A stretch of 64,000 bases of DNA, taken from NCBI RefSeq assembly GCF_032116555.1, contig NZ_CP134949.1, positions 186,001-250,000 on the forward strand, in the 5' to 3' direction. Positions 1-64,000 of the stretch are shown in pieces. Source of the DNA: Halobaculum sp. XH14 (GTDB taxonomy: Archaea > Halobacteriota > Halobacteria > Halobacteriales > Haloferacaceae). The first letter of the stretch is position 1; every line of letters starts with the position of its first letter. A model generated the notes under the pieces. It saw only the letters and a program-made list of their open reading frames with translations, ran no database searches and was not told where the DNA came from. The translations under genes were made by a program, and so were the position numbers.

Positions 1-274
1 CGAGTTCGACCGCCCAGCCCGCCTCGCTGGCGGCCTCCGCCGTCGCAGGGCCGATGGCCGCGAGCTTCGCGTCGCCGGGCTCCCAGCCGCCCCGTGCGGC
101 GAGTTCGACGCCCGTCTTCGAGGTGAGCACGACCCACTCGGCCGACTCGGGCGTCGCGCCGGCCGGCTCGACCGCGAGCATCGGGTCCGCGACCGGCTCG
201 ACGCCCAGATCCGTGAGCAGGTCGACCGCCGCCGACAGCCGCTCGTCGTCGGGGCGGAACACGGCGACGTTCAC
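1..274 (-). CDS. hemD: Uroporphyrinogen-III synthase, N-terminal part
   Basis: The gene starts with GTG at 274 and runs off the left edge, so only about 91 N-terminal residues are visible. The enzyme closes and inverts ring D of hydroxymethylbilane to give uroporphyrinogen III. The start VAVFRPDDER and the segment VVLTSKTGVEL match the HemD nucleoside-like fold. Its GTG overlaps the TGA of the upstream SUMT gene (GTGA), and with hemC this makes a hemC-sumT-hemD operon with coupled translation. The identification rests on sequence and context together. Confidence 0.88.
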   Translation of the reverse strand, partial: MNVAVFRPDDERLSAAVDLLTDLGVEPVADPMLAVEPAGATPESAEWVVLTSKTGVELAARGGWEPGDAKLAAIGPATAEAASEAGWAVEL

Positions 275-1125
275 TCGCCGTCACCTCCGGGCGCGGCGTC
301 GTCGCCTCCGGTGGCCGTCGCGTCCGCGTCGCCCCGCCCGCGGAGGAACTCGACGACGCGCTCGCGGGTCGCGGCCACCTCGCCGATGACGGTCACGGCC
401 GGCGGTTCGATGCCCGCCTCGTCCCGCACCTCGACGGCGTCCGCGAGCGTCCCGGTCGCGGCGCGCATGTCGGGCCACGTGCCGCGCTCGACCAGCGCGA
501 CGGGCGTCCCCGGGTCCATCCCGGCCTCGCGCAGCGCAGCGGTGTACTTCGGCAGCTTGCCGACGCCCATCAGCACGACGAGCGTGCCGCCGGTCGCCGC
601 GAGCGCGTCCCAGTCCACCGCGGACTCCGCCTTCTCCGGGTCCTCGTGGCCCGTGACGAACGAGACGGATGAGGCGTGCTCGCGGTGTGTGACCGGGATC
701 CCCGCGACGCCGGGCGCGGCGACCGCCGAGGTGACGCCGGGAACGACCTCGAAGGGGACCCCGTGCTCGGCGAGGTGTTCGGCCTCCTCGCCGCCGCGAC
801 CGAACACGAACGGGTCGCCCCCCTTCAGCCGCACGACCGACCGCCCGGACTCGGCGAGTTCGACCAGCCTGTCGTTCGTGTGCTCCTGGCTCGTGCGCTC
901 GCCGCCGGCGCGCTTGCCGACGTCCTCGCGCTTCGCCTCGGGGATGGACTCGAGGATCTCGGGACCCGGAAGCTTGTCGTGGAGCACGACGTCCGCCTCG
1001 TCGATGAGCCGGCGGGCCTTCACGGTCAGCAGTTCCGGGTCGCCGGGGCCCGAGCCGACGAGCGAGATCGTTCCGGGCGTTCCGTCCGGAGACCGCACGC
1101 CTCCGGCCGACTCCGGTCCGGTCAT
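271..1125 (-). CDS. Uroporphyrinogen-III C-methyltransferase (SUMT)
   Basis: This 284-residue protein should transfer two methyls from SAM to uroporphyrinogen III, giving precorrin-2 for siroheme, cobalamin and siroheme-derived haem. The N-terminal VGSGPGDPELLTVKA loop, the GGDPFVFGRGGEE motif near residue 100 and a PGVTSAVAAP segment are diagnostic of the SUMT family. An in-frame extension to 1665 lacks family similarity; the ATG at 1125 gives the usual length and overlaps the hemC stop (ATGA). The Ala/Asp/Gly-rich tail after about residue 260 is probably disordered. Position between hemC and hemD means synthesis and methylation of uroporphyrinogen III are made together. Confidence 0.95.
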   Translation of the reverse strand: MTGPESAGGVRSPDGTPGTISLVGSGPGDPELLTVKARRLIDEADVVLHDKLPGPEILESIPEAKREDVGKRAGGERTSQEHTNDRLVELAESGRSVVRLKGGDPFVFGRGGEEAEHLAEHGVPFEVVPGVTSAVAAPGVAGIPVTHREHASSVSFVTGHEDPEKAESAVDWDALAATGGTLVVLMGVGKLPKYTAALREAGMDPGTPVALVERGTWPDMRAATGTLADAVEVRDEAGIEPPAVTVIGEVAATRERVVEFLRGRGDADATATGGDDAAPGGDGE

Positions 1126-2246
1126 TCCTCCTCCCTGGCGGCCTCGCCGTTCGCGTCCGCCTCGCGTTTCGCCGCCTCGATGAGGTCGGCCGCGCCGCGC
1201 TCGCGCAGGTCGGCCGCGAACTCGGCGGCCGCGTCGGCGTGCCGGCGGACCGGCAGGTCGCGGTTCGCCGCCACCTCCTCGCTCCCGTCGGCCGAGAGGA
1301 TCCGCGCGCGGACCTGCACGTGTTCTCCCTGCAGGAGCGCGCCGACGCCGATGGGCGCGATACAGCCGCCGCCCAGTTCCTTCAGGACGGTCCGCTCGAC
1401 GGTCGTGGCGATCCGGGTCGGCTGGTGTTCGACGGCGTCGTGGACGGCCTCCGTGGCGTCGCGGTCGGCAGTCGTGACGGCGATGGCACCCTGGCCCGGC
1501 GCGGGGACGAACTCCGCGCGTTCGAGCCGCTCGACCTCGTACTCGGGGCGGTCCAGCAGCCCGGAGCGTCGGAGGCCGGCCTCGGCGAGCACGACGGCGT
1601 CGAACTCCGTGTCGAGTTCGCGTTCGAGCGCCCGCCGCTGGAACTCCGAGAGGTCGTCGAACCACTCCTCGACCGTGCGGTCGTACTCGCTCCCGTCGCT
1701 GGAGGTGAGATCGCCCTTCCGGTCCCGTTTCTCCTCGACGCGGGCCTCGTGTTCGGCCTGGAGGTCCGGCGCGACGAGCTTCCGGAGCCGGGTGTCGACG
1801 TTGCCCCGGAGCGGCTCGACGGTGAGGTCGGGCCGGGCGGCGAGCACCTGCGCCTTCCGGCGGAGCGAGGACGTCCCCACGACCGAGCCGCTCGGGAGGT
1901 CCGCGACGGTGCCGCCCTCCCGGGAGACGAGCACGTCGCCCGACGGCGCGCGTTCCGGGACGCCCGCGACCCGGAGGTCGTCGGGCATCTCGGTCGGCAT
2001 GTCCTTCATCGAGTGGACCGCGGCGTCACACTCGCCCGCGAGCACCTCCTCGTCCAGCGCGCGGACGAACGCGCCCGTCTTCCCCAGCCGCGAGATGAGC
2101 TCCTCGGAGAGCCGGTCGCCCCGCGTCTCCACCTCCACGAGTTCGACCGAGCGTCGGCGGGTGGCGAGCGCGTCCGCGACGCTCTCGGCCTGCACCCGGG
2201 CGAGCGCGGAGCCGCGCGTCGCGAGCCGCAGCGTGCCGTCTGTCAT
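1122..2246 (-). CDS. hemC: Porphobilinogen deaminase (hydroxymethylbilane synthase)
   Basis: The 374-residue enzyme polymerises four porphobilinogens into hydroxymethylbilane. It begins RLATRGSALA, as HemC does, and carries VGTSSLRRKAQ and the cofactor-cysteine motif GGGCIAPIG that holds the dipyrromethane. A charged insert around residues 180-235 lengthens it relative to bacterial HemC; I take this to be a haloarchaeal feature. ATG at 2246 is preferred because the protein then begins directly at the first strand; the in-frame extension to 2378 is low-complexity. First gene of hemC-sumT-hemD, it shares its 168-bp upstream region with the divergent binding-protein gene. Confidence 0.96.
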   Translation of the reverse strand: MTDGTLRLATRGSALARVQAESVADALATRRRSVELVEVETRGDRLSEELISRLGKTGAFVRALDEEVLAGECDAAVHSMKDMPTEMPDDLRVAGVPERAPSGDVLVSREGGTVADLPSGSVVGTSSLRRKAQVLAARPDLTVEPLRGNVDTRLRKLVAPDLQAEHEARVEEKRDRKGDLTSSDGSEYDRTVEEWFDDLSEFQRRALERELDTEFDAVVLAEAGLRRSGLLDRPEYEVERLERAEFVPAPGQGAIAVTTADRDATEAVHDAVEHQPTRIATTVERTVLKELGGGCIAPIGVGALLQGEHVQVRARILSADGSEEVAANRDLPVRRHADAAAEFAADLRERGAADLIEAAKREADANGEAAREEE

Positions 2247-2363
2247 TGTGGGGAGTGGGGTGGGCGCGGGGAAAACACGCTCGTTTCCGCGTCGTGCTCC
2301 CCGGCCCGGGTCGCGCGGACCGACCGCCGTCACCGAACACGGGCGGCCCGCACGCCGCCACCG

Positions 2364-2415
2364 TTTTAGGACTGCCAAAAGTTCGACAGAGTTATGCTGG
2401 TTTAGGCGGGCCTAA
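2364..2415. promoter_or_regulatory. Probable iron-regulator (DtxR/IdeR-like) operator pair
   Basis: Bases 2402-2415 read TTAGGC-GG-GCCTAA, two perfect 6-bp arms around 2 bp, closely resembling DtxR/IdeR family boxes. Bases 2364-2380 (TTTTAGG-ACT-GCCAAAA) form a weaker palindrome. A TATA-like GTTATG lies at 2391-2396, which would put transcription start inside the strong palindrome, at or near the 2415/2421 start codons. Binding there would block the substrate-binding protein gene and possibly affect hemC. The palindrome is seen; the regulator is inferred. Confidence 0.6.
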
Positions 2416-3656
2416 TGGCCATGGAGCGAGATGAGACCGAGACTGGAGCGCCGAGCAGACGGGAGTACGTCCGATACGTGGGGGCGGTCGCGGGCGGCGG
2501 CCTGCTCGCCGGCTGTATGGGCGGCGACGGGGCGACGCCGACCGCCCAACCGTCCGACCCGACCGACTCGGCCGACACCGACGCGACCGAGGCGTCGACG
2601 CCGACCGAGTCGGGGGGCGACGCGTACACGGTCACGATGGCACCGATGGGGGAAGTCGAGTTCGAGCGCCCGCCCGAGAGCGTGTTCACCCGACTGACCC
2701 ACCTCGCCGGCATGGCGTTCGCGCTCGGTCGTGGGAACGACGTCAACGCGATGCACGCGCCGGCCTACTACGACGCGCTCTGGAACCAGTTCACGCCGCG
2801 GCTCGAGGGCGTCTCGCTGGACTGGACGGGGCTCTACTCCTCGTGGCAGACGAGCAAGGAGCAGCTGTACGAACTGGACAGCGACGTCCACCTCGCGGAC
2901 CCGGCGAGCCTCTACGCGCTCGGCAGCTGGGACGTGACCGACATCGAGGAGGTCGCCGAGAACATCGGCCCCTGGTTCGGGAACACGTTCAGCGACAGCC
3001 ACAGCCAGCCCCCCGAGGAGTGGGTCGACGACTACGAGTACTACGGGCTCTGGGAGATGTTCGAGAAGGTCGCGCAGGTGTTCCGCGAGGAGGAGCGCTA
3101 CGAGGCGCTCGCGTCGATCCACGCGGACGTGCGCTCCCGGATCGACGCGGAGCTTCCGTCCGAGAGCGATCGCCCCCGGACGGTGATGGGCGGGTTCAGC
3201 GAGGTCGACGCCCCGTACGTCTACAAGACCGACGCGCCGGGGTTCCTGGCGGCCCACGTCCGGCCGTTCAAGTCGCGGAACGCGTTCGGCGAGGACGTCT
3301 CCTCCACCACGCAGGTCGACATGGAGGCGATGCTCGAGGCCGACCCGGACGTCATCTTCGCGCTCGGCGGGATGCACCCGGGAACCGACATGCCGGCCAT
3401 TCGGAGCGGGCTGGAGGAGCACCCCGTCGGCCGGGAGATCACCGCGGTCAAGAACGGTCGCGTCTACGCCCAGGGCGCGCGCTACCAGGGGCCGATCCTG
3501 AACCTCTTCCAGCTGGAGATGACGGCGAAACAGCTCTACCCCGAGGCGTTCGGCGAGTGGCCCACCTACGAGACGGGCCCCTACCCCGAGATTCCCGCCG
3601 AGGAACGGCTGTTCGACCGGGACGAGGTCGCGGGCATCATCAACGGCGAGTTCTGA
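2415..3656 (+). CDS. Periplasmic-type iron/cobalamin ABC substrate-binding lipoprotein
   Basis: This 413-residue protein has a Tat-type signal (SRREYVRYVG) followed by a lipobox LAGC, so it is probably exported folded and lipid-anchored outside the membrane. A Thr/Asp/Glu linker of about 40 residues precedes a domain of the helical-backbone metal receptor type (BtuF/FepB/FhuD family). The segment VDMEAMLEADPDVIFALGG is the typical strand-turn before the C-lobe. No permease or ATPase lies beside it, so its ABC partner must be elsewhere. The DtxR-like palindrome at the start suggests iron control. ATG at 2421 is an equally good start. Ligand (Fe-siderophore, haem or cobalamin) cannot be told. 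Confidence 0.88.
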   Translation: MAMERDETETGAPSRREYVRYVGAVAGGGLLAGCMGGDGATPTAQPSDPTDSADTDATEASTPTESGGDAYTVTMAPMGEVEFERPPESVFTRLTHLAGMAFALGRGNDVNAMHAPAYYDALWNQFTPRLEGVSLDWTGLYSSWQTSKEQLYELDSDVHLADPASLYALGSWDVTDIEEVAENIGPWFGNTFSDSHSQPPEEWVDDYEYYGLWEMFEKVAQVFREEERYEALASIHADVRSRIDAELPSESDRPRTVMGGFSEVDAPYVYKTDAPGFLAAHVRPFKSRNAFGEDVSSTTQVDMEAMLEADPDVIFALGGMHPGTDMPAIRSGLEEHPVGREITAVKNGRVYAQGARYQGPILNLFQLEMTAKQLYPEAFGEWPTYETGPYPEIPAEERLFDRDEVAGIINGEF

Positions 3657-3719
3657 GTTCGGGCTTCGGGGTTTCGGTCGGTTTCGGTTCGGGTTTTTCG
3701 GGACGACGCGATCCGACAC

Positions 3720-4110
3720 CTAGTCCTCGAACAGTACGATCACTACTGCTGGCTGTGATTTCTGGACCAACAAGCGCATTCCTACTGCTGACGGTGATGA
3801 AGGCCACACCCTCCCCAGCCGCTTGCGCTCCTCGCTCGCAGGCTCGCTGTCGTTCGAAAGGCGTTTCGCGCCTTTCGTGATGACGAGAGAGCTCCGCTCT
3901 CTCGAACCACGGTGCTCACCCCTCGCGCGCGTCCGGCGGGCCTCCGTGCCCGCCGGCACGCGCCGACCGCACTTGGACGGACGAGCCGCGGGAGCTTTCG
4001 AGGCGGTCGTCGCTGAGGCCGAAACGATACCGGGTGCGACGGATTTGGAGGACTTTCTTGGTGGTCGACACGCGGCCGTCTCCACGAAATCCGATTCCAA
4101 CGAAAAGTTC
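3720..4110. repeat. Dispersed hairpin element, copy A
   Basis: This gene-free stretch belongs to a repeat family seen several times in the window. It starts with two direct copies of CTACTGCTG (3744, 3783), then the block at 3804-3821 whose complement recurs at 33418-33435. A 33-bp stretch at 3816-3848 recurs at 18873-18905. Perfect hairpins lie at 3855-3877 (9-bp stem, 5-nt loop) and 3884-3904 (9-bp stem, 3-nt loop TCC). The complement of about 3870-3915 closely matches the interior of copy H at 53315-53350. The right end CTTTCGAGGCGGTCGTC (3995-4011) recurs at 19049-19065 with one change. It lies between two + strand genes. Confidence 0.7.
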
Positions 4111-4148
4111 CCGATGGCTTGAAGAACACGGGCGACGCGACACGGACG

Positions 4149-4331
4149 ATGGCCTCCTCCGGCGACATCCGCGTGCTGCTCGTGATCGACCTCGTGCTCT
4201 CGCTCGCGTTCGGGGCGCTCGCGCTGTTCGCGCTCAGCATGGCCGACATCGCCGAGTTCACGCCGGTCAACGTCGCCCTCGCGACCGCCGTGCTCGCCGT
4301 CCTCACCTACGTCGTCGTGTTGCGGGAGTAG
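4149..4331 (+). CDS. Small two-helix membrane protein
   Basis: A 60-residue protein with two hydrophobic segments, about residues 8-30 (VLLVIDLVLSLAFGALALFA) and 40-58, joined by a short loop ADIAEFTPVN. It has no motif I recognise and is probably a small inner-membrane protein of unknown role. An in-frame start at 4119 would add ten polar residues; ATG at 4149 is chosen because it begins just before the first helix. High GC at third positions argues that it is coding. Confidence 0.7.
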   Translation: MASSGDIRVLLVIDLVLSLAFGALALFALSMADIAEFTPVNVALATAVLAVLTYVVVLRE

Positions 4332-4689
4332 CCGCCGGCGCGAACGGCCGGCGAACCGCGGTCCGAACGATCCGTGGCCACGCCTCTCGGTCCGACCTGC
4401 ACCACCGGAACCCGACCGATCATCCTCGACCCGCGGGCGTCGCCTGGGGTGCGGTGGCACGGCGCGCGCGAGCCAAACCCGGCCGACCTGTCTGGTCACC
4501 TGATAATACGTTCGTCAAGTTCGTTCGCAACGTTTGCCGGCCTCCCGCGGATATTACGTCCTTATACAAGGGGTATCGCGTTTTATTTCGGACGGTCATC
4601 TGGATACACACCCATGAATTTGTGAATTTCAACGTGTGGGTTTATGGTTGTCCGAATCAGCCCATCTGGCGTGATGCCCGACACGGATC

Positions 4690-4741
4690 ACAGTAAAATC
4701 GGTGAATCGATGAACGAACGTTGCGTGCTGGTGGTGGGAGC
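4690..4741 (+). promoter_or_regulatory. Probable amt promoter and ribosome binding site
   Basis: The 410 bp between 4332 and 4741 hold no gene and become AT-rich after 4500. A TATA-like TAAAAT at 4694 would put transcription start near 4722, leaving a leader of about 20 nt with GGTGGGAG just before the ATG at 4742. Farther up, 4619-4633 carries a tandem GAATTT repeat, and TTCGGAC/GTCCGAA arms near 4590 and 4649 form a loose inverted repeat that could serve a nitrogen regulator. The last point is speculative. Confidence 0.45.
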
Positions 4742-6445
4742 ATGACGCTCCTCCAGGCCGACCCGGCGGTCATCGCCGAGGGGGTCAACCTCATGTGGGT
4801 GCTCGTCGTCACCTTCCTCATCTTCTTCATGCACGCCGGCTTCGCGATGCTGGAGGCCGGGCAGGTGCGCTCGAAGAACGTGGCCAACCAGCTCACGAAG
4901 AACCTCCTGACGTGGAGCGTCGGGGTGACGTTCTTCTTCCTCGTCGGCGCGGGCGTCAACGCGCTCGTCGGGGGACTGACCGGCCCCGGCTCGACCGGGG
5001 TCGCCTCGGCGTTCTCCGTCCTGGCGCCCGGCGCGGCGAACGCCTGGGTCGGCTGGCTGTTCGGCGCGGTGTTCGCCATGACGGCGGCGACCATCGTCTC
5101 CGGCGCGGTCGCCGGCCGCATGAAGCTCCGCGCGTACGTCGCGTACACCGTGCTGCTCGCGGGGGTCATCTACCCGGTCGTCACCGGCCTGACGTGGGCC
5201 GGCGGCTTCCTGGGCGCGATGGGCTTTCACGACTTCGCCGGCGGCGTCATCGTCCACGCGATGGGCGGCGTCGCGGGCCTCACGGCCGCCTACATGGTCG
5301 GCCCGCGCGTCGACCGCTTCAACGACGACGGCTCGGTGAACGTCATCCCCGGCCACTCGTTGACGTTCGCAGCGCTGGGGACGCTCATCCTGGCGTTCGG
5401 CTGGTACGGTTTCAACGTCGGCACCGCGGCGACGGTGTTCTCCGTCTCCGACGGCACCCTCCAGCTCGGCGCGTTCGCCACGGTCGGCCGCGTCGCCGTC
5501 ACGACGACGCTCGGCATGGCCGCCGGCGCGATCGGCGCGGCCGCGGCCACGCTGTACAAGACCGGAAAGGTCGACACGCTGTACGTCGCCAACGGCCTGC
5601 TGGCCGGGCTTGTCAGCGTGACCGCCATCACCGACGCCATCGTCTGGCCCGGCGCCGTGGCGGTCGGGCTGCTGGCCGGCATCCAGCTCCCGATCGTCTT
5701 CGCGTTCGTCGAGAAGCGTCTGAAGATCGACGACGTCTGCGCGGTGTTCCCGGTCCACGGCTCGGCCGGCGTGCTCGGCGCGCTGGCGTTCCCGTTCGTC
5801 GCCACCGAGTTCTGGGGCGGCGGCGGCGTCGGCTACCTCGTGAGCACGTTCACCACGCAGCTCGTCGGGGTCGTCGTCATCCTCGCGTGGACGGTCGTCG
5901 CCACCGGCGTCGTCTTCGGCGTCATCAAGGCGATGGGCGAGATCCGCGTCTCGCGTGAACACGAGATCGAGGGGCTCGACATCTCCGAACACGGCGTCAA
6001 CACGTACCCCGAGTTCGGCAAGCCCGACACGGTCACGGACGGCGGGTTCACCGAGGAGAACGGCATCGTGCGCGCCGACGGCGGCGAGGAACCCAACGAC
6101 GGCGGAATCAAGCTCGTCACGGCGTTCATCCGCCCCGACAAGCTCTCGGACGTGAAGGAGGGGCTCGCCGAGATCGGCGCGCCCTCGCTGTCGGTCACGA
6201 ACGTCTCCGGCCGCGGCTCACAGCCCGCGAAGAAGGGCCAGTGGCGCGGCGAGGAGTACACCGTCGACCTCCACCAGAAGGTAAAGATCGAGTGCGTCGT
6301 CGCCGACATCCCGGCCGAGGACGTCGCGGTCGCGATCCGCGACGCCGCCCGGACGGGCGAACCCGGTGACGGCAAGGTGTTCGTCCTCCCGGTCGAGGAC
6401 GCCTACCAGATCCGCACCGGCGAACAGGGGACCGTGGCCGTGTAA
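4742..6445 (+). CDS. amt: Ammonium transporter fused to a PII (GlnK) domain
   Basis: The 567-residue protein joins an Amt/Mep/Rh ammonium channel (residues 1 to about 410) to a complete PII signal domain (about 455-567). The channel has the pore histidine pair in [12 protein letters not shown] (about 171) and [12 protein letters not shown]. The PII part starts [12 protein letters not shown], has a T-loop ending RGEEYTVDL with the usual modifiable Tyr, and ends [21 protein letters not shown] proteins normally plug Amt trimers as separate GlnK trimers, so here sensor and channel are covalently tied through a linker of about 45 residues. ATG at 4742 is preferred over TTG at 4721 because it follows a Shine-Dalgarno-like GGTGGGAG. 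Confidence 0.95.
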
Positions 6446-6480
6446 GGGGCTCCGGCCGCGAGCGAGCTCGCGAACCCCTT
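6444..6480 (+). terminator. Nested hairpin at the amt 3' end
   Basis: Starting inside the amt stop codon, AAGGGG (6444-6449) pairs with CCCCTT (6475-6480), and inside it CGCGAGC pairs with GCTCGCG around a GA dinucleotide. This could end transcription or stabilise the mRNA 3' end. No strong T-run follows, so termination is uncertain. Confidence 0.4.
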
Positions 6481-6951
6481 GCGTCGGACGGACTCGGACG
6501 AACACGCTACTGCACCAATCAGGCGGACCGATCCGGGCGAGCGTTCGCCCGACACGAGACTGACGAATCCCGGACCTGCGATCGCGGAACGAACCGGATG
6601 CCCCCTCCAGCGTGCGGCGCGGACGCGGTCGGGAGCGGCGAGGTACTGGGCTCATCGGGCGCGGGCGTCACCGCGACCCGCGCCCACCAACCGGCGCTGC
6701 ATCCTGCCATCCGTGTCACGCCGACTCGTCGCGACCGACCGCCGCAGCCGTCCGCTGGACGGCGGCGCGTCCGACAACGACCGCCACTCCGGCGGCTCCC
6801 GCCGCCGGACCTTCCATACCACGACACCTTAGCGTTTAGTGACAAGGTTCGTGCGTGTTCGGCCTCGTCACGACGTCGCGAGCGGGTCGAAGCGATCGCC
6901 GGCCACGCCGACCCGGTAACTACTTTCCACCGGCCGCGCCAAGGCCAACCC
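6481..6951. other. Gene-free stretch between amt and hemL
   Basis: About 470 bp in which I see no convincing gene. The open frames on both strands have low-complexity Pro/Arg/Ala translations and no family resemblance. A TATA-like AACTACTTT at 6918-6926 lies about 27 bp before the ATG at 6952 and probably drives the hemL leader ORF. Confidence 0.5.
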
Positions 6952-7047
6952 ATGAACACGCCGAGACGGTCCGGCTTCCTGGCGTCGCCGGCTGCGACTC
7001 GTCTGCTCACGCACGGTCTGCTCACACGCGGAGGTGTCCGCGCGTGA
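6952..7047 (+). CDS. Short leader ORF coupled to hemL
   Basis: A 31-codon frame starts at the ATG at 6952, the expected distance from a TATA-like box, and ends in a TGA that overlaps the hemL GTG start (GTGA). The peptide begins [17 protein letters not shown] and is basic. A strong Shine-Dalgarno sequence GGAGGTG (7030-7036) lies inside it, 7 nt before hemL. It may be a translated leader that controls hemL by coupling, or simply the 5' end of a transcript whose only product is HemL. Confidence 0.4.
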
Positions 7048-8387
7048 ACCACGACCGCTCCCGCGACCTGTACGACCGGGCGCTGTCCGTCCTCGCGGGC
7101 GGCGTCAACTCCTCGGTTCGGGCGAGCATGCCGTACCCGTTCTTCGTCGAGAAGGGCGACGGCGCCCACGTCGTCGACGCCGACGGGAACCGCTACGTCG
7201 ACTACGTCATGGGCTATGGCCCGCTGCTGTTCGGCCACGACCTCCCCGACCCCGTCACCGCGGCGATCCAGAAACACGCCAGCCAGGGGCCGATGTACGG
7301 CGCGCCGACCGAGATCGAGGTGGAACTCGCGGAGTTCGTGGCCCGCCACGTCCCGTCGGTGGAGATGCTCCGGTTCGTCAACAGCGGGACGGAGGCGACC
7401 ATCTCGGCGGTCCGGCTCGCGCGTGGCTACACCGGCCGCGACAAGATCGTCGTGATGCAGGGCGGCTACCACGGCGCCCAGGAGTCGACGCTGGTCGAGA
7501 CCGACGACGGCCCGTCCCACACCCACCCGTCCTCGCCCGGCATCCCCGAGTCGTTCGCCGAGCACACCATCGCCGTCCCGTTCAACGACGAGGAAGCCGT
7601 GCGGGCGGTGTTCGCCGAACACGGCGAGGAGATCGCCGCGGTCCTGACCGAACCCGTCCTCGGCAACACCGGCATCGTCCACCCCGTCGAGGGCTACCAC
7701 GAGGCGCTCCGGGACCTCTGTGACGAGCACGGCTCGCTGCTCGTGTTCGACGAGGTGATCACCGGCTTCCGCGTCGGCGGCCTCCAGTGCGCCCAGGGGA
7801 AGTTCGGGATCACCCCCGACCTCACGACGTTCGGCAAGATCGTCGGCGGCGGGTTCCCCGTCGGCGCGATCGGCGGTCGCGCCGAGATAATCGAGCATTT
7901 CACGCCCGCCGGCGACGTGTTCCAGTCGGGCACCTTCTCGGGCCACCCGGTGACGATGGCGGCGGGCTACGAGACGCTCACGTTCGCCGCCGAGCACGAC
8001 GTCTACGACCACGTGAACGGGCTCGCCGACCGGCTCCGCTCCGGCATCCAGGACGTCTGCGAGGACCACGCCCCCGAGTACACCGTCGTCGGCACCGACT
8101 CGATGTTCAAGACGGTGTTCACCCGCGAGGCCCCCGAGACGTTCGAGGGTCACTGCGAGGGCGGCTGTACACAGCGCGAGTCGTGCCCGCGGTACGAACT
8201 GTGTCCCAAGAACGGCGCGGACGTGAACGCGGCGGCGACTGATCGCTGGGAGCGCGTGTTCTGGCAGGAGATGAAGGAACGGGGCGTCTGGCTCACGGCG
8301 AACCAGTTCGAATCGCAGTTCGTTTCATATGCTCATACTGAGGAGGATGTCGAGCGCACGCTGGAGGCGTACAAAGAGGCGCTCTGA
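7044..8387 (+). CDS. hemL: Glutamate-1-semialdehyde 2,1-aminomutase
   Basis: The 447-residue PLP enzyme turns glutamate-1-semialdehyde into 5-aminolevulinate, the first committed tetrapyrrole precursor. It starts near [13 protein letters not shown], has the cofactor region [13 protein letters not shown] and the PLP lysine in [15 protein letters not shown] cysteine cluster near residues 370-390 (HCEGGC, then two more Cys ending ELCPKNG) is absent from bacterial HemL. GTG at 7044 is chosen because GGAGGTG lies 7 nt upstream and the protein then begins at the usual point; the in-frame extension to 6855 is not conserved-looking. It supplies the hemC-sumT-hemD pathway at the left end. Confidence 0.95.
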
Positions 8388-8445
8388 TCTCACGGAATCT
8401 AGATCGTTGCAAGTTTCGGTCGTGCCGTCGGTCGAGTGACTACTC

Positions 8446-8605
8446 CAATGGTGACGACCGCGGAAGCCCCCGCGGTTCTCGGCTCGGGGGCCTCGCTGCG
8501 CGCTTCGCGCGCGGTCGCTCACTTCGTTCGCTCCCTCGCGCTGCAGTGCTTGCGTCGTCCGCCTTCCCCGAGAACCGCGGCCCCTTCCATTCCCACCCTC
8601 CGGCT
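8446..8605. repeat. Dispersed hairpin element, copy B, with terminal inverted repeats
   Basis: CCGCGGTTCTCGG at 8470-8482 and its exact complement CCGAGAACCGCGG at 8568-8580 bound an interior of about 85 bp rich in CGCTCG-type motifs and a GCGCGC-TTC-GCGCGC hairpin. Both flanks beyond the inverted repeats are shared with copy H: the complement of about 8568-8600 matches 53212-53244, and 8450-8482 matches the complement of the H right end. The copy lies between two convergent genes and is inverted relative to H. Confidence 0.75.
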
Positions 8606-8708
8606 GGTCGGCTGAGCGTCGCCCGATGAAGTGTCGGCATCGACTCGAACGGACACCCGCCCGTACCGCCGTGGGGTGTCGGGGTCGGATTGCTGTTGTA
8701 AGCCGACT

Positions 8709-9014
8709 CTACTCGCCAGAGCCAGGGTCGCCCGTCTCGGCCATCCGGCGGTCGTACTTGTCGATGGCCTCCCGGAGGGCGTCGCCCGCGTCGACGTCGA
8801 GCGCCTCACAGACCGCGAGCAGCGAGAACAGCGCGTCGCCGAGTTCGTCGGTGGACACGTCGAGCGCGTCCGGGTCCGCGCCGTAGCCCGTCGAGGTCGT
8901 CGCGTCCTTCGCGATCTCGCCGACCTCGGAGGCCAGATCGAGGATTCGGTACGCGGGCTCGCCGGTCAGGTCGTGGCGGTCGAGAAACGCCGCCACCTGC
9001 TCCTGTTCGTCCAT
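8709..9014 (-). CDS. MazG-like nucleotide pyrophosphohydrolase
   Basis: A 101-residue all-alpha NTP pyrophosphatase, expected to split NTP or dNTP to the monophosphate and PPi in the cytoplasm, in a house-cleaning role. The metal-binding pattern is visible: EVGEIAKD (about residues 32-39), followed by DELGDALFSLLAV (about 57-69), the ExxE...ExxD arrangement of single-domain MazG. The length fits the short archaeal form. It ends opposite hemL across the copy B element. The precise nucleotide cannot be told. Confidence 0.88.
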   Translation of the reverse strand: MDEQEQVAAFLDRHDLTGEPAYRILDLASEVGEIAKDATTSTGYGADPDALDVSTDELGDALFSLLAVCEALDVDAGDALREAIDKYDRRMAETGDPGSGE

Positions 9015-9145
9015 GTCACCCCCGGCCGCGCGTTCGCACTGAAAGCTGGCGGTTTCGGGACTCGGCGGGGCTCCGCGCCGGCGCCGGCGACTCCCGCGCC
9101 CCGATTCCCGTCAACGCTTTCCCCCGGGACCGAGAGGGGGCGCGC

Positions 9146-9838
9146 ATGAAGAACACCGACGGCACCGAGGCGGCCAAACGCGCCGCGGGCGAGTCGGCGG
9201 CCGACCTCGTCGCCGACGGCGACCTCGTCGGGCTCGGCACGGGCAGCACGGCGGCCCACGCCGTCCGCCGGCTCGGCGAGCGCGTCGACTCGGGCCTCGA
9301 CGCCCGGGGCGTCGCCACCTCCTACCAGTCGCGCGAACTGGCCCGCGAGGCCGGCGTCCCGCTGGAATCGCTCGCGGACGTCGCCCGGGTCGACGTCGCC
9401 ATCGACGGCGCGGACCAGGTCGCGGACGGCGACCTCGTGAAGGGCGGCGGGGCGGCACACGCCCGCGAGAAGGTGGTGGACGCGGCGGCCGACCGCTTCG
9501 TCGTCGTCGCCGACGACTCCAAGCTGGCGGACGCGCTCTCGCACCCGGTCCCCGTCGAGGTGCTGCCCGACGCCCGTGCGACCGTCCGGGACGCGCTCCG
9601 GGGGGCGGGCGGGGAGCCGACGCTCCGTGCCGCCGAACGCAAGGACGGCCCCGTCGTCAGCGACAACGGCAACCTCGTGTTCGACTGCGACTTCGGGACC
9701 GTATCGGACCCGGACGGGCTGGCCGTCCGGCTCTCGGCGATGCCGGGCGTGCTGGAGCACGGCCTGTTCGTCGGGCTCGCGGACGAACTGCACGTGGGGG
9801 CGGCCGACGGGAGCGTCTCGACGCGGTCGCTGCGCTGA
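9146..9838 (+). CDS. rpiA: Ribose-5-phosphate isomerase A
   Basis: The 230-residue enzyme interconverts ribose-5-phosphate and ribulose-5-phosphate, feeding PRPP synthesis. The family's three signatures are in order: GLGTGSTAAHAVRRLGE, DVAIDGADQV and the catalytic KGGGAAHAREKVV, followed by a C-terminal half ending in a GLADELHVG-type strand. The length equals that of typical RpiA. It stands alone, 131 bp from the divergent MazG-like gene. A separate PRPP synthetase gene (50966) is in the same window. Confidence 0.96.
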   Translation: MKNTDGTEAAKRAAGESAADLVADGDLVGLGTGSTAAHAVRRLGERVDSGLDARGVATSYQSRELAREAGVPLESLADVARVDVAIDGADQVADGDLVKGGGAAHAREKVVDAAADRFVVVADDSKLADALSHPVPVEVLPDARATVRDALRGAGGEPTLRAAERKDGPVVSDNGNLVFDCDFGTVSDPDGLAVRLSAMPGVLEHGLFVGLADELHVGAADGSVSTRSLR

Positions 9839-9964
9839 GTCGTCGCCGCGGGACCGGTGTGGTGGGGCCGTCGCTACGCGGTCGGTACGTCGTCGCCGCG
9901 CGGTAAGCACGTCGTCGCCGCTACGCGGTCGGCGCGATAAAGAAGTGGAGGTGGATCGCCTGAG

Positions 9965-10132
9965 TTACAGGTCGCGCGGCTGAACCGTCTTCCGGTCGTT
10001 CTCCTCCGCGCGGCGGGCGGCGTCTTCGAGCAGCTCGGACACTTCCCCGTCGAGCGCGTCGTAGAAATCCGACGCGACGTTCTTGTCGTTCAGGTACTCC
10101 TTGACGGCTGCCTTGACGATGAGGTCTGCCAT
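9965..10132 (-). CDS. Small histone-fold protein (DUF1931-like)
   Basis: A 55-residue protein beginning MADLIVKAAVKEYL and ending RKTVQPRDL, with helix-loop-helix character typical of the CBF/NF-Y-related histone-fold families of archaea. Such proteins may bind DNA as a dimer, but this one is half the usual doublet length and its function is not established. It lies alone, downstream of rpiA and divergent from larB. The promoter is clear (next entry) and implies a leaderless transcript beginning at the ATG. Confidence 0.8.
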   Translation of the reverse strand: MADLIVKAAVKEYLNDKNVASDFYDALDGEVSELLEDAARRAEENDRKTVQPRDL

Positions 10133-10156
10133 GCAGCCGACTTTTTTCCGTCCCTC

Positions 10157-10164
10157 CTTATAAG
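10157..10164 (-). promoter_or_regulatory. TATA box of the histone-fold gene
   Basis: CTTATAAG reads identically on both strands and is centred 28 bp before the ATG at 10132, the spacing expected for a leaderless haloarchaeal transcript. Confidence 0.65.
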
Positions 10165-10322
10165 ATTTCCCAAGTGGGGGCGAAGCCAACGCCTCTCGCG
10201 GCCGTTCACGGGGGATTCGTTCCGAGCGCCCCACAAATCCCGCGGAAAATCCTCGCGGACCCAGCCGTCGGTCGCGCGCCCGCACCGACGGGTTCGAGTC
10301 GGTCGGGAACGGACACCCGGGC

Positions 10323-11213
10323 ATGAGAGAGACGCTCGACGCGCTCGCGGCCGGGGACCTCACGCCCGCCGAGGCCGAGGCCCGGCTCCGGGGCTACGCC
10401 ACCGCCGACCTCTCGGCAGCCGCCGACCCGGCAGATTCCACCGACGCCGCCGACGGCTCCCGGGCCAGCACCGCTGACGGATCCACGACCGCCGGCGGGG
10501 GCGGAGCATCCGGGAGCGCCGCGACGAGAACCGCGCTGTTCGACGCCAGCAGGGAGCGCCGCCGCGGCCTCCCGGAGGGCATCCTGGCCGAGGGGAAGAC
10601 GCCCGCCGAGACCGCCGCGCTGGCGGAGACGGCCCTGGAGACGACCGGCCGCGCGCTGGTCACCCGGGCGGACGACCGGACGGCCGACCGGGTCCGCACG
10701 TCGCTCGCGGCGGTCGCCCCCGACGCGACCGTCGAGCGCGACGCCCGGGCGCGGACGGTCGTCGCCACCGTCCCCGACTTCGAGCGCCCCGAGATCGACG
10801 CGACCGTCGCGGTCGTCACCGGCGGGACGGCCGACGCCGCCGCGGCGGGCGAGGCCGCGGTCGTCGCCCGCGAGGCCGGCCCGGACGTGAAACTGATCGA
10901 GGACGTCGGCGTCGCAAACCTCGACCGCATGCTCGACGCAGTCGGGGAGTTCCGGGACGCGGACAGCCTCGTCGTCGCGGCCGGGCGGGAGGGCGCGCTC
11001 CCGACCGTCGTCGCCGGACTGGTGGACGTGCCGGTCGTCGGGCTGCCGGTCTCGTCGGGCTACGGCGCCGGCGGCGACGGGCGGGCGGCGCTGCTCGGCC
11101 TCCTGCAGTCCTGTACGGTGCTCTCGACGGTCAACGTCGACGCCGGGTTCGTCGCCGGGGCGCAGGCGGCCCTCGTCGCGAGATCCGTGGCACGTGCCCG
11201 CACGGGCGGCTGA
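10323..11213 (+). CDS. larB: LarB, nickel-pincer cofactor biosynthesis protein
   Basis: The 296-residue protein belongs to the AIR-carboxylase-like LarB family. Known LarB carboxylates and hydrolyses nicotinic acid adenine dinucleotide in making the nickel-pincer cofactor of lactate racemase. The N-terminal helical part is followed by a low-complexity Ala/Thr/Gly/Asp stretch (about 30-65), then FDASRERRRGLPEGILAEGK and the core with AVVTGGTAD and LPVSSGYGAGG, which resemble PurE phosphate-binding loops. The long disordered insert is unusual. No larC or larE lies nearby, so the pathway cannot be confirmed here. Confidence 0.85.
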   Translation: MRETLDALAAGDLTPAEAEARLRGYATADLSAAADPADSTDAADGSRASTADGSTTAGGGGASGSAATRTALFDASRERRRGLPEGILAEGKTPAETAALAETALETTGRALVTRADDRTADRVRTSLAAVAPDATVERDARARTVVATVPDFERPEIDATVAVVTGGTADAAAAGEAAVVAREAGPDVKLIEDVGVANLDRMLDAVGEFRDADSLVVAAGREGALPTVVAGLVDVPVVGLPVSSGYGAGGDGRAALLGLLQSCTVLSTVNVDAGFVAGAQAALVARSVARARTGG

Positions 11214-11325
11214 TTTCGAACGTTTGAACGGGGCAACGAAGTCGATCTTGCCACGAATCGTGAAAGGGTATATCAGTCGTGGCGGCGTATCCGCCCCCAC
11301 CGGCAGTGGTGGATGCCGGTCGACC

Positions 11326-11478
11326 ATGCCACGCTGCGACAACTGCGGGTCGCACGTCTCGGACCGCTTTGTCCGCGTGTTCAGCGACGAGCACGGGCGA
11401 CTCAACGCCTGTCCGTCGTGTTCCGCGAACGCGGGGATCGCCGAAGTGGCGCGAGAACGGACCCGCGTCGACGACTGA
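11326..11478 (+). CDS. Small zinc-ribbon protein
   Basis: A 50-residue protein with two CxxC pairs, CDNC near the start and CPSC about residue 30, separated by a beta-rich HVSDRFVRVFSD segment. This is a small haloarchaeal zinc-ribbon (DUF7563-like by recollection). The role is unknown; nucleic-acid or protein contacts are typical of such ribbons. A TATATC box at about 11268 is 55 bp upstream, so unlike many neighbours the transcript has a leader. Confidence 0.75.
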   Translation: MPRCDNCGSHVSDRFVRVFSDEHGRLNACPSCSANAGIAEVARERTRVDD

Positions 11479-11631
11479 ATCGCTCGGAACCCGTCCACAA
11501 CGCGCCCGGTTCGCGGTGCGCTGGGGGTTCCCGGTTGCAGTACGGGCCGCACGGTGCCCGCGCCGATCCGGCCGGTGACCGGACCGACCGCGTGCCGGCC
11601 GACTTATGCTCCGGGCACCCGACTCGCCGCC

Positions 11632-11880
11632 GTGACCGACCACTTCGTCTACCTCCTCGAGTGTGCCGACGGCAGCTTCTACACCGGCTACACGACCGAC
11701 GTGGAGCGGCGCGTCGCGGAACACGACGCCGGCGAGGGCGCGAAGTACACCCGCGGTCGCACCCCGGTCGAACTGGTCCACGTGGAGGCGTTCGACTCGA
11801 AGTCGGCCGCGATGGCCCGCGAGTACGACGTCAAACAGCTCTCCCGGCGGCGGAAGGAGCGACTCGTCGGGGAGGACTGA
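11632..11880 (+). CDS. GIY-YIG domain protein (UPF0213 type)
   Basis: An 82-residue stand-alone GIY-YIG domain: [19 protein letters not shown] carries the paired Y...YTGYT motif, followed by [18 protein letters not shown] with the catalytic-type Arg, and a C-terminal [13 protein letters not shown]. Such single-domain proteins are inferred to be nucleases, though substrates are mostly unknown. GTG at 11632 is preferred: CTTATG at 11603 is about 27 bp upstream (leaderless), and the upstream in-frame extension is unlike the family. Confidence 0.9.
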
Positions 11881-11923
11881 CGCAGGGGCAGCGAGGGGGG
11901 GACCGGGTGGGAAGCGACCGCGG

Positions 11924-12529
11924 TTACGGCACGTCCAGGAACTCGTCCTTGTGGCCGGCGTAGTGGGCGACCCGCCGGCCGAGCTTCAGCGTGCGCTCGC
12001 GGAGCGCGTCGTCGACGAACTCGTAGCGGGACTCGGCACCGATGCCCTCGCCCGGGCCGTCGCGCTTCTCGAAGCGGTCGCGGGCGTTCCGGAGGCCGAC
12101 CTGGAGCGGCACGGTCCAGCCGTGGACGCCCCTGACCGTCGCCCGCATGTGTGCCAGCGTCGACTCGTAGGAGCCGCCCCCGGCCGCGGCGAACAGCCCG
12201 ACGACGGTGTCCTCGTACTCGTCGAACGAGCACCAGTCGTGGAAGCTGCGGAACGCCGAGGAGTACGAGCCGTGGTACACCGGCGAGCCGAGGAGGACGC
12301 CGTCGGCGGCCCGCATCCGTTCGAGCAGGTCCGCGACGTCGCCGGCCTCGGCGACGTCTCGGTCGGGGTCGTACAGCGGCGCGTCGACCGCCGGGTCGCC
12401 CAGGTCGATGTAGTCGGTCTCCGCGCCGTACTCGGCGGCCGAATCGAGCGCGTAGTGGAGCGCGGCGCGGGTGTAGCTCCCGTCGCGGCGCGAGCCACAG
12501 ACCGCGACCACACGAGGTGCCTCTGCCAT
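11924..12529 (-). CDS. NAD(P)H-dependent FMN reductase
   Basis: The 201-residue flavodoxin-fold protein begins RVVAVCGSRRDGSYTR, the phosphate-binding loop of the SsuE/ArsH/azoreductase-like family, and has GSPVYHGSYSSAFRSFHDW, the usual flavin-contacting segment. It should reduce FMN or use FMN to reduce quinones or xenobiotics. It is convergent with the GIY-YIG gene and divergent from the phosphohexomutase gene. The physiological substrate cannot be read from the sequence. Confidence 0.88.
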   Translation of the reverse strand: MAEAPRVVAVCGSRRDGSYTRAALHYALDSAAEYGAETDYIDLGDPAVDAPLYDPDRDVAEAGDVADLLERMRAADGVLLGSPVYHGSYSSAFRSFHDWCSFDEYEDTVVGLFAAAGGGSYESTLAHMRATVRGVHGWTVPLQVGLRNARDRFEKRDGPGEGIGAESRYEFVDDALRERTLKLGRRVAHYAGHKDEFLDVP

Positions 12530-12652
12530 TGCTTCCACTCCGAGGGCGGAGGCGAAAAGCGACACGATAGCATCGCCGGCCCCCCGGCGGCGGCATCGAC
12601 CCGCACGCCGCCGCGACACCGGCTTTTTCTCCTCGGCCGGCGATTTTGCGGT

Positions 12653-14035
12653 ATGGACACCGACGCCATCGCCTTCGGGACGGACGGCTGGCGGGCGACG
12701 CTCGACACGTTCACCGACGAGCGCGTCCGCGCGGTCGGACAGGCGGTCGCCGACTACCTGGACGAGGCCGGCGAGTCCGGCCCGGTCCTCGTCGGCTACG
12801 ACGCCCGCCCGACGAGCGAGGGGTTCGCCGACTCGCTCGCCGCGGTGCTCTCGGGCAACGGCTTCGACGTGCTGCTCCCCGAGCGGGACTGCCCGACGCC
12901 GCTGGTCGCCCACGCCATCGTCGAGCGCGGCGCGGCGGGCGCGATGATGCTCACCGCCTCGCACAACCCGCCGGAGTACAACGGCGTGAAGTTCGTCCCG
13001 AGCGACGGCGCGCCGGCGCTCCCCGAGGTGACCGAGCGAATCGAGGCGAACCTCCGCGAACCCGACCCGGCGGCGTCCGCCGACGAACGTGGGGAGATCG
13101 AGCGCGTCGACCTCGTGAGTCCCCACGCCGAGCACGCCCGTGACCTCGTCGACGCCGACCTCTCCGGGCTGACGGTCGCCTACGACGCGATGCACGGCAG
13201 CGGGCGCGGCGTCACCGACGCCCTCCTCGAATCTGCCGGGGCCGACGTGATCCGCCTCCGCTGCGAGCGGGACGCCGAGTTCGGCGGGTCGCCGCCGGAA
13301 CCGAGCGCCGACAACCTCGCGGCGCTCGTCGAGGCGGTCGAACGCGGCGACGCCGACCTGGGCATCGCCAACGACGGCGACGCCGACCGTCTCGCGGTCG
13401 TCACCCCCCAGGGCGGCTTCCTCGACGAGAACCTGTTCTTCGCGGCGACGTACGACGGCATGCTGGACGAGCAGTCCGGCCCCGCCGTCCGCACCGTCTC
13501 GACGACGTTCCTCATCGACCGCGTCGCGGAGGCGCACGGCGAGGACGTCTTCGAGACGGCGGTCGGGTTCAAGTGGGTCGCGCGGGCCATCGCCGAGCAC
13601 GACGCCCTCATCGGCGGCGAGGAGTCGGGCGGGTTCACCGTCCGCGGGCACGTCCGTGAGAAGGACGGCGTGCTGATGGCGCTGTTCGCGGCCGCACTGG
13701 AGGCCGACGAGCCGTACGACGAGCGCGTCGACCGCCTCGAGGGCGAACACGGTCGCATCGTCGCGGACAAGACCAGCGTCGACTGCCCGGACGACGAGAA
13801 GGCGCGGGTCATCGACGAACTCGCCGAGCACATTCCCGACGAGGTGGCCGGGCAGGCGGTCGCCGACGTGGTGACCGTCGACGGCTTCAAGCTGCTGCTG
13901 GCGGACGGCTCCTGGATGCTCGTCCGGCCGAGCGGGACGGAGCCGAAGATGCGCATCTACGCCGAGTCGAGTTCCGCGGAGCGCTCGCGGGCGATTCTTG
14001 CGGACGGGCGGGAGCTAGTCGCGCCGCTCGTGTAG
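12653..14035 (+). CDS. Phosphohexomutase (phosphoglucomutase/phosphomannomutase family)
   Basis: The 460-residue enzyme belongs to the alpha-D-phosphohexomutase superfamily, moving phosphate between C1 and C6 of hexoses. The four family sites are present in order: phosphoserine loop MLTASHNPPEYNG (Ser about 103), metal loop NDGDADRLA (about 240), sugar loop GGEESGGF (about 322) and phosphate loop RPSGTEPKMR (about 430). GlmM, PGM and PMM activities cannot be separated. A TTTTT stretch about 28 bp before the ATG at 12653 suits a leaderless start. The last 21 bp overlap the convergent acetyltransferase gene. Confidence 0.95.
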   Translation: MDTDAIAFGTDGWRATLDTFTDERVRAVGQAVADYLDEAGESGPVLVGYDARPTSEGFADSLAAVLSGNGFDVLLPERDCPTPLVAHAIVERGAAGAMMLTASHNPPEYNGVKFVPSDGAPALPEVTERIEANLREPDPAASADERGEIERVDLVSPHAEHARDLVDADLSGLTVAYDAMHGSGRGVTDALLESAGADVIRLRCERDAEFGGSPPEPSADNLAALVEAVERGDADLGIANDGDADRLAVVTPQGGFLDENLFFAATYDGMLDEQSGPAVRTVSTTFLIDRVAEAHGEDVFETAVGFKWVARAIAEHDALIGGEESGGFTVRGHVREKDGVLMALFAAALEADEPYDERVDRLEGEHGRIVADKTSVDCPDDEKARVIDELAEHIPDEVAGQAVADVVTVDGFKLLLADGSWMLVRPSGTEPKMRIYAESSSAERSRAILADGRELVAPLV

Positions 14036-14440
14036 GGCGCCGCGCAGTCTGTGCTCCTCCGACGCATTCTCCTCGTCGCTCTCGACCTCGAACCCCAGCG
14101 ACTCGTAGAACGGCGCGATGTCCGCGCGGAAGTCGGCCGTGAGCGTCCCGTCCGCGCGCTCGGCCGCGGTTCGGACGAGGTCGCCGCCGATCCCTCCCCC
14201 GCGGCGACGACGCCGGACGGCGACGGCTTCGACGTGGCTCCCGTCGAGCACGAGCGCGCCGGTGACGGTGCCGTCGTCGACCGAGACGAGCACCTCGCCC
14301 GCACGGAGTCGGTGCTCGAGGTCGTCGGGGACGTCTAGCAGCGCGCCGTTCAGGACTCGCCGAACGTCGAGCGCGTCGTCCGGGGTCGCGTCTCGAACCG
14401 CCGTCCTGCTGGCGTCGGTCCCGCCATCGGAATCTGTCAT
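14015..14440 (-). CDS. GNAT-family N-acetyltransferase
   Basis: This 141-residue protein has the GNAT fold: RDATPDDALDVRRVL at the start, strand SVDDGTVTGALVLDG, the acetyl-CoA pyrophosphate loop RRRRRGGGIGGDLVR, and IAPFYESLGFEVE near the end. It should transfer an acetyl group to an amine; the acceptor is unknown. Its ATG overlaps the samp2 stop (ATGA), so the two are coupled. The 3' end overlaps the convergent phosphohexomutase by 21 bp. Presence beside a ubiquitin-like modifier suggests that protein amines may be its target, but this is only inference. Confidence 0.88.
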   Translation of the reverse strand: MTDSDGGTDASRTAVRDATPDDALDVRRVLNGALLDVPDDLEHRLRAGEVLVSVDDGTVTGALVLDGSHVEAVAVRRRRRGGGIGGDLVRTAAERADGTLTADFRADIAPFYESLGFEVESDEENASEEHRLRGALHERRD

Positions 14441-14637
14441 CCGCCCTTGATGAGTCGGAGCACCTTCACCCGACTCGCGTCGACCGCGCGGTCGTCGGGG
14501 ACCGGCGAGCCGTCGACCAGCGCCGTCACCTCGTGCGGGGAGTAGCCCACGGCCCGGCAGAGGTCGGCGTACGTCGCGTCGGCGTCGACGGAGACGTCCT
14601 CGGTCCCCTCGCCGACGACCTCGACGGTCACGTCCAT
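14437..14637 (-). CDS. samp2: Ubiquitin-like small archaeal modifier protein SAMP2
   Basis: A 66-residue beta-grasp protein ending KVLRLIKGG. Its length, start DVTVEVVGE and C-terminal diglycine correspond to Haloferax SAMP2, which is activated by UbaA, attached to protein lysines and also serves as sulfur carrier for tRNA thiolation. Lys58, where Haloferax SAMP2 forms chains, is present. ATG at 14637 is chosen because it gives exactly the family length; an upstream extension to 14736 is not needed. It overlaps the acetyltransferase gene by ATGA. Confidence 0.93.
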   Translation of the reverse strand: MDVTVEVVGEGTEDVSVDADATYADLCRAVGYSPHEVTALVDGSPVPDDRAVDASRVKVLRLIKGG

Positions 14638-14739
14638 ATCCGGTTTCGGCGGGCTGCGGGTTTCAGCGTTTGCTCTCGGTTCCGTTTGATGGGGTCTCGA
14701 ACTACCTCGCTGCTGTCGCCCTCGGTGCAGGATCAATCG

Positions 14740-14880
14740 TCGCTTCGACCGCCTCGAAAGCCCCCGCGGCTCTCGGCTCGGTGCGGCCGCTGCGCTCCTC
14801 GGCTCGCTCGCCTGCGATGCTCGTCCCTCGCACGAGCGGCCGCGCTGGCGCGCGGCCGCCGCGCGCCACGAGGATCAGAT
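14740..14880. repeat. Dispersed hairpin element, copy C
   Basis: Bases 14761-14790 are the exact complement of 53463-53492 (copy H), and GACCGCCTCGAAAG at 14747-14760 is the complement of the right end found in copies A and D. The rest repeats CGCTCGCCT-like words and ends in GCGGCCGC-type palindromes near 14850. It is inverted relative to H and lies in the 296-bp space between the samp2 start and the end of the bactofilin-like gene; nothing else is seen there. Confidence 0.65.
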
Positions 14881-14933
14881 GAGTTTGCGACCCGGAAGCT
14901 CACCGGTAATCGACGGCAGCGGAAACCGTGAAT

Positions 14934-16016
14934 TCACCGCGACCGGACCCGCGGTGCGGTCCCCGTACCCAGGAGCGCGAGCGACAGGATTCCGACGGAG
15001 CCGAGCACGTGCAGTAACCCGAGCGCGGCGGCCGCGATCGCGACGAGAAGCGTGGCGGACGCCGTCGAAACCCGGTTCGTGGAAAACCGCCCGGCGACGG
15101 CGCGGCCGACGGCCAGCGTTCCGACCGCCAGCGAGAGCAGCACGCCCGCGAGCAGCAGCGGGACGAGCAGGCCGAGCAGCGGCAGGCCGACGACCGTGGC
15201 GGCGACGAGGACGACGCCGAGCATCGAGGCGAGCGCGACGCCGACGCCGCGGCCGAGCGTCCGTGCCGGCGCGTCGGCGACCCCTGCGGCCAGCGTCTCG
15301 GTCCGCGGGTCCACGCGGGCGAGCGCCACCCCGAGCAGGCCGCCCAGAAGCGGGAGCAGCACGGGCAGCCAGCCGGCCAGCCGGATCGCGACCCCGGCCG
15401 GGCCGAGCAATGCGTCGGTCGGCCGGCGCTCGCCGGCCACAGTGCCGCCGCGGTCCCGGAGCCGTGCGTCGTACTCGAAGTCGCCGCCCACGGTCGCGCC
15501 CTCGGCCAGCACGGCCGTCGCGCCGAGCACCGTCGCGTCGCCCGTCTCGCCCGCGATGGTGACCGTCTCGCCGCCGGCGTTGACGTCGCCGACGCTCCCG
15601 GTCCCGGCGACCTCGACGGTGCCGCCGTAGGCGGTGACCGGGCCGCGGACCTCACCTGCGAGGAGCACGCGCCCGCCGAACGCCTGCGCGTCGCCGGTCA
15701 CGACCGCGCCCTCGGTCAGCACGACGACCCCGCCGTACGCCCGGAGGTCGCCCTCGACCGTGCCGGCGACGACGACGCGGCCGCCGCTCGCGGTCACGTC
15801 GCCCGCGACCGTCTCGTTCGGGGCGACCGCGACGGTGGTGAACGGCCCGGACGGGACGCCGGTGGCGTTAGCGTTCTCGGTCGATGACTGGGTGCCCGCG
15901 GCCGTAGCGGGTGTGGCGACGGCGGCGATGCCCCCGCCGACCGCGCCGCCCAGAAGGACGAGACAGCACGCCCCGACGAGCGCGACGCGGGTCGTGCGGG
16001 GGGCACTGGTCGACAC
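14934..16016 (-). CDS. Membrane protein with bactofilin-like beta-helix domain
   Basis: The 360-residue protein starts with a hydrophobic signal segment ([20 protein letters not shown]). Residues about 60-190 are short repeats of the form TVxGDVxAxGGxVxVAG, the pattern of polymer-forming bactofilin-like right-handed beta-helices. A charged break (ARLRDRGG) leads to four or five membrane helices from about 205 to 350. It probably displays the beta-helix outside the cell with the helices anchoring it. Role is unknown; an envelope-scaffold function is my guess. No partner gene is evident apart from the small membrane protein just upstream. Confidence 0.75.
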
Positions 16017-16067
16017 GCGAGCGGGTTTCCGGGGCGCGGGTATAGGTTTCGTGGTCCCGCCGTCGGA

Positions 16068-16268
16068 TCAACGGCCGTCCCGCAGTCGGGCGAACGCGTA
16101 CCAGCAGAGCCCGGCGGTGCCGACGACGAAGCCGCCCCACAGCAGGAGGCCGCTGTCGAACAGGTCCGGCACGAGGTGGGTGACCCCGCCGACGAGCGAG
16201 CAGAGGACGCCGAACAGGAGGAGCACGAGGGCGTCGAACTGGACCCGGGTGACGGAGGGCGTCGCCAT
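16068..16268 (-). CDS. Small two-helix membrane protein
   Basis: A 66-residue protein with two hydrophobic helices, about 13-30 ([16 protein letters not shown]) and 40-60 ([20 protein letters not shown]), and basic tail RLRDGR. I do not recognise a family. It is divergent from rfcS and 51 bp upstream of the bactofilin-like gene on the same strand, with which it may be transcribed. ATG at 16268 is chosen as it begins just before the first helix; the longer frame to 16463 overlaps rfcS. Confidence 0.65.
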
Positions 16269-16356
16269 GCGGGACGCGACGGGCGGGGTCGTGAAAACGC
16301 GTTCGGGACGTGACCGTCTCGGGGTGTTTATGCCGACGGCCGACCCACCACCGTCC

Positions 16357-17346
16357 ATGAGCGAGGCCGACGCCGCGGACGGGGGGGCCACGACCGGCCG
16401 GGAGGTCTGGATCGAGAAGTACCGGCCACAGACGCTCGCGGACGTCCACGGGCACGAGGACATCGTCTCGCGCCTGCGGAGCTACATCGACCGGAACGAC
16501 CTGCCGCACCTCCTGTTCGCGGGGCCGGCCGGCGTCGGGAAGACGACCTGTGCGGTCGCCATCGCGAAGGAGATCTACGAAGACGACTGGCAGACGAACT
16601 TCCTCGAACTGAACGCCTCGGACCAGCGCGGCATCGACGTGGTGCGCGACCGCATCAAGAGCTTCGCGCGCTCGTCGTTCGGCGGCTACGACTACCGGGT
16701 CATCTTCCTCGACGAGGCCGACTCGCTGACCGACGACGCCCAGTCGGCGCTCCGCCGGACGATGGAGCAGTTCTCGGACAACACCCGCTTCGTCCTCTCG
16801 TGTAACTACTCCTCGAAAATCATCGACCCCATCCAGTCGCGGTGTGCCGTCTTCCGCTTCTCGCCGCTCTCGGACGAGGCGGTCGCGGCGCAGGTCCGCG
16901 AGATCGCCGGAATCGAGGGGATCGAACTCACCGAGGACGGCCTCGACGCGCTCGTCTACGCGGCCGACGGCGACATGCGCCGGGCCATCAACTCCCTTCA
17001 GGCGGCCGCGACGACCGGCGGCGAGGTGGACGAGGAGGCCGTCTACCAGATCACCGCCACAGCCAGGCCCGAGGAAATCGAGGCGATGGTCGCGGACGCG
17101 CTCGACGGGGACTTCTCGAAGTCCCGCGCGACGCTCGACACCCTGCTCACGGAGACGGGGATGGCCGGCGGCGACGTCATCGACCAGCTTCACCGTTCGG
17201 TCTGGGACTTCGGGCTGACGGACCGCGAGGCGGTCCGGCTGATGGAGCGCATCGGCGAGGCCGACTACCGGATCACGGAGGGCGCGAACGAGCAGGTGCA
17301 ACTGGAAGCGCTCTTGGCGTCGCTGGCGCTGGATTCGGACGACTGA
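16357..17346 (+). CDS. rfcS: Replication factor C small subunit
   Basis: The 329-residue AAA+ clamp-loader subunit loads PCNA at primer ends. Visible are [15 protein letters not shown] at the start, Walker [10 protein letters not shown] (about residue 50), Walker B FLDEADSL, the SRC motif [10 protein letters not shown] and sensor 2 [11 protein letters not shown]. The length is normal and no intein interrupts it. TTTATG at 16327 lies about 27 bp before the ATG at 16357, fitting a leaderless mRNA. RfcL is not in this window; MCM and TFB are at 55-62 kb. Confidence 0.97.
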
Positions 17347-17557
17347 CCGTTACTCGGCTCCGGTTCGCCAGCCCGGTTCTGCGGCTCCGACCTTTCGTCC
17401 CAGTTTCCCGACTCCGGTTCCTCGACCCCTTCGCTTCCGGTGGAATCACGATCGGTCGGTGACGACGCCGGTCGAACTCCGAGCGCTCGCGGGTCCGACC
17501 GAGCACCGCTCCGGGAGCCAGGCCCGACCGAAAACCCGGCACGGAGCGGATGGACAA

Positions 17558-17566
17558 GAATTTAAG
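17558..17566 (+). promoter_or_regulatory. Promoter of the eL39 operon
   Basis: GAATTTAAG is an archaeal TATA box about 30 bp before the rpl39e ATG. The 246 bp between rfcS and rpl39e hold no other feature I can identify. Confidence 0.55.
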
Positions 17567-17592
17567 CCGGCCGGGCGAACCGTCAGGCCACC

Positions 17593-17745
17593 ATGACCAA
17601 GAAATCGAAGGCGAAGAAGAAGCGCCTGGGCAAACTGGAGCGGCAGAACAGCCGCGTCCCGGCCTGGGTGATGATGAAGACCGACATGGACGTCACGCGC
17701 AACCCGAAGCGTCGCCACTGGCGGCGAAGCGACACGGACGAGTAA
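17593..17745 (+). CDS. rpl39e: Large ribosomal subunit protein eL39
   Basis: A 50-residue, very basic protein starting [14 protein letters not shown] and containing [10 protein letters not shown] and [10 protein letters not shown], the conserved eL39 core that lines the peptide exit tunnel. The length matches the family. TAA is directly followed by the ATG of rpl31e, so the three genes to aIF6 are one operon. Basic composition stands out from the acidic proteome, as expected for an rRNA-embedded protein. Confidence 0.97.
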
Positions 17746-18021
17746 ATGAGCGCGAACGACTTCGAGGAGCGGGTCGTCACCGTCCCGCTCCGCGACGCCA
17801 AGCAGGCACCCAAGCAGGAGCGGGGCGACCGCGCGATGTCGCTCATCCGCGACCACCTCGCACAGCACTTCTCGGTCGAGGCGGACGAGGTCCGACTCGA
17901 CCCCGCCGTGAACGAGACCGTCTGGGAGCGCGGGCGCCAGAACCCGCCGAGCAAACTCCGCGTCCGCGCGGCCCGCTTCGACGAGGACGGCGAGGTCGTC
18001 GTCGAGGCAGAGCCGGCCTGA
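17746..18021 (+). CDS. rpl31e: Large ribosomal subunit protein eL31
   Basis: The 91-residue protein has the eL31 pattern: [49 protein letters not shown]. It sits at the tunnel exit of the 50S subunit. It begins on the base after the eL39 stop and is followed 10 bp later by aIF6, the usual haloarchaeal order. The acidic tail is a halophilic feature. Confidence 0.97.
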
Positions 18022-18031
18022 TTGGATTCAC

Positions 18032-18697
18032 GTGCTCCGCGTCTCCTTCGAAGGATCGTCGTACGTCGGCGTCTACGCACACGTCTCGACCGGCTGTCTG
18101 CTCGTGCGCCCGGACGCCGACGCGGACCTGGTCGACTCGCTGGCCGGGGAGTTCGGCGTCCCCGCGATCACCACCACGGTCGGCGGCTCGGGCACCGTCG
18201 GCGCGCTGACCGCGGGCAACGAGAACGGCACGCTCGTCTCCCGGCAGGCGACCGACCGCGAGATCGAGACCATCCGCGAGGCGACCGACGGCGCCGTCGC
18301 GCGCCTCCCCGGGAAGCTCAACGCCGCCGGCAACGTCGTGCTGGCGAACGACACCGGCGCGTGGGTCCACCCGGACCTGACCGACGACGCGCTCGCGGTC
18401 GTCGCCGACACCCTCGACGTGCCCGTCGAGCGCGGCTCGCTCGCGGACGTGAACACCGTCGGCACCGCCGCGGTGGCGAACAACACCGGGGTGCTCTGTC
18501 ACCCGCAGTCCGGCGAGGAGGAACTCGAGGCCGTCGAGGAGCACCTCGACGTGTACGCCGATCTGGGCACCGTGAACTACGGCGCGCCGCTGGTCGGGTC
18601 GGGGCTGCTCGCCAACGACGACGGCTACGTCATCGGCGAGGACACGACGGGACCGGAGCTGGGTCGGATCGAGGACACGCTCGGGTTCATCGAGTAG
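18032..18697 (+). CDS. eif6: Translation initiation factor aIF6 (anti-association factor)
   Basis: The 221-residue protein, starting at GTG 18032, has the five-fold repeat of the IF6 pentein, including [48 protein letters not shown] and [17 protein letters not shown]. aIF6 binds the 50S subunit and blocks joining with 30S. In most haloarchaea I know, eL18a (LX), prefoldin alpha and FtsY follow directly; here the operon stops at a dispersed repeat and those genes lie 29 kb away. Confidence 0.96.
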
Positions 18698-18769
18698 CGC
18701 CCGTTTGTACGGTTTCTTCCGCCCCTAGAATTTCGGGGGTCAGAGCGGGATTTGCTCCGTTCGATCCGC

Positions 18770-19100
18770 CGGTTCCGCGGTCGAGCAGACCACTGCTGCT
18801 TGGCCCAGGAGGGCCTCGCCCTCCCGTCCCTCGGAGCGAGTTCCTCGGAACTCACCCTCGCTCCGCTCGCGTGAGCAGCCGCTTGCGCTCCTCGCTCGCA
18901 GGCTCGCTCGCGTGAACGGAGGCCCGCCGGCACGCGCCGACCTGTACGTGGACGGACGAACCACGTGGCGCGCGGCGGTCGCGCGGCGCGAGTCCCGCGA
19001 AGGGCGAGGAGCACGGAGCGTGCCGCGGGGGCCGAGCGCCGCGGGGGGCTTTCGAGGCAGTCGTCACGACACCCGAGACGCCGCCGGATGCGACACGTCG
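18770..19100. repeat. Dispersed hairpin element, copy D
   Basis: The 501-bp gap between aIF6 and the convergent SDR contains a 33-bp stretch (18873-18905) identical to copy A, then GCCCGCCGGCACGCGCCGAC and TGGACGGACGA, also as in A, and the family right end CTTTCGAGGCAGTCGTC at 19049-19065. A GAGTTCC-TC-GGAACTC hairpin lies near 18850. After 19100 I see nothing. Open frames here (for example 18912-19364) are low-complexity and not counted as genes. Confidence 0.68.
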
Positions 19101-19198
19101 TGGTGGCTTCGAGAAACTCGCAACCGTCGAAAATCGACGTTGAACGGCCGGACCCATCGGAACTGGCACGAACGGACGAAACAGTCGAACCGAGCCGA

Positions 19199-19996
19199 TC
19201 AGAGGTTCGACGCGCCCGAGCCGCCGTCGATGGGGACCGCCACGCCGTTGATGAATCCGGACCGGGGCGAGGAGAGGAACGCCACGGTGTTGCCGAGTTC
19301 GATCGGGTCGCCGATGCGGCCCAGCGGGACCTCCTCGCCGCGGGCCGCGAGCGCTTCCTCGTAGGAGCCGTACTCGCCGCGCTCGACGGCGGCCTCCATC
19401 AGGTTCTCGATGCGCGAGGTCTCGTGGGACCCGGGGAGGACCGCGTTCGCCCGGACCTCCGGGGCGAGTTCCCGCGAGAGCGTCTTCTCCAGGCCGACGA
19501 CGCTCATCCGCACGGCGTTCGAGAGCACGAGGTTGTCGATGGCTTCCTTCACGCTCCGGGAGGTGATGGTGACGACGGTGCCGCCGCCGTCCGCGCGCAG
19601 CGGGTCGGCCGCCTCGCGGACCAGGCGGACGACGCTCATGACGAGCAGGTCGTACGCGTGGTACCAGTCCTCGTCGGTCGTGTCGAGGAACGGACCGCTC
19701 GGCGGGCCGCCGGCGCTCGTCACCAGGTGGTCCAGCCCGCCGAACTCCTCGACCGTTCGCTCGACGAGCGCCGCGACCTCGGCCGCGTCGGTCAGATCCG
19801 CTGGCTGGCCGACGACCCGCGCGTCCCCGGCGGCCTCGGCCTCGACCTCCTCGACGGCCGCCGCCAGGCGCTCCTCGTCGCGACCGTTCAACACGACGTC
19901 GACCCCCTCGCGGGCCAGTGCCGTCGCGCTCGCCTTCCCGAGGCCGCTGCTGGAGGCGGTCACCAGCGCCGCGTTCCCCTCGATGTCGAACTCCAT
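19199..19996 (-). CDS. Short-chain dehydrogenase/reductase, divergent active site
   Basis: The 265-residue Rossmann-fold protein has the nucleotide loop TASSSGLGKASATALA, the DLTD and SAGG motifs, and the C-terminal SPRSGFINGVAVPIDGG of SDRs. Where classical SDRs have YxxxK, it reads LSNAVRMSV, so the catalytic Tyr is missing. A subfamily close to beta-ketoacyl-ACP reductases with this LSN pattern exists (from memory), so the change is probably ancestral. Substrate is unknown. It is convergent with aIF6 and divergent from the surface protein at 20165. Confidence 0.85.
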   Translation of the reverse strand: MEFDIEGNAALVTASSSGLGKASATALAREGVDVVLNGRDEERLAAAVEEVEAEAAGDARVVGQPADLTDAAEVAALVERTVEEFGGLDHLVTSAGGPPSGPFLDTTDEDWYHAYDLLVMSVVRLVREAADPLRADGGGTVVTITSRSVKEAIDNLVLSNAVRMSVVGLEKTLSRELAPEVRANAVLPGSHETSRIENLMEAAVERGEYGSYEEALAARGEEVPLGRIGDPIELGNTVAFLSSPRSGFINGVAVPIDGGSGASNL

Positions 19997-20164
19997 GGTC
20001 GCTAGGTCGCCACCGGTCGCAAAAAACCTCCCGTGCGAGGCCGCCACCGTCGGGAACGGCCGGCGCCGGTCCGACGGGACGTCCGGGCCCGCCCGACCGG
20101 ACGGCCGCGGCGGTCGCTTTCGCAGAAAGTAACGGTTAAACGCCGGGCGTCCCGTCCTTCCCGT

Positions 20165-21043
20165 ATGCAACGACGCGCCGCTGCCGTCTACGTCGCGTTC
20201 TTCCTCGTCGTGGGGGCGGTGTCGTTCTCCCTCATCGCCACCGCGAGCGCGCCGCACTTCTCCGTGGAGGACCCGGAGTACACGCTCGAAGGGGGGGAGA
20301 GCTTCACCGTTGACGGGACCCAGTACAACGTCCAGAGCATCGAGGCGGAGATGACCGGCGGCGGGGGCGGCGGCCACGGCGGCGGCGGGGGCGCGACCCT
20401 GGAGCGCTCGGCGACGCTCAACTGGACGAACTCGTCGGCCCGCTACACGCAGGCGTGGGAGAACGGGTCGACCGTGACCTACGACGGGGACGACTGGAAC
20501 GTCTCCATCGAGCCGAGCGCGGACCCGAGCGAGGTCACGCTCAGGGAGGCGCAGAACCACACCGCCATCCTCTCCGAGGACCCGGCCGTCGAGAACGAGA
20601 CGACGACCGTCGACGGGCAGGTGTACGTCGTCCAGCGCGCGGGCGAGAACGGCTCGCGCGAACTGATCCCGGCGGAGGACTACTTCCCGGCCCCGGCGAC
20701 CCAGCAGTTCAGTGAGGGCGACGAGGTCCAGTTCGCGGGCAACGAGACGACCGTCGCGGCCGTCTCGAACACGACGGTGACTCTCGAGTGGTTCGCCCCA
20801 CAGACCAACGAGATCGCCGTCGAGGACACCGCGAACGTCTCCATCGGCGCGAACACGTACTTCGCGCACTTCCCGAACAACGAGACGCTGGCCTTGACCC
20901 AGGACTACGGCCAGTATCAGGCCTACCAGGAGCAGTCCACGGCGTTCAAGACCCACAGCGACGGGCTCTGGGGCGTCACCCTCCTGAGCGGCCTCATCAG
21001 CGTCTTCGTGACCGGGCTGGCGTACCTCCCGTCGCGGTACTGA
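20165..21043 (+). CDS. Membrane-anchored extracellular protein, two terminal helices
   Basis: The 292-residue protein has an N-terminal helix (about 7-30, AAVYVAFFLVVGAVSFSLIA) and a C-terminal helix (about 268-287). The part between is rich in Thr, Asp and N-glycosylation sequons (NWT, NSS, NGS, NVS, NHT, NET, NTT), and carries a Gly/His run GGGGGGHGGGGG near residue 65. This layout suggests a large loop outside the membrane. I do not recognise a domain. It stands alone between two minus-strand genes. Confidence 0.75.
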   Translation: MQRRAAAVYVAFFLVVGAVSFSLIATASAPHFSVEDPEYTLEGGESFTVDGTQYNVQSIEAEMTGGGGGGHGGGGGATLERSATLNWTNSSARYTQAWENGSTVTYDGDDWNVSIEPSADPSEVTLREAQNHTAILSEDPAVENETTTVDGQVYVVQRAGENGSRELIPAEDYFPAPATQQFSEGDEVQFAGNETTVAAVSNTTVTLEWFAPQTNEIAVEDTANVSIGANTYFAHFPNNETLALTQDYGQYQAYQEQSTAFKTHSDGLWGVTLLSGLISVFVTGLAYLPSRY

Positions 21044-21166
21044 CCGCCCCGAACCGGGACATCGGCCTCCCACCTCCGGCTACGGGGCCGACGTTCGACT
21101 ACACGGTCGACGTTCGACTAAACGACCGACTTCCGACAACCGGTTTCCTTCCGCGCAGTTCGTCAC

Positions 21167-21895
21167 TCACTCCCCGGCGTCGTCCCCGACGAGCGTCTCG
21201 TAGACCGGTGGCACGGTTTCGAGCGAGACGCGCCGCTCGTCCGGGTCGTACTCCACGACGCCGGCGTCGTCGAGCTTCGGCAGGTGCGAGTGGTGGAGCG
21301 TGAGCGCGGCGGACGAGACGGCGTCCGCAGGGGGAGCCGCGTCGCTCCCGTCGGCCGTCGAACGCTCGTCGCATCCGCCCTCCCGCAGAACGACGTCGCG
21401 GGCGAGCCCGTCGAGCGCCCGGTCCCCCTCGCCCTCGCGGAGGATTCCGACGACGTCCCGACGCCGGCCGTCGGCGGCCAGCGTCCTGGCGACCGACCCG
21501 GACCAGTCGGCAGACGCGGCCGCCTTCAGGACGTCGAACGCGAGGTCCACGTCCAGGTCCGAGGCCGGCCGGGCGAGCCGCTCCTCGCCGTCGTCCTCCC
21601 GGACGACCAGGCCGTCGTCGGCGAGCCTCGGCAGGTGGACGTGATGGAGCGACGCCCGGACCCGACGGCGACGGTCGGGCGGCACGTCGCCGATCGGTTC
21701 TCCCCCCTCTCGCGCCGCGACCCGATCCGCGAGTTCGGTCTGCGTGAGTTCGTCGTGGATCAGCAGCGTCGACAGGACGCGGCGGCGGCGGGGGACCGCC
21801 GCCGCCTCGATGAGTGATGGCTCCGCCGCGAACGACGCGTCGGTCGCGTGACCCGTTCGACCGTCGGCGGGGATCGCACGTGATGTCTCACTCAT
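21167..21895 (-). CDS. Haloarchaeal regulator with duplicated winged-helix-like domain
   Basis: The 242-residue protein has two related halves. Residues about 35-115 contain RRRRVLSTLLIHDELTQTELA and SLHHVHLPRLADDGLV; residues about 125-235 contain SVARTLAADGRRRDVVGILRE and TLHHSHLPKLDDAGVVEYD. The repeated LHHxHLPKL/RLxDxGxV pattern is that of haloarchaeal HTH proteins related to DUF7344 (recollection). It is likely a DNA-binding or redox/light-output regulator. It lies just downstream of the signalling operon and has the same orientation, 93 bp away. Confidence 0.75.
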   Translation of the reverse strand: MSETSRAIPADGRTGHATDASFAAEPSLIEAAAVPRRRRVLSTLLIHDELTQTELADRVAAREGGEPIGDVPPDRRRRVRASLHHVHLPRLADDGLVVREDDGEERLARPASDLDVDLAFDVLKAAASADWSGSVARTLAADGRRRDVVGILREGEGDRALDGLARDVVLREGGCDERSTADGSDAAPPADAVSSAALTLHHSHLPKLDDAGVVEYDPDERRVSLETVPPVYETLVGDDAGE

Positions 21896-21988
21896 GGCTT
21901 ACCGATGCGACTCCTCGCCCTAAGTCGCATGGCCTAATTCTTTACCCCACGCCGAATCCGGGTCGAAAACCCCCCGACGGGGACCGAG

Positions 21989-24040
21989 CTAGGACGTCTC
22001 CGGCGACTCGTCGTCCTCGAACATCGCCGCGAGGAGCTTCCGTTCGGCCGCCCGGAGGTGCTGGTGGAACGTGGGCGCGGAGACACCGAGCGTCTCGGCG
22101 ACCTCCTCGCCGGAACTGTCCCGCGGCCACTCGAAGAAGCCCGCGAAGTAGGCCGCTTCGACCGCGCTCCGCTGGCGTGCGGTCAGCTCCCGGTCGAACC
22201 CCCGCTGCAGGTCGGCCACCGCCCTGTCGGAGCGTTTCGTCCGCCGCTGTGCGATCATCTCCGTCCCCGCGTACGCCGACCGCATCGACTCCATGACCGT
22301 CCGGACGCTCGCGCCGGGCGGGAGGTGGATCACGACGGTGAGCGCCGACTCCTCGATCCCGGCGCGGTGGACCCGCCCGTCGTTCTCGGCGATCGCGTCG
22401 AGAAGCGGGGAGTCCGCGATGTCGAGCTCGAAGCGGTGCTCGCCGTCGCGCTCGCTCAGCACCGTGAGCTCCTCCCACGAGGGGTCGCGGTCGCGGACCG
22501 CCCGGAGCGTCTCGATCGCGCCGCCGCTGGCGAGGCCGTACACCGCGAACCGACCGTCGCCCAGCGGGACCACGCGGTCGAAGCTGATCGACCCTTCCGG
22601 CTCCACCTTCGGGTTCACTGCCTCGAGGTAGTCCTGCACCACCACCTCCACCTCGATGACCTCCTCGCTCGTGAGCGCCTGCTTCCGCTCGATGGCCATG
22701 ACGGCGTGGCCGACGACCTCGCCGAGCTGGCCGATGACGGCCCGCTCGTCGTCGCCGAACGCGTGTCGGCGCTCCGTGTAGACGTTCAGGACGCCGTACA
22801 ACGTCCCGTCGTGGGAGAAGGGGATGGCGGCCGAGGAGCCGACGCCGTGGGCCTCGGCGTGGTCGCGCCACGGCTCGTAGTCGGGGTTTTCCGGGATGTT
22901 CCGGGCGACCTGGATGGTGCCGGTTCGGACGGCGCGGCCGGTCGGTCCCCGGCCGCGGGGGCCCTCGTCGACGGAGATATCGACGCAGTCGAGGTAGCCC
23001 TCGACGCCGGCCTCGGTGCGCACGAGCACCTCCTCGGAGGCGGGGTCGACCTCCCCGATCCACGCGAACGAGTACGAGTCGCTCCGGGCGAGCGACTGAC
23101 AGACGGCGGTTTCGAGCTCCTCGCGGGTCGTCGACTCGATCACCGTGTGGGTGATCTCCTGCACGATGGCGTTCAGCTGGTTCAACGCCGCGAGCTCCTC
23201 GCGCTGTGTCGCGAGCTGTTCCTCGCGGCGCTTCCGCGCGGTGACGTCTCTCGTGTACAGCACGATGCCGTCGATGTCGGACTCCCCGCGCAGGTCGCGC
23301 CCCCGGACCTCGAGGACGACCCACGAGCCGTCGCGGTGCTCGAACCGGAACTCGACGGTGGGGGACTCGTCCGTCTCGACCACCCGGTCGAGCGCGGCCG
23401 TCGCCCCCTCCCGGTCGTCCGGATGGACGTAGCCGAGCCCGTCGGTCCCGATCAGTTCCCCGGGCGCGTAGCCGAGCACCGATTCGACCGACGGCGTCAC
23501 GTACTGGATGGTGCCGTCGGGATCGATGACGGCGTTGACGTCGGTGGACTCCTCGATCAGCACCTCGTACCGCTTCAGCTCCCGCTGCTGGGTGTGCCGC
23601 TCGATGGCGTGGTACACCGAGCGGATGAGCACGTCGCTGTTCACCTCGTCCTTCACGAGGTACTCGTCCGCGCCGCGGCGCAGCGCCCGGATCCCCCGTT
23701 CCCGGTCGCGCAGCCCAGTCAGCACGACGACCGGCGCGTCCCCCCGCTCGAGGACCGAAGAGAGCGTCTCCAGTCCCTCGCTGTCGGGCAGATCCAGATC
23801 GAGCAGCACGACGTCGACGTCCGTCCCGGCGAGCCGTTCGAGCCCGTCGGCGAGCCGCGTCTCGTGGTGGATCGTCGGCGACGTCTCCCCGGCCGCCATC
23901 GCTTGTCCGCCGTCGGCCTCCCGGGTCCCGAGCCGGGCCGAGAGCTCGGTGGCCTCCTCAAGCAGCGCCGTGATGTAGCGCGCGTCCCCCGGATTGTCCT
24001 CGATCAGCAGCAACTGTAGCGGTCCGTCCTCGTCCATCAT
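21989..24040 (-). CDS. Receiver-PAS-GAF regulator with Bat-type HTH
   Basis: The 683-residue protein contains, in order, a receiver (about 1-140; LLLIEDNPGDAR, VVLLDLDLPDSEG with the phospho-Asp, LVKDE), a PAS domain (about 150-275), a GAF domain (about 300-455), a bacterio-opsin-activator-type sensory region and a C-terminal HTH_10 (about 620-675; LTARQRSAVEAAYFAGFFEWPR). It should read phosphorylation and small ligands and act on transcription. The ATG overlaps the TGA of the upstream receiver gene. The ligand is unknown; the kinase two genes upstream is the obvious donor. Confidence 0.92.
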   Translation of the reverse strand: MMDEDGPLQLLLIEDNPGDARYITALLEEATELSARLGTREADGGQAMAAGETSPTIHHETRLADGLERLAGTDVDVVLLDLDLPDSEGLETLSSVLERGDAPVVVLTGLRDRERGIRALRRGADEYLVKDEVNSDVLIRSVYHAIERHTQQRELKRYEVLIEESTDVNAVIDPDGTIQYVTPSVESVLGYAPGELIGTDGLGYVHPDDREGATAALDRVVETDESPTVEFRFEHRDGSWVVLEVRGRDLRGESDIDGIVLYTRDVTARKRREEQLATQREELAALNQLNAIVQEITHTVIESTTREELETAVCQSLARSDSYSFAWIGEVDPASEEVLVRTEAGVEGYLDCVDISVDEGPRGRGPTGRAVRTGTIQVARNIPENPDYEPWRDHAEAHGVGSSAAIPFSHDGTLYGVLNVYTERRHAFGDDERAVIGQLGEVVGHAVMAIERKQALTSEEVIEVEVVVQDYLEAVNPKVEPEGSISFDRVVPLGDGRFAVYGLASGGAIETLRAVRDRDPSWEELTVLSERDGEHRFELDIADSPLLDAIAENDGRVHRAGIEESALTVVIHLPPGASVRTVMESMRSAYAGTEMIAQRRTKRSDRAVADLQRGFDRELTARQRSAVEAAYFAGFFEWPRDSSGEEVAETLGVSAPTFHQHLRAAERKLLAAMFEDDESPETS

Positions 24041-24501
24041 CGCTCCCCGTCGTCCGGAAGCCGGACGAGCGTGAACCAGAAGTCCTCGAACGACCGCACC
24101 ATCTCAACGAACTCGTCGGGCCCGATCGGCTTGGTGAGGTAGGCGTTCGTGTGCAGTTCGTAGCTGCGGACGATGTCCTCCTCGGCGGCCGAACTCGTCA
24201 GGATCACGATCGGGATGCAGGAAAGCTCGGGCTCGTCCTTGACCGTCTCCAGCACCTCGAGCCCGCCGAGCTTCGGCAGGTTCAGGTCGAGAAGTACCAG
24301 CGTCGGGCGCGGCGAGTCGTCGTACTCCCCGCGCTGGAAGAGGAAGTCGAGGGCGGCCTCGCCGTCGGTGACGACGTGCATCGTGTTGTTGATCCGGGCC
24401 GCGTCGAACGCCTCCCGCGTGAGTCGAACGTCGCCGGGGTTGTCCTCCACGAGGAGGATGTCGATCGGCTCCCCCTCGGCGGATGCGTTCACGGACCGCA
24501 C
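24037..24501 (-). CDS. Single-domain response regulator
   Basis: The 154-residue receiver has the acidic pocket DILLVEDNPGDVRLTREAF, the phospho-acceptor in VLLDLNLPKLGGLEVL, the TSS switch and KPIGP lysine. It resembles the Rcp1-type receivers that pair with multi-PAS kinases. It has no output domain and may be a phosphate shuttle between the kinase upstream and the HTH regulator downstream. GTG at 24501 or 24492 could be the start. It sits 58 bp from the kinase end and overlaps the next gene by ATGA. Confidence 0.93.
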   Translation of the reverse strand: MRSVNASAEGEPIDILLVEDNPGDVRLTREAFDAARINNTMHVVTDGEAALDFLFQRGEYDDSPRPTLVLLDLNLPKLGGLEVLETVKDEPELSCIPIVILTSSAAEEDIVRSYELHTNAYLTKPIGPDEFVEMVRSFEDFWFTLVRLPDDGER

Positions 24502-24558
24502 CCGTCAGCCGGCGTGGTCACCGTCGCTCCGTCCGGACGGCGGCGGTCCGGGGATGTC

Positions 24559-27500
24559 TCAGCGGTCATCTTCCCTCCGAAGGGGGACGGTGAAGAAAAA
24601 GCTCGCGCCCGCGCCCGGCTCGGACTCGACCCAGATCCGCCCCCCGTGCCGCCCGACGATCTTCTCACACAGCGCCAGCCCGATCCCCGTCCCGGGGTAC
24701 TCATCGCGCGTGTGGAGCCGTCTGAACACCTCGAACACGCGCTCGGCGTACTCGGGCTCGATGCCGATGCCGTCGTCGGCGACCCGGAACACCCACTCGC
24801 CGTCGCCCCGCCGTGCGTCGATCTCGACGCGGGGCGGCTCCCCGCCCCGGTACTTCAGCGCATTCGAGACGAGGTTCCGGAACACCTGTTCGAGCTGGTT
24901 GGCGTCGGCGACGACGGTCGGCAGGTCCCCGACCGCGAGTTCGGCGTCGGTCTCCTCGATGCGCAGCCGCAGGTCCTCGCGGACGGTCCCGACCACCGCC
25001 TCGCTGTCGACCGGTTCGAACGGCTCGGCGGCCGTCTCGACGCGCGAGTACGCGAGCAGCCCGTCGATCATCTCCTTCATGCGCTCGGCGCCGTCGACGG
25101 CGAAGTCGATGAACTCGCGGGCGTCGTCGTCGAGTTCGTCCCGGTAGCGCCCCTCCAGCAGCTGGAGGTAGTTCGAGATCATCCGCAGCGGCTCCTGGAG
25201 GTCGTGGGAGGCGATGTAGGCGAACTGTTCGAGCCGCTCGTTCGACTCGCGCAGCTCCGCGACCGTCTCGTTCAGCCGCTCCTCGTACCGGGCGCGCTCG
25301 ATGGCCGTCGTCAGGACGTTCGCAACGCTCCGGACGAAGCTGGCGTCCTCGGCGGTGAACTCCGCGGCGTCGACGTCGTGGGTGGCGAGGACGCCCCACG
25401 GCCCTTCGTGCCCGCCGATGGTCGCGGTGATGCCCGCCGACACGTCGTGGTCGCCGAGGAGCGTCGACCCGTCGAACCGGGGTTCGGTCGCCAGGTCCTC
25501 GACGACGACCGGCGTCGGCGACTCTAGCGTGTACCCCGCCTGAGTTTCGACCCCGGCGTCGACGGTCGCCTCGCCGACGACCCAGTCGCGCCAGCCGACG
25601 CCCGAGCGTACCAGCAGTTCGTCGGCGGCCGCGCGGCGTTCGAGGACCGCGGCGTACTCCGTGCCGAGCGCCTCGGCGACCGTCTCGACCGCGTCCTCGA
25701 ACAGCTCCGCAGGGGACTGGCTCTCCAGGGCGCGCTGGCCCAGGTCGGCGACGGCCCGCTGCTGTCGCGCGCGGGTTTCGAGGCTCCGCTCGTACGCCTT
25801 CCGGTCGGTGAGGTCCCGAACGACGCCGACCGAACCCAGGTTCTCGCCCGTCTCCGACAGCAGGGCCGTGAACTTGCACTCGGCCGGGACGCGCTCGCCA
25901 GCCGGGGTGACGACGTCGCCCTCCAGGGTGGCCCGGTCGCGCTCGCCCCGCACCATCTCGTCGACGAGTTCGCCCGCCCGCTCGGAGACCTCGTCGTCGA
26001 TCGTGATCGAGCAGGGCTCGCCGACGAGTTCGTCCCGGGAGCGCCCGGCCAGCTCCGCGTACGCGTCGTTCACCTCCACGAACCGGAACTCGGGGTCGAG
26101 GACGTACACGCCGTCCTCGATCGTCTCGAACACCGTCTCGTACTGCGTTAGCGCCTCCTCGCGCCGCTTCCGGTCGGTGATGTCCTGGGACATCCCCATC
26201 GCGGCGACCACCTCGCCGTCGGCGTCCCTGATCGGTGCCGTGTGGACCACCCACTCCTTCCCGTCGTAGCAGACCTCCGTTCGCGCGTGCTCGCCGTCCA
26301 GCGCGGCCTCGTAGGCCCACTCGGCTCCGTCGGCCAGGTCGTCGCCGTACGCCTCCCGGTACGTCATCCCGTCCATCTCGTCGGGGTCGAGTTCGCGGTC
26401 CTCGAACGCCCCGCCCGCCGCCAGCGTAATCTGCAGGTCCCGATCGACCAGGACGACCGCGCCGTTGGGGAAGTTCTCGGCGAGCGCCCGGTAGCGCCGC
26501 TCGCTCTCCTCCAGGGCGCGCTTCCGTTCGCGGCGCTCGCCCACGTCCCGGAAGTACACCGACAGCCCCGTCTCGGACGGGTAGGCGTTGATCTCGAACC
26601 AGCCGTCGAGCGACTCGTAGGACAGCTCGAAGCTGACGGGCTCCTGGGTCTCCATCGCCCGCTCGTACCGGGCGCGGATCTCCCCCTCGTCGGCCTCCGG
26701 AAACGCCTCCCAGATGCGTTCGCCCCGCAGCTCGTCGGCCGAGCGCCGGAGGGTTTCGGCCGCCTTGTCGTTGACGTGGGTGAAGCGCCACTCCCGGTCG
26801 AGCGCGTAGAAGGCGTCGGAGATCCGACCCAGGATCTCGCTCAGCTCGGTTTCGAGTTCCCGCGTGCGCCGCTTGAGCTCGGTGATGTCGTCGCCGGTGC
26901 TGACGACCCGCTCGATCTCTCCGGCCTCGGTCGTGAGCGGGACGGCGTTCACCGAGAGCCAGCGCCGGCTCCCGTCGGGCCGTTCGACCTGGAACACCTC
27001 GTCGTACACCGGCTCGCCGCCGTCGAGCACCCGCGCGAACGGGTGTTCCCCCTCGGCCATCTCCCGACCGTCCTCGTCGTAGATCCGCCGTTCCCCCGGC
27101 GTGTACGCCTCCCGTCCGGCCCCCTCCGGCAGCCCGAGCACCGCCGCGGCCTGCTCGTTGATGCGGACGGCCTCGCCGTCCGGATCGGTGATGATGATGC
27201 CCACCTGACTCGCGTCGAGGGTCCGGTCGAGCAGGTCGCGCTCGGCCTTCAACGCCTCCTCGTACTCGCGCCGCTCGGTCAGGTCGCGGGTCACCTTCGT
27301 GAACCCCGCGAGCGCCCCGTCGTCGTCACGGACCGCGGTGAGGGTGACGTTCGCAAAGAACCGCGACCCGTCGGCCCGTACCCGCCACCCCTCGCGCTCG
27401 ACGCGCCCCTCCGAGCGGGCGATCGCCAGCATCTCGGCGGGCACGTCGTCCGCGACGTCGTCGTCGGTGTAGAAGACCGAAAGGTGCCGTCCGACGATTT

Positions 27501-27963
27501 CCTCCTCGTCGTACCCCTTGATTCGCGCCGCGCCCTCGTTCCAGCTGACGACGACGCCGTCGGGATCGAGCGCGAAGATGGCGTAGTCGGACACCGCGTC
27601 CACGAAGTCTTCGAACTGCTCTAGCACCGACGACTCCCTGCCGTTCGTCGTTTCGGCCGAGGCCGTGTCCGTCCCGTCGGCCCGCCACGGCTCCGGGTCC
27701 GTCGTCGTCCCGTCGGCCCGCTCATCGTCCGGCGATCGGTCCGGCGGTCGCCACCAGACGCGGCTCCGTGCCCCCGTCTTCTTGCTGTTCAGGTCGCCCC
27801 GCTCGCTCAACGCTTCCAGCTTCCGGTGTGCGGTCCGCCGCGTGCAGTCGAGCTCCGCGGCGACTTCGCTGGCGGTCAGAGGCGTTCCCTGGCGTTCCTG
27901 GGCGGTGAACACCGCCAGCGTGTCGGTCAGCGTGATCTCCGGCGTCGGTCCCGGCGTCGTCAT
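24559..27963 (-). CDS. Multi-PAS/GAF histidine kinase with N-terminal HTH
   Basis: The 1134-residue cytoplasmic kinase has no membrane helix. Residues 1-70 form a winged-helix-like domain (TASEVAAELDCTRRTAHRKLEALSERGD). Then come five PAS domains (about 115-240, 245-365, 370-490, 500-610, 620-735), a GAF domain (about 750-900), HisKA with IASHDLQEPLR (His920) and an ATPase with NLVSNALKYRG, DDGIGI and GTGIGLAL. It should autophosphorylate on His920 and feed the two receivers downstream. The N-terminal HTH suggests that it also binds DNA or is autoregulated. First gene of the operon. Confidence 0.93.
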   Translation of the reverse strand: MTTPGPTPEITLTDTLAVFTAQERQGTPLTASEVAAELDCTRRTAHRKLEALSERGDLNSKKTGARSRVWWRPPDRSPDDERADGTTTDPEPWRADGTDTASAETTNGRESSVLEQFEDFVDAVSDYAIFALDPDGVVVSWNEGAARIKGYDEEEIVGRHLSVFYTDDDVADDVPAEMLAIARSEGRVEREGWRVRADGSRFFANVTLTAVRDDDGALAGFTKVTRDLTERREYEEALKAERDLLDRTLDASQVGIIITDPDGEAVRINEQAAAVLGLPEGAGREAYTPGERRIYDEDGREMAEGEHPFARVLDGGEPVYDEVFQVERPDGSRRWLSVNAVPLTTEAGEIERVVSTGDDITELKRRTRELETELSEILGRISDAFYALDREWRFTHVNDKAAETLRRSADELRGERIWEAFPEADEGEIRARYERAMETQEPVSFELSYESLDGWFEINAYPSETGLSVYFRDVGERRERKRALEESERRYRALAENFPNGAVVLVDRDLQITLAAGGAFEDRELDPDEMDGMTYREAYGDDLADGAEWAYEAALDGEHARTEVCYDGKEWVVHTAPIRDADGEVVAAMGMSQDITDRKRREEALTQYETVFETIEDGVYVLDPEFRFVEVNDAYAELAGRSRDELVGEPCSITIDDEVSERAGELVDEMVRGERDRATLEGDVVTPAGERVPAECKFTALLSETGENLGSVGVVRDLTDRKAYERSLETRARQQRAVADLGQRALESQSPAELFEDAVETVAEALGTEYAAVLERRAAADELLVRSGVGWRDWVVGEATVDAGVETQAGYTLESPTPVVVEDLATEPRFDGSTLLGDHDVSAGITATIGGHEGPWGVLATHDVDAAEFTAEDASFVRSVANVLTTAIERARYEERLNETVAELRESNERLEQFAYIASHDLQEPLRMISNYLQLLEGRYRDELDDDAREFIDFAVDGAERMKEMIDGLLAYSRVETAAEPFEPVDSEAVVGTVREDLRLRIEETDAELAVGDLPTVVADANQLEQVFRNLVSNALKYRGGEPPRVEIDARRGDGEWVFRVADDGIGIEPEYAERVFEVFRRLHTRDEYPGTGIGLALCEKIVGRHGGRIWVESEPGAGASFFFTVPLRREDDR

Positions 27964-28143
27964 ACTCCCTCCTGGTGGACCAGCACCATAACTCGTCCGT
28001 CGAAGGAAACGTTCAGTTGGGGAACTATTTCATCCGAATACTGACCGAATGCGAACGCGCGTCCATTTCGACCACGGAGACGGACGGCCGTTCGCGCTCG
28101 CCGGTCGTCGCCGCCCTCGCTCCTCCGTGGTCCCGACCCGGCG

Positions 28144-28160
28144 CTGACTAATCGGTCAGT
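28144..28160. promoter_or_regulatory. TetR-type operator-like site 1
   Basis: CTGAC-TAATCG-GTCAG, 5-bp arms around 6 bp, followed by TAC. It lies downstream of the minus-strand tetR gene and upstream of the kinase gene, and matches the two sites in the tetR-tetR interval (TGAC-N6-GTCAGT). Confidence 0.5.
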
Positions 28161-28210
28161 ACGCTCGATTCCCCGCGGGAACGGCGATAACGATCCCGGG
28201 CCGCCCGCTC

Positions 28211-28810
28211 TCAGCGGTCGGGCGCGAGGACGGCCCGCACGTACTCGTCGGCCGTGCGTCTCGCCGCGGCGAGCGCGTCCTCCTCCTCGAGGACGACCGC
28301 CCGGGTCCGGGCCCCGTCCACGATGGTCATGAGCGCCCGCGCGACGTGTTCGGCGTCCGCGTCCGCGAACGCGCCCTGCTTGATCCCCTGGTCGATCGCC
28401 GTCTCCAGCATGTACCGGATGTACTCGTCGTTCTGGCGGAACCGGTCGCCGAACGCCCCGGTGTAGGGTGCCTGACTCCGCATCTCCAGCATCGCGACCA
28501 GCAGTTCCCGGTGGTCCTCGAGGTCCACGAGCAGCTTGTCGAGCAGCAGGTCCAGTCGCTGTTCGGGATCGGTCGTCTCGACCTCGTGGATGGCGTCGAC
28601 GAACTGGTCGAGGACGAAGTCCAGAAACGCCGCGAGCAGGTCGTCCTTCGTGTCGTAGTGGTAGTGGATCGCGGCCGTCGACTTCCCGTACTCGTCCGCG
28701 ATCCGTTTGATCGTGAGCGCCGCGTACCCGTGTTCGCGGAGCGCGCGGTAGGTGGCACGCATGATCTCCTCCTCCTGGTCCGAGGTGGTCCGGTTCGACG
28801 GATCGGCCAT
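28211..28810 (-). CDS. TetR family transcriptional regulator 1
   Basis: The 199-residue repressor-type protein has the TetR HTH at about 15-60 (IMRATYRALREHGYAALTIKR, STAAIHYHYDTKDDLLAAF) and a helical ligand domain. It is divergent from a second TetR gene that is coupled to a MATE exporter. Operator-like sites flank its promoter (28848-28863) and its 3' side (28144-28160). ATG at 28810 is preferred over the GTG codon just before it. The ligand is unknown, most likely a drug or toxic compound exported by the MATE protein. Confidence 0.93.
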   Translation of the reverse strand: MADPSNRTTSDQEEEIMRATYRALREHGYAALTIKRIADEYGKSTAAIHYHYDTKDDLLAAFLDFVLDQFVDAIHEVETTDPEQRLDLLLDKLLVDLEDHRELLVAMLEMRSQAPYTGAFGDRFRQNDEYIRYMLETAIDQGIKQGAFADADAEHVARALMTIVDGARTRAVVLEEEDALAAARRTADEYVRAVLAPDR

Positions 28811-28847
28811 CACCTGGATCGTTCAGGGTTGGCGCGGATAACAGTTT

Positions 28848-28863
28848 TGACCAATCCGTCAGT
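28848..28863. promoter_or_regulatory. TetR-type operator-like site 2
   Basis: TGAC-CAATCC-GTCAGT, placed about 40 bp before the tetR1 start on the minus strand. Same half-sites and 6-bp spacing as site 1 and site 3, so probably bound by one or both TetR proteins. Confidence 0.55.
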
Positions 28864-28950
28864 ACGAGCCGCCCGTAGCGGCGACCGCTGGGTCCGCTAG
28901 ACCGGACGACCCGGAGACTCTCCCCGTGTCCTCCCGTTCCAGAACGCTTT

Positions 28951-28968
28951 TGACTGACTGGTCAGTAA
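28951..28968. promoter_or_regulatory. TetR-type operator-like site 3
   Basis: TGAC-TGACTG-GTCAGTAA, about 20 bp before the tetR2 ATG at 28987, and thus placed over the likely transcription start of the tetR2-MATE operon. Internal 6-bp arms ACTGAC/GTCAGT also make a tighter palindrome. Confidence 0.6.
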
Positions 28969-28986
28969 GTACGGGTAGCAACCGAC

Positions 28987-29586
28987 ATGGACGACGAACC
29001 AGCAACCGAGATCTTGCGGGCCACGTACCGTGCCCTCTGTACGCACGGGTACGCGAACCTCACCCTCCAGGACATCGCGGCCGAATCGGAGCTGAGCAAG
29101 GCCTCGATCCACTACCACTACGAGAGCAAGGACGAACTGTTCGCGGCGTTCCTCGAGTACCTCTACGAGCGCCACACCGACCACTTCGAATCGATCGACG
29201 GCGACTCCGCTCCCGAGCGCCTCCGGTCGCTGTTGTCGCTCCTGTTGACCGAGGAGGGCGACGCGCCGGTGACGGAGTTCGGGACGGCGATGCTCGAGGT
29301 GAAAGCACAGGCCCCGTACGACGACGCGATCAGGGCCCGACTCGAGGAGTTCGACGAACTGCTGTTCGGGCATCTCCGTGACATCCTCGCCGACGGCGTC
29401 GAGTCGGGCGCGTTCGACGACCGCGTCGAGCCCGTCCGCGATGCCGAACTCCTGACGGCGACGATCACCGGCGCACACACCCGGGAGGTCGCGATCGACC
29501 ACGGGCCAGACCGGCTGTACGAGGCGCTGACCGAGTACGAGCGGGTGCACCTCCTCGACGAGGACGCACCCGAGGTGACCCACTGA
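28987..29586 (+). CDS. TetR family transcriptional regulator 2
   Basis: The 199-residue regulator resembles the neighbour in its HTH (LRATYRALCTHGYANLTLQDI, SKASIHYHYESKDELFAAF), so the two are likely paralogues. The ligand domain differs. Its TGA overlaps the ATG of the MATE gene, indicating that it controls and is co-transcribed with the exporter. The TGAC-N6-GTCA site in its promoter suggests autoregulation. Confidence 0.94.
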   Translation: MDDEPATEILRATYRALCTHGYANLTLQDIAAESELSKASIHYHYESKDELFAAFLEYLYERHTDHFESIDGDSAPERLRSLLSLLLTEEGDAPVTEFGTAMLEVKAQAPYDDAIRARLEEFDELLFGHLRDILADGVESGAFDDRVEPVRDAELLTATITGAHTREVAIDHGPDRLYEALTEYERVHLLDEDAPEVTH

Positions 29587-31085
29587 TGGGACTCGCCGGC
29601 CGCGTCAGGTCCCTGTTCAGGGGCCCCGACGAGTTCGATCTCACCTCGGGCGGCATCGGGAAGCCGCTGCTGTTCCTCTCGCTGCCGATCGTCGTCACGA
29701 ACCTGTTCCAGACCGCCTACAACCTCGCGGACACGTTCTGGCTCGGCCAGTACAGCACCGACGCGCTGGCCGCCATCTCCTTCGCGTTCCCGATGGTGTT
29801 CCTGCTCATCTCGCTGGGGATGGGCATCTCGGTCGCGGGCAGCGTCCTCGTCGCACAGTACACCGGCGCGGGCGAGGAACGCGAGGCCGAGTACGCCGCC
29901 TCCCAGACCGTCACCTTCGCGGTCGTCGCCTCGGTCGTCCTCGGCGGGGTCGGCTACCTCTTCATCGAGGACTTCCTCGCGCTCATGGGGGCCTCGGCGG
30001 ACGTGCTGCCGCTGGCGACCGACTACATGCAGGTCATCTCGCTCGGGCTCGCGTTCATGTTCGGGTTCGCCGTCTTCATCTCGCTCATGCGGGGGTACGG
30101 CGACACGATCACGCCGATGCTCGTCATGTTCGGCTCGGTCGTGCTGAACATCGTCATCGACCCGTTCCTCATCTTCGGCTTCGAGTCGAACCCGCTGTTC
30201 GGGATGCTCGGCGCGCGCGGACTGGAAGCCAGCCTGCTCGCGGCGACCGGATACACGGGTTCCGGCATCGCCGGGGCCGCGTACGCGACCGTGTTCTCGC
30301 GGGCGCTCGCGCTGGTCGTCGGGCTCGCAATCATGTTCCGCGGGATCCGCGGCGTCCGGATCCGCCACCGAGACATGGTGCCGGACCTGCGCTACCTCCG
30401 CCGACTCTTCCGGATCGGGCTGCCCGCGTCCATCGAGGGCACCGGTCGGGCACTGTCGATGAACCTGCTGCTGTTCATCGTCGCGCTGTTCCCGGACACG
30501 GTCGTCGCCGCCTACGGGATCGGGACGCGCGTGTTCTCGGTCGTCTTCCTCCCGGCCATCGCGGTCGCCCGCGGGGTCGAGACGATGACCGGCCAGAACA
30601 TGGGTGCGGACAAGCCCGCCCGTGCCGAGCGGGCGGCCGGGCTCGCGGCGAAGGTGCTGTTCGTGGCGCTCACCGTCGGCGGGGTCGTCGTCTGGTTCGG
30701 GGCCGCGCCCATCGCCGACGTGTTCACGACCGACCCCGCGGTGGTCGCCGTCGCCGAGACGTTCCTCCGCTACGTCGCGCTCACGTTCGGCTTCATCGGC
30801 ATCATGCGGGCCTACACGGGGAGCTTCCGGGGCGCGGGCAAGACGCTCACCGCGGCGGCCATCTCCGTGCTGATGCTCGGCGTCGTCCGCTTCCCCATCG
30901 CGTGGGTGGCGGCCGGTTCGATCGGCGAGCGGGGGATCTGGCTCGCCTTCGCCGTCTCGAACGTCGTCGGCGCGGCCGTCGCGTACGCGTGGTACAGGCG
31001 CGGCACGTGGCGCGGGGGCGATCTCACCGGCGAGGACGTCGGACTCGGGGACGCCGGGATGGAGGCGTCGACGACCGACGACTGA
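29586..31085 (+). CDS. MATE family multidrug/toxin exporter
   Basis: The 499-residue protein has about 12 membrane helices arranged as two MATE repeats. The start KPLLFLSLPIVVTNLFQTAYN and STDALAAISFAFPM are typical, as is FRIGLPASIEGTGRALSM at the start of repeat two. MATE proteins export cationic drugs or metabolites using Na+ or H+; in halophiles Na+ is likely but not shown. It is coupled to tetR2 by a 1-bp overlap. The C-terminal 35 residues are acidic and soluble. Confidence 0.94.
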   Translation: MGLAGRVRSLFRGPDEFDLTSGGIGKPLLFLSLPIVVTNLFQTAYNLADTFWLGQYSTDALAAISFAFPMVFLLISLGMGISVAGSVLVAQYTGAGEEREAEYAASQTVTFAVVASVVLGGVGYLFIEDFLALMGASADVLPLATDYMQVISLGLAFMFGFAVFISLMRGYGDTITPMLVMFGSVVLNIVIDPFLIFGFESNPLFGMLGARGLEASLLAATGYTGSGIAGAAYATVFSRALALVVGLAIMFRGIRGVRIRHRDMVPDLRYLRRLFRIGLPASIEGTGRALSMNLLLFIVALFPDTVVAAYGIGTRVFSVVFLPAIAVARGVETMTGQNMGADKPARAERAAGLAAKVLFVALTVGGVVVWFGAAPIADVFTTDPAVVAVAETFLRYVALTFGFIGIMRAYTGSFRGAGKTLTAAAISVLMLGVVRFPIAWVAAGSIGERGIWLAFAVSNVVGAAVAYAWYRRGTWRGGDLTGEDVGLGDAGMEASTTDD

Positions 31086-31091
31086 TCGACC

Positions 31092-31901
31092 GTGACACGC
31101 GAACGCCCGCTCGCCGCTCGCCGGGCCGCGATCGACGCGCGGATCGACGCCGCGCTCGAGTCCGCGACCGCGAACTCGCTTGCGCTGGCCCGGACGACGA
31201 TGGAGGAAGCCGGCTGGTTCGGCCCCCTCCTGGCGTGCTCGTACGACTCGGTCGCGGACGGCTCGGCCGCTGACGGCGCGGACGCGGAGGGTGCCCTGCT
31301 CGCGGCGGCCGCGATCGAACTGCTCGCGGGCTACTGCCGCCTCCGGGGCGAACTGCTGGTCCAGCTCGACGACGGGGTGGCCCACTCGCTGAACCGCGAC
31401 CCGCCCTCGGCCCTGCTCGCCGCGGACTTCCTCTACACGTCCGCGTACTCGACGCTGGCCTCGATCGACCACGCCCGCATCGGGGCGTGTTTCGACGCGT
31501 TCACCGACGCCTCGCTGTCGATAGTCGGCGCGTTCGACGCCGGCGGGGCGGGCGCGGAGCCGTCGAGAACCGACCGCCGTCCGAGCATCGAGGGAACGGC
31601 CGGGGCGCTCGGCGAGACCGCCGCGACCGTCGGGGCGGCGCTCGCGGGGGTCGAGCGCGACCGCCGGGACCGATTCGCCACGCTCGGTCGCGGATTCAGC
31701 ACGGCTCGGCGGGTTCGACTCGCGCTCGACTCGGACGTCTGGCCCGCCCACGTCGGTCGCCCGGACCTCGACGACCGACGCTTCGTCAGGTCCGCCGACA
31801 GGAGCCGCGCCGAGGCCGAGCGCGCGCTCTCACGGCTCCCGTCCCCCGCCGACGCGGGGCCGCTGGAGGCGCTCGTCGACGACGCGCTCCCCCCGGTCTG
31901 A
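31092..31901 (+). CDS. Polyprenyl-synthetase-like protein without catalytic Asp motifs
   Basis: The 269-residue, Ala-rich helical protein begins at GTG 31092, 6 bp after the MATE stop, so it probably belongs to that operon. Segments such as AIELLAGYCRLRGELLVQLDD and ADFLYTSAYSTLASI resemble the helices of isoprenoid synthases, and I recall a haloarchaeal family of this kind (DUF7114). The two DDxxD metal sites of active prenyltransferases are absent, so it is unlikely to make prenyl diphosphates. Function is unknown. Confidence 0.6.
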   Translation: MTRERPLAARRAAIDARIDAALESATANSLALARTTMEEAGWFGPLLACSYDSVADGSAADGADAEGALLAAAAIELLAGYCRLRGELLVQLDDGVAHSLNRDPPSALLAADFLYTSAYSTLASIDHARIGACFDAFTDASLSIVGAFDAGGAGAEPSRTDRRPSIEGTAGALGETAATVGAALAGVERDRRDRFATLGRGFSTARRVRLALDSDVWPAHVGRPDLDDRRFVRSADRSRAEAERALSRLPSPADAGPLEALVDDALPPV

Positions 31902-31919
31902 TCCACGGCAGTGGCCCCG

Positions 31920-31978
31920 CGGGCTCGCTTCTCACTTTGCCGGACTCGCTGCGCTCGTCCGGCTTTCGTCTCACGGAA
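31920..31978. repeat. Short GC-rich palindromic stretch between convergent genes
   Basis: GCCGGAC (31939-31945) and GTCCGGC enclose CTCGCTGCGCTC, with further self-complementarity inside. The wording is like the interior of the dispersed elements, but the end blocks are missing, so membership is uncertain. It separates the gene at 31092 from the convergent tRNA-Arg. Confidence 0.35.
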
Positions 31979-32084
31979 CGGGCGCGACGGGATTTGAACC
32001 CGCGACCGTCGGATGGCTCCCCACACCCGAACCCGGATGCGGTTAGAAGTCCGACGCTCTGAATCCGGACTGAGCTACGCGCCC
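31979..32084 (-). tRNA. tRNA-Arg (UCU) with a 29-nt intron
   Basis: On the minus strand the gene starts GGGCGCG at 32084 and ends CGCGCCC, giving a full acceptor stem with discriminator G at 31979 and no encoded CCA. The anticodon stem TCGGA/TCCGA encloses CTTCTA plus A, anticodon TCT. A 29-nt insert (32015-32043) sits between positions 37 and 38, the usual archaeal intron site cut at a bulge-helix-bulge. The T arm contains GTTCAAATC. A GCTTTTG box about 30 bp upstream may be its promoter. Confidence 0.9.
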
Positions 32085-32183
32085 TCGTCGGTGAACACGC
32101 GGGCATCGGCAAAAGCGACGCGGTTCACCCCACGGCTCCGGGTCCCGCAGGTCTTAACTCCGCGACAGGCAAAGTCCGGACCG

Positions 32184-32801
32184 ATGCGAGTCATCGGAAC
32201 CGTCGGACTGCCCGGCAGCGGCAAGGGCGAGGCCGCGGCCGTCGCCGAGGCGGAGGGCGTCCCGGTCGTGACGATGGGCGACGTCATCCGCGAGGCGTGC
32301 CGCAACCGGGGGCTCGACCCCGCCGAACACCACGGCGCGGTCGCACGGGCGCTCCGCGAGGAGGACGGCCCCGCCGCCGTCGCCGAGCGCTCGATCCCCG
32401 CCATCCGGGACGCTGCGGCCGACGCGGACGCCGTCCTCGTCGACGGCCTCCGGTCGACCGTGGAACTGGAACGGTTCCGCGAGGCGTTCGGCGACGACTT
32501 CCGCCTCGTCGCCGTGGAAGCGCCGTTCGACCTGCGCGCAGAGCGGCTCGGTGCCCGGGGCCGCGACGACTCCGACGTGGACGTCGAGGCGCTGCGGCAG
32601 CGCGAGGAGCGCGAACTGGAGTTCGGCATGGGCGAGGTCATCGACGCGGCCGACGTGACCGTCGATAACACAGGGACGCTGGCGGCGTTCCGCGAGCGAA
32701 TCCGGGCGATCCTCGCGGCCGAGGGGGACGACCCCGGAACCGACGGCGACCGGCCACCCGCGGACGCGACGCGGGAAGCCGACGCGGGAGGGCAGCCGTG
32801 A
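32184..32801 (+). CDS. UPF0200 P-loop kinase-like protein
   Basis: The 205-residue protein starts with a P-loop (VIGTVGLPGSGKGEAA) and follows the adenylate-kinase/dephospho-CoA-kinase fold with GDVIRE and VLVDGLRSTVELERFRE, and a lid-like ARGRDDSDVD. It belongs to the archaeal UPF0200 family; the nucleotide substrate is unknown. The GTG of the next gene (UPF0201) overlaps its stop, and the two often occur together. CTTAAC at 32153 is about 27 bp before the ATG (leaderless). The last 30 residues are disordered. Confidence 0.88.
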   Translation: MRVIGTVGLPGSGKGEAAAVAEAEGVPVVTMGDVIREACRNRGLDPAEHHGAVARALREEDGPAAVAERSIPAIRDAAADADAVLVDGLRSTVELERFREAFGDDFRLVAVEAPFDLRAERLGARGRDDSDVDVEALRQREERELEFGMGEVIDAADVTVDNTGTLAAFRERIRAILAAEGDDPGTDGDRPPADATREADAGGQP

Positions 32802-33229
32802 CGACCGTCTACAGCATCGACGCGCGCATCGAGGTGCCCGTCAACGACACCGAGGTCACCGACCGCGTCGCCGACGCCGTCGAGGCGCTGTTCCCCAACG
32901 CGGAGTTCGCTCACGAACCCGGCAAACTCGTCGCCGAGACCCACACGTTCGACCCCTTCTCCGACCGCCTGCACGAACAGGAGATCCTCGACACGGCCCG
33001 TCGGGAGTTCACGAAGGGCACCACCGACGACGGCTTCTCGTTCGCGCTGAAGAAGCAGGCCGCCTTCGAGGGCGTGATCAACTTCGCGGTCGGCGAACCG
33101 GACGAACTCGGCGACGTCGAGGTGACCGTGACCGTCCGCGAGCCCTCGGTCGAGGAGTACATCGACCACGTCGCGCCGCCGACCCGCGACGGCACCCCCA
33201 TCGACCCGAACGGCGACCGCGGGCGGTAG
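32798..33229 (+). CDS. UPF0201 family protein
   Basis: The 143-residue protein is of the archaeal UPF0201 (COG1325-like) family, with VYSIDARIEVPVNDTEVTDRV at the start and an alpha/beta core that ends VEEYIDHVAPPTRDG. A nucleic-acid-binding role has been proposed for the family; I see no catalytic motif. GTG at 32798 overlaps the UPF0200 stop, so the two are coupled and probably act together. Confidence 0.85.
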   Translation: MTTVYSIDARIEVPVNDTEVTDRVADAVEALFPNAEFAHEPGKLVAETHTFDPFSDRLHEQEILDTARREFTKGTTDDGFSFALKKQAAFEGVINFAVGEPDELGDVEVTVTVREPSVEEYIDHVAPPTRDGTPIDPNGDRGR

Positions 33230-33279
33230 CTCACCGGGCTCGCCCTTCCGGCCAACTGCCTCCCTATCTCTCGCGACGG

Positions 33280-33490
33280 CCCCGGCCAGCCGCTTGCGGG
33301 TTCGCTATCTCGCGGTGCGGTGGCGCGCGCGACTCGAACCCCCTTGTGGGGTGAGCAGACGCGCGCGAGGGATGAGCGAGCCGGCGCGCCCTCGTGGCGC
33401 GCCGACCGTGAGCGAATCGGCTGGGGAGGGCGTGGCTACACTCACCGCCAGCAGTAGTGATCCGCTTGTCGACACCTCGATCACCGAAAC
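33280..33490. repeat. Dispersed hairpin element, copy F
   Basis: The 390 bp between UPF0201 and valS contain CGGCTGGGGAGGGCGTGG (33418-33435) and CCAGCAGTAG just after it, the complement of the left end of copy A at 3783-3821 with few changes. The interior has AGCCGCTTGCG (33289), as in A and D, and a GGCGCGCC-centred palindrome near 33385-33402. From 33490 to valS I see only the promoter (CGTTTAAC at 33588, about 30 bp before the ATG). Confidence 0.65.
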
Positions 33491-33619
33491 GAGGGCCGGG
33501 CATTCCACCGACGCCGACAGCCACGAGACACCACCGTCAGAATACCCTCCAACTCCCGTGCCACCCACTCCCCAACAATCGAGTCGTTTAACAGCGGCTC
33601 GCGGGTACTACCCCTACGA

Positions 33620-36319
33620 ATGCCCAGTGGAGACTACGACCCCGAGGCCGTCGAGCCGAAGTGGCAGCGGCGCTGGGTCGAGACCGACACCTACGCCTAC
33701 GACGAGGACGCGGCGACGGACCCGAACACGACCTTCTCCATCGACACGCCGCCGCCGACCGTATCGGGCAGTCTCCACTGGGGCCACGTGTACGGCTCCA
33801 TCCTCCAGGACACCGTCGCGCGCTTCAACCGGATGAACGGCAAGGAGGTGTTCTTCCCGTTCGGCTACGACGACAACGGCATCGCCTCCGAGCGCCTGAC
33901 CGAGGACGAACTCGACGTCCGGCACCAGGACTACGAGCGTCGGGAGTTCCAGCAGCTCTGCCGCGAGGTCTGTGCGGAGTACGAGGCCGAGTTCACCGAG
34001 AAGATGCAGGAACTGGGCATCTCCATCGACTGGGACCAGACGTACCGGACCATCGAGCCGCGCGTCCAGCGGGTCTCACAGCTCTCTTTCATCGACCTCT
34101 ACGAGCAGGGCCGCGAGTACCGCGAGAAGGCGCCCGCCATCTGGTGTCCCGAGTGCGAGACGGCCATCTCGCAGGTCGAGACCGAGGACGACGAGCGGGA
34201 CAGCCACTTCCACGACGTCGAGTTCGTCACCGTCGACGGGACGGACGAGGACGGCGAGCCGTTCACCATCTCCACCACGCGGCCGGAGCTCCTGCCGGCC
34301 TGCGTCGCCGTGTTCGTCCACCCGGACGACGACGACAACCAGCACCTCGTCGGCGAGGAGGCACGGATTCCGCTGTTCGGCCAGGAGGTGCCGATCATCG
34401 CCGACGAGCGCGTCGACATGGAGACGGGCTCGGGCATCGTGATGTGCTGTACGTTCGGCGACCAGACCGACATCGAGTGGTACCAGGCCCACGACCTCGA
34501 CCTGCGCATCGCCATCGACGAGTCCGGACACATGACCGGCGTCGCCGAGGGGTACGAGGGGCTCGACTCCGACGAGGCGCGCGAGGCGATCGTCGCCGAC
34601 CTCGAGGCGGACGGCGCGCTGCTGGACCGGCGGGCGATCACCCACACCGTCAACGTCCACGAGCGCTGTGGCACTCCCGTCGAGTTCCTCGTCACCGAGC
34701 AGTGGTACGTGAAGATCCTCGACCGGACCGACGAGTACCTGCAGGCCGGCCGGGAGATGGAGTGGTTCCCCGACAAGATGTTCACGCGGTACGAACACTG
34801 GATCGAGGGGCTCCAGTGGGACTGGCTCATCTCGCGCCAGCGCTCCTCCGGCATCCCGTTCCCGGTGTGGTACTGCGGGGACTGCGGCGAGGTCGTCGTC
34901 GCCGAGAAGGCGGACCTGCCGGTCGACCCGCTGTCGGACGACCCGCCGGTGGAGACCTGCCCCGAGTGCGGTGGCGACGAGTTCGACCCGGAGGACGACG
35001 TGCTCGACACCTGGGCGACCTCGAGCCTGACGCCGCTCATCAACGCCGGGTGGGACTGGGTGCCCGAGGCGGCATCGGACGCCGCCGACGGTGGGGAGGG
35101 GAACTCGGAGGGATTCGAGATGGCCCGCCCCGAACTCTACCCGATGGACGTGCGCCCGCAGGGCCACGACATCATCAGCTTCTGGCTGTTCCACACGGTC
35201 ATCAAGTGCTACGAACACACCGGCGAGGTGCCGTTCGAGTCGACGATGATCAACGGGATGGTGCTCGACGAGAACCGCGAGAAGATGTCCAAGTCGAAGG
35301 GGAACGTCGTCGCGCCCGACGAAGTGCTGGCGAAGTACCCCGTCGACGCCGCGCGCTACTGGGCGACCGGCTCCGCGGTCGGGGACGACCTGCCGTACCA
35401 GGAGAAAGGCCTGCGCGCGGGCGAGAAGCTGATGCAGAAGCTCTGGAACGCCTCGAAGCTGGTCGACTCGCTCACGCCCGAATCGGACCCCGACCTCGCG
35501 CCCGGCGACTTGCGGGAACTCGACCGCTGGCTGCTCGCCGAACTCGACGACCTCGTCGACACCGTCACCGGCCAGTTCGAGGCGCGCGAGTTCTCGAAGG
35601 CCCGGGACGACCTCCGGAGCTTCTTCTGGCACACGTTCTGTGACGACTACCTCGAGGTGGCCAAGACGCGGGTCCGGGACGCCCACGACGACGACCCGGC
35701 CGCACAGTACACGCTTCGGGTCGCTCACCGGCGGTTCCTGAAGCTGTTCGCGCCGTTTCTCGCCCACGAGACGGAGGAGCTGTGGCAGGAACTCTACGCC
35801 GAGGCGGACGTGGCCGAGGGCGGCTCGGTCCACCGGACGGACTGGCCAGAGCCCCTGGAAATCGAGGCCGACCACGCGGCCGGTCGGACCGCCACCGCGG
35901 TCATCGGCGCGCTCCGGCGGTACAAGAGCGAGCGCGGCCTGCCGCTGAACGCCGAACTCGGGCGCGTCGAGGTGTGGGGCGAGGGCGACGTCGCCGCGTT
36001 CGCCGACGACGTGCGCGGGGTGATGAACGTCGCGGACCTCGACGTGCTCGCCGCGGAACCCGAAATCGAGACGGTCGTGACCGGCATCGACCTCGACTAC
36101 GCGCAGGTCGGCCCGCAGTTCGGCTCGAAGGTCGGCGACATCGACGCGGCCATCGCCGAGGGCGAGTACGAGGTCGCGGACGACGAACTGCACGTGGCGG
36201 GCGAGACGCTGGGTTCGGAGCTGTTCGAGGTGGAGCGCGACCGGCAGTACGCCGGCGAGGGCGACCTGCTGGAGGCCGAGGACGCGGTGGTCATCGTCCA
36301 CGGGGCCGCCGAGAACTGA
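33620..36319 (+). CDS. valS: Valyl-tRNA synthetase
   Basis: The 899-residue class I synthetase charges tRNA-Val. It has the HIGH-type motif HWGH (residues 53-56, in SGSLHWGHVYGS), the editing domain with STTRPELLPACVAVFVHP, a zinc-ribbon CGDCGEVVV...CPECGG within the catalytic part, the KMSKSKG loop at about 555 and a C-terminal anticodon domain. It is of archaeal type, with no coiled-coil tail as in bacteria. The single gene has its own promoter and no operon partner. Confidence 0.97.
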   Translation: MPSGDYDPEAVEPKWQRRWVETDTYAYDEDAATDPNTTFSIDTPPPTVSGSLHWGHVYGSILQDTVARFNRMNGKEVFFPFGYDDNGIASERLTEDELDVRHQDYERREFQQLCREVCAEYEAEFTEKMQELGISIDWDQTYRTIEPRVQRVSQLSFIDLYEQGREYREKAPAIWCPECETAISQVETEDDERDSHFHDVEFVTVDGTDEDGEPFTISTTRPELLPACVAVFVHPDDDDNQHLVGEEARIPLFGQEVPIIADERVDMETGSGIVMCCTFGDQTDIEWYQAHDLDLRIAIDESGHMTGVAEGYEGLDSDEAREAIVADLEADGALLDRRAITHTVNVHERCGTPVEFLVTEQWYVKILDRTDEYLQAGREMEWFPDKMFTRYEHWIEGLQWDWLISRQRSSGIPFPVWYCGDCGEVVVAEKADLPVDPLSDDPPVETCPECGGDEFDPEDDVLDTWATSSLTPLINAGWDWVPEAASDAADGGEGNSEGFEMARPELYPMDVRPQGHDIISFWLFHTVIKCYEHTGEVPFESTMINGMVLDENREKMSKSKGNVVAPDEVLAKYPVDAARYWATGSAVGDDLPYQEKGLRAGEKLMQKLWNASKLVDSLTPESDPDLAPGDLRELDRWLLAELDDLVDTVTGQFEAREFSKARDDLRSFFWHTFCDDYLEVAKTRVRDAHDDDPAAQYTLRVAHRRFLKLFAPFLAHETEELWQELYAEADVAEGGSVHRTDWPEPLEIEADHAAGRTATAVIGALRRYKSERGLPLNAELGRVEVWGEGDVAAFADDVRGVMNVADLDVLAAEPEIETVVTGIDLDYAQVGPQFGSKVGDIDAAIAEGEYEVADDELHVAGETLGSELFEVERDRQYAGEGDLLEAEDAVVIVHGAAEN

Positions 36320-36357
36320 GTCCGCGCCACGAAGCGCCCGTCTACTCCCTTGCTTCT

Positions 36358-37416
36358 CTACTCCAGGTCGACGCCCACGGCGTCCCCGATCGAGTCGAAC
36401 CCGTCGCGTTCCAACAGTTCGAGCAGTCCCTCGTTTATCTCGCGGGCGAGGCTCGGCCCCTCGTAGACGAGTGCGGTGTACAGTTGCACCACGCTCGCAC
36501 CTGCCCGGACCTTCCGGTAGGCTCCCTCGGCGTCCGAGATACCGCCGACACCGACGACGGGCACGTCGGTTCGTTCGGCGATGAAGCGAACGAGCGAACT
36601 CGCCCGCTCCTCGATCGGTTCTCCGGAGAGCCCCCCCGACTCCGCGCGGTTCGGGCTCCGGAGCGAGTCGGGGCGCTCGGTCGTCGTGTTCGTGGCGATG
36701 ACGCCGTCGAGGTCGAGGTCGTCGACGACCGCGAGCGCCTCCTCGATCGCCGGGCGCGGGAGATCCGGCGAGAACTTGACGAGCAGCGGGTCGGCGCCGG
36801 CGTCACGGAGTTCGCCGAGGATCGCCTCCAGCGCGTCGCGGTTCTGGAGCGAGCGCAGGCCGGGCGTGTTGGGGCTGGAGACGTTGACCGCGACGTAGTC
36901 GGCGTGTTCGCCCACGCGCTCGTAGGTGTACAGGTAGTCCGACGGGGCGTCCTCCAGGGGGATCGACTTCGACTTGCCGACGTTGACGCCGACCGGGACG
37001 TCCGGGAGTTCGCCGGCGGCGAGGCGGTCGCCGATGGCGTCCGCGCCGTCGTTGTTGAACCCCATCCGGTTGATCAGCGCGCGGTCCTCCGCCAGTCGGA
37101 AGAGGCGCGGGCGCGGGTTGCCGGCCTGCCTCTCGGCGGTGACGCCGCCGACCTCGACGTGACCGAAGCCGAGCGCCGCGAGGAAGCGCGGGACGTGCGC
37201 GTTCTTGTCGAACCCGGCGGCGACGCCGACCGGCGTGGGGAACGAACAGCCGAACGCCTCGGTCCGGAGCCGCTCGTCGGTCACGACGTAGCGGCCGCGT
37301 ACGGCGTCCTCCACGGGCGTCCCCTGTGCGGCCCGCATGAGCCGTGCGGTCACGCCGTGGGCCGTCTCCGGCGGGAGCGCGAACAGCGCCGGTTTCGCGA
37401 GGTCGTACGGCTTCAT
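36358..37416 (-). CDS. pyrD: Dihydroorotate dehydrogenase (quinone, class 2)
   Basis: The 352-residue flavoprotein oxidises dihydroorotate to orotate and passes electrons to membrane quinones. The N-terminal helical part FALPPETAHGVTARLM is the membrane-contact extension of class 2 enzymes. GVAAGFDKNA, NRMGFNNDG, the catalytic-serine motif VNVSSPNTPGLR, and VGVGGISDAEGAYRKVRAGA for FMN phosphate follow. The length is normal. It is convergent with valS. Confidence 0.96.
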   Translation of the reverse strand: MKPYDLAKPALFALPPETAHGVTARLMRAAQGTPVEDAVRGRYVVTDERLRTEAFGCSFPTPVGVAAGFDKNAHVPRFLAALGFGHVEVGGVTAERQAGNPRPRLFRLAEDRALINRMGFNNDGADAIGDRLAAGELPDVPVGVNVGKSKSIPLEDAPSDYLYTYERVGEHADYVAVNVSSPNTPGLRSLQNRDALEAILGELRDAGADPLLVKFSPDLPRPAIEEALAVVDDLDLDGVIATNTTTERPDSLRSPNRAESGGLSGEPIEERASSLVRFIAERTDVPVVGVGGISDAEGAYRKVRAGASVVQLYTALVYEGPSLAREINEGLLELLERDGFDSIGDAVGVDLE

Positions 37417-37465
37417 CGGCCGAAGCCACGGCTGGCCGGGGTTTCAAATCGCCGGAACGCTCGTC

Positions 37466-37663
37466 TCAGAAGTCGTGTTCGACCTCGTCGGGGTCCGCAG
37501 CCTGGATGATGATCTTCCCGTCCCGGACCCGCACGAACACCTCGTCGCCGATTTCGAGGCCCGCGACGGCGAGTTCGTCCTCGTGGAGGTTCACGTGGAC
37601 GTTGTGGTACTCGCCGTTCTCGTCCTTAGCGCCACTCGGGCTGAGCGTCTTTTTCCGGACCAT
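37466..37663 (-). CDS. AbrB/SpoVT-like small DNA-binding protein
   Basis: A 65-residue protein of the swapped-hairpin AbrB/MazE type: HVNLHEDELAVAGLEIGDEVFVRVRDGKIIIQ has the LxxxELxxxGLxxGDxVxV pattern, although the N-terminal strand differs from classical AbrB. The basic start MVRKKTLSPSGAK is common in haloarchaea. It may be a chromatin-like or antitoxin-type DNA binder; no toxin gene is beside it. It lies just upstream of pyrD on the same strand, 49 bp apart. Confidence 0.75.
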   Translation of the reverse strand: MVRKKTLSPSGAKDENGEYHNVHVNLHEDELAVAGLEIGDEVFVRVRDGKIIIQAADPDEVEHDF

Positions 37664-37852
37664 CGGCTTGTGTTACACCACGCTTCGCCGCACGGAATAC
37701 ATAAGTGTTGTTTCCGGCACGAAGCCGCCTCACGGCGCGCGCGAGGTTCCACGGCCGAATCACCCCGGCGTCACCACCGGGTTTTCGACCCGAATCGACG
37801 GACGGCTCCTCCCTACTACTAAAGCCTTTCTTCGGATAGCCCTCACTTCCCC

Positions 37853-37902
37853 GATATATTTATAACACAGTGTGTGCTGCCGTCACATGGAGGCGAAAAA
37901 CC
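37853..37902 (+). promoter_or_regulatory. Promoter and Shine-Dalgarno site of the MC1 gene
   Basis: TATATTTATAA at 37853-37863 is the strongest TATA-like run of the region. It implies a transcript start near 37886 and a short leader carrying GGAGGCG at 37889-37895, 7 nt before the ATG. Use of a Shine-Dalgarno sequence is notable because many genes here look leaderless. The 239 bp from 37664 hold no other gene. Confidence 0.65.
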
Positions 37903-38211
37903 ATGGTACGCGAGGACGGTAAGCGAAATTTCGCACTGCGCGAGACTGACGGGGACGAGGAGAGCGTCTACTCGGGGAACACTCCCCGACAGGCGGCGCT
38001 GAAGGCTGCCCGACGTCTCGACCCGGCCAGTTCCGAGGACGAGGCGTCGGGGACGGAGCTCCGTCTCCGCGAGAAGGGAACCGACAAGGTCCATATCTAC
38101 GACGGCTGGGCCTGGCGCGAGTCGGCTCCCGACAACAAACCCGACTGGATGCCCGGCGAGATCACCGAGGCGAACGTCTCGAAGAAGGGCATCGAGCATC
38201 TCGAGAGTTAG
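37903..38211 (+). CDS. Chromosomal protein MC1
   Basis: The 102-residue protein belongs to the archaeal MC1 family of DNA-bending chromosomal proteins. KRNFALRETDGDEESVYSGN, TPRQAALKAARRLDP, and HIYDGWAWRES are the family core; MC1 binds DNA as a monomer and introduces a sharp bend. It is shifted to acidic residues as in other haloarchaea. ATG at 37903 is chosen since it follows a good Shine-Dalgarno and matches the family start. It is transcribed towards the rRNA operon. Confidence 0.94.
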   Translation: MVREDGKRNFALRETDGDEESVYSGNTPRQAALKAARRLDPASSEDEASGTELRLREKGTDKVHIYDGWAWRESAPDNKPDWMPGEITEANVSKKGIEHLES

Positions 38212-38495
38212 CCGCCCGATCTAGTTGTTCTTTGCGTACGTGTGCGAGCCGACCCAGCAGCAGCGTAGTCGAGGCCGCCGGGACGGCGGGCGAGTCGCTC
38301 GCAGTAGTCCGTTAGCCTGCCAGTTCGTTCGTCGGCCCGGACCGGATACGTCGCTCTGCGAGGGCGTTCGTTCCACGGGGCTGGATACTTCGACCGGTTT
38401 CCCCCGCGTATCCTGCAGCGGCTTGCATCGTACACGGTTCTCTATGGGTCGTCCCCCCGTGAAACCGCATGACGGGGTGGCGATGAAACGACGGC

Positions 38496-38790
38496 CTTTT
38501 ACGTACCCCTGCCATCCGAATGAATGCGAAGGTCGCACGGGACGCACCCGGGCGACACGGCACGCCCTTCCGGGGCGATGTCGAAGCTCATCCGACGCCC
38601 TTATGTACTCCTGGGCAGTTCGATATGAACGTGAATGGCAGACCCCGTCGGGGTGACGCCAGGACCGTTCCGACGCCCTTAAGTGTAACAGGGGACTCGG
38701 ATGGAATGCGAAAGACACAGTGCGAATCCGTCCGGTTCACAGCCGGACGAGTTCGCCGGCTTCGATCAGGTTCGAAGGGCTTATGTCCTT
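38496..38790 (+). promoter_or_regulatory. Four tandem rRNA operon promoters
   Basis: Repeated boxes of the type CGACGCCCTTAAGT occur at about 38497 (TTTTACGT), 38601 (TTATGTA), 38679 (TTAAGTGTAA) and 38781 (TTATGTCC), at spacings of about 104, 78 and 102 bp. Each is preceded by a TCCGAC/TTCGAA-like word and followed by a similar GAATGCGAA or GTGAATGG stretch, so each repeat seems to be a full promoter unit. Such multiple rRNA promoters are known from Halobacterium. The space 38212-38495 holds no gene I can support. Confidence 0.8.
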
Positions 38791-38865
38791 CCCGGGCCTT
38801 GGTTGAAATCCGTAAGAAATGAGGATTCCGCCCCTGCGGTCCGCCGCAAGACGGTATCTGATGTT

Positions 38866-38902
38866 AGCCTCGATAGTTCGGTGATACCCGATCGGTATCA
38901 CC
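38866..38902 (+). ncRNA. 5' arm of the 16S processing stem
   Basis: Bases 38866-38883 (AGCCTCGATAGTTCGGTG) pair with 40574-40594 downstream of 16S, leaving a small bulge typical of a bulge-helix-bulge cut by the archaeal splicing endonuclease. The overlapping stretch 38880-38902 also forms a local hairpin with 9-bp arms GGTGATACC/GGTATCACC. Confidence 0.7.
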
Positions 38903-39036
38903 GAGCTCGGACCACGCAATACAGCGGATCGCATCTTCGGATGTGATCCATTGGTGATTCACGTCTTACGACGTGATCTTGGTGAACCACGTTTCACGAC
39001 GTGATTCCCGCCACCCCGCTCCCTTACGGGAGCGAC

Positions 39037-40508
<1,472 letters not shown>

Positions 40509-40573
40509 ACAGACCGGGACCAGGGCGACGCCCTGGCCCACTTCGCTTGGTCCGGCTCGTGACGCCGATCGGG

Positions 40574-40594
40574 CACCTTCGAACTATCGAGGCT
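40574..40594 (+). ncRNA. 3' arm of the 16S processing stem
   Basis: CGAACTATCGAGGCT at 40580-40594, together with the preceding CACC, pairs with 38866-38883. It lies between 16S and tRNA-Ala and completes the pre-16S stem. A further hairpin GGGCG/CGCCC near 40524 is in the spacer. Confidence 0.68.
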
Positions 40595-40612
40595 GTTCAC
40601 CCCATCCGGGGT

Positions 40613-40684
40613 GGGCCCATAGCTCAGCGGTAGAGTGCCTCCTTTGCAAGGAGGATGCCCTGGGTTCGAATCCCAGTGGGTCCA
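40613..40684 (+). tRNA. tRNA-Ala (UGC)
   Basis: GGGCCCA pairs with TGGGTCC, the anticodon stem CCTCC/GGAGG encloses TTTGCAA (anticodon TGC), and GGTTCGAATCC forms the T loop. The discriminator is A and CCA is not encoded. It is the usual spacer tRNA between 16S and 23S in haloarchaea. Confidence 0.97.
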
Positions 40685-40840
40685 TGTCCTCGGGGTTCGT
40701 CGTGAACCGCTCCCCTTAAGTGTGGGACGGCGCTACGACGTAATCCCGAAGCAAGACCGATGCACCATCCCGCGAGAGCGCGGTTGGGAAGGGTCGAACA
40801 CGGCCGTGGAAGACACCACGACGTGTGATGAGACCGTGTG

Positions 40841-40879
40841 TACGTGCAATCCAGACGCCCACTGGACCCGTTCATCGGG
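40841..40879 (+). ncRNA. 5' arm of the 23S processing stem
   Basis: TACGTGCAATCCAG, then ACGCC and TGGACCCGTTCA, pair in order with TGAACGGGTCCA, GGCGT and CTGGATTGCACGTA in 43822-43864. The stem with interruptions resembles the bulge-helix-bulge processing site of haloarchaeal pre-23S. Confidence 0.75.
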
Positions 40880-40899
40880 TTTCAGTGATCACACATCAA

Positions 40900-43815
<2,916 letters not shown>

Positions 43816-43821
43816 GCACTG

Positions 43822-43864
43822 CGACCCGTGAACGGGTCCAGGCGTTAACTGGATTGCACGTACA
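43822..43864 (+). ncRNA. 3' arm of the 23S processing stem
   Basis: This segment, between 23S and 5S, is complementary to 40841-40879: ACCCG, TGAACGGGTCCA, GGCGT and CTGGATTGCACGTA pair in turn with the upstream arm. Confidence 0.75.
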
Positions 43865-43919
43865 TTACGGTCTCCGACCGACGCAGGCGTTACATCGGAT
43901 CGTTCCCGATGGTCGGCCT

Positions 43920-44041
43920 CAAGGCGGCCACAGCGGCGGGGAAACACCCGTACCCATCCCGAACACGGTAGTTAAGTCCGCCAGCGTTCCGGCGAGTACT
44001 GGAGTGCGAGAGCCTCTGGAAAAGCTGGTTCGCCGCCTACC
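43920..44041 (+). rRNA. 5S ribosomal RNA
   Basis: GGCGGC near the 5' end pairs with GCCGCC near the 3' end. CCGTACCCATCCCGAACACG and GGCGAGTACTGGAGTGCG are the conserved archaeal 5S segments. About 122 nt; the ends could shift by one or two bases. Confidence 0.95.
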
Positions 44042-44058
44042 ACTCATACATCATTCGA

Positions 44059-44095
44059 AGCCCACCAGCACCGCGCTGGTGGGCTTTCTTCATTT
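44059..44095 (+). terminator. Hairpin terminator after 5S rRNA
   Basis: AGCCCACCAGC (44059-44069) and GCTGGTGGGCT (44075-44085) form a perfect 11-bp stem with a 5-nt loop, followed by TTCTTCATTT. This looks like a factor-independent terminator and separates the rRNA transcript from tRNA-Cys. Confidence 0.65.
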
Positions 44096-44130
44096 ACGGA
44101 GACGACCGGAAATCCGGTGAATCCGCTAGG

Positions 44131-44136
44131 CTTAAG
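44131..44136 (+). promoter_or_regulatory. TATA box of tRNA-Cys
   Basis: CTTAAG lies 27 to 32 bp before the tRNA 5' end. Together with the hairpin at 44059 this suggests that tRNA-Cys is transcribed on its own. Confidence 0.5.
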
Positions 44137-44162
44137 CGCCACAGTCGTCTCCCTTCGCACGC

Positions 44163-44238
44163 GCCAAGGTGGCAGAGTTCGGCCATACGCATCTCCCTGC
44201 AGAGGAGAATCACGCCGGTTCAAATCCGGTCCTTGGCT
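44163..44238 (+). tRNA. tRNA-Cys (GCA)
   Basis: GCCAAGG pairs with CCTTGGC, the anticodon stem TCTCC/GGAGA encloses CTGCAGA (anticodon GCA), and GGTTCAAATCC is the T loop. The discriminator is T (U73), the usual identity base for tRNA-Cys. CCA is not encoded. Last gene of the rRNA locus in haloarchaea. Confidence 0.96.
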
Positions 44239-44411
44239 CTCCTTCACGAACCATACGGTAGCGACGGCCGCGCCAATCGGCACCCACGCAACCGCACCCC
44301 GGTAGCGCACGCTGAATCTCGCACGACTCGACGAACGCACAGTGACCGATCAAACCACGATTTGAGCTTTCGTCGGTTTTAGTCGCTCCCGTCCGGTAGC
44401 CGGGAACGCGA

Positions 44412-44936
44412 ATGAACGCCCCAGTTGGTCCTCGACCCGCACGAATCGTCCTCCTCACAACGCTCCTCCTCGGCACGGTGCTCGGCGGGACGGCCGCCGG
44501 GGCGGGCCAGTCCGACTCGGTCTCGCTCGCCGCGGAGAACGGTTCCGTGATCGTCCACGCGACCGACGAGGCGACGGTCCATGGCACGGCCGACCTCCCG
44601 GAGGAAACGGAACTGTCCGTCGGGATTCGATCCGCCGGCGACACCGACCCACAGTTCTTCAAGTCCGCGACCGCGACGGTCGGTCCCGACGGAACCTTCA
44701 GCGCGACGTTCGACCTGGCCGAACTGTCCGCCGGCGACGAGTTCACGGTGACCGTCAGCGACGGCAACTCGACGATCGCCGAGTCCGACGGGCGGATCCT
44801 CGCGCCCGGCGCGACCGTCACGCCGGGAGCGACCGAGGGAGACACCGTGACGAGCCTCCCCGGGTTCGGCGTTCCGGTGGCGGTGACGGCGCTGCTCGCC
44901 CTCGCTGGGCTCGCAGGGCTTGCTCGACGGCGATAA
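44412..44936 (+). CDS. Secreted PGF-CTERM surface protein
   Basis: The 174-residue protein has a Sec signal (IVLLTTLLLGTVLGGTAAGAG), an acidic beta-rich extracellular domain (about 33-130), a Thr-containing linker, and a C-terminal PGFGVPVAVTALLALAGLAG helix with basic tail ARRR. PGF followed by a helix and Arg cluster is the PGF-CTERM signal cut and lipid-modified by archaeosortase A. The middle domain with VHGTADLPEETELSVGIRS resembles the beta-sandwich found near the C-terminus of haloarchaeal surface proteins (BGTF-like). A compact cell-surface protein of unknown role. Confidence 0.85.
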   Translation: MNAPVGPRPARIVLLTTLLLGTVLGGTAAGAGQSDSVSLAAENGSVIVHATDEATVHGTADLPEETELSVGIRSAGDTDPQFFKSATATVGPDGTFSATFDLAELSAGDEFTVTVSDGNSTIAESDGRILAPGATVTPGATEGDTVTSLPGFGVPVAVTALLALAGLAGLARRR

Positions 44937-45038
44937 TTCGGTTCGGACCGTCCGGTCGACACAGACGGGTCGTCGGTCCCCGCCGCCCTCGCACAATGTT
45001 TATCCCACTCGGGTCCCTCGCCAGTGCCAACGATTCCC

Positions 45039-45479
45039 ATGGAAGTGAGTGGCTTCGTACTCAGCGGAATCCTGACCGGGCTGTTCCTCCTCGGGACGGT
45101 CCTCGTCCTCGCGCGGAACCGGGACTGGCGGGCCTACTCGGCCTCCGGCGGCGGGAACGGCGCGATCGAGACGCTCGAACGGGTGGCCGGGAGCCCCACC
45201 ACGTGGATCGGCGGGTTCCTCCTCCTGACGTTCGGGCTCGGGTTCGGCACGCTGGTGGTCGTCGGCGGGCTCGCGGTGCCCGCGAGCGTTCAGGGCGTGG
45301 CCGGGGGCGTGATGGCCGGACTCGTCCTGGCCGCGCTCGCGGTCTACACGTTCCTCGGCGTCTACCAGTCGATCCGCTACCGCGGGCTCTACCGCTCGCA
45401 GGCGGTCGCGGCCGGCGTCTGGGTCGTCGCGACGCTCGCGGTCGGCGGGCTCGCGGTGATGCTGCTCACGGCGGGGTGA
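45039..45479 (+). CDS. Four-helix membrane protein, first gene of a membrane operon
   Basis: The 146-residue protein has four hydrophobic helices (about 4-24, 56-76, 85-105, 120-142) with a soluble loop RNRDWRAYSASGGG after the first. I do not recognise a function. It is followed after 2 bp by the next membrane gene. TTTATC at 44999 is the likely TATA box; a leaderless start at GTG 45024 (five more residues) is also possible. Confidence 0.7.
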   Translation: MEVSGFVLSGILTGLFLLGTVLVLARNRDWRAYSASGGGNGAIETLERVAGSPTTWIGGFLLLTFGLGFGTLVVVGGLAVPASVQGVAGGVMAGLVLAALAVYTFLGVYQSIRYRGLYRSQAVAAGVWVVATLAVGGLAVMLLTAG

Positions 45480-45481
45480 CA

Positions 45482-46159
45482 GTGACCGCGACGCTCGACC
45501 GGCTGGCCGATCTGGAGCTCCGCCACCGGCACGGCTGGCTGCTGGGGCTCGTGGCGCTGGAACTGCTCTCGGCGGTCGCCTACTTCGGACTCACCTCGGC
45601 CCAGGTCACGAGCGTCAGGTACGTCGTCTACCCGTTCGTCTGGATCACGGTCGGCGTCTGGGCGGTCACGGCCGTCGACGTCTCCGCCGACGCGCCCCGG
45701 AGCCACCGCGTCGCCGCCGCCGTCCTCGCGGCCGCCTACTTCCTCGTGCTCGCGTGGCTCGCCGGCCTCGTCTCGGTGTACTCGCTCGGCCCCGGCCACA
45801 GCCACAGCCACCTCAACGGCCTCCAGGTCGCGATGGTCCAGCCCGGCTGGGGGCCGCGCGTCGCCTACGTCACGCACGTGTTCCACGTGTACTTCGTCCC
45901 GTACCGCGCCATCGGCTTCCTGGCGCTCGCGTACCTCGTGTACGCGACCGTCCTCGACGCGACGGGCGCGGCGCTCTCGGGGGCGCTCGGGCTGGTCGCC
46001 TGTGTCGGCTGCACGTTCCCCATCGTCGCCGGCCTCGCCGCGGGCGTCGTCGGCCCGGGCGTCGCGGCGGCGGTGACCGACTACTCGGTGGACCTCTCGA
46101 CCGCGGTGTTCCTCGCGGCCGTGGCCCTCCTCGTCGTCCGCCCGGGGTTCCGAACGTGA
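45482..46159 (+). CDS. Multi-pass membrane protein with His-rich loop and CxxC
   Basis: The 225-residue protein starts at GTG 45482. It has about six helices. Between helices lies PGHSHSHLNGLQ, with three nearby His, and the loop WGPRVAYVTHVFHVYFVPYR; one helix carries ACVGCTFPIVAG with a CxxC. Such His and Cys pairs suggest metal (perhaps copper) or haem contacts. It corresponds to a haloarchaeal family of unknown function (DUF7546 by recollection). The next gene's GTG overlaps its stop, so the operon is tightly coupled. Confidence 0.72.
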   Translation: MTATLDRLADLELRHRHGWLLGLVALELLSAVAYFGLTSAQVTSVRYVVYPFVWITVGVWAVTAVDVSADAPRSHRVAAAVLAAAYFLVLAWLAGLVSVYSLGPGHSHSHLNGLQVAMVQPGWGPRVAYVTHVFHVYFVPYRAIGFLALAYLVYATVLDATGAALSGALGLVACVGCTFPIVAGLAAGVVGPGVAAAVTDYSVDLSTAVFLAAVALLVVRPGFRT

Positions 46160-47568
46160 GCGGCTCCGACCGACCCGGCGACGGATCCGCCGAGCGTTCG
46201 CCGGCGAGTCCGACACGCCTCGCGGTCGTCGGTCTGTCCGCATTCCTCGCGCTCGCGTCCGTCCCGGTCGCCGGCGCGCACGTCGGCGGCCTGGGCGGGA
46301 CCATGGGGCCGGTCGCGGTGCCGACGTGGCTCGTCATCACCACCGGCGGCGGCGTGGTCGGCGCGTCGTTCCTCTTCACCAGCCTGCTCACCGACCGCGG
46401 GCCGATGCACGCCGTCGCCGGCTGGCGGGCCGACGCCGCCGCCCTCGCCCGCCCCGCAGCCCTCGCCCGCCGGGCGCTCCAGGTCGTCGGCGTCCTCGGC
46501 CTCGCGGCGACGCTCGTCTCGGGACTGGTGGGCCCCCTGACGCCGACGGCGAACCTCGCCGTCCTGCTCGTCTGGGGCGGCTGGTGGGCGGGCTTCACGA
46601 TGACGACCTACCTCGCGGGCGACTCGTGGCCCGCGGTGAACCCCTGGCGGACGCTCGCCGGCCTCCTCCCAGCTCTCGACCGCGAGTACCCCGAACGATG
46701 GGGGGCGTGGCCGAGCGTCGTCGGCCTGCTCGCGCTCGTCTGGGTCGAGGTCGTCAGCCCCGTCTCCGACGACCCGCGACTGCTGGTCGCGCTCGTCGTC
46801 GCCTACACCCTCCTCACGCTCGCCGGCGCGGCGACGTTCGGCCGGGACGTCTGGTTCGCCAACGTCGACCCCGTCGCCCGGGTGTTCCGATGGTACGGCC
46901 GCCTCGCGCCGATCCAGCGGACCGAGGACGGCCTCGAACTCGTGGTGCCCGGCGCGGGGCTGGTTCGGACGGTGCCCGAGCGCGAGGACGGCCCGGCGTT
47001 CGTCGTCGCGCTGCTCTGGGTGACGACGTTCGACGGCCTCGTCACGACGCCGCTCTGGGCCGCGGTCGCGGGGCCGCTCGTCGACGCTGGCGTCCCCTCG
47101 TGGCTGCTTTCGCTCGTCGCGCTCGCGGGCGGGTTCGTGCTGTTCTACGCCGCGCTCCTGCGGGCCTCGACGCTCGCCCGCGGGACGGCCGACAGCTACG
47201 TCACCGCCGAGTACGTCCGGCGCGCGCTCGCCCCGTCGCTGGTCCCCATCGCGGCGGGCTACCACCTCGCGCACTACCTGGGCTACTTCCTGGGGCTGGC
47301 GCCCGCGCTGGCGTTCGCAATCGCGAACCCGCTCGGCGGCATCACGGGGCCGACGCTGCTGCTCCCGGACTGGTTCGGGGCGCTCCGGCTCTCGTTCGTC
47401 GTCCTCGGCCACCTCGTCGCCGTGGCGGTCGCACACGTCGTCGTGTTCGAGGTGTTCCCGGGTCGACTCCAGCCGATCCGGAGCCAGTACCCCTTCATCG
47501 TCCTGATGATACTGTACACCATGACCAGCATGTGGATCCTCACACAGCCGTTCGTCCAACCGGTATGA
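46156..47568 (+). CDS. Large multi-pass membrane protein, haloarchaeal
   Basis: The 470-residue protein has about 11 or 12 helices starting near residue 20. Segments include AHVGGLGGTMGPVAVPTWL near the N-terminus, GGWWAGFTMTTYLAGDSWPAVNPWRT, and AGYHLAHYLGYFLGLAP and VVLGHLVAVAVAHVVVFEVF near the C-terminus, whose paired His in helices could hold haem or metal. I do not recognise a family. It is coupled to both neighbours by stop-start overlaps (GTGA upstream, ATGA downstream), so the four proteins probably act as one complex. Confidence 0.72.
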   Translation: MSGSDRPGDGSAERSPASPTRLAVVGLSAFLALASVPVAGAHVGGLGGTMGPVAVPTWLVITTGGGVVGASFLFTSLLTDRGPMHAVAGWRADAAALARPAALARRALQVVGVLGLAATLVSGLVGPLTPTANLAVLLVWGGWWAGFTMTTYLAGDSWPAVNPWRTLAGLLPALDREYPERWGAWPSVVGLLALVWVEVVSPVSDDPRLLVALVVAYTLLTLAGAATFGRDVWFANVDPVARVFRWYGRLAPIQRTEDGLELVVPGAGLVRTVPEREDGPAFVVALLWVTTFDGLVTTPLWAAVAGPLVDAGVPSWLLSLVALAGGFVLFYAALLRASTLARGTADSYVTAEYVRRALAPSLVPIAAGYHLAHYLGYFLGLAPALAFAIANPLGGITGPTLLLPDWFGALRLSFVVLGHLVAVAVAHVVVFEVFPGRLQPIRSQYPFIVLMILYTMTSMWILTQPFVQPV

Positions 47569-47999
47569 CCGAGTCACACGACGCGGGCGGTCCAGGTGAC
47601 GACGTCGGCTCCCCGGTGAGCGACGCGGCGGGCGGGACGGCAGGCGGCGACGCGGAGACGCGCGGTCCGACGGGGACGCGGCACGGGGCCGGCGGCGTCC
47701 GCATCGACGACCCGGACTCCCGTCGCGCCGTCCCGACCAGCGTCCCGGACGGGGAGACGCCCGGCGCGCGGTGCCCCCACTGCGAGCGCCCGTTCCGGAC
47801 CGAACGGCTGCGCGACCTCCACGTCGGCGAGGTCCACGAGGAATCCAGCAGCGACGAGGAACGGGCGGCCCACGAGGACGCCGACGAGGCGGAACTCGAC
47901 GAACTGTTCTTCTATCACATCAAGGTCGTCGTCCTCATCGGCCTGCTGTTCTCGGCGTTCGTGCTCGGCTACACGGTCGTGCTCAGCGGCGCGGGCTAG
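47565..47999 (+). CDS. Zinc-finger protein with C-terminal membrane helix
   Basis: The 144-residue protein has a disordered N-terminal half, a single C2H2-like finger CPHCERPFRTERLRDLHVGEVH (about residues 70-91, split here for reading as CPHC, then HVGEVH), an acidic linker, and one helix (about 118-140, KVVVLIGLLFSAFVLGYTVV). A tail-anchored finger is unusual and would face the cytoplasm. It ends the operon. By recollection a DUF7410-type protein. Possible role: bringing a cytoplasmic partner to the membrane complex. Confidence 0.72.
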   Translation: MTESHDAGGPGDDVGSPVSDAAGGTAGGDAETRGPTGTRHGAGGVRIDDPDSRRAVPTSVPDGETPGARCPHCERPFRTERLRDLHVGEVHEESSSDEERAAHEDADEAELDELFFYHIKVVVLIGLLFSAFVLGYTVVLSGAG

Positions 48000-48004
48000 C
48001 GGGC

Positions 48005-48190
48005 GCTGTGCTTCCTCGCGGAGGCGACGCGCGTGCCGTTCACGCGAGCGAGCGTGAACTCGCGGGGCCGCAGGTCCCGGGTAGTCGTGTCGGACGCGCG
48101 CGAGGGAGGGGAGCGACGGCGAGCGGAGCGAGCCGAGCGAACGAATCGGCTCGGGAGGGGCGTTCGAGGCTGCCGTCACTGAACCCGAGG
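48005..48190. repeat. Dispersed hairpin element, copy G
   Basis: The space before pfdA contains a GTTCACGC/GCGTGAAC hairpin (near 48040), GGCTCGGGAGGGG (48149) and the family right end GTTCGAGGCTGCCGTCACTGA (48162-48182), comparable to CTTTCGAGGC-GTCGTC in copies A and D. It lies downstream of the zinc-finger gene and directly before the possible eL18a remnant. Confidence 0.55.
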
Positions 48191-48246
48191 CGAGACGAGC
48201 CAGGTGAGTCGGAAGGTACTTCCCGCTCGCGGGGCGATTTCGGGCC

Positions 48247-48321
48247 ATGACTCAGTGTTCCGTGAGCGGTGAGTTCCGGACCCGCGAGAATCGGCGCGCG
48301 ACGACGGAGGTGGCCGCATGA
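48247..48321 (+). pseudogene. Possible internally deleted eL18a (LX) remnant
   Basis: A 24-codon frame starts ATG at 48247 and ends in TGA overlapping the pfdA ATG. The peptide contains SVSGEFRTRE, like the start of haloarchaeal eL18a (LX), and ends TEVAA, like its C-terminus, but the middle of about 34 residues is missing. In other haloarchaea eL18a precedes pfdA with just this overlap. The simplest reading is an in-frame internal deletion; chance resemblance is possible. GTACTTCC near 48213 could be a promoter. Confidence 0.45.
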
Positions 48322-48806
48322 GCCTCGGCGGCGGCGGCCAGGGCCAGCAGCAGCTCCAGCAGCTCTCCCAGGAACTGCAGGCGATCGACGAGGAGATCGA
48401 GGCGGTCGAGGCCGACATCGAGGAGGTCCGCCAGGAGCAGCGCGGCATCGACGAGGCCAAGGAGGCCATCGAGACGCTCGACACCGGCTCGACGGTGCAG
48501 GTGCCGCTCGGCGGCGGCGCGTACGTCCGCGCGGAGATCAGCGACATCGACGAGGTCGTCGTCTCGCTCGGCGGCGGCTACGCGGCCGAGCAGGAGGAGG
48601 ACGACGCGGCCGAGGCACTCGACCGCAAGCGCGACGCGCTCGACGACCGCATCGCCGAGCTCCAGACCGAGAAGGGCGAACTCGAGGCCGAGAGCCAGCA
48701 GCTCGAACAGCAGGCCCAGCAGATGCAACAGCAGATGCAGCAACAGCAGATGCAACAGATGCAGCAGACGACCGGCGAGGAGGGCGCGGACGACGGGGAC
48801 GAGTAG
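48318..48806 (+). CDS. pfdA: Prefoldin alpha subunit
   Basis: The 162-residue protein has two coiled-coil arms (about 10-55 and 95-145) around a beta-hairpin core STVQVPLGGGAYVRAEI and VVVSLGGGYAAEQ, the prefoldin alpha pattern. The hexamer with prefoldin beta holds unfolded proteins for the thermosome. The C-terminus is a Gln/Met-rich run (QMQQQMQQQQMQQMQQ). It overlaps the upstream short frame by ATGA and is followed 4 bp later by ftsY. Confidence 0.95.
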   Translation: MSLGGGGQGQQQLQQLSQELQAIDEEIEAVEADIEEVRQEQRGIDEAKEAIETLDTGSTVQVPLGGGAYVRAEISDIDEVVVSLGGGYAAEQEEDDAAEALDRKRDALDDRIAELQTEKGELEAESQQLEQQAQQMQQQMQQQQMQQMQQTTGEEGADDGDE

Positions 48807-48810
48807 GGCG

Positions 48811-49938
48811 ATGTTCGACGGCCTGAAGGACAAGCTCTCCTCGTTCCGCGAGGACGCGGCCGAGGAGGTCGAGGAGAAGGCCACCGAGGCGGAAGCCGAC
48901 GCGGACGCCTCGGACGCGGCGGCCGATGCTGAAGCGTCCGCCGGCGCCCGAGCGAACTCGACCGGCTCGGCGACGGCTGACGCCGACGCTCCGAGCGACG
49001 CCGAAGCCGCCGAATCGACAGACGAGGAGTCGGACGAGGGCGGCTCGTCGGCGAGCCGGTTCCAGCGCGCGGCGGCGTTCGCGACCGGGAAGGTCATCAT
49101 CGAGGAGGAGGACCTGGAGGAGCCCCTCCGGAACCTCGAGATGGCGCTGCTCGGCAGCGACGTGGAGATGAGCGTCGCCGAGGAGATCCTCGACACCGTG
49201 CGCGAGCGGATGCTCGGCGAGAGCCGCGCGCAGATCGAGACGACCGACCAGCTCGTCACGGAGGCGCTCCACGACGCGCTGCTGGAGGTCATCGCCGTCG
49301 GCCAGTTCGACTTCGAGGAGCGGATCGCCGCGGCCGAGAAACCCGTCACCATCGTGTTCACCGGCGTCAACGGCGTCGGCAAGACGACGACCATCGCGAA
49401 GCTCTCCGAGTGGCTCGAAGCCCGCGGCTACTCCTCGGTGCTGGCGAACGGCGACACGTACCGGGCCGGCGCGAACGAGCAGATCCGCGAGCACGCCGAG
49501 GCGCTCGACCGGAAGCTGATCGCCCACGACAAGGGCGGCGACCCGGCGGCGGTCATCTACGACGGCGTGGAGTACGCCGAGGCGAACGACGCCGACGTCG
49601 TGCTGGGCGACACGGCCGGCCGACTCCACACGAGCAACGACCTGATGGCGCAACTGGAGAAGATCGACCGCGTCGTCGACCCCGACCTGACGCTGTTCGT
49701 CGACGAGTCGGTCGCGGGCCAGGACGCGGTCCGGCGTGCCACCGAGTTCGACGACGCGGCCGAGATCGACGGCGTCGTGCTCTCGAAGGCCGACGCGGAC
49801 GCCTCGGGCGGAGCGGCCATCTCCATCGCGTACGTGACGGGCAAGCCGGTGCTGTTTCTCGGCACCGGCCAGGGGTACGACGACCTCGACCGGTTCGACC
49901 CGGAGGAACTGGTCGACGACCTCGTCGGCGGCGAGTAG
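48811..49938 (+). CDS. ftsY: Signal recognition particle receptor FtsY
   Basis: The 375-residue SRP receptor GTPase docks SRP-ribosome complexes at the membrane. An acidic, disordered A-domain (about 10-85) precedes the N-domain helices and the G-domain with GVNGVGKTTTIAKLS (G1), DTYRAGANEQ, GDTAGRLHTSNDLM (G3), SKADADASGG (G4) and GTGQGYDDLDRFDPE. Length is normal for haloarchaea. SRP54 does not follow within the window. Confidence 0.97.
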   Translation: MFDGLKDKLSSFREDAAEEVEEKATEAEADADASDAAADAEASAGARANSTGSATADADAPSDAEAAESTDEESDEGGSSASRFQRAAAFATGKVIIEEEDLEEPLRNLEMALLGSDVEMSVAEEILDTVRERMLGESRAQIETTDQLVTEALHDALLEVIAVGQFDFEERIAAAEKPVTIVFTGVNGVGKTTTIAKLSEWLEARGYSSVLANGDTYRAGANEQIREHAEALDRKLIAHDKGGDPAAVIYDGVEYAEANDADVVLGDTAGRLHTSNDLMAQLEKIDRVVDPDLTLFVDESVAGQDAVRRATEFDDAAEIDGVVLSKADADASGGAAISIAYVTGKPVLFLGTGQGYDDLDRFDPEELVDDLVGGE

Positions 49939-50077
49939 CCCACTTTTCGCTCGCCCGTCGCCGCTCGTCCGTCGCCGACCGTTCCATGACCGGCACAGCT
50001 ACCCGGCCGGCACCCGAGCGACACGACCCCACCCAACGCTTTATCCGGGATAGCGCACCACGTTCACCCGGGAACCC

Positions 50078-50893
50078 ATGCCGACCATCGACGAGAAGCG
50101 CGTCTACGACGCGAAGACGGGGACGACCCGGGCGCTCGTCGCCTCGCCCATCGGCGTCGTCGGCGTCGCGGTCTCGGACGACATCGTGGGCGAGTTCGGC
50201 ATCGACCACCGCTGTGCCGCGCGGGACCTGGCGGCGGCCGGCGACGCGCTCGCGGTCGCCACCGACGAGGACGTGCTGGTCGGCGAGTACGAACCGACCG
50301 ATCACGGCCCGGCGGCAGCGGTCGGGATCGACGGCGACGCGATGCTCGCTGGCGCGCCCGACGGAACCGTCTCTCGGCTCGCACGCGATGCGGACGAGTG
50401 GGTGGAACTCGGGACGGTCGCGGAGCCGAGACGGATGGCCGGCCCGCTCGTCGCGGCCGCCGACGGCGTCCACCGCGTCGCCGGCGGCGTAGTCGAGTAC
50501 GTCGGTCTGGAGGACGCCCGCGACGTGGCGACCGGCGGGACGCCGCTGGCGGCCACCGGGGAGGGCCTCTACACGCTCGGGAACGGCTGGATGCGGGACT
50601 TCGATGGCGCGTTCCGTTCGGTTTCGACCGACCCAGCGGGCGAGCGCGCGGTCGCGGCGACGGGCGCGTCCGTGGTCGAGCGGGTCGGGGACGGCGCCGA
50701 GTGGCGCAGCCACGAGGAGGCCGACGTCGTCGACCTCGCGGTCGACTCCGACCTGCTCGTCGGCGTCACCGGCGACGGCGAGCTGCGGGTGCGGTCGGGC
50801 GGTTCCGCGGACGACGGCGCCGTCGGCGACTGGCGCGGCCGCCACCTCGGCGTCCCCGACGCCTCGGCGGTCGTGCTTCCAGGTACGGAGTAG
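50078..50893 (+). CDS. Haloarchaeal beta-propeller protein (HVO_0234-like)
   Basis: The 271-residue cytoplasmic protein consists of repeated short beta-blades of about 40 residues with the form GxxVAAxGDxLxVAT, such as DLAAAGDALAVATDEDVLVG and LVAAADGVHRVAGGVVEYVG. It has no signal peptide. I recall this family next to PRPP synthetase in Haloferax, as here (73 bp upstream of prs). Function is unknown. The CTTTATCC box at about 50039 is upstream. Confidence 0.7.
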   Translation: MPTIDEKRVYDAKTGTTRALVASPIGVVGVAVSDDIVGEFGIDHRCAARDLAAAGDALAVATDEDVLVGEYEPTDHGPAAAVGIDGDAMLAGAPDGTVSRLARDADEWVELGTVAEPRRMAGPLVAAADGVHRVAGGVVEYVGLEDARDVATGGTPLAATGEGLYTLGNGWMRDFDGAFRSVSTDPAGERAVAATGASVVERVGDGAEWRSHEEADVVDLAVDSDLLVGVTGDGELRVRSGGSADDGAVGDWRGRHLGVPDASAVVLPGTE

Positions 50894-50965
50894 GTTCGGG
50901 CTGGTTGCCGCGCGCGCCCCGCGGAGTAGGAACCGGTTTGTACCCGGGGACGGTTACTCCCGCGT

Positions 50966-51817
50966 ATGCTCGTACCCGGGTCCGCCTCGCAGTCGCTCGC
51001 GGCCGCGCTCGCCGCCGAGACGGGCCGATCGCTCGCCACGCCGGAGTACCGCGTCTTCCCCGACGGCGAGGCGTGCGCCTCGGTGCCCGAGTTCGCGGGC
51101 GAGGAGGCGGTCGTCGTCGCCGCCACCGTCTCGAACGACGCGCTCGTGGAACTGCTCCAGTTACAGGACGCGGTCCGGGAGGCCGGCGCGTCGTCGGTGA
51201 CGACGGTGCTCCCGTACATGGGCTACGCGCGGCAGGACCGTGCGTTCGAGGAGGGACAGCCTGTGTCGGCCCGCGCGGTCGCCCGCGCGGTGTCGACCGG
51301 GACGGATCGCGTCGTGCTGGTGAACCCGCACGAGGACGGCGTCGCCGACTTCTTCGCGGCCGAGACGACCGTGCTCGACGCCGCCCCGCGGCTGGCGACG
51401 CCGCTGCCCGACGACCTCGCGGACCCGCTCTTTCTCGCCCCCGACGAGAGCGCACGCGGCATCGCCGCGGAGACGCGGGACGCGTACGACCGGGGCGCGG
51501 TGGACTACTTCGAGAAGGAGCGCGACTACGACACCGGCGCGGTCACGATCCGGCCGAGCGACGCCGACGCGTCCGGCCGGGACGTGGTCGTCGTCGACGA
51601 CATCATCGCCACCGGGTCGACGATGAGCGAGGCCGTCGCGGCGCTCGTCAAGCGGGGTCCCGAACGCGTGTTCACTGCCTGCGTCCACCCGATGCTGGTC
51701 GGCAACGCGCGGACGAAACTGGCGACTGCGGGCGTCGAGCGCGTGTTCGGCACCGACACCGTCGAGCGCGAGGCGAGCGCCGTCTCGGTCGCGCCGGTCG
51801 TCGCCGACGCGCTCTGA
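50966..51817 (+). CDS. prs: Ribose-phosphate pyrophosphokinase (PRPP synthetase)
   Basis: The 283-residue enzyme makes PRPP from ribose-5-phosphate and ATP for nucleotide, His and Trp synthesis. EYRVFPDGEA, the catalytic flexible region YMGYARQDRAFEEGQPVSARAVA (read as YARQDR), and the PRPP loop VVVDDIIATGSTMSEA are conserved. Its length is that of the shorter archaeal (class III-like) form. RpiA elsewhere in the window supplies its substrate. Confidence 0.95.
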   Translation: MLVPGSASQSLAAALAAETGRSLATPEYRVFPDGEACASVPEFAGEEAVVVAATVSNDALVELLQLQDAVREAGASSVTTVLPYMGYARQDRAFEEGQPVSARAVARAVSTGTDRVVLVNPHEDGVADFFAAETTVLDAAPRLATPLPDDLADPLFLAPDESARGIAAETRDAYDRGAVDYFEKERDYDTGAVTIRPSDADASGRDVVVVDDIIATGSTMSEAVAALVKRGPERVFTACVHPMLVGNARTKLATAGVERVFGTDTVEREASAVSVAPVVADAL

Positions 51818-51856
51818 TCGGTTCCGGTTTCGTCTCCCAGTTCGTCCGGCGGCTAC

Positions 51857-52102
51857 TCAGTCCGCGAGGTACGCACGGGTCTTCGGGAGGAACGCCTCGT
51901 ACCCACAGAGGTAGAGCCCCCAGACGAGCGCGACGGCCGCGAGGACGAAATCGACCATGGCGTACTCGAGGTTACCCGCCGCGAAGGCGAGTTCGCCGGC
52001 GTGTTCGAAGTGGACGCCGAGTCCGGTCAGGCCGACGGTCCCGAGTGCGGTGACGAGCCACTCGGCGAACGCCCAGAGGGCGTCGAAGAGGTTGTCTCGC
52101 AT
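51857..52102 (-). CDS. Small two-helix membrane protein
   Basis: An 81-residue protein, MRDNLFDALWAFAEWLV at the start, with helices about 10-30 and 48-68, and a C-terminus FLPKTRAYLAD. Not recognised. It lies divergent from the membrane protein gene at 52198 across 95 bp. ATG at 52102 is preferred to longer in-frame starts, which add basic low-complexity residues. Confidence 0.65.
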   Translation of the reverse strand: MRDNLFDALWAFAEWLVTALGTVGLTGLGVHFEHAGELAFAAGNLEYAMVDFVLAAVALVWGLYLCGYEAFLPKTRAYLAD

Positions 52103-52197
52103 ACGCTTCCTCTCTCCAGGGTGGTTCTGGGTCTTTCGGTCCCGGCGGTCGCGTCCGGACCGAAAAGCACAGGGTCGCGTGCGGGCCACCGGGAGTC

Positions 52198-52425
52198 ATG
52201 GGCCGTTACGGCGACATCGACTACGCGCGACTGACGAAGGGCGGCGTCGGGCTCAGCCTCGTCGTGTTCGCGCTCGCGTTCCTCGTCCAGATGGGTGCAA
52301 GCGCAACCGGGACCGCGCTCCCCGGGTGGGAGACCACGCTGCTGACCGACCTTGAGTACCTGAGCATCCTCGGCGTCGTGATCTCCGTCTTCGTGTTCGG
52401 CATCTTCCTCCCCCTGACGGAGTGA
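52198..52425 (+). CDS. Small two-helix membrane protein
   Basis: A 75-residue protein: GRYGDIDYARLTKGGVGLSL leads into one helix (about 16-36), then a loop, and a second helix about 55-72 (LSILGVVISVFVFGIFLPL). A haloarchaeal small conserved type I cannot name. The TGA overlaps the ATG of the uracil-DNA glycosylase gene, so they are translated together. Confidence 0.7.
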   Translation: MGRYGDIDYARLTKGGVGLSLVVFALAFLVQMGASATGTALPGWETTLLTDLEYLSILGVVISVFVFGIFLPLTE

Positions 52426-53090
52426 TGCCGTCCGCCCCCGGCGACGGCGGGGCGGGCCGTCGGGGTCGCGACTTCCCCGACCACCCCGATCCCGAGGACC
52501 GACTGGTTCTGGACCCCGACTGCGAGCGCTGTCCCGCGCTCGCCGACTCACGCACCTGCATCTCTTGGGGCAACGGTCCCCGCGACGCGGACGTCCTGGT
52601 CGTCGGCGAGGCACCCGGCGCGGGCGACCCCGACGCCGGAACCTGGAAGGGCGGGAACCACACGGGCTGTGCGTACACCTCGCGCCACTCCGGGCGGCGA
52701 ATCCGGACGCTGTTCGCCGACCTGGGCTACGCCGACCGGACGTTCTACACGAACGCGGCCAAGTGCTTCCCTGCGGGCGAGGACGGAAGCAACCGCGAGC
52801 CGACGGCCACGGAACTGGCGAACTGCCGGGGGCACCTCGAATCCGAACTCGCCGTCGTCGACCCCGCGATCGTCGTCGCGACCGGGAAACACGCCACCGA
52901 GACGCTGCTCGCGTTCGAGGGCCGGGCGCTCGACGGCTTCCTCGACTCGGTCTGTGACCCCGTCGACCTCCCGGGGCTCGACGTCACGCTGCTCCCCGTC
53001 CTCCACCCGAGTTATCAGGAGGTGTGGCTCTCGCGGCTCGGCCTGAGCGAGGCCGAATATCGCGAGCGAATCGCCGCCCGCCTCCCCTGA
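52425..53090 (+). CDS. Uracil-DNA glycosylase superfamily protein
   Basis: The 221-residue protein matches iron-sulfur UDGs: CERCPAL with paired Cys, motif VVGEAPGAGD, AAKCFPAG and NCRGHL with two further Cys suited to a [4Fe-4S] cluster, and LPVLHPSYQE as the third motif. It should remove uracil or a related base from DNA. It is coupled by TGATG to the small membrane gene. Whether it is the main UDG is uncertain because the insert around the active site departs from family 4. Confidence 0.88.
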   Translation: MPSAPGDGGAGRRGRDFPDHPDPEDRLVLDPDCERCPALADSRTCISWGNGPRDADVLVVGEAPGAGDPDAGTWKGGNHTGCAYTSRHSGRRIRTLFADLGYADRTFYTNAAKCFPAGEDGSNREPTATELANCRGHLESELAVVDPAIVVATGKHATETLLAFEGRALDGFLDSVCDPVDLPGLDVTLLPVLHPSYQEVWLSRLGLSEAEYRERIAARLP

Positions 53091-53204
53091 TCGCTTTCGG
53101 CCGACCCGTTTCGCCCGCGATGATCCCGACCAGCCGACCGGAATCGCACGGCCGGATTCCCCCTGCGACGCGTCCGAATCCCCGGGAGCGACGACGGACC
53201 GGCA

Positions 53205-53515
53205 AACCGACGGGTGGGAATGGAAGGGGCCGCGGTTCTCGGGGACGTTCACGAGACGCACGACGTCTCGTGAGCTCACGAGAGCGTTGCTCTCGTGAAC
53301 GGCGCGGACCGTCAAGCACCGTGGTTCGAGAGAGCGAAGCTCTCTCGTCAGTACGGGAAACCAACGGTTTCCCGTCAGCAGTCGGATTCCGCCGGAATCC
53401 GATGGCATCACGAAAATCTTCGATTTTCGAACGACAGCGAGCGAAGCGAGCGAGGAGCGCAGCGGCCGCACCGAGCCGAGAGCCGCGGGGGCGTCCGCGG
53501 TCATCACTACGTTAC
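53205..53515. repeat. Dispersed hairpin element, copy H (longest hairpin train)
   Basis: Terminal inverted repeats CCGCGGTTCTCGG (53230-53242) and CCGAGAGCCGCGG (53476-53488), one mismatch, bound six perfect hairpins in a row: stems/loops 53250-53272 (9/5), 53276-53298 (10/3), 53327-53347 (9/3), 53353-53375 (10/3), 53382-53402 (9/3) and 53411-53429 (8/3). The outer left 33 bp equals the complement of the copy B right end; 53463-53492 equals the complement of copy C. The 509-bp gap holds no gene. Confidence 0.8.
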
Positions 53516-53599
53516 CCGAATCGAACCCCACCACCCCCATGCTCACATTCCATCAGAATCGCCCGTAGATTCAAGCGACTCACCGACCACACCCCACAC

Positions 53600-54019
53600 A
53601 TGAGCGAGGACTGCATCTTCTGTGCGATCATCGCGGGGGAGATCACCGGACGAACCGTCGCCGAGACCGACGACGCGCTCGCGTTCCTCGACGCGAACCC
53701 GCTCTCGCCGGGCCACACGCTCGTGGTCCCGAAGGCCCACCACACCAGAGTCGCGGACATGTCCGCCGCCGAGTCGCGCGCGGTGTTCGATCTCGTCCAC
53801 GAGCTCGCCCCGCGCATCGAGGAAGCCGTGGACGCCGACGCTCACACCATCGCCGTCAACGACGGCCCCGAGGCCGGCCAGGAGGTGCCCCACGCACACG
53901 TCCACGTCATCCCCCGGTTCGCGGACGACGACGGCGGCCCGATCCACGCCGTCGCGGGCAGCCCCCTGGAGCTCTCGGACGAGGAACTCGACGAGATTGC
54001 CGAATCAATTTCGACATAG
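53600..54019 (+). CDS. HIT family nucleotide hydrolase/transferase
   Basis: The 139-residue protein begins CIFCAIIAGEI, has FLDANPLSPGHTLVVPK and the His triad VPHAHVHVIPRF. HIT proteins cleave nucleoside phosphoramidates or dinucleoside polyphosphates. The HINT/Fhit branch cannot be settled, but the CxxC at the start is the zinc-type found in HINT-like archaeal proteins. It is followed by a small gap and the ParA-like gene. Confidence 0.94.
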   Translation: MSEDCIFCAIIAGEITGRTVAETDDALAFLDANPLSPGHTLVVPKAHHTRVADMSAAESRAVFDLVHELAPRIEEAVDADAHTIAVNDGPEAGQEVPHAHVHVIPRFADDDGGPIHAVAGSPLELSDEELDEIAESIST

Positions 54020-54061
54020 CACAACCGAAATTTTATCCCCGGAAGCGCGGTCAGAAGGAGT

Positions 54062-54829
54062 ATGACCCGAACCCTGGCGCTCGTCGGCGTCGCCGGCGGC
54101 GTCGGCACCACCAGAACCCTGGTCGAGAGCGCGGCGACGCTCGCCCGCGACGGACGCGACGTCGTGGTTCTCGATGCCGCCTACGCGACGCAGGGGCTCT
54201 CGGAGTTCCTCGGCGGGCGCATCGACCCCGACCTCACCGCGCTCTGTCTCTCGCCGGACCGACCGCTCGCGGACGGGCTCTACGACCTCGAACTCGGCCC
54301 CGGCGTCGACGACGCGCCGGGCCGCGTGGCGCTCGCGCCGGCGTTCGCCCCGTTCGAGCGCCTCGCCCGCGCGAAGACCACCGACGCCGCCGAGGCGTTC
54401 GAGGACCGCGTCGCCGAGGCCGCGACGGCGTTCGACCACGTGCTCGTCGACACGCCGCCGGTCGGCGCAAACCAGCACCTCGCTGCCGTGAACGCGGTCG
54501 ACCGGGTGGTGCTCGTCGCGCCCGGAACAGAACACGGCGCCGACGCCCGCCGCCGGATGGTGGATCGGCTCCGCGACGTCGGCACGACCCCCGCGATGAC
54601 GGTCGCCGTCGGCGGACCGCTTCCCGCCGCGTCCGCGACCGTTCCGGACCTCCCCGGAACGCCGGCGGAGGGCGTCCAGTGTCTCGATGACGACGCCCTG
54701 GGCGGCCGGATGATGACTGCCGTCGAGTCGCTGCTCGACACGTCGCTCGCCGTCGAGTTCGAGGACGACGGTGCGCTCGGGAAAGTGAAGGCGGGCGTCG
54801 AGGAGCTTCGGGGTCGCGCCGAGGACTGA
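54062..54829 (+). CDS. MinD/ParA-like protein with degenerate P-loop
   Basis: The 255-residue protein has the MinD/ParA fold: GVAGGVGTTRTLVESAATLA at the N-terminus, DVVVLDAAYATQGLSEFL, and VLVDTPPVGANQH as the Walker B region. Both lysines of the deviant Walker A (KGGxGKT) are replaced (AGGVGTT), so ATP hydrolysis is doubtful. TTTTATCC at 54033 is about 27 bp upstream of the ATG (leaderless). A fully canonical MinD homologue lies 2.3 kb away at 56431. Confidence 0.82.
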   Translation: MTRTLALVGVAGGVGTTRTLVESAATLARDGRDVVVLDAAYATQGLSEFLGGRIDPDLTALCLSPDRPLADGLYDLELGPGVDDAPGRVALAPAFAPFERLARAKTTDAAEAFEDRVAEAATAFDHVLVDTPPVGANQHLAAVNAVDRVVLVAPGTEHGADARRRMVDRLRDVGTTPAMTVAVGGPLPAASATVPDLPGTPAEGVQCLDDDALGGRMMTAVESLLDTSLAVEFEDDGALGKVKAGVEELRGRAED

Positions 54830-54909
54830 GAACGGCACGGAACCCGGAACCGTCTCCGTCGTTCGAACCCCGGGCCTACCGTCGGACCGCTTACAGTGGA
54901 GGGCGGGCG

Positions 54910-55425
54910 TCAGCGGAGGTCCGCGGCGTCCGTCATCGTCTCCGCGAGCGCGTCGCGCTTGGCAACGCTCGCGTTGTCGGTCGGCGACCGCGCCGATTCG
55001 GCGGCCTCGATCAGTTCCGGGACGGAGTCGTGGCTCTCGACGTAGGCCGCCAGCGCGAAGTCGGCCTCGTCGCCGCCGGTCAGTTCGAGCGCGTCCGTGC
55101 GTGAGACGTCGCCGCCGAGCCAGTCGCGGACGATCCGTCGTCCGGTCGGCCCGAGCGGCGACACGCCCGAAACGCCACAGCGGTGGAGCGCCTTCGCCGC
55201 GGTCATCGGCGCGACGCCGGCCTCGCGGGCGGACTCGCCGACGCTCACGCCGCGACCGTACTCGTCGAGCACCGTCGCGGCCGCGGCTGCCGTACAGGGA
55301 AGGCGCTCCGCGGCGGCAGCAAGCCGCTCGCGCAGGTCGCCGCCGGTGTCGTCGACGACCCTGACCCCCTGGTCCCGCTGCTCGGCGGTCACCTCGATGC
55401 CGGCGGCGATGTCCGAGAGCGCCAT
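54910..55425 (-). CDS. Haloarchaeal HTH-containing conserved protein
   Basis: The 171-residue protein starts MALSDIAAGIEVTAEQRDQG. The middle has a helix-turn-helix-like LDEYGRGVSVGESAREAGVAPMTAAKAL and the rest is helical and acidic. I recall it as a haloarchaeal family (DUF7858) placed next to TFB. It is divergent from the TFB gene; the shared 169 bp hold two TATA boxes (TTTATACC on the minus strand at 55448, TTAAAGTAACC at 55563 for TFB). Confidence 0.72.
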   Translation of the reverse strand: MALSDIAAGIEVTAEQRDQGVRVVDDTGGDLRERLAAAAERLPCTAAAAATVLDEYGRGVSVGESAREAGVAPMTAAKALHRCGVSGVSPLGPTGRRIVRDWLGGDVSRTDALELTGGDEADFALAAYVESHDSVPELIEAAESARSPTDNASVAKRDALAETMTDAADLR

Positions 55426-55447
55426 GCGAACCGGTTACTCCCCATTC

Positions 55448-55571
55448 GGTATAAATTCATCCATCGGACGAAAGAATTGATCGTCGCATCCGCGACGAAC
55501 GAACCGATTATCGGTACGTTCGTCCGGTCGGATCGGCTCGATTTCCCGCCGTTCTCCCCTCATTAAAGTAA
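55448..55571. promoter_or_regulatory. Divergent promoters for the HTH protein and TFB
   Basis: GTATAAATT at 55450-55458 (TATA on the minus strand, about 27 bp before the ATG at 55425) and TTAAAGTAACC at about 55563-55573 (about 27 bp before the ATG at 55595) are well placed for leaderless transcripts in both directions. Confidence 0.6.
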
Positions 55572-55594
55572 CCGATCGGGCGCAACGTTCGAGT

Positions 55595-56452
55595 ATGAGC
55601 ACTGCAACAGTTGCGTGCCCCGAGTGCGAGGGACGACTGCGCGCGGACGGCGACGAGACGGTCTGTGGCGAGTGCGGGCTGGTCGTCGACGCCGATCGGC
55701 TCGACCGCGGCCCCGAGTGGCGGAGCTTCTCGGACGACGAGACCGACCCGCGACGGACCGGCGCGCCGCTGACCCGCTCGCGCCACGACCGCGGACTCTC
55801 GACCGAGATCGGCCACACGCGCGTCACGGGACGCAAGCGGAAACAGTGGGCCCGGATGCGCCGCCAGCACACCCGGGCGCGCATCTCGACCAAGCGGGAG
55901 CGGAACCAGGTGTACGGCTTCACCGAGATCCGCCGGCTGACGAGCGCGCAGTCGCTCGGCGACCGCATCCGTGACCAAGCCTGCTCGCTGTTCCGGTCCG
56001 CACAGTCGGAGAACCTCCTCCGCGGTCGCTCCATCGAGGGGTTTGCCGCCGCGGCGGTGTACGCGGCCTGCCGCGTCGCCGGCATCTCCCGGACCCGCGG
56101 CGAACTGCTCGCGGACGCGAAGGCCGACCGGGGAGAGCTCGACGCGGCCTATGACGCGCTCAACCGCGACCTGGGGCTCCCGGTCGGTCCCATCGACCCC
56201 GCCGAGTACCTCCCCCGGTTCGCGTCGGAACTCGACCTCGGCGCCGGGGTCGAGCGCGACGCCAGGGGGTACCTCGACCGGGCGCGAGAGCGCGGCATCG
56301 TCAACGGCCGCAACCCCAGCGGCGTCGCCGCGGCGTGTCTGTACGCGGCCGCCCGCGACCGGGGACTCGAGTGCACGCAGGCCGCCGCGGCCGACGTCGC
56401 GGGCGTGACGCCGGTGACGCTGCGGAACAGCTACGGCGACCTGCAGGAGTGA
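55595..56452 (+). CDS. tfb: Transcription initiation factor TFB
   Basis: The 285-residue factor bridges TBP and RNA polymerase. The N-terminal zinc ribbon CPECEGRLRA...CGECG, the B-reader/linker region around EWRSFSDDE, and two cyclin-like repeats (about 100-190 and 195-285; IEGFAAAAVYAACRVAG, PSGVAAACLYAAARDRG) are complete. Haloarchaea have several TFBs; which one this is cannot be told. The last 22 bp overlap the convergent MinD-like gene. Confidence 0.95.
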   Translation: MSTATVACPECEGRLRADGDETVCGECGLVVDADRLDRGPEWRSFSDDETDPRRTGAPLTRSRHDRGLSTEIGHTRVTGRKRKQWARMRRQHTRARISTKRERNQVYGFTEIRRLTSAQSLGDRIRDQACSLFRSAQSENLLRGRSIEGFAAAAVYAACRVAGISRTRGELLADAKADRGELDAAYDALNRDLGLPVGPIDPAEYLPRFASELDLGAGVERDARGYLDRARERGIVNGRNPSGVAAACLYAAARDRGLECTQAAAADVAGVTPVTLRNSYGDLQE

Positions 56453-57090
56453 ACGTCGGCCGCGAGCCCCTCGATCGCTCGTGCGGCCGCGGAGTCCGGA
56501 GCCGCTTCGACGACGGGTGACTCCGTCTCGACCGACCGTCCGAGCCGCGGATCGGCCGGGACCGACACGGCAGGTGCGCCCAGCGCGCGCTCGACGGCTC
56601 CCGTCGGCACCGAGTCGAGCACGCGATTGAGCGCCACCGCAACTACGCCCGCGTCGAGTTCCCGGGCGAGTTCACGAGCGCTGACGGCGTCAGCGAGCGC
56701 CCACGCTCGGGGGGACGCGACGACGAGACAGGCGTCCGCGACCGCGAGCGGGACCCCGGCGTCGGCACGGAGCCCCGCCGGACAGTCGAGGATCACGTCG
56801 CGGCCGGCCCCGATCGAACCGACGGCCTCCTCGAGCCGCCCGACGTCGGCCGCGCGCGCCCCCGCCAGCGACCGGCCGCAGGGAAGCAGATCGACCGGCC
56901 CGGAACGGACCGCCTCCCGTGGGGCCGCACGCCCGGCGAGCACGTCGTGGAGGTCCGGGCCGCGGCCCCGCGGAAGGTCCGCCATTCCGAGGTCGGCGTC
57001 GACGACGACGGCGTCGAGCGCCGCACCGAGGTTGTACGCCAGCGTCGACTTTCCGACGCCGCCCTTCCCGCCCGTCACGGCCAGAATCAC
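56431..57090 (-). CDS. MinD/ParA-family ATPase with intact P-loop
   Basis: The 219-residue ATPase starts VTGGKGGVGKSTLAYNLG, the complete deviant Walker A, then VVVDADLGMADL (switch I), and VILDCPAGL (switch II). It is shorter than MinD (about 260) and has no amphipathic C-terminal helix evident. It ends the mcm block and overlaps the upstream gene's stop by ATGA. It probably works with the upstream proteins, maybe in positioning or partitioning; target is unknown. Confidence 0.9.
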   Translation of the reverse strand: MILAVTGGKGGVGKSTLAYNLGAALDAVVVDADLGMADLPRGRGPDLHDVLAGRAAPREAVRSGPVDLLPCGRSLAGARAADVGRLEEAVGSIGAGRDVILDCPAGLRADAGVPLAVADACLVVASPRAWALADAVSARELARELDAGVVAVALNRVLDSVPTGAVERALGAPAVSVPADPRLGRSVETESPVVEAAPDSAAARAIEGLAADVHSCRSP

Positions 57091-57860
57091 GCCAGTCTCC
57101 CGAGCGCGTCGACCGGCACGTCCGTGGCTTCCGCGCGGCCGGCCAGCGTCTCCGTTCGCTCTCCGACCGACCGAAGCGCCTCGGCGTCGGCTTCGACCGC
57201 CAGGGGGAGCGCCTTCGGATCACGGTCACCGTCCGCGAGCGCGTCGGTCGCGTCGGCCACGGAGGCGTCGGTGAGCCGCTCCGCGAGTTCGATGCGCGTC
57301 GCGGCGTCCTCGAGCCAGTCGAGGACCGAATCCGGGATGGCGGAGGGTGGGAGGTCTTCGGCGACCGTCCGTTCGGTCTCCGTCGTCTTCCGTTCGGGTA
57401 CCGTCGCTTCCAGGTCTGGCACCGTCGCATCCGGTTCGGACGCGCCCGACTCGTGCCCGTCCCTGGGTGGGACGACGTCGAGTGCGGTCCCGTCGGGGAC
57501 GGCGTCCCTGGGCGGCCGAAACGCGCCGAGTTCCCGGCGCGCCCGGGTCGCCACCGCCTCTCGCGACCCGTCCGGGTCACCGACGTCCGCGAGTTTCGCC
57601 GTCGGCACCGTGGCCTCGCGCTCCCCCAGCGGACACGCGTATCCCAGCGAGATCGACTCGCCGGCGTCCAGAACCGCCGTCACGCCGTCCTCATCCCAGC
57701 CCGTCTCCGGAACCCCGTTCCGGCGTGGCGGCAGCACCGGACCGTCCAGCCGGTTCACGATCCGGACCTGCCGGGCTACTGGCGTGGGGTTTCGGACGTC
57801 GAGGCTGACGAGCGCGACGCCGGCAGCAACCGTCGCGTCGGCGCTGAGGGAGACGGACAT
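57087..57860 (-). CDS. Haloarchaeal protein with N-terminal beta domain (MinD partner?)
   Basis: The 257-residue protein begins with a beta-rich, immunoglobulin-like region of about 95 residues (VALVSLDVRNPTPVARQVR, GESISLGYACPLG), then a Pro/Thr/Glu-rich linker and a helical C-terminal segment about 170-257 (SVLDWLEDAATRIELAERL). By recollection DUF7857. Its stop overlaps the MinD gene start, so the pair are probably made in equal amounts. No signal peptide, so cytoplasmic. Function unknown. Confidence 0.7.
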   Translation of the reverse strand: MSVSLSADATVAAGVALVSLDVRNPTPVARQVRIVNRLDGPVLPPRRNGVPETGWDEDGVTAVLDAGESISLGYACPLGEREATVPTAKLADVGDPDGSREAVATRARRELGAFRPPRDAVPDGTALDVVPPRDGHESGASEPDATVPDLEATVPERKTTETERTVAEDLPPSAIPDSVLDWLEDAATRIELAERLTDASVADATDALADGDRDPKALPLAVEADAEALRSVGERTETLAGRAEATDVPVDALGRLA

Positions 57861-57885
57861 GGGGTCAGTGGTCCCGTCATCGGGG

Positions 57886-58701
57886 TTAAATCTGGACGAC
57901 GGGGGCTCCGAGAACGTCCCTCGCAGCGGCCGGATCGTCGAACCGGTCGACCGCGAGCACCACGGGCTCGTCGCGGTCGGCGACGGCGACCGCGGCCAGA
58001 TGGGCCGTGATCGCGTCCCCGGCGAACGCCGAGGGGTCGGTTCCGGGATCGGCGTCGCCGGGGACTCGCTCCAGTGCCGCGGTGAACGGCTCGTACACGC
58101 GCTCGGCGAGCGCTCGCCGCGCCTCACGCCGACGGTTCGCCAGTTCGTCGCGGAGGCGGAGCGTCTCTCGACGGTCGGTCCGTCGGCGCTGCGCCCGATC
58201 GCCGGCTGCTTCGAGCGCCTGCTCGGCGGCGACCCGGTCGGTCTCGGCCGCCGCCAGCTCGCGGGCCGCACGCTCGTGTTCCTCCCCGGCGGCCGTCACG
58301 TCCCCGCCGTCCTCCCGAACGGCCTGCAGCCGCCCGCGGGCGGTGGCGACGCGCTCGCGGAGGCGCTCGACGTCCGCCGTCGCGTCGGCGGCACGCTCGC
58401 GCGCCGCGGCCAGCCCCGTTCGGTCGGACCGCTCGTCGGCCGATGGGTCCCCCGAGGCCGCGCCGGCCAGTCGCCGTCGGAGGGTGGCGATCCTGTCCGC
58501 CTGGGGGGCCTCGTGTCCCCTGGTCCGGGCGGCGCTGGCGAGCAGTTCATGGAGCGACGGGGGCGAGTCGGCGACGAGCGCCAGCGGGTCGTCGCCATCG
58601 AGGCCCAGCGCGGAGCAAATTCGCCCGGGGTTCAGCTCCCCGCGATCGGAGAGGTCGACCGCGCGGCCGCGATAGGTTCGACCCTCGAGCCGGAAGTTCA
58701 C
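57886..58701 (-). CDS. Haloarchaeal coiled-coil protein
   Basis: The 271-residue protein has a small N-terminal domain (about 1-60, FRLEGRTYRGRAVDLSDRG), a long alpha-helical coiled coil with heptads rich in Ala/Arg/Glu (about 95-205; LAAARERAADATADVERLRE), and a C-terminal domain ending DPAAARDVLGAPVVQI. By recollection DUF7856. It overlaps the upstream 112-aa gene by 4 bp and is 26 bp from the next gene. A scaffold or tether role is plausible but unproven. Confidence 0.72.
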   Translation of the reverse strand: MNFRLEGRTYRGRAVDLSDRGELNPGRICSALGLDGDDPLALVADSPPSLHELLASAARTRGHEAPQADRIATLRRRLAGAASGDPSADERSDRTGLAAARERAADATADVERLRERVATARGRLQAVREDGGDVTAAGEEHERAARELAAAETDRVAAEQALEAAGDRAQRRRTDRRETLRLRDELANRRREARRALAERVYEPFTAALERVPGDADPGTDPSAFAGDAITAHLAAVAVADRDEPVVLAVDRFDDPAAARDVLGAPVVQI

Positions 58702-59036
58702 AGCTCAGTCCCTTCCATCGCGTCCGGATCCGGGTGGTCGGTTCCGGCCGCGAACTTCGGATACGGCGTGCTGGGTCGGTCGCGGTCCTCGTAGTCGACG
58801 GCGGCCTCCCGAATCGCGGGCCTGACGGCGGCGAACTCGTTGAACGTGTCGGTGCGTTCGACCCGAACGTCGGCACCGTGTTTCGCCCTGAGTCGGCACG
58901 CGAGGAACGCGCCCAGCTCCGTCTCGGCCAGCAGCGCGACGCGGCCGTACCGCTCGCGGACCGCCGCCTCGTTGGCTCGACAGCAGTTCCGCAGGGTCGT
59001 CCGCGCCCCGGCGGAGTAGGCGACGACGAGCAACAT
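58698..59036 (-). CDS. Small haloarchaeal protein, Rossmann-like
   Basis: The 112-residue protein starts MLLVVAYSAGARTTLRNCCRA and contains RYGRVALLAETELGAFLACRL, an alpha/beta pattern. The C-terminus is Pro/Asp-rich (PSTPYPKFAAGTDHPDPDA). By recollection DUF7855. It overlaps the coiled-coil gene (ATGA). TTTATTTTC about 27 bp before the ATG at 59036 marks a promoter for the block down to MinD. Function unknown. Confidence 0.7.
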   Translation of the reverse strand: MLLVVAYSAGARTTLRNCCRANEAAVRERYGRVALLAETELGAFLACRLRAKHGADVRVERTDTFNEFAAVRPAIREAAVDYEDRDRPSTPYPKFAAGTDHPDPDAMEGTEL

Positions 59037-59117
59037 GAGTACGGGTGCTTCGCTATCGAAAATAAAGCTATCGTACGGGGAAGCGGCGTCGGGACGGCGC
59101 GGGGTTCGGGAGCGCCC

Positions 59118-59750
59118 CTACCGCATGCGGACGGTATGACCGTCCTCGTCGAGTTCGACCACGGCGTCGAACAGCGACGTGATCGTCTCGACGGTCTGGT
59201 CGTCGTGTGCGGTGGGGTCCATGTGGAAGTGTGCGAACGCGCCGACGGCCGCGAACCGACCGGTGAGCACGTGGAGGAACTCGTAGGCGGTCTCCAGTTC
59301 GACGTACTGCAACAGCGCTGTGAGCGAGTCGAAGCAGACGACGGTGTCGCCGTCGTCGTCCTCCCAGCCCCGCAGGTACTCCGTGATGCGGATGCCCAGC
59401 CCCGTGAGGTCGTTGGGACTCGTGATGGTGTCGGCGCGCGTCTCCAGTCCGCCGTCGGGGCTGCCACCCGAACCGGAGGCGGCCGCGGCCGACCGCGCGG
59501 CGTCGTCGACGCTGATGACTCCGACGTTACGCGGCGTCGACTCGGAGCGGGACCGGAACCGCCGAACCTGTTTGTCCGGCGATTTCGTGTACGAGATCCA
59601 CAGCGCGTTCCCGTCGGCGGTCCGCTCCGGGTCGAGGAGGTCCACACAGCGGTCGCCTTCCTGCTCCGAGAACGACGGGGCGAGGAGCAGCACCGTCGCT
59701 GCGTCCCCAAGCTGTGCCCGCACGTCCCGCTCGAGTTCGTGTACAGTCAC
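59118..59750 (-). CDS. RecA/KaiC-like protein without P-loop (DUF7504-like)
   Basis: The 210-residue protein has a RecA-like fold with AATVLLLAPSFSEQEGDRCVDLL in place of the Walker A and VVCFDSLTALLQYVELETAYEF, which resembles the KaiC Walker B strand-helix. The GKT motif is missing, so it probably does not bind ATP. Such proteins are widespread in haloarchaea with signalling genes. It starts at GTG 59750, 64 bp after the 93-aa gene, with TTTATCC at 59793 as a possible own promoter. Confidence 0.72.
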   Translation of the reverse strand: MTVHELERDVRAQLGDAATVLLLAPSFSEQEGDRCVDLLDPERTADGNALWISYTKSPDKQVRRFRSRSESTPRNVGVISVDDAARSAAAASGSGGSPDGGLETRADTITSPNDLTGLGIRITEYLRGWEDDDGDTVVCFDSLTALLQYVELETAYEFLHVLTGRFAAVGAFAHFHMDPTAHDDQTVETITSLFDAVVELDEDGHTVRMR

Positions 59751-59814
59751 CTTCGGAACCCCACTATCCTGTCACTCAGGTTGGAGGGGATCGGATAAAG
59801 GGCTTTCCCTGCGC

Positions 59815-60096
59815 TCATCGGATCGGCGTCACCTCGACCACGTCGACGTCGCGGTCCGCGAGCGCGGCCACGCGCTCGCGTGCCTGGGCCGCCGAGTCGG
59901 CGACGACGACGGTCTCCTCGTCCGGTCCGTCACCGTGGACGGTGCGGTACGCGCGCGTCCCTGACACCTCGAACTCCGTGGCGAACGTGCGGAGCACGGC
60001 GTTCACGCGCCGCTCCGTCTCGGTGAGGTCGGCCTCGCCCTCCTCGAACTCCCTGAGCGCGTTCTCGACGTTCCGGAGGGCCGAGATTCGGTCCAT
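59815..60096 (-). CDS. Small acidic protein coupled to mcm
   Basis: The 93-residue protein begins MDRISALRNVENALREFEEG and ends VDVVEVTPIR, with a helix at the start, a beta-rich middle (SGTRAYRTVHGDG) and a further helix (SAAQARERVAALAD). By recollection DUF7854. Its ATG shares a base with the mcm stop (60096), so translation is coupled. A role near the replicative helicase is suggested by this only. Confidence 0.72.
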   Translation of the reverse strand: MDRISALRNVENALREFEEGEADLTETERRVNAVLRTFATEFEVSGTRAYRTVHGDGPDEETVVVADSAAQARERVAALADRDVDVVEVTPIR

Positions 60097-62201
60097 CAGA
60101 CTACACGAAGGTGGTCTTGGTCAGGGGAATAGACTTCACCGGATTCACGGAACTTCTCAATCTCTCTCTCAGCCTTCTCTCGGTCAATTCCGATTTCTTC
60201 GGCAGTTTCAAGGACTTCATCCCATGGTGCGCCAACATCATATTCATCCTGCATATCTCTGATAAGCTGCTTGATATTCTTTTTTCGCTCACGTTGATTC
60301 TTGCTAGTACCCGTCTCGACCACGTCGGCGTCGAACTGTCCCGTCTCGGGGTCGACGCCGATGTCCTGCAGGCACGAGCGGACGATCTCGATGACGCGTT
60401 CGGCGTCCTTGGGTTCGACCGTGTCCGAGAGCCGGACGCGCGCGCTCGCCTCCGAGAGCCGGACGAGCGCCTCCAGCTTCCGGGCGGTGACAGGCACCGG
60501 GGCGTCCTCGTCGGCCCCTTTCGCACGGAGGTCGACGTAGAAGTCGCGGATGGCCTCCTTCGCCTCGTCGGTCATCGTCGGGTAGCAGTTCCGCTTCGAG
60601 TACGCAATGTACTTCCGGAGCAGGTCCGCCTCGATGACCGGCGCGACCTCCTCGGTGACGTCAGCGACCTCCTCGGAGCTGTACTCCGAGTTCGTCGTCT
60701 TCTCGCGCTGGGTGTTCAACTCGCCCGCGTAGTTGGTGGTGATGATGTGTTCCGCGAGCTTCGCGTCGTGGTCCGGGTCCGGCTGGTCGGTGACGGTGAA
60801 GATGAGGTCGAACCGCGAGATGAGCGCGGGTTCGAGGTCGATCTGCTCGCCGATGGGCTCGTACTGGTCGAACCGGCCGTACTTCGGGTTCGCCGCGCCG
60901 AGCAGCGAACAGCGGCTCTTCAGGGTGGCGTTGATGCCGGCCTTGGAGACGGAGATCTGCTGCTGTTCGAGTCCCTCGTGCATCGCGGAGCGGTCCTCCG
61001 ATCTCATTTTATCTAGCTCGTCGACCGCCGCGATGCCCTTGTCCGCGAGCACGAGCGCGCCGGCCTCCAGGGTCCACTGCTGGCCGTCGCCGAAGTCGTC
61101 GCGGACCGCCGCGGCCGTCAGCCCGGCCGAGGAGGAACCCTTGCCGGAGGTGTACACCGACCGCGGCGCGATGTGGCGGATGTACGAGAGCATCTGCGAC
61201 TTCCCAGTCCCGGGGTCGCCGATCAGGAGCATGTGGAGGTCGCCGCGGATGCGCGAGCCGTCCGGCAGGTGCTTGGTGACGCCCGAGAACAGCTGGAGGA
61301 TCATCGCGAGCTTCTCCTGTTCGTAGCCGTAGATGGACGGCGCGATGGAGCCGACCATGTCCTCGTAGATGTTCTCGCGTTTTGAGAGCTCGTAGATCTC
61401 CTCCTTGTCCTCGTCGGTGATGTCCATGTCCTCGAACTCCTCGTCCTCGACGACGACCGAGACGCCGTCCATGTAGAGGTCGAAGATGTTCGTCTTCTCC
61501 TGGCCGGAAGTGACCTGCTCGATGTGGAGCACGCCCGCGACGGTGACGTGATCGCCCGGCGTCACCTTCCCGCAGACGTCGTCCTCCAGGTTCACGTCGA
61601 TGCTCTGGGGCGTCTCGCCGCCGCGCAGCCCCTCGGGCGACTCCTGGACACGGAGCTTCTGGGAGTCGATGAACTCGGACTGGTCGTGGTTCACCCGAAA
61701 CGGTCCCTGGCGCTCACAGCCCTGGCACTCGTGGGGCTCCTGGAACCCCGAGTCGGCCTGTGGGATGTACGTCATCGTCCCGCAGCGCTGGCACTCGAAG
61801 GCGGCCTCGGTCACCTTCGGGCGCACGTCGGTCGCCTTCCGGACGATGCCCTGCACGGCGACCATCGAGCCGATGTGGTCGTCCTGGACCCGGATGTTCC
61901 GGATGTCGATGGTGCGCTCGCGCGGGAGCCCCCGTACCCGGACGTGGGCCTGCCCGAGCGAGATGTCGACCGGTAGGTCGTAGGTGCGGAGCGCCTCCTC
62001 GGCGACCCGCCCCATGTCCTCTGGGTGCTGGAGGAATCGCTCGGCCAGGTCCGGGTCGAACGTGTAGAGGTCGTCGTACTCGACGTGGAGCGAGCGTTGC
62101 TCCTTGGGGTACCGCTGGGCGAGCGCGGCGATCTCGTCGCCGTAGTACGTGCGGTAGAAACTCAGGAACTGGTCGAGTTCCTGGCGCTCCATCTGACTCA
62201 T
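60096..62201 (-). CDS. mcm: Replicative DNA helicase MCM
   Basis: The 701-residue helicase has the N-terminal DNA-binding domain with a zinc ribbon (CQRC 137-140, C159/C162), Walker A GDPGTGKSQ (328-336), Walker B AAVDELDKM (391-399), arginine finger SRFD (462-465) and a C-terminal winged helix. No intein is present at the usual sites. The coding end (60100-60300, about the last 65 residues) is strikingly AT-rich: 45 percent GC in 60121-60300 against 65 percent in the next 120 bp. It begins the MCM-to-MinD block. Confidence 0.97.
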   Translation of the reverse strand: MSQMERQELDQFLSFYRTYYGDEIAALAQRYPKEQRSLHVEYDDLYTFDPDLAERFLQHPEDMGRVAEEALRTYDLPVDISLGQAHVRVRGLPRERTIDIRNIRVQDDHIGSMVAVQGIVRKATDVRPKVTEAAFECQRCGTMTYIPQADSGFQEPHECQGCERQGPFRVNHDQSEFIDSQKLRVQESPEGLRGGETPQSIDVNLEDDVCGKVTPGDHVTVAGVLHIEQVTSGQEKTNIFDLYMDGVSVVVEDEEFEDMDITDEDKEEIYELSKRENIYEDMVGSIAPSIYGYEQEKLAMILQLFSGVTKHLPDGSRIRGDLHMLLIGDPGTGKSQMLSYIRHIAPRSVYTSGKGSSSAGLTAAAVRDDFGDGQQWTLEAGALVLADKGIAAVDELDKMRSEDRSAMHEGLEQQQISVSKAGINATLKSRCSLLGAANPKYGRFDQYEPIGEQIDLEPALISRFDLIFTVTDQPDPDHDAKLAEHIITTNYAGELNTQREKTTNSEYSSEEVADVTEEVAPVIEADLLRKYIAYSKRNCYPTMTDEAKEAIRDFYVDLRAKGADEDAPVPVTARKLEALVRLSEASARVRLSDTVEPKDAERVIEIVRSCLQDIGVDPETGQFDADVVETGTSKNQRERKKNIKQLIRDMQDEYDVGAPWDEVLETAEEIGIDREKAEREIEKFRESGEVYSPDQDHLRVV

Positions 62202-62280
62202 TGGAACGAGTTACTGCGTCATAGGGTAAGAAGGGTTGGCTTCCACTGGAACTGAAGGGGGGTTCGCGTTCGGGGTCGTG

Positions 62281-62457
62281 TCAGTGGGTTTCGGGCGGCC
62301 ATCGCCCGTCGAACTCGTCGGCCCAGTTGATCGTCCGCTGTGACTGTTTTGGCTCCGCGACACGAAGCCACATGGCAGTCTCAAACGCATCTTCGGCGAC
62401 GAGGTACCTCGACTCAAAACGTACGTGGGGAACCGAAATCGGGATGAAGGGCCGACT
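62281..62457 (-). pseudogene. Startless coding remnant beside tRNA-Pro
   Basis: A 58-codon open frame bounded by stops at both ends, with no ATG, GTG or TTG until residue 28. The translation contains RFESRYLVAEDAFETAMWLR and ends EFDGRWPPETH, which looks like a real protein end rather than noise. It might be the 3' end of a lost gene, possibly of a tRNA-linked integrated element. The family is not recognised. The 292-bp gap holds no other gene. Confidence 0.35.
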
Positions 62458-62493
62458 TCACTCCGAACTCCCCGTCCTACCACGGGTGTAAAA

Positions 62494-62566
62494 TGGGACC
62501 GCCCAGATTTGAACTGGGGTCAATGGCACCCAAGGCCACAAGTATACCAGGCTAACCCACGGTCCC
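62494..62566 (-). tRNA. tRNA-Pro (UGG)
   Basis: On the minus strand GGGACCG pairs with CGGTCCC, the anticodon stem GTGGC/GCCAT (last pair G-T) encloses CTTGGGT (anticodon TGG), and AGTTCAAATCT is the T loop. Discriminator A; CCA is not encoded; no intron. A CTTAGGCG box about 30 bp upstream (62594-62603) may be its promoter. Confidence 0.95.
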
Positions 62567-62657
62567 GTGCTTCGATAGAGAGCCGACTCGCGCCTAAGCG
62601 TTTCGTTCTGCCCGACCACCCCATCCGACCGCCCTCCACCCGACAACCGCCACGCCC

Positions 62658-64000
62658 CTACAACCCCAGCCCGAAGAAGAAGTCCACCCCGATCGGCGTC
62701 ACGACGGCGAAGATGGCCTGCAGCGGCCCGCCGACGCGGACGTAGTCCGAGAACCGGTACCCGCCCGGCCCGTAGACGAACAGGTTCGTCTGGTAGCCGA
62801 CCGGCGTCATGAACGCCGTGCTGGCCGCGAACGTGACCGCCATGGCGAACGCGAGCGGGTTCGCGCCGAGCGTGCCCGCCGCCTCGATGGCGACCGGGAT
62901 CATCAACACGACGCTCGCGTTGTTGGAGATGACGTTCGTCAGCAGCGCCGTGACGACGTAGAAGACGCCCAGCAGCACCAGCGGCGGGAGCACGTCGCCG
63001 GCCGCGACGACCGCGTCCGCGAGCAGACTCGCGGCGCCGGAGGACTCCAGCGCGATGCCGAGCGGGATGACGCCAGCGAGCAGGAAGATGACGTCCCACT
63101 GTACGGCGTCGTACACCTCCGGCGGGCGCAGACAGCCCGTCACGACCATCGCCAGCGCGCCCGCGAGCGCGGAGACGACGATGGGCATGACGCCCAGCGC
63201 GGCCAGCGCGACGACGGCGCCGACGATGCCGACCGCGACCGACGTCCGCGACTCCCGGTAGTCGTGCTGCTCGATCTCCTGGGCGACGATGAAGTTCCGG
63301 TTCGCGTCGAGCCGTTCCAGCGACTCGACCGACGCCTGCACGAGCAGCGTGTCGCCGACCCGCAGGGGCACCTCGTCCATCCGCTGGCGGATGAGTTCGC
63401 GGCCGCGCCGGAGCGCGAGCACCGTCGCGTCGTAGCGCTGGCGGAAGCTCGCGGTGGCGAGCGAGTCGCCGACGAGCGAGGAGCCGGGCGCGATGACCAC
63501 CTCGACGAGGTTCTTCGGTCCCTCGGCGGCCTCGAGTTCGTCCTCGTCGACGGTCGCCTCCGGGACGAGGTCGAGCCCTTCCACGTCGAGTAGTTCGACC
63601 AGCGTGGCGCGGTCGGTCCGGACCGCGAACACGTCGCCGGGCTGGATCTCCTTCTGGCCGAGCGGTTCGAGGAACACGCGCTCGTCCCGGATGAGCTGGA
63701 CGAGGTCGACGTCGAACGGGGTGTCCTCCAGGGCCCCCTCGACGCGCTGGCCGACCAGCGGCGAGTCCGGGCGAACGACGACCTCGGTGAGGTAGTCGGC
63801 CATCTCGAACTCCTCGGTGAGGTCCGCCCGGGGTTCGATCCTGGCAGGGGTGAGCCAGCGGCCGACCGTGAGCAGGTAGACCGAGCCGATGACGAGCAAC
63901 ACCGCGCCCAGCGGGAGGAACTCGAACATCCGGAACTCGCGGGCCACCGCCGCCGGCGCGAGCCGGCTGTACAGGTCCGAGGCGAGGATGTTCGTCGACG
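62658..64000 (-). CDS. SLC13/DASS-type transporter with TrkA-C domains, partial
   Basis: The window ends inside the gene; about 447 residues remain, missing the N-terminal helices. Helices are followed by two RCK_C (TrkA-C) domains (about 70-130, EVVVRPDSPLVGQRVEGAL, and 165-225, EVVIAPGSSLVGDSL), then more helices with NVISNNASVVLMIP and TPVGYQTNLFVYGPGGY, the hairpin and clamp motifs of SLC13-type transporters. Likely a sodium-coupled carrier of sulfate or dicarboxylate type. The nucleotide-binding RCK_N part is not seen. The start lies beyond 64000. Confidence 0.9.
   Translation of the reverse strand, partial: STNILASDLYSRLAPAAVAREFRMFEFLPLGAVLLVIGSVYLLTVGRWLTPARIEPRADLTEEFEMADYLTEVVVRPDSPLVGQRVEGALEDTPFDVDLVQLIRDERVFLEPLGQKEIQPGDVFAVRTDRATLVELLDVEGLDLVPEATVDEDELEAAEGPKNLVEVVIAPGSSLVGDSLATASFRQRYDATVLALRRGRELIRQRMDEVPLRVGDTLLVQASVESLERLDANRNFIVAQEIEQHDYRESRTSVAVGIVGAVVALAALGVMPIVVSALAGALAMVVTGCLRPPEVYDAVQWDVIFLLAGVIPLGIALESSGAASLLADAVVAAGDVLPPLVLLGVFYVVTALLTNVISNNASVVLMIPVAIEAAGTLGANPLAFAMAVTFAASTAFMTPVGYQTNLFVYGPGGYRFSDYVRVGGPLQAIFAVVTPIGVDFFFGLGL

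Follow-up and report, generated by a model that had tools for sequence, protein, structure and literature searches.

Integron attC sites combine a conserved fold with a variable sequence and are recognized as single strands, and HEARO are large folded RNA-like elements that occur in many copies, often without an ORF. REPs have a tagged foot and a length of 20-40 bp (PMC3733652), and they are tied to a Y1 TnpA-REP/RAYT gene (PMC3116915, PMC8266576); like the REPINs (BIME), they are dispersed, non-coding and palindromic, often stand in inverted pairs and reach many copies per genome. In Haloquadratum, the PATEs constitute non-coding, palindromic elements of high copy number, whose near-terminal palindromes are related to IS605-type transposons and which are devoid of terminal inverted repeats (PMC3119063). 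The MITEs and SMR elements of this genus are short and non-coding with inverted repeats at their ends. The copies of SMR are homogeneous, with PATE/IS605 palindromes as the insertion site of the main (A) type (PMC3119063). The terminal repeats of MITEs match a transposon. The locus described here shares the dispersed, palindromic and non-coding character of REPs and REPINs, the haloarchaeal setting and high copy number of PATEs, the terminal inverted repeats of SMR elements and MITEs, the large RNA-like fold and many copies of HEARO and the IS200-IS605 omega RNAs, and the conserved fold with variable sequence of attC sites.

The locus lies in a window of 64,000 nucleotides from Halobaculum sp. 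XH14, between a uracil-DNA-glycosylase-like (UDG) gene and a HIT-family gene (both named by sequence resemblance). An earlier note had described a train of six perfect hairpins with mutually unrelated stems, bounded by 13-bp inverted repeats, which was neither a CRISPR nor protein-coding. All six hairpins are real and were found at 53249-53429. Their number is far above that of shuffled sequence: when hairpins with stems of 8 bp or more are counted, 53205-53515 holds 6, as against a mean of 0.054 and a maximum of 1 in 1000 dinucleotide shuffles, and the runner-up among 205 tiles of 311 bp in the window holds 3. The RNA fold of 53211-53505 reached z = -6.8. A repeat search gave no array of regularly spaced near-identical direct repeats, and the element encodes no protein. 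The flanking inverted repeat is present but short of perfection, with 12 of 13 positions complementary and one G.T (CCGCGGTTCTCGG / CCGAGAGCCGCGG), and the stems are not all unrelated, as hairpins 1 and 2 have TCACGAGA/TCTCGTGA in common. This flanking repeat is stem P1 of a larger fold, which adds an outer GGAAG/CGTCC stem (P0; 4 of 5 positions paired in the window copy). The six hairpins are not a stand-alone train but accessory cassettes, A with two hairpins and B with four, in one copy of a folded core of about 125 nt, which in the window spans 53214-53500 (Table 1).

Table 1. Features of the element and further copies in the window
Feature	Position	Strand	Remarks
Probable 5' domain, GGATTC...GAATCC hairpin	53150..53212 (boundary approximate)	+	Arms visible in the window and G001, less perfect in G002 orthologs
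5' motif GGTGGGAATGGAAGGGGC; GGAAG is the 5' side of outer stem P0	53213..53230	+	Near-invariant in 67 aligned copies
Stem P1, 5' arm (CGCGGTTCTCG)	53231..53241	+	Partner of 53477-53487; in most P1 pairs both sides change
Cassette A, hairpins 1 and 2	53246..53300	+	Absent from the orthologous core of G002
Hairpin 1	53249-53273		10-bp stem, 5-nt loop
Hairpin 2	53276-53298		10-bp stem, 3-nt loop
Core P2 5' side and conserved joint CAAGCACCG	53302..53325	+	The joint CAAGCACCGCAG hardly varies among the aligned copies
Cassette B, GTGGTTCG-hairpin-TCAGTA-hairpin-TCAGCAG-hairpin-TGGCATCA-hairpin-AACGACAG	53321..53436	+	Four hairpins; absent from the G002 ortholog
Hairpin 3	53327-53347		9-bp stem, 3-nt loop
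Hairpin 4	53353-53375		10-bp stem, 3-nt loop
Hairpin 5	53382-53402		Stem of 10 bp (1-nt loop) or 9 bp (3-nt loop)
Hairpin 6	53411-53429		8-bp stem, 3-nt loop
Remnant of core P3 hairpin (AGCGAGCGAAGCGAGCGAGG)	53436..53453	+	From sequence and alignment
Conserved joint CGAGGAGCGCAG and P2 3' side	53450..53474	+	GCACC/GGAGC stem, conserved A.A mismatch, compensatory variants
Stem P1, 3' arm (CGAGAGCCGCG)	53477..53487	+	Pairs with 53231-53241
3' motif GGGGCGTCCGCGG (family form GGGGCTTTCGAGG / GGGGCTTCCGCGG), 3' side of P0	53488..53500	+	Compensatory change at one P0 pair
Second intact core copy	8458..8596	-	Covariance model 88.6 bits
Recombined copy, core 3' half joined to the upstream domain	14752..14853	-	
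Degenerate copy, two-hairpin form of cassette B in 5' domain	3790..4015	.	From sequence; 3-hairpin tile at 3733

In the aligned own-genome matches, the core begins with GGTGGGACTGAAAGGGGC and finishes with GGGGCTTTCGAGG, and its order is 5' GGTGGGACTGAAAGGGGC, P1, P2, joint CAAGCACCGCAG, a variable hairpin, joint CGAGGAGCGCAG, P2', P1', GGGGCTTTCGAGG 3'. The P1 arms stand about 80-280 nt apart; cassette A lies between P1 and P2, and cassette B is inserted after AGCACCG. Upstream of the core, the 5' domain is of two kinds, one a hairpin of the GACTACC/GGTAGTC type and the other a longer domain that ends in GAGGCTGGGGAGG and a TGCGG-rich linker. Among the equivalents of the 5'-domain hairpin in other copies, GACTACC/GGTAGTC alternates with GACACCC/GGGTGTC, as judged by eye. 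The TGCGG-repeat linker of the long copies is variable in length (GGTGCGGTGCGG...GGTGGGTGGG), precedes GGTGGGACTG (e.g., at 1500-1540 of L014) and represents a possible G-quadruplex.

Within its own genome the element is abundant. With 411 bases around the block as query, 91 partial matches were obtained at about 40 places, and 116 5' ends with at most two mismatches were counted (62 forward, 54 reverse), while a reversed-pattern control gave 0. The search for further copies with both ends, which the earlier note had made decisive, yielded many of them, and nearly all of the 100 own matches listed lie on the main contig. No hairpin with a stem of 8 bp or more occurs in 50 of 65 own-genome copies; a cassette-A-like extension is present in 11 of the 65 and cassette B in 9. 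The copies are dispersed, often as divergent head-to-head pairs, for which L159, L043, L044, L036 and L013 are examples in the own genome and L104, L124 and L130-L133 in other genera; in some genera a semi-palindromic spacer of about 30 bp is all that separates two head-to-head cores. According to a simple ORF caller, and hence approximately, the gene context was ++ in 53, -- in 38, +- in 35 and -+ in 35 of 161 cases, which amounts to a weak orientation bias.

Conservation of the fold was assessed with 67 cores from many genera and 24 hand-assigned pairs. Standard pairs made up 90.2% in these cores as compared to 75.0% after shuffling, and covarying pairs across divergent copies, a defining feature of a structured non-coding RNA family, were found in that both sides vary in 18 of the 24 pairs, which none of 500 shuffles reproduced. 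The covariation score was 0.375 versus 0.117 for shuffled alignments (0 of 500) and 0.037-0.124 for slid-structure controls, where the slid comparison leans towards the hand structure, as this was derived from the same sequences, and the shuffles ignore relatedness. At one P0 pair, A-U is replaced by G-C in 10 of 67 copies, and no copy has a mixed pair at that position. The joints hardly vary, and the A.A mismatch of the GCACC/GGAGC stem is likewise kept. Structure is thus kept while sequence changes, as had been surmised from the hairpin architecture: pairs co-vary and joints stay nearly invariant. Mismatches in P1 comprise 73 G.T versus 42 A.C (20 versus 4 in distant genomes), an excess that favors the + strand as the predicted folding single strand; by minimum-free-energy z-score the + strand is not favored (-3.98 versus -4.56). 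A subfamily represented by L276 (G094, genus g14) carries a CAAAG/CTTTG outer stem, a compensatory change of the first P0 pair, and has at least 24 matches in most genomes of genus g14.

A covariance model built from the 67-core alignment had matches in 108 of 146 genomes of the Halobacteriales, representing 43 of 56 genera, with copy counts per genome that are lower bounds, given that at most 24 candidates were scored in each; an exact 17-mer occurs in 20 of 28 genera of the family, or 50 of 148 genomes. Copy number is very uneven between genera. Ca. Halobonum tyrrellensis and Halomicroarcula sp. SYNS111 are among the carriers, and a plasmid of Halobaculum halophilum bears a related sequence. 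Rfam gave no credible match at gathering thresholds or at E<=10, the exact 17-mer had no copy in IMG/VR, phage records gave no match, and plasmids gave partial matches at most, in haloarchaeal plasmids. Cassette A (window 53246-53307) matches such plasmids over its own length only (NZ_CP082287.1, 233924-233985; L279) and may, by this match, be an independent hairpin-pair repeat. No description of the motif was found in the literature searched, which included few subscription papers. The family is a previously uncatalogued, folded RNA-like DNA element that extends across most of the Halobacteriales.

Comparison of orthologous sites illustrates how the copies change. At the locus in the window, congener G002 has the core and none of the six hairpins, and congener G001 has a truncated copy; the UDG-HIT gap of Ca. 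Halobonum tyrrellensis holds another copy, while element-free gaps of 59-91 bp occur in Halobaculum, Halegenticoccus, Halogranum and Haloprofundus. The expectation that interior hairpins differ between copies and species is borne out by the window copy and its G002 ortholog, between which hairpin cassettes were gained or lost at fixed points inside the core. Modules recur at unlinked places: the longest exact match of the window copy, 74 nt, is with the unlinked copy L012, 33 of 65 own copies have an exact 40-mer in common with another copy, near-identical cores with different 3' flanks occur at unlinked loci (e.g., L024/L030, 98.4%), and 19 copies of G016 include 27 pairs that are more than 90% identical. 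Of 40 copies examined in G001, at least 10 share a site with an own copy, as judged from both flanks, and for 9 one flank matches, a lower bound that covers part of the 116 own copies; movement is hence slow. Averaged over best-matching pairs at shared sites, identity is about 92% in the end motifs and about 70% in the P1 arms, which nevertheless are mostly complementary, and both arms were replaced together at orthologous sites such as L014/L200. At several sites a gene in the congeners stands opposite an element in the own genome, with gene-like DNA of about 0.6-2 kb (L143/L263,L264; L140/L265,L266; L135/L258; L144/L262); such gene-replaced sites are possible deletion-coupled insertions or recombination breakpoints. 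Neither a clean empty site nor a target duplication was found at L135, L140, L143, L144 and L156 relative to the congeners, these sites being rearranged or gene-replaced.

A non-autonomous dispersed element, one of the earlier proposals, agrees with the 116 5' ends in the genome and the lack of an encoded protein. Slightly better than even, in our estimation, are the chances that it is an old Halobacteriales element, spread in trans by an enzyme reading a folded strand and now mainly reshuffled by recombination. A trans-acting enzyme would have recognized the folded strand (single-stranded RNA or DNA) via the near-invariant joints and thereby spread the copies; these would later have been reshuffled among each other by homologous recombination and gene conversion, which moved cassettes and at times swapped both arms of a stem together, and the six hairpins would represent accessory extensions tolerated by the core. 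This reading draws on the many 5' ends, the spread of model matches over the order, the covarying pairs, the cassette-free core of G002, the near-identical cores and modules at unlinked loci, and the sites that hold an element here but a short gap or a gene in relatives; it is weakened by the lack of Y1_Tnp and RVT_1 matches, the lack of a clean empty site and of a target duplication at the loci compared, the sites shared with G001, the near-confinement of the listed copies to the main contig and the absence of the exact 17-mer from IMG/VR. The proposed hotspot for making new hairpins holds insofar as cassettes are gained, lost and common to copies; several of them, however, are existing modules identical at other loci and no freshly formed palindromes.

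The nearest described kinds are REPINs, PATEs, SMR elements and the omega/HEARO RNAs, and the features tested for REPINs and PATEs, and the fixed terminal repeats of MITEs, were not found. Unlike REPs and REPINs, the core is about 125 nt long, has several stems and joints and, in its alignment, no GTAG or CGTC tag at a fixed place; the Y1_Tnp domain (PF01797) expected of their partner had no match in G000, G001, G002 and G069, though all are copy-rich. Against a PATE, P0 and P1 join the element ends and the main stem varies between copies, and Y1_Tnp is absent from the own genome. Against a MITE, the P1 arms vary from copy to copy in a compensatory manner, and only GAAAG/CTTTC is common to both ends. 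In contrast to HEARO and omega RNAs, the element has no Rfam match, and no IscB/TnpB neighbor was noticed in an unsystematic look; in contrast to attC sites, its copies are single or divergent pairs rather than cassette arrays. RVT_1 (PF00078) had no match in 20 genomes tested, including high-copy ones, which speaks against a reverse-transcribed element such as a group II intron derivative or a retron. Neither an IS200/605 Y1 transposase nor an RVT_1 reverse transcriptase was found as mover in the own genome and two congeners, and since both domains are absent, movement of the IS200/605, RAYT or RVT_1 type is unlikely there at present.

The main rival to a dispersed element is a host-functional structured RNA family, or a domain in longer transcripts, selected at many loci with dispersal as a by-product, which we regard as possible though on the unlikely side. 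It would account for the contrast at orthologous sites between well-kept end motifs and diverged, still complementary P1 arms, for unpaired joints that are near-invariant across 43 genera, for the position of most copies, among the matches listed, on the main chromosome, and for the G.T excess in P1, which is expected if the + strand folds; yet the weak orientation bias, the uneven copy number, the lack of a + strand advantage in the z-score and the fact that a promoter was seen upstream of none of the inspected copies speak against it. A bolder reading, a pan-haloarchaeal, undescribed putative RNA class with tens to more than 100 copies per genome, its own protein partner and peripheral cassettes exchanged like domains, is put forward tentatively and is rather unlikely.

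Neutral repeats, whose palindromes were perfected by template switching or gene conversion without selection on a folded molecule, appear improbable. The perfect hairpins with tiny loops, the modules swapped between copies and the joint replacement of both arms, as at L014/L200, are what such a process would leave, but palindrome correction predicts the opposite of joints that are more conserved than stems, and the A.A mismatch conserved inside the P3 stem, the distance between the P1 arms and the surplus of G.T over A.C argue likewise against it. The transcript-end structure proposed earlier, a terminator or 3'-end processing structure, has to be given up almost entirely: the hairpins are very stable and ++ is the commonest gene context, but otherwise all contexts occur, many copies are antisense to genes or between divergent genes, and a T-run follows the 3' motif in none of the inspected copies. 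A riboswitch was likewise rejected for the weak orientation bias.

Taken together, a large covariation-supported family of very high copy number, placed outside Rfam, extends across an archaeal order. As neither a Y1 transposase nor an RVT_1 reverse transcriptase was detected in several of the genomes that carry most copies, it points to another route of spreading or to a large unrecognized RNA family. Tractable organisms carry the family, and the three-species comparison constitutes a ready system to follow how hairpin modules are gained and lost at fixed positions.
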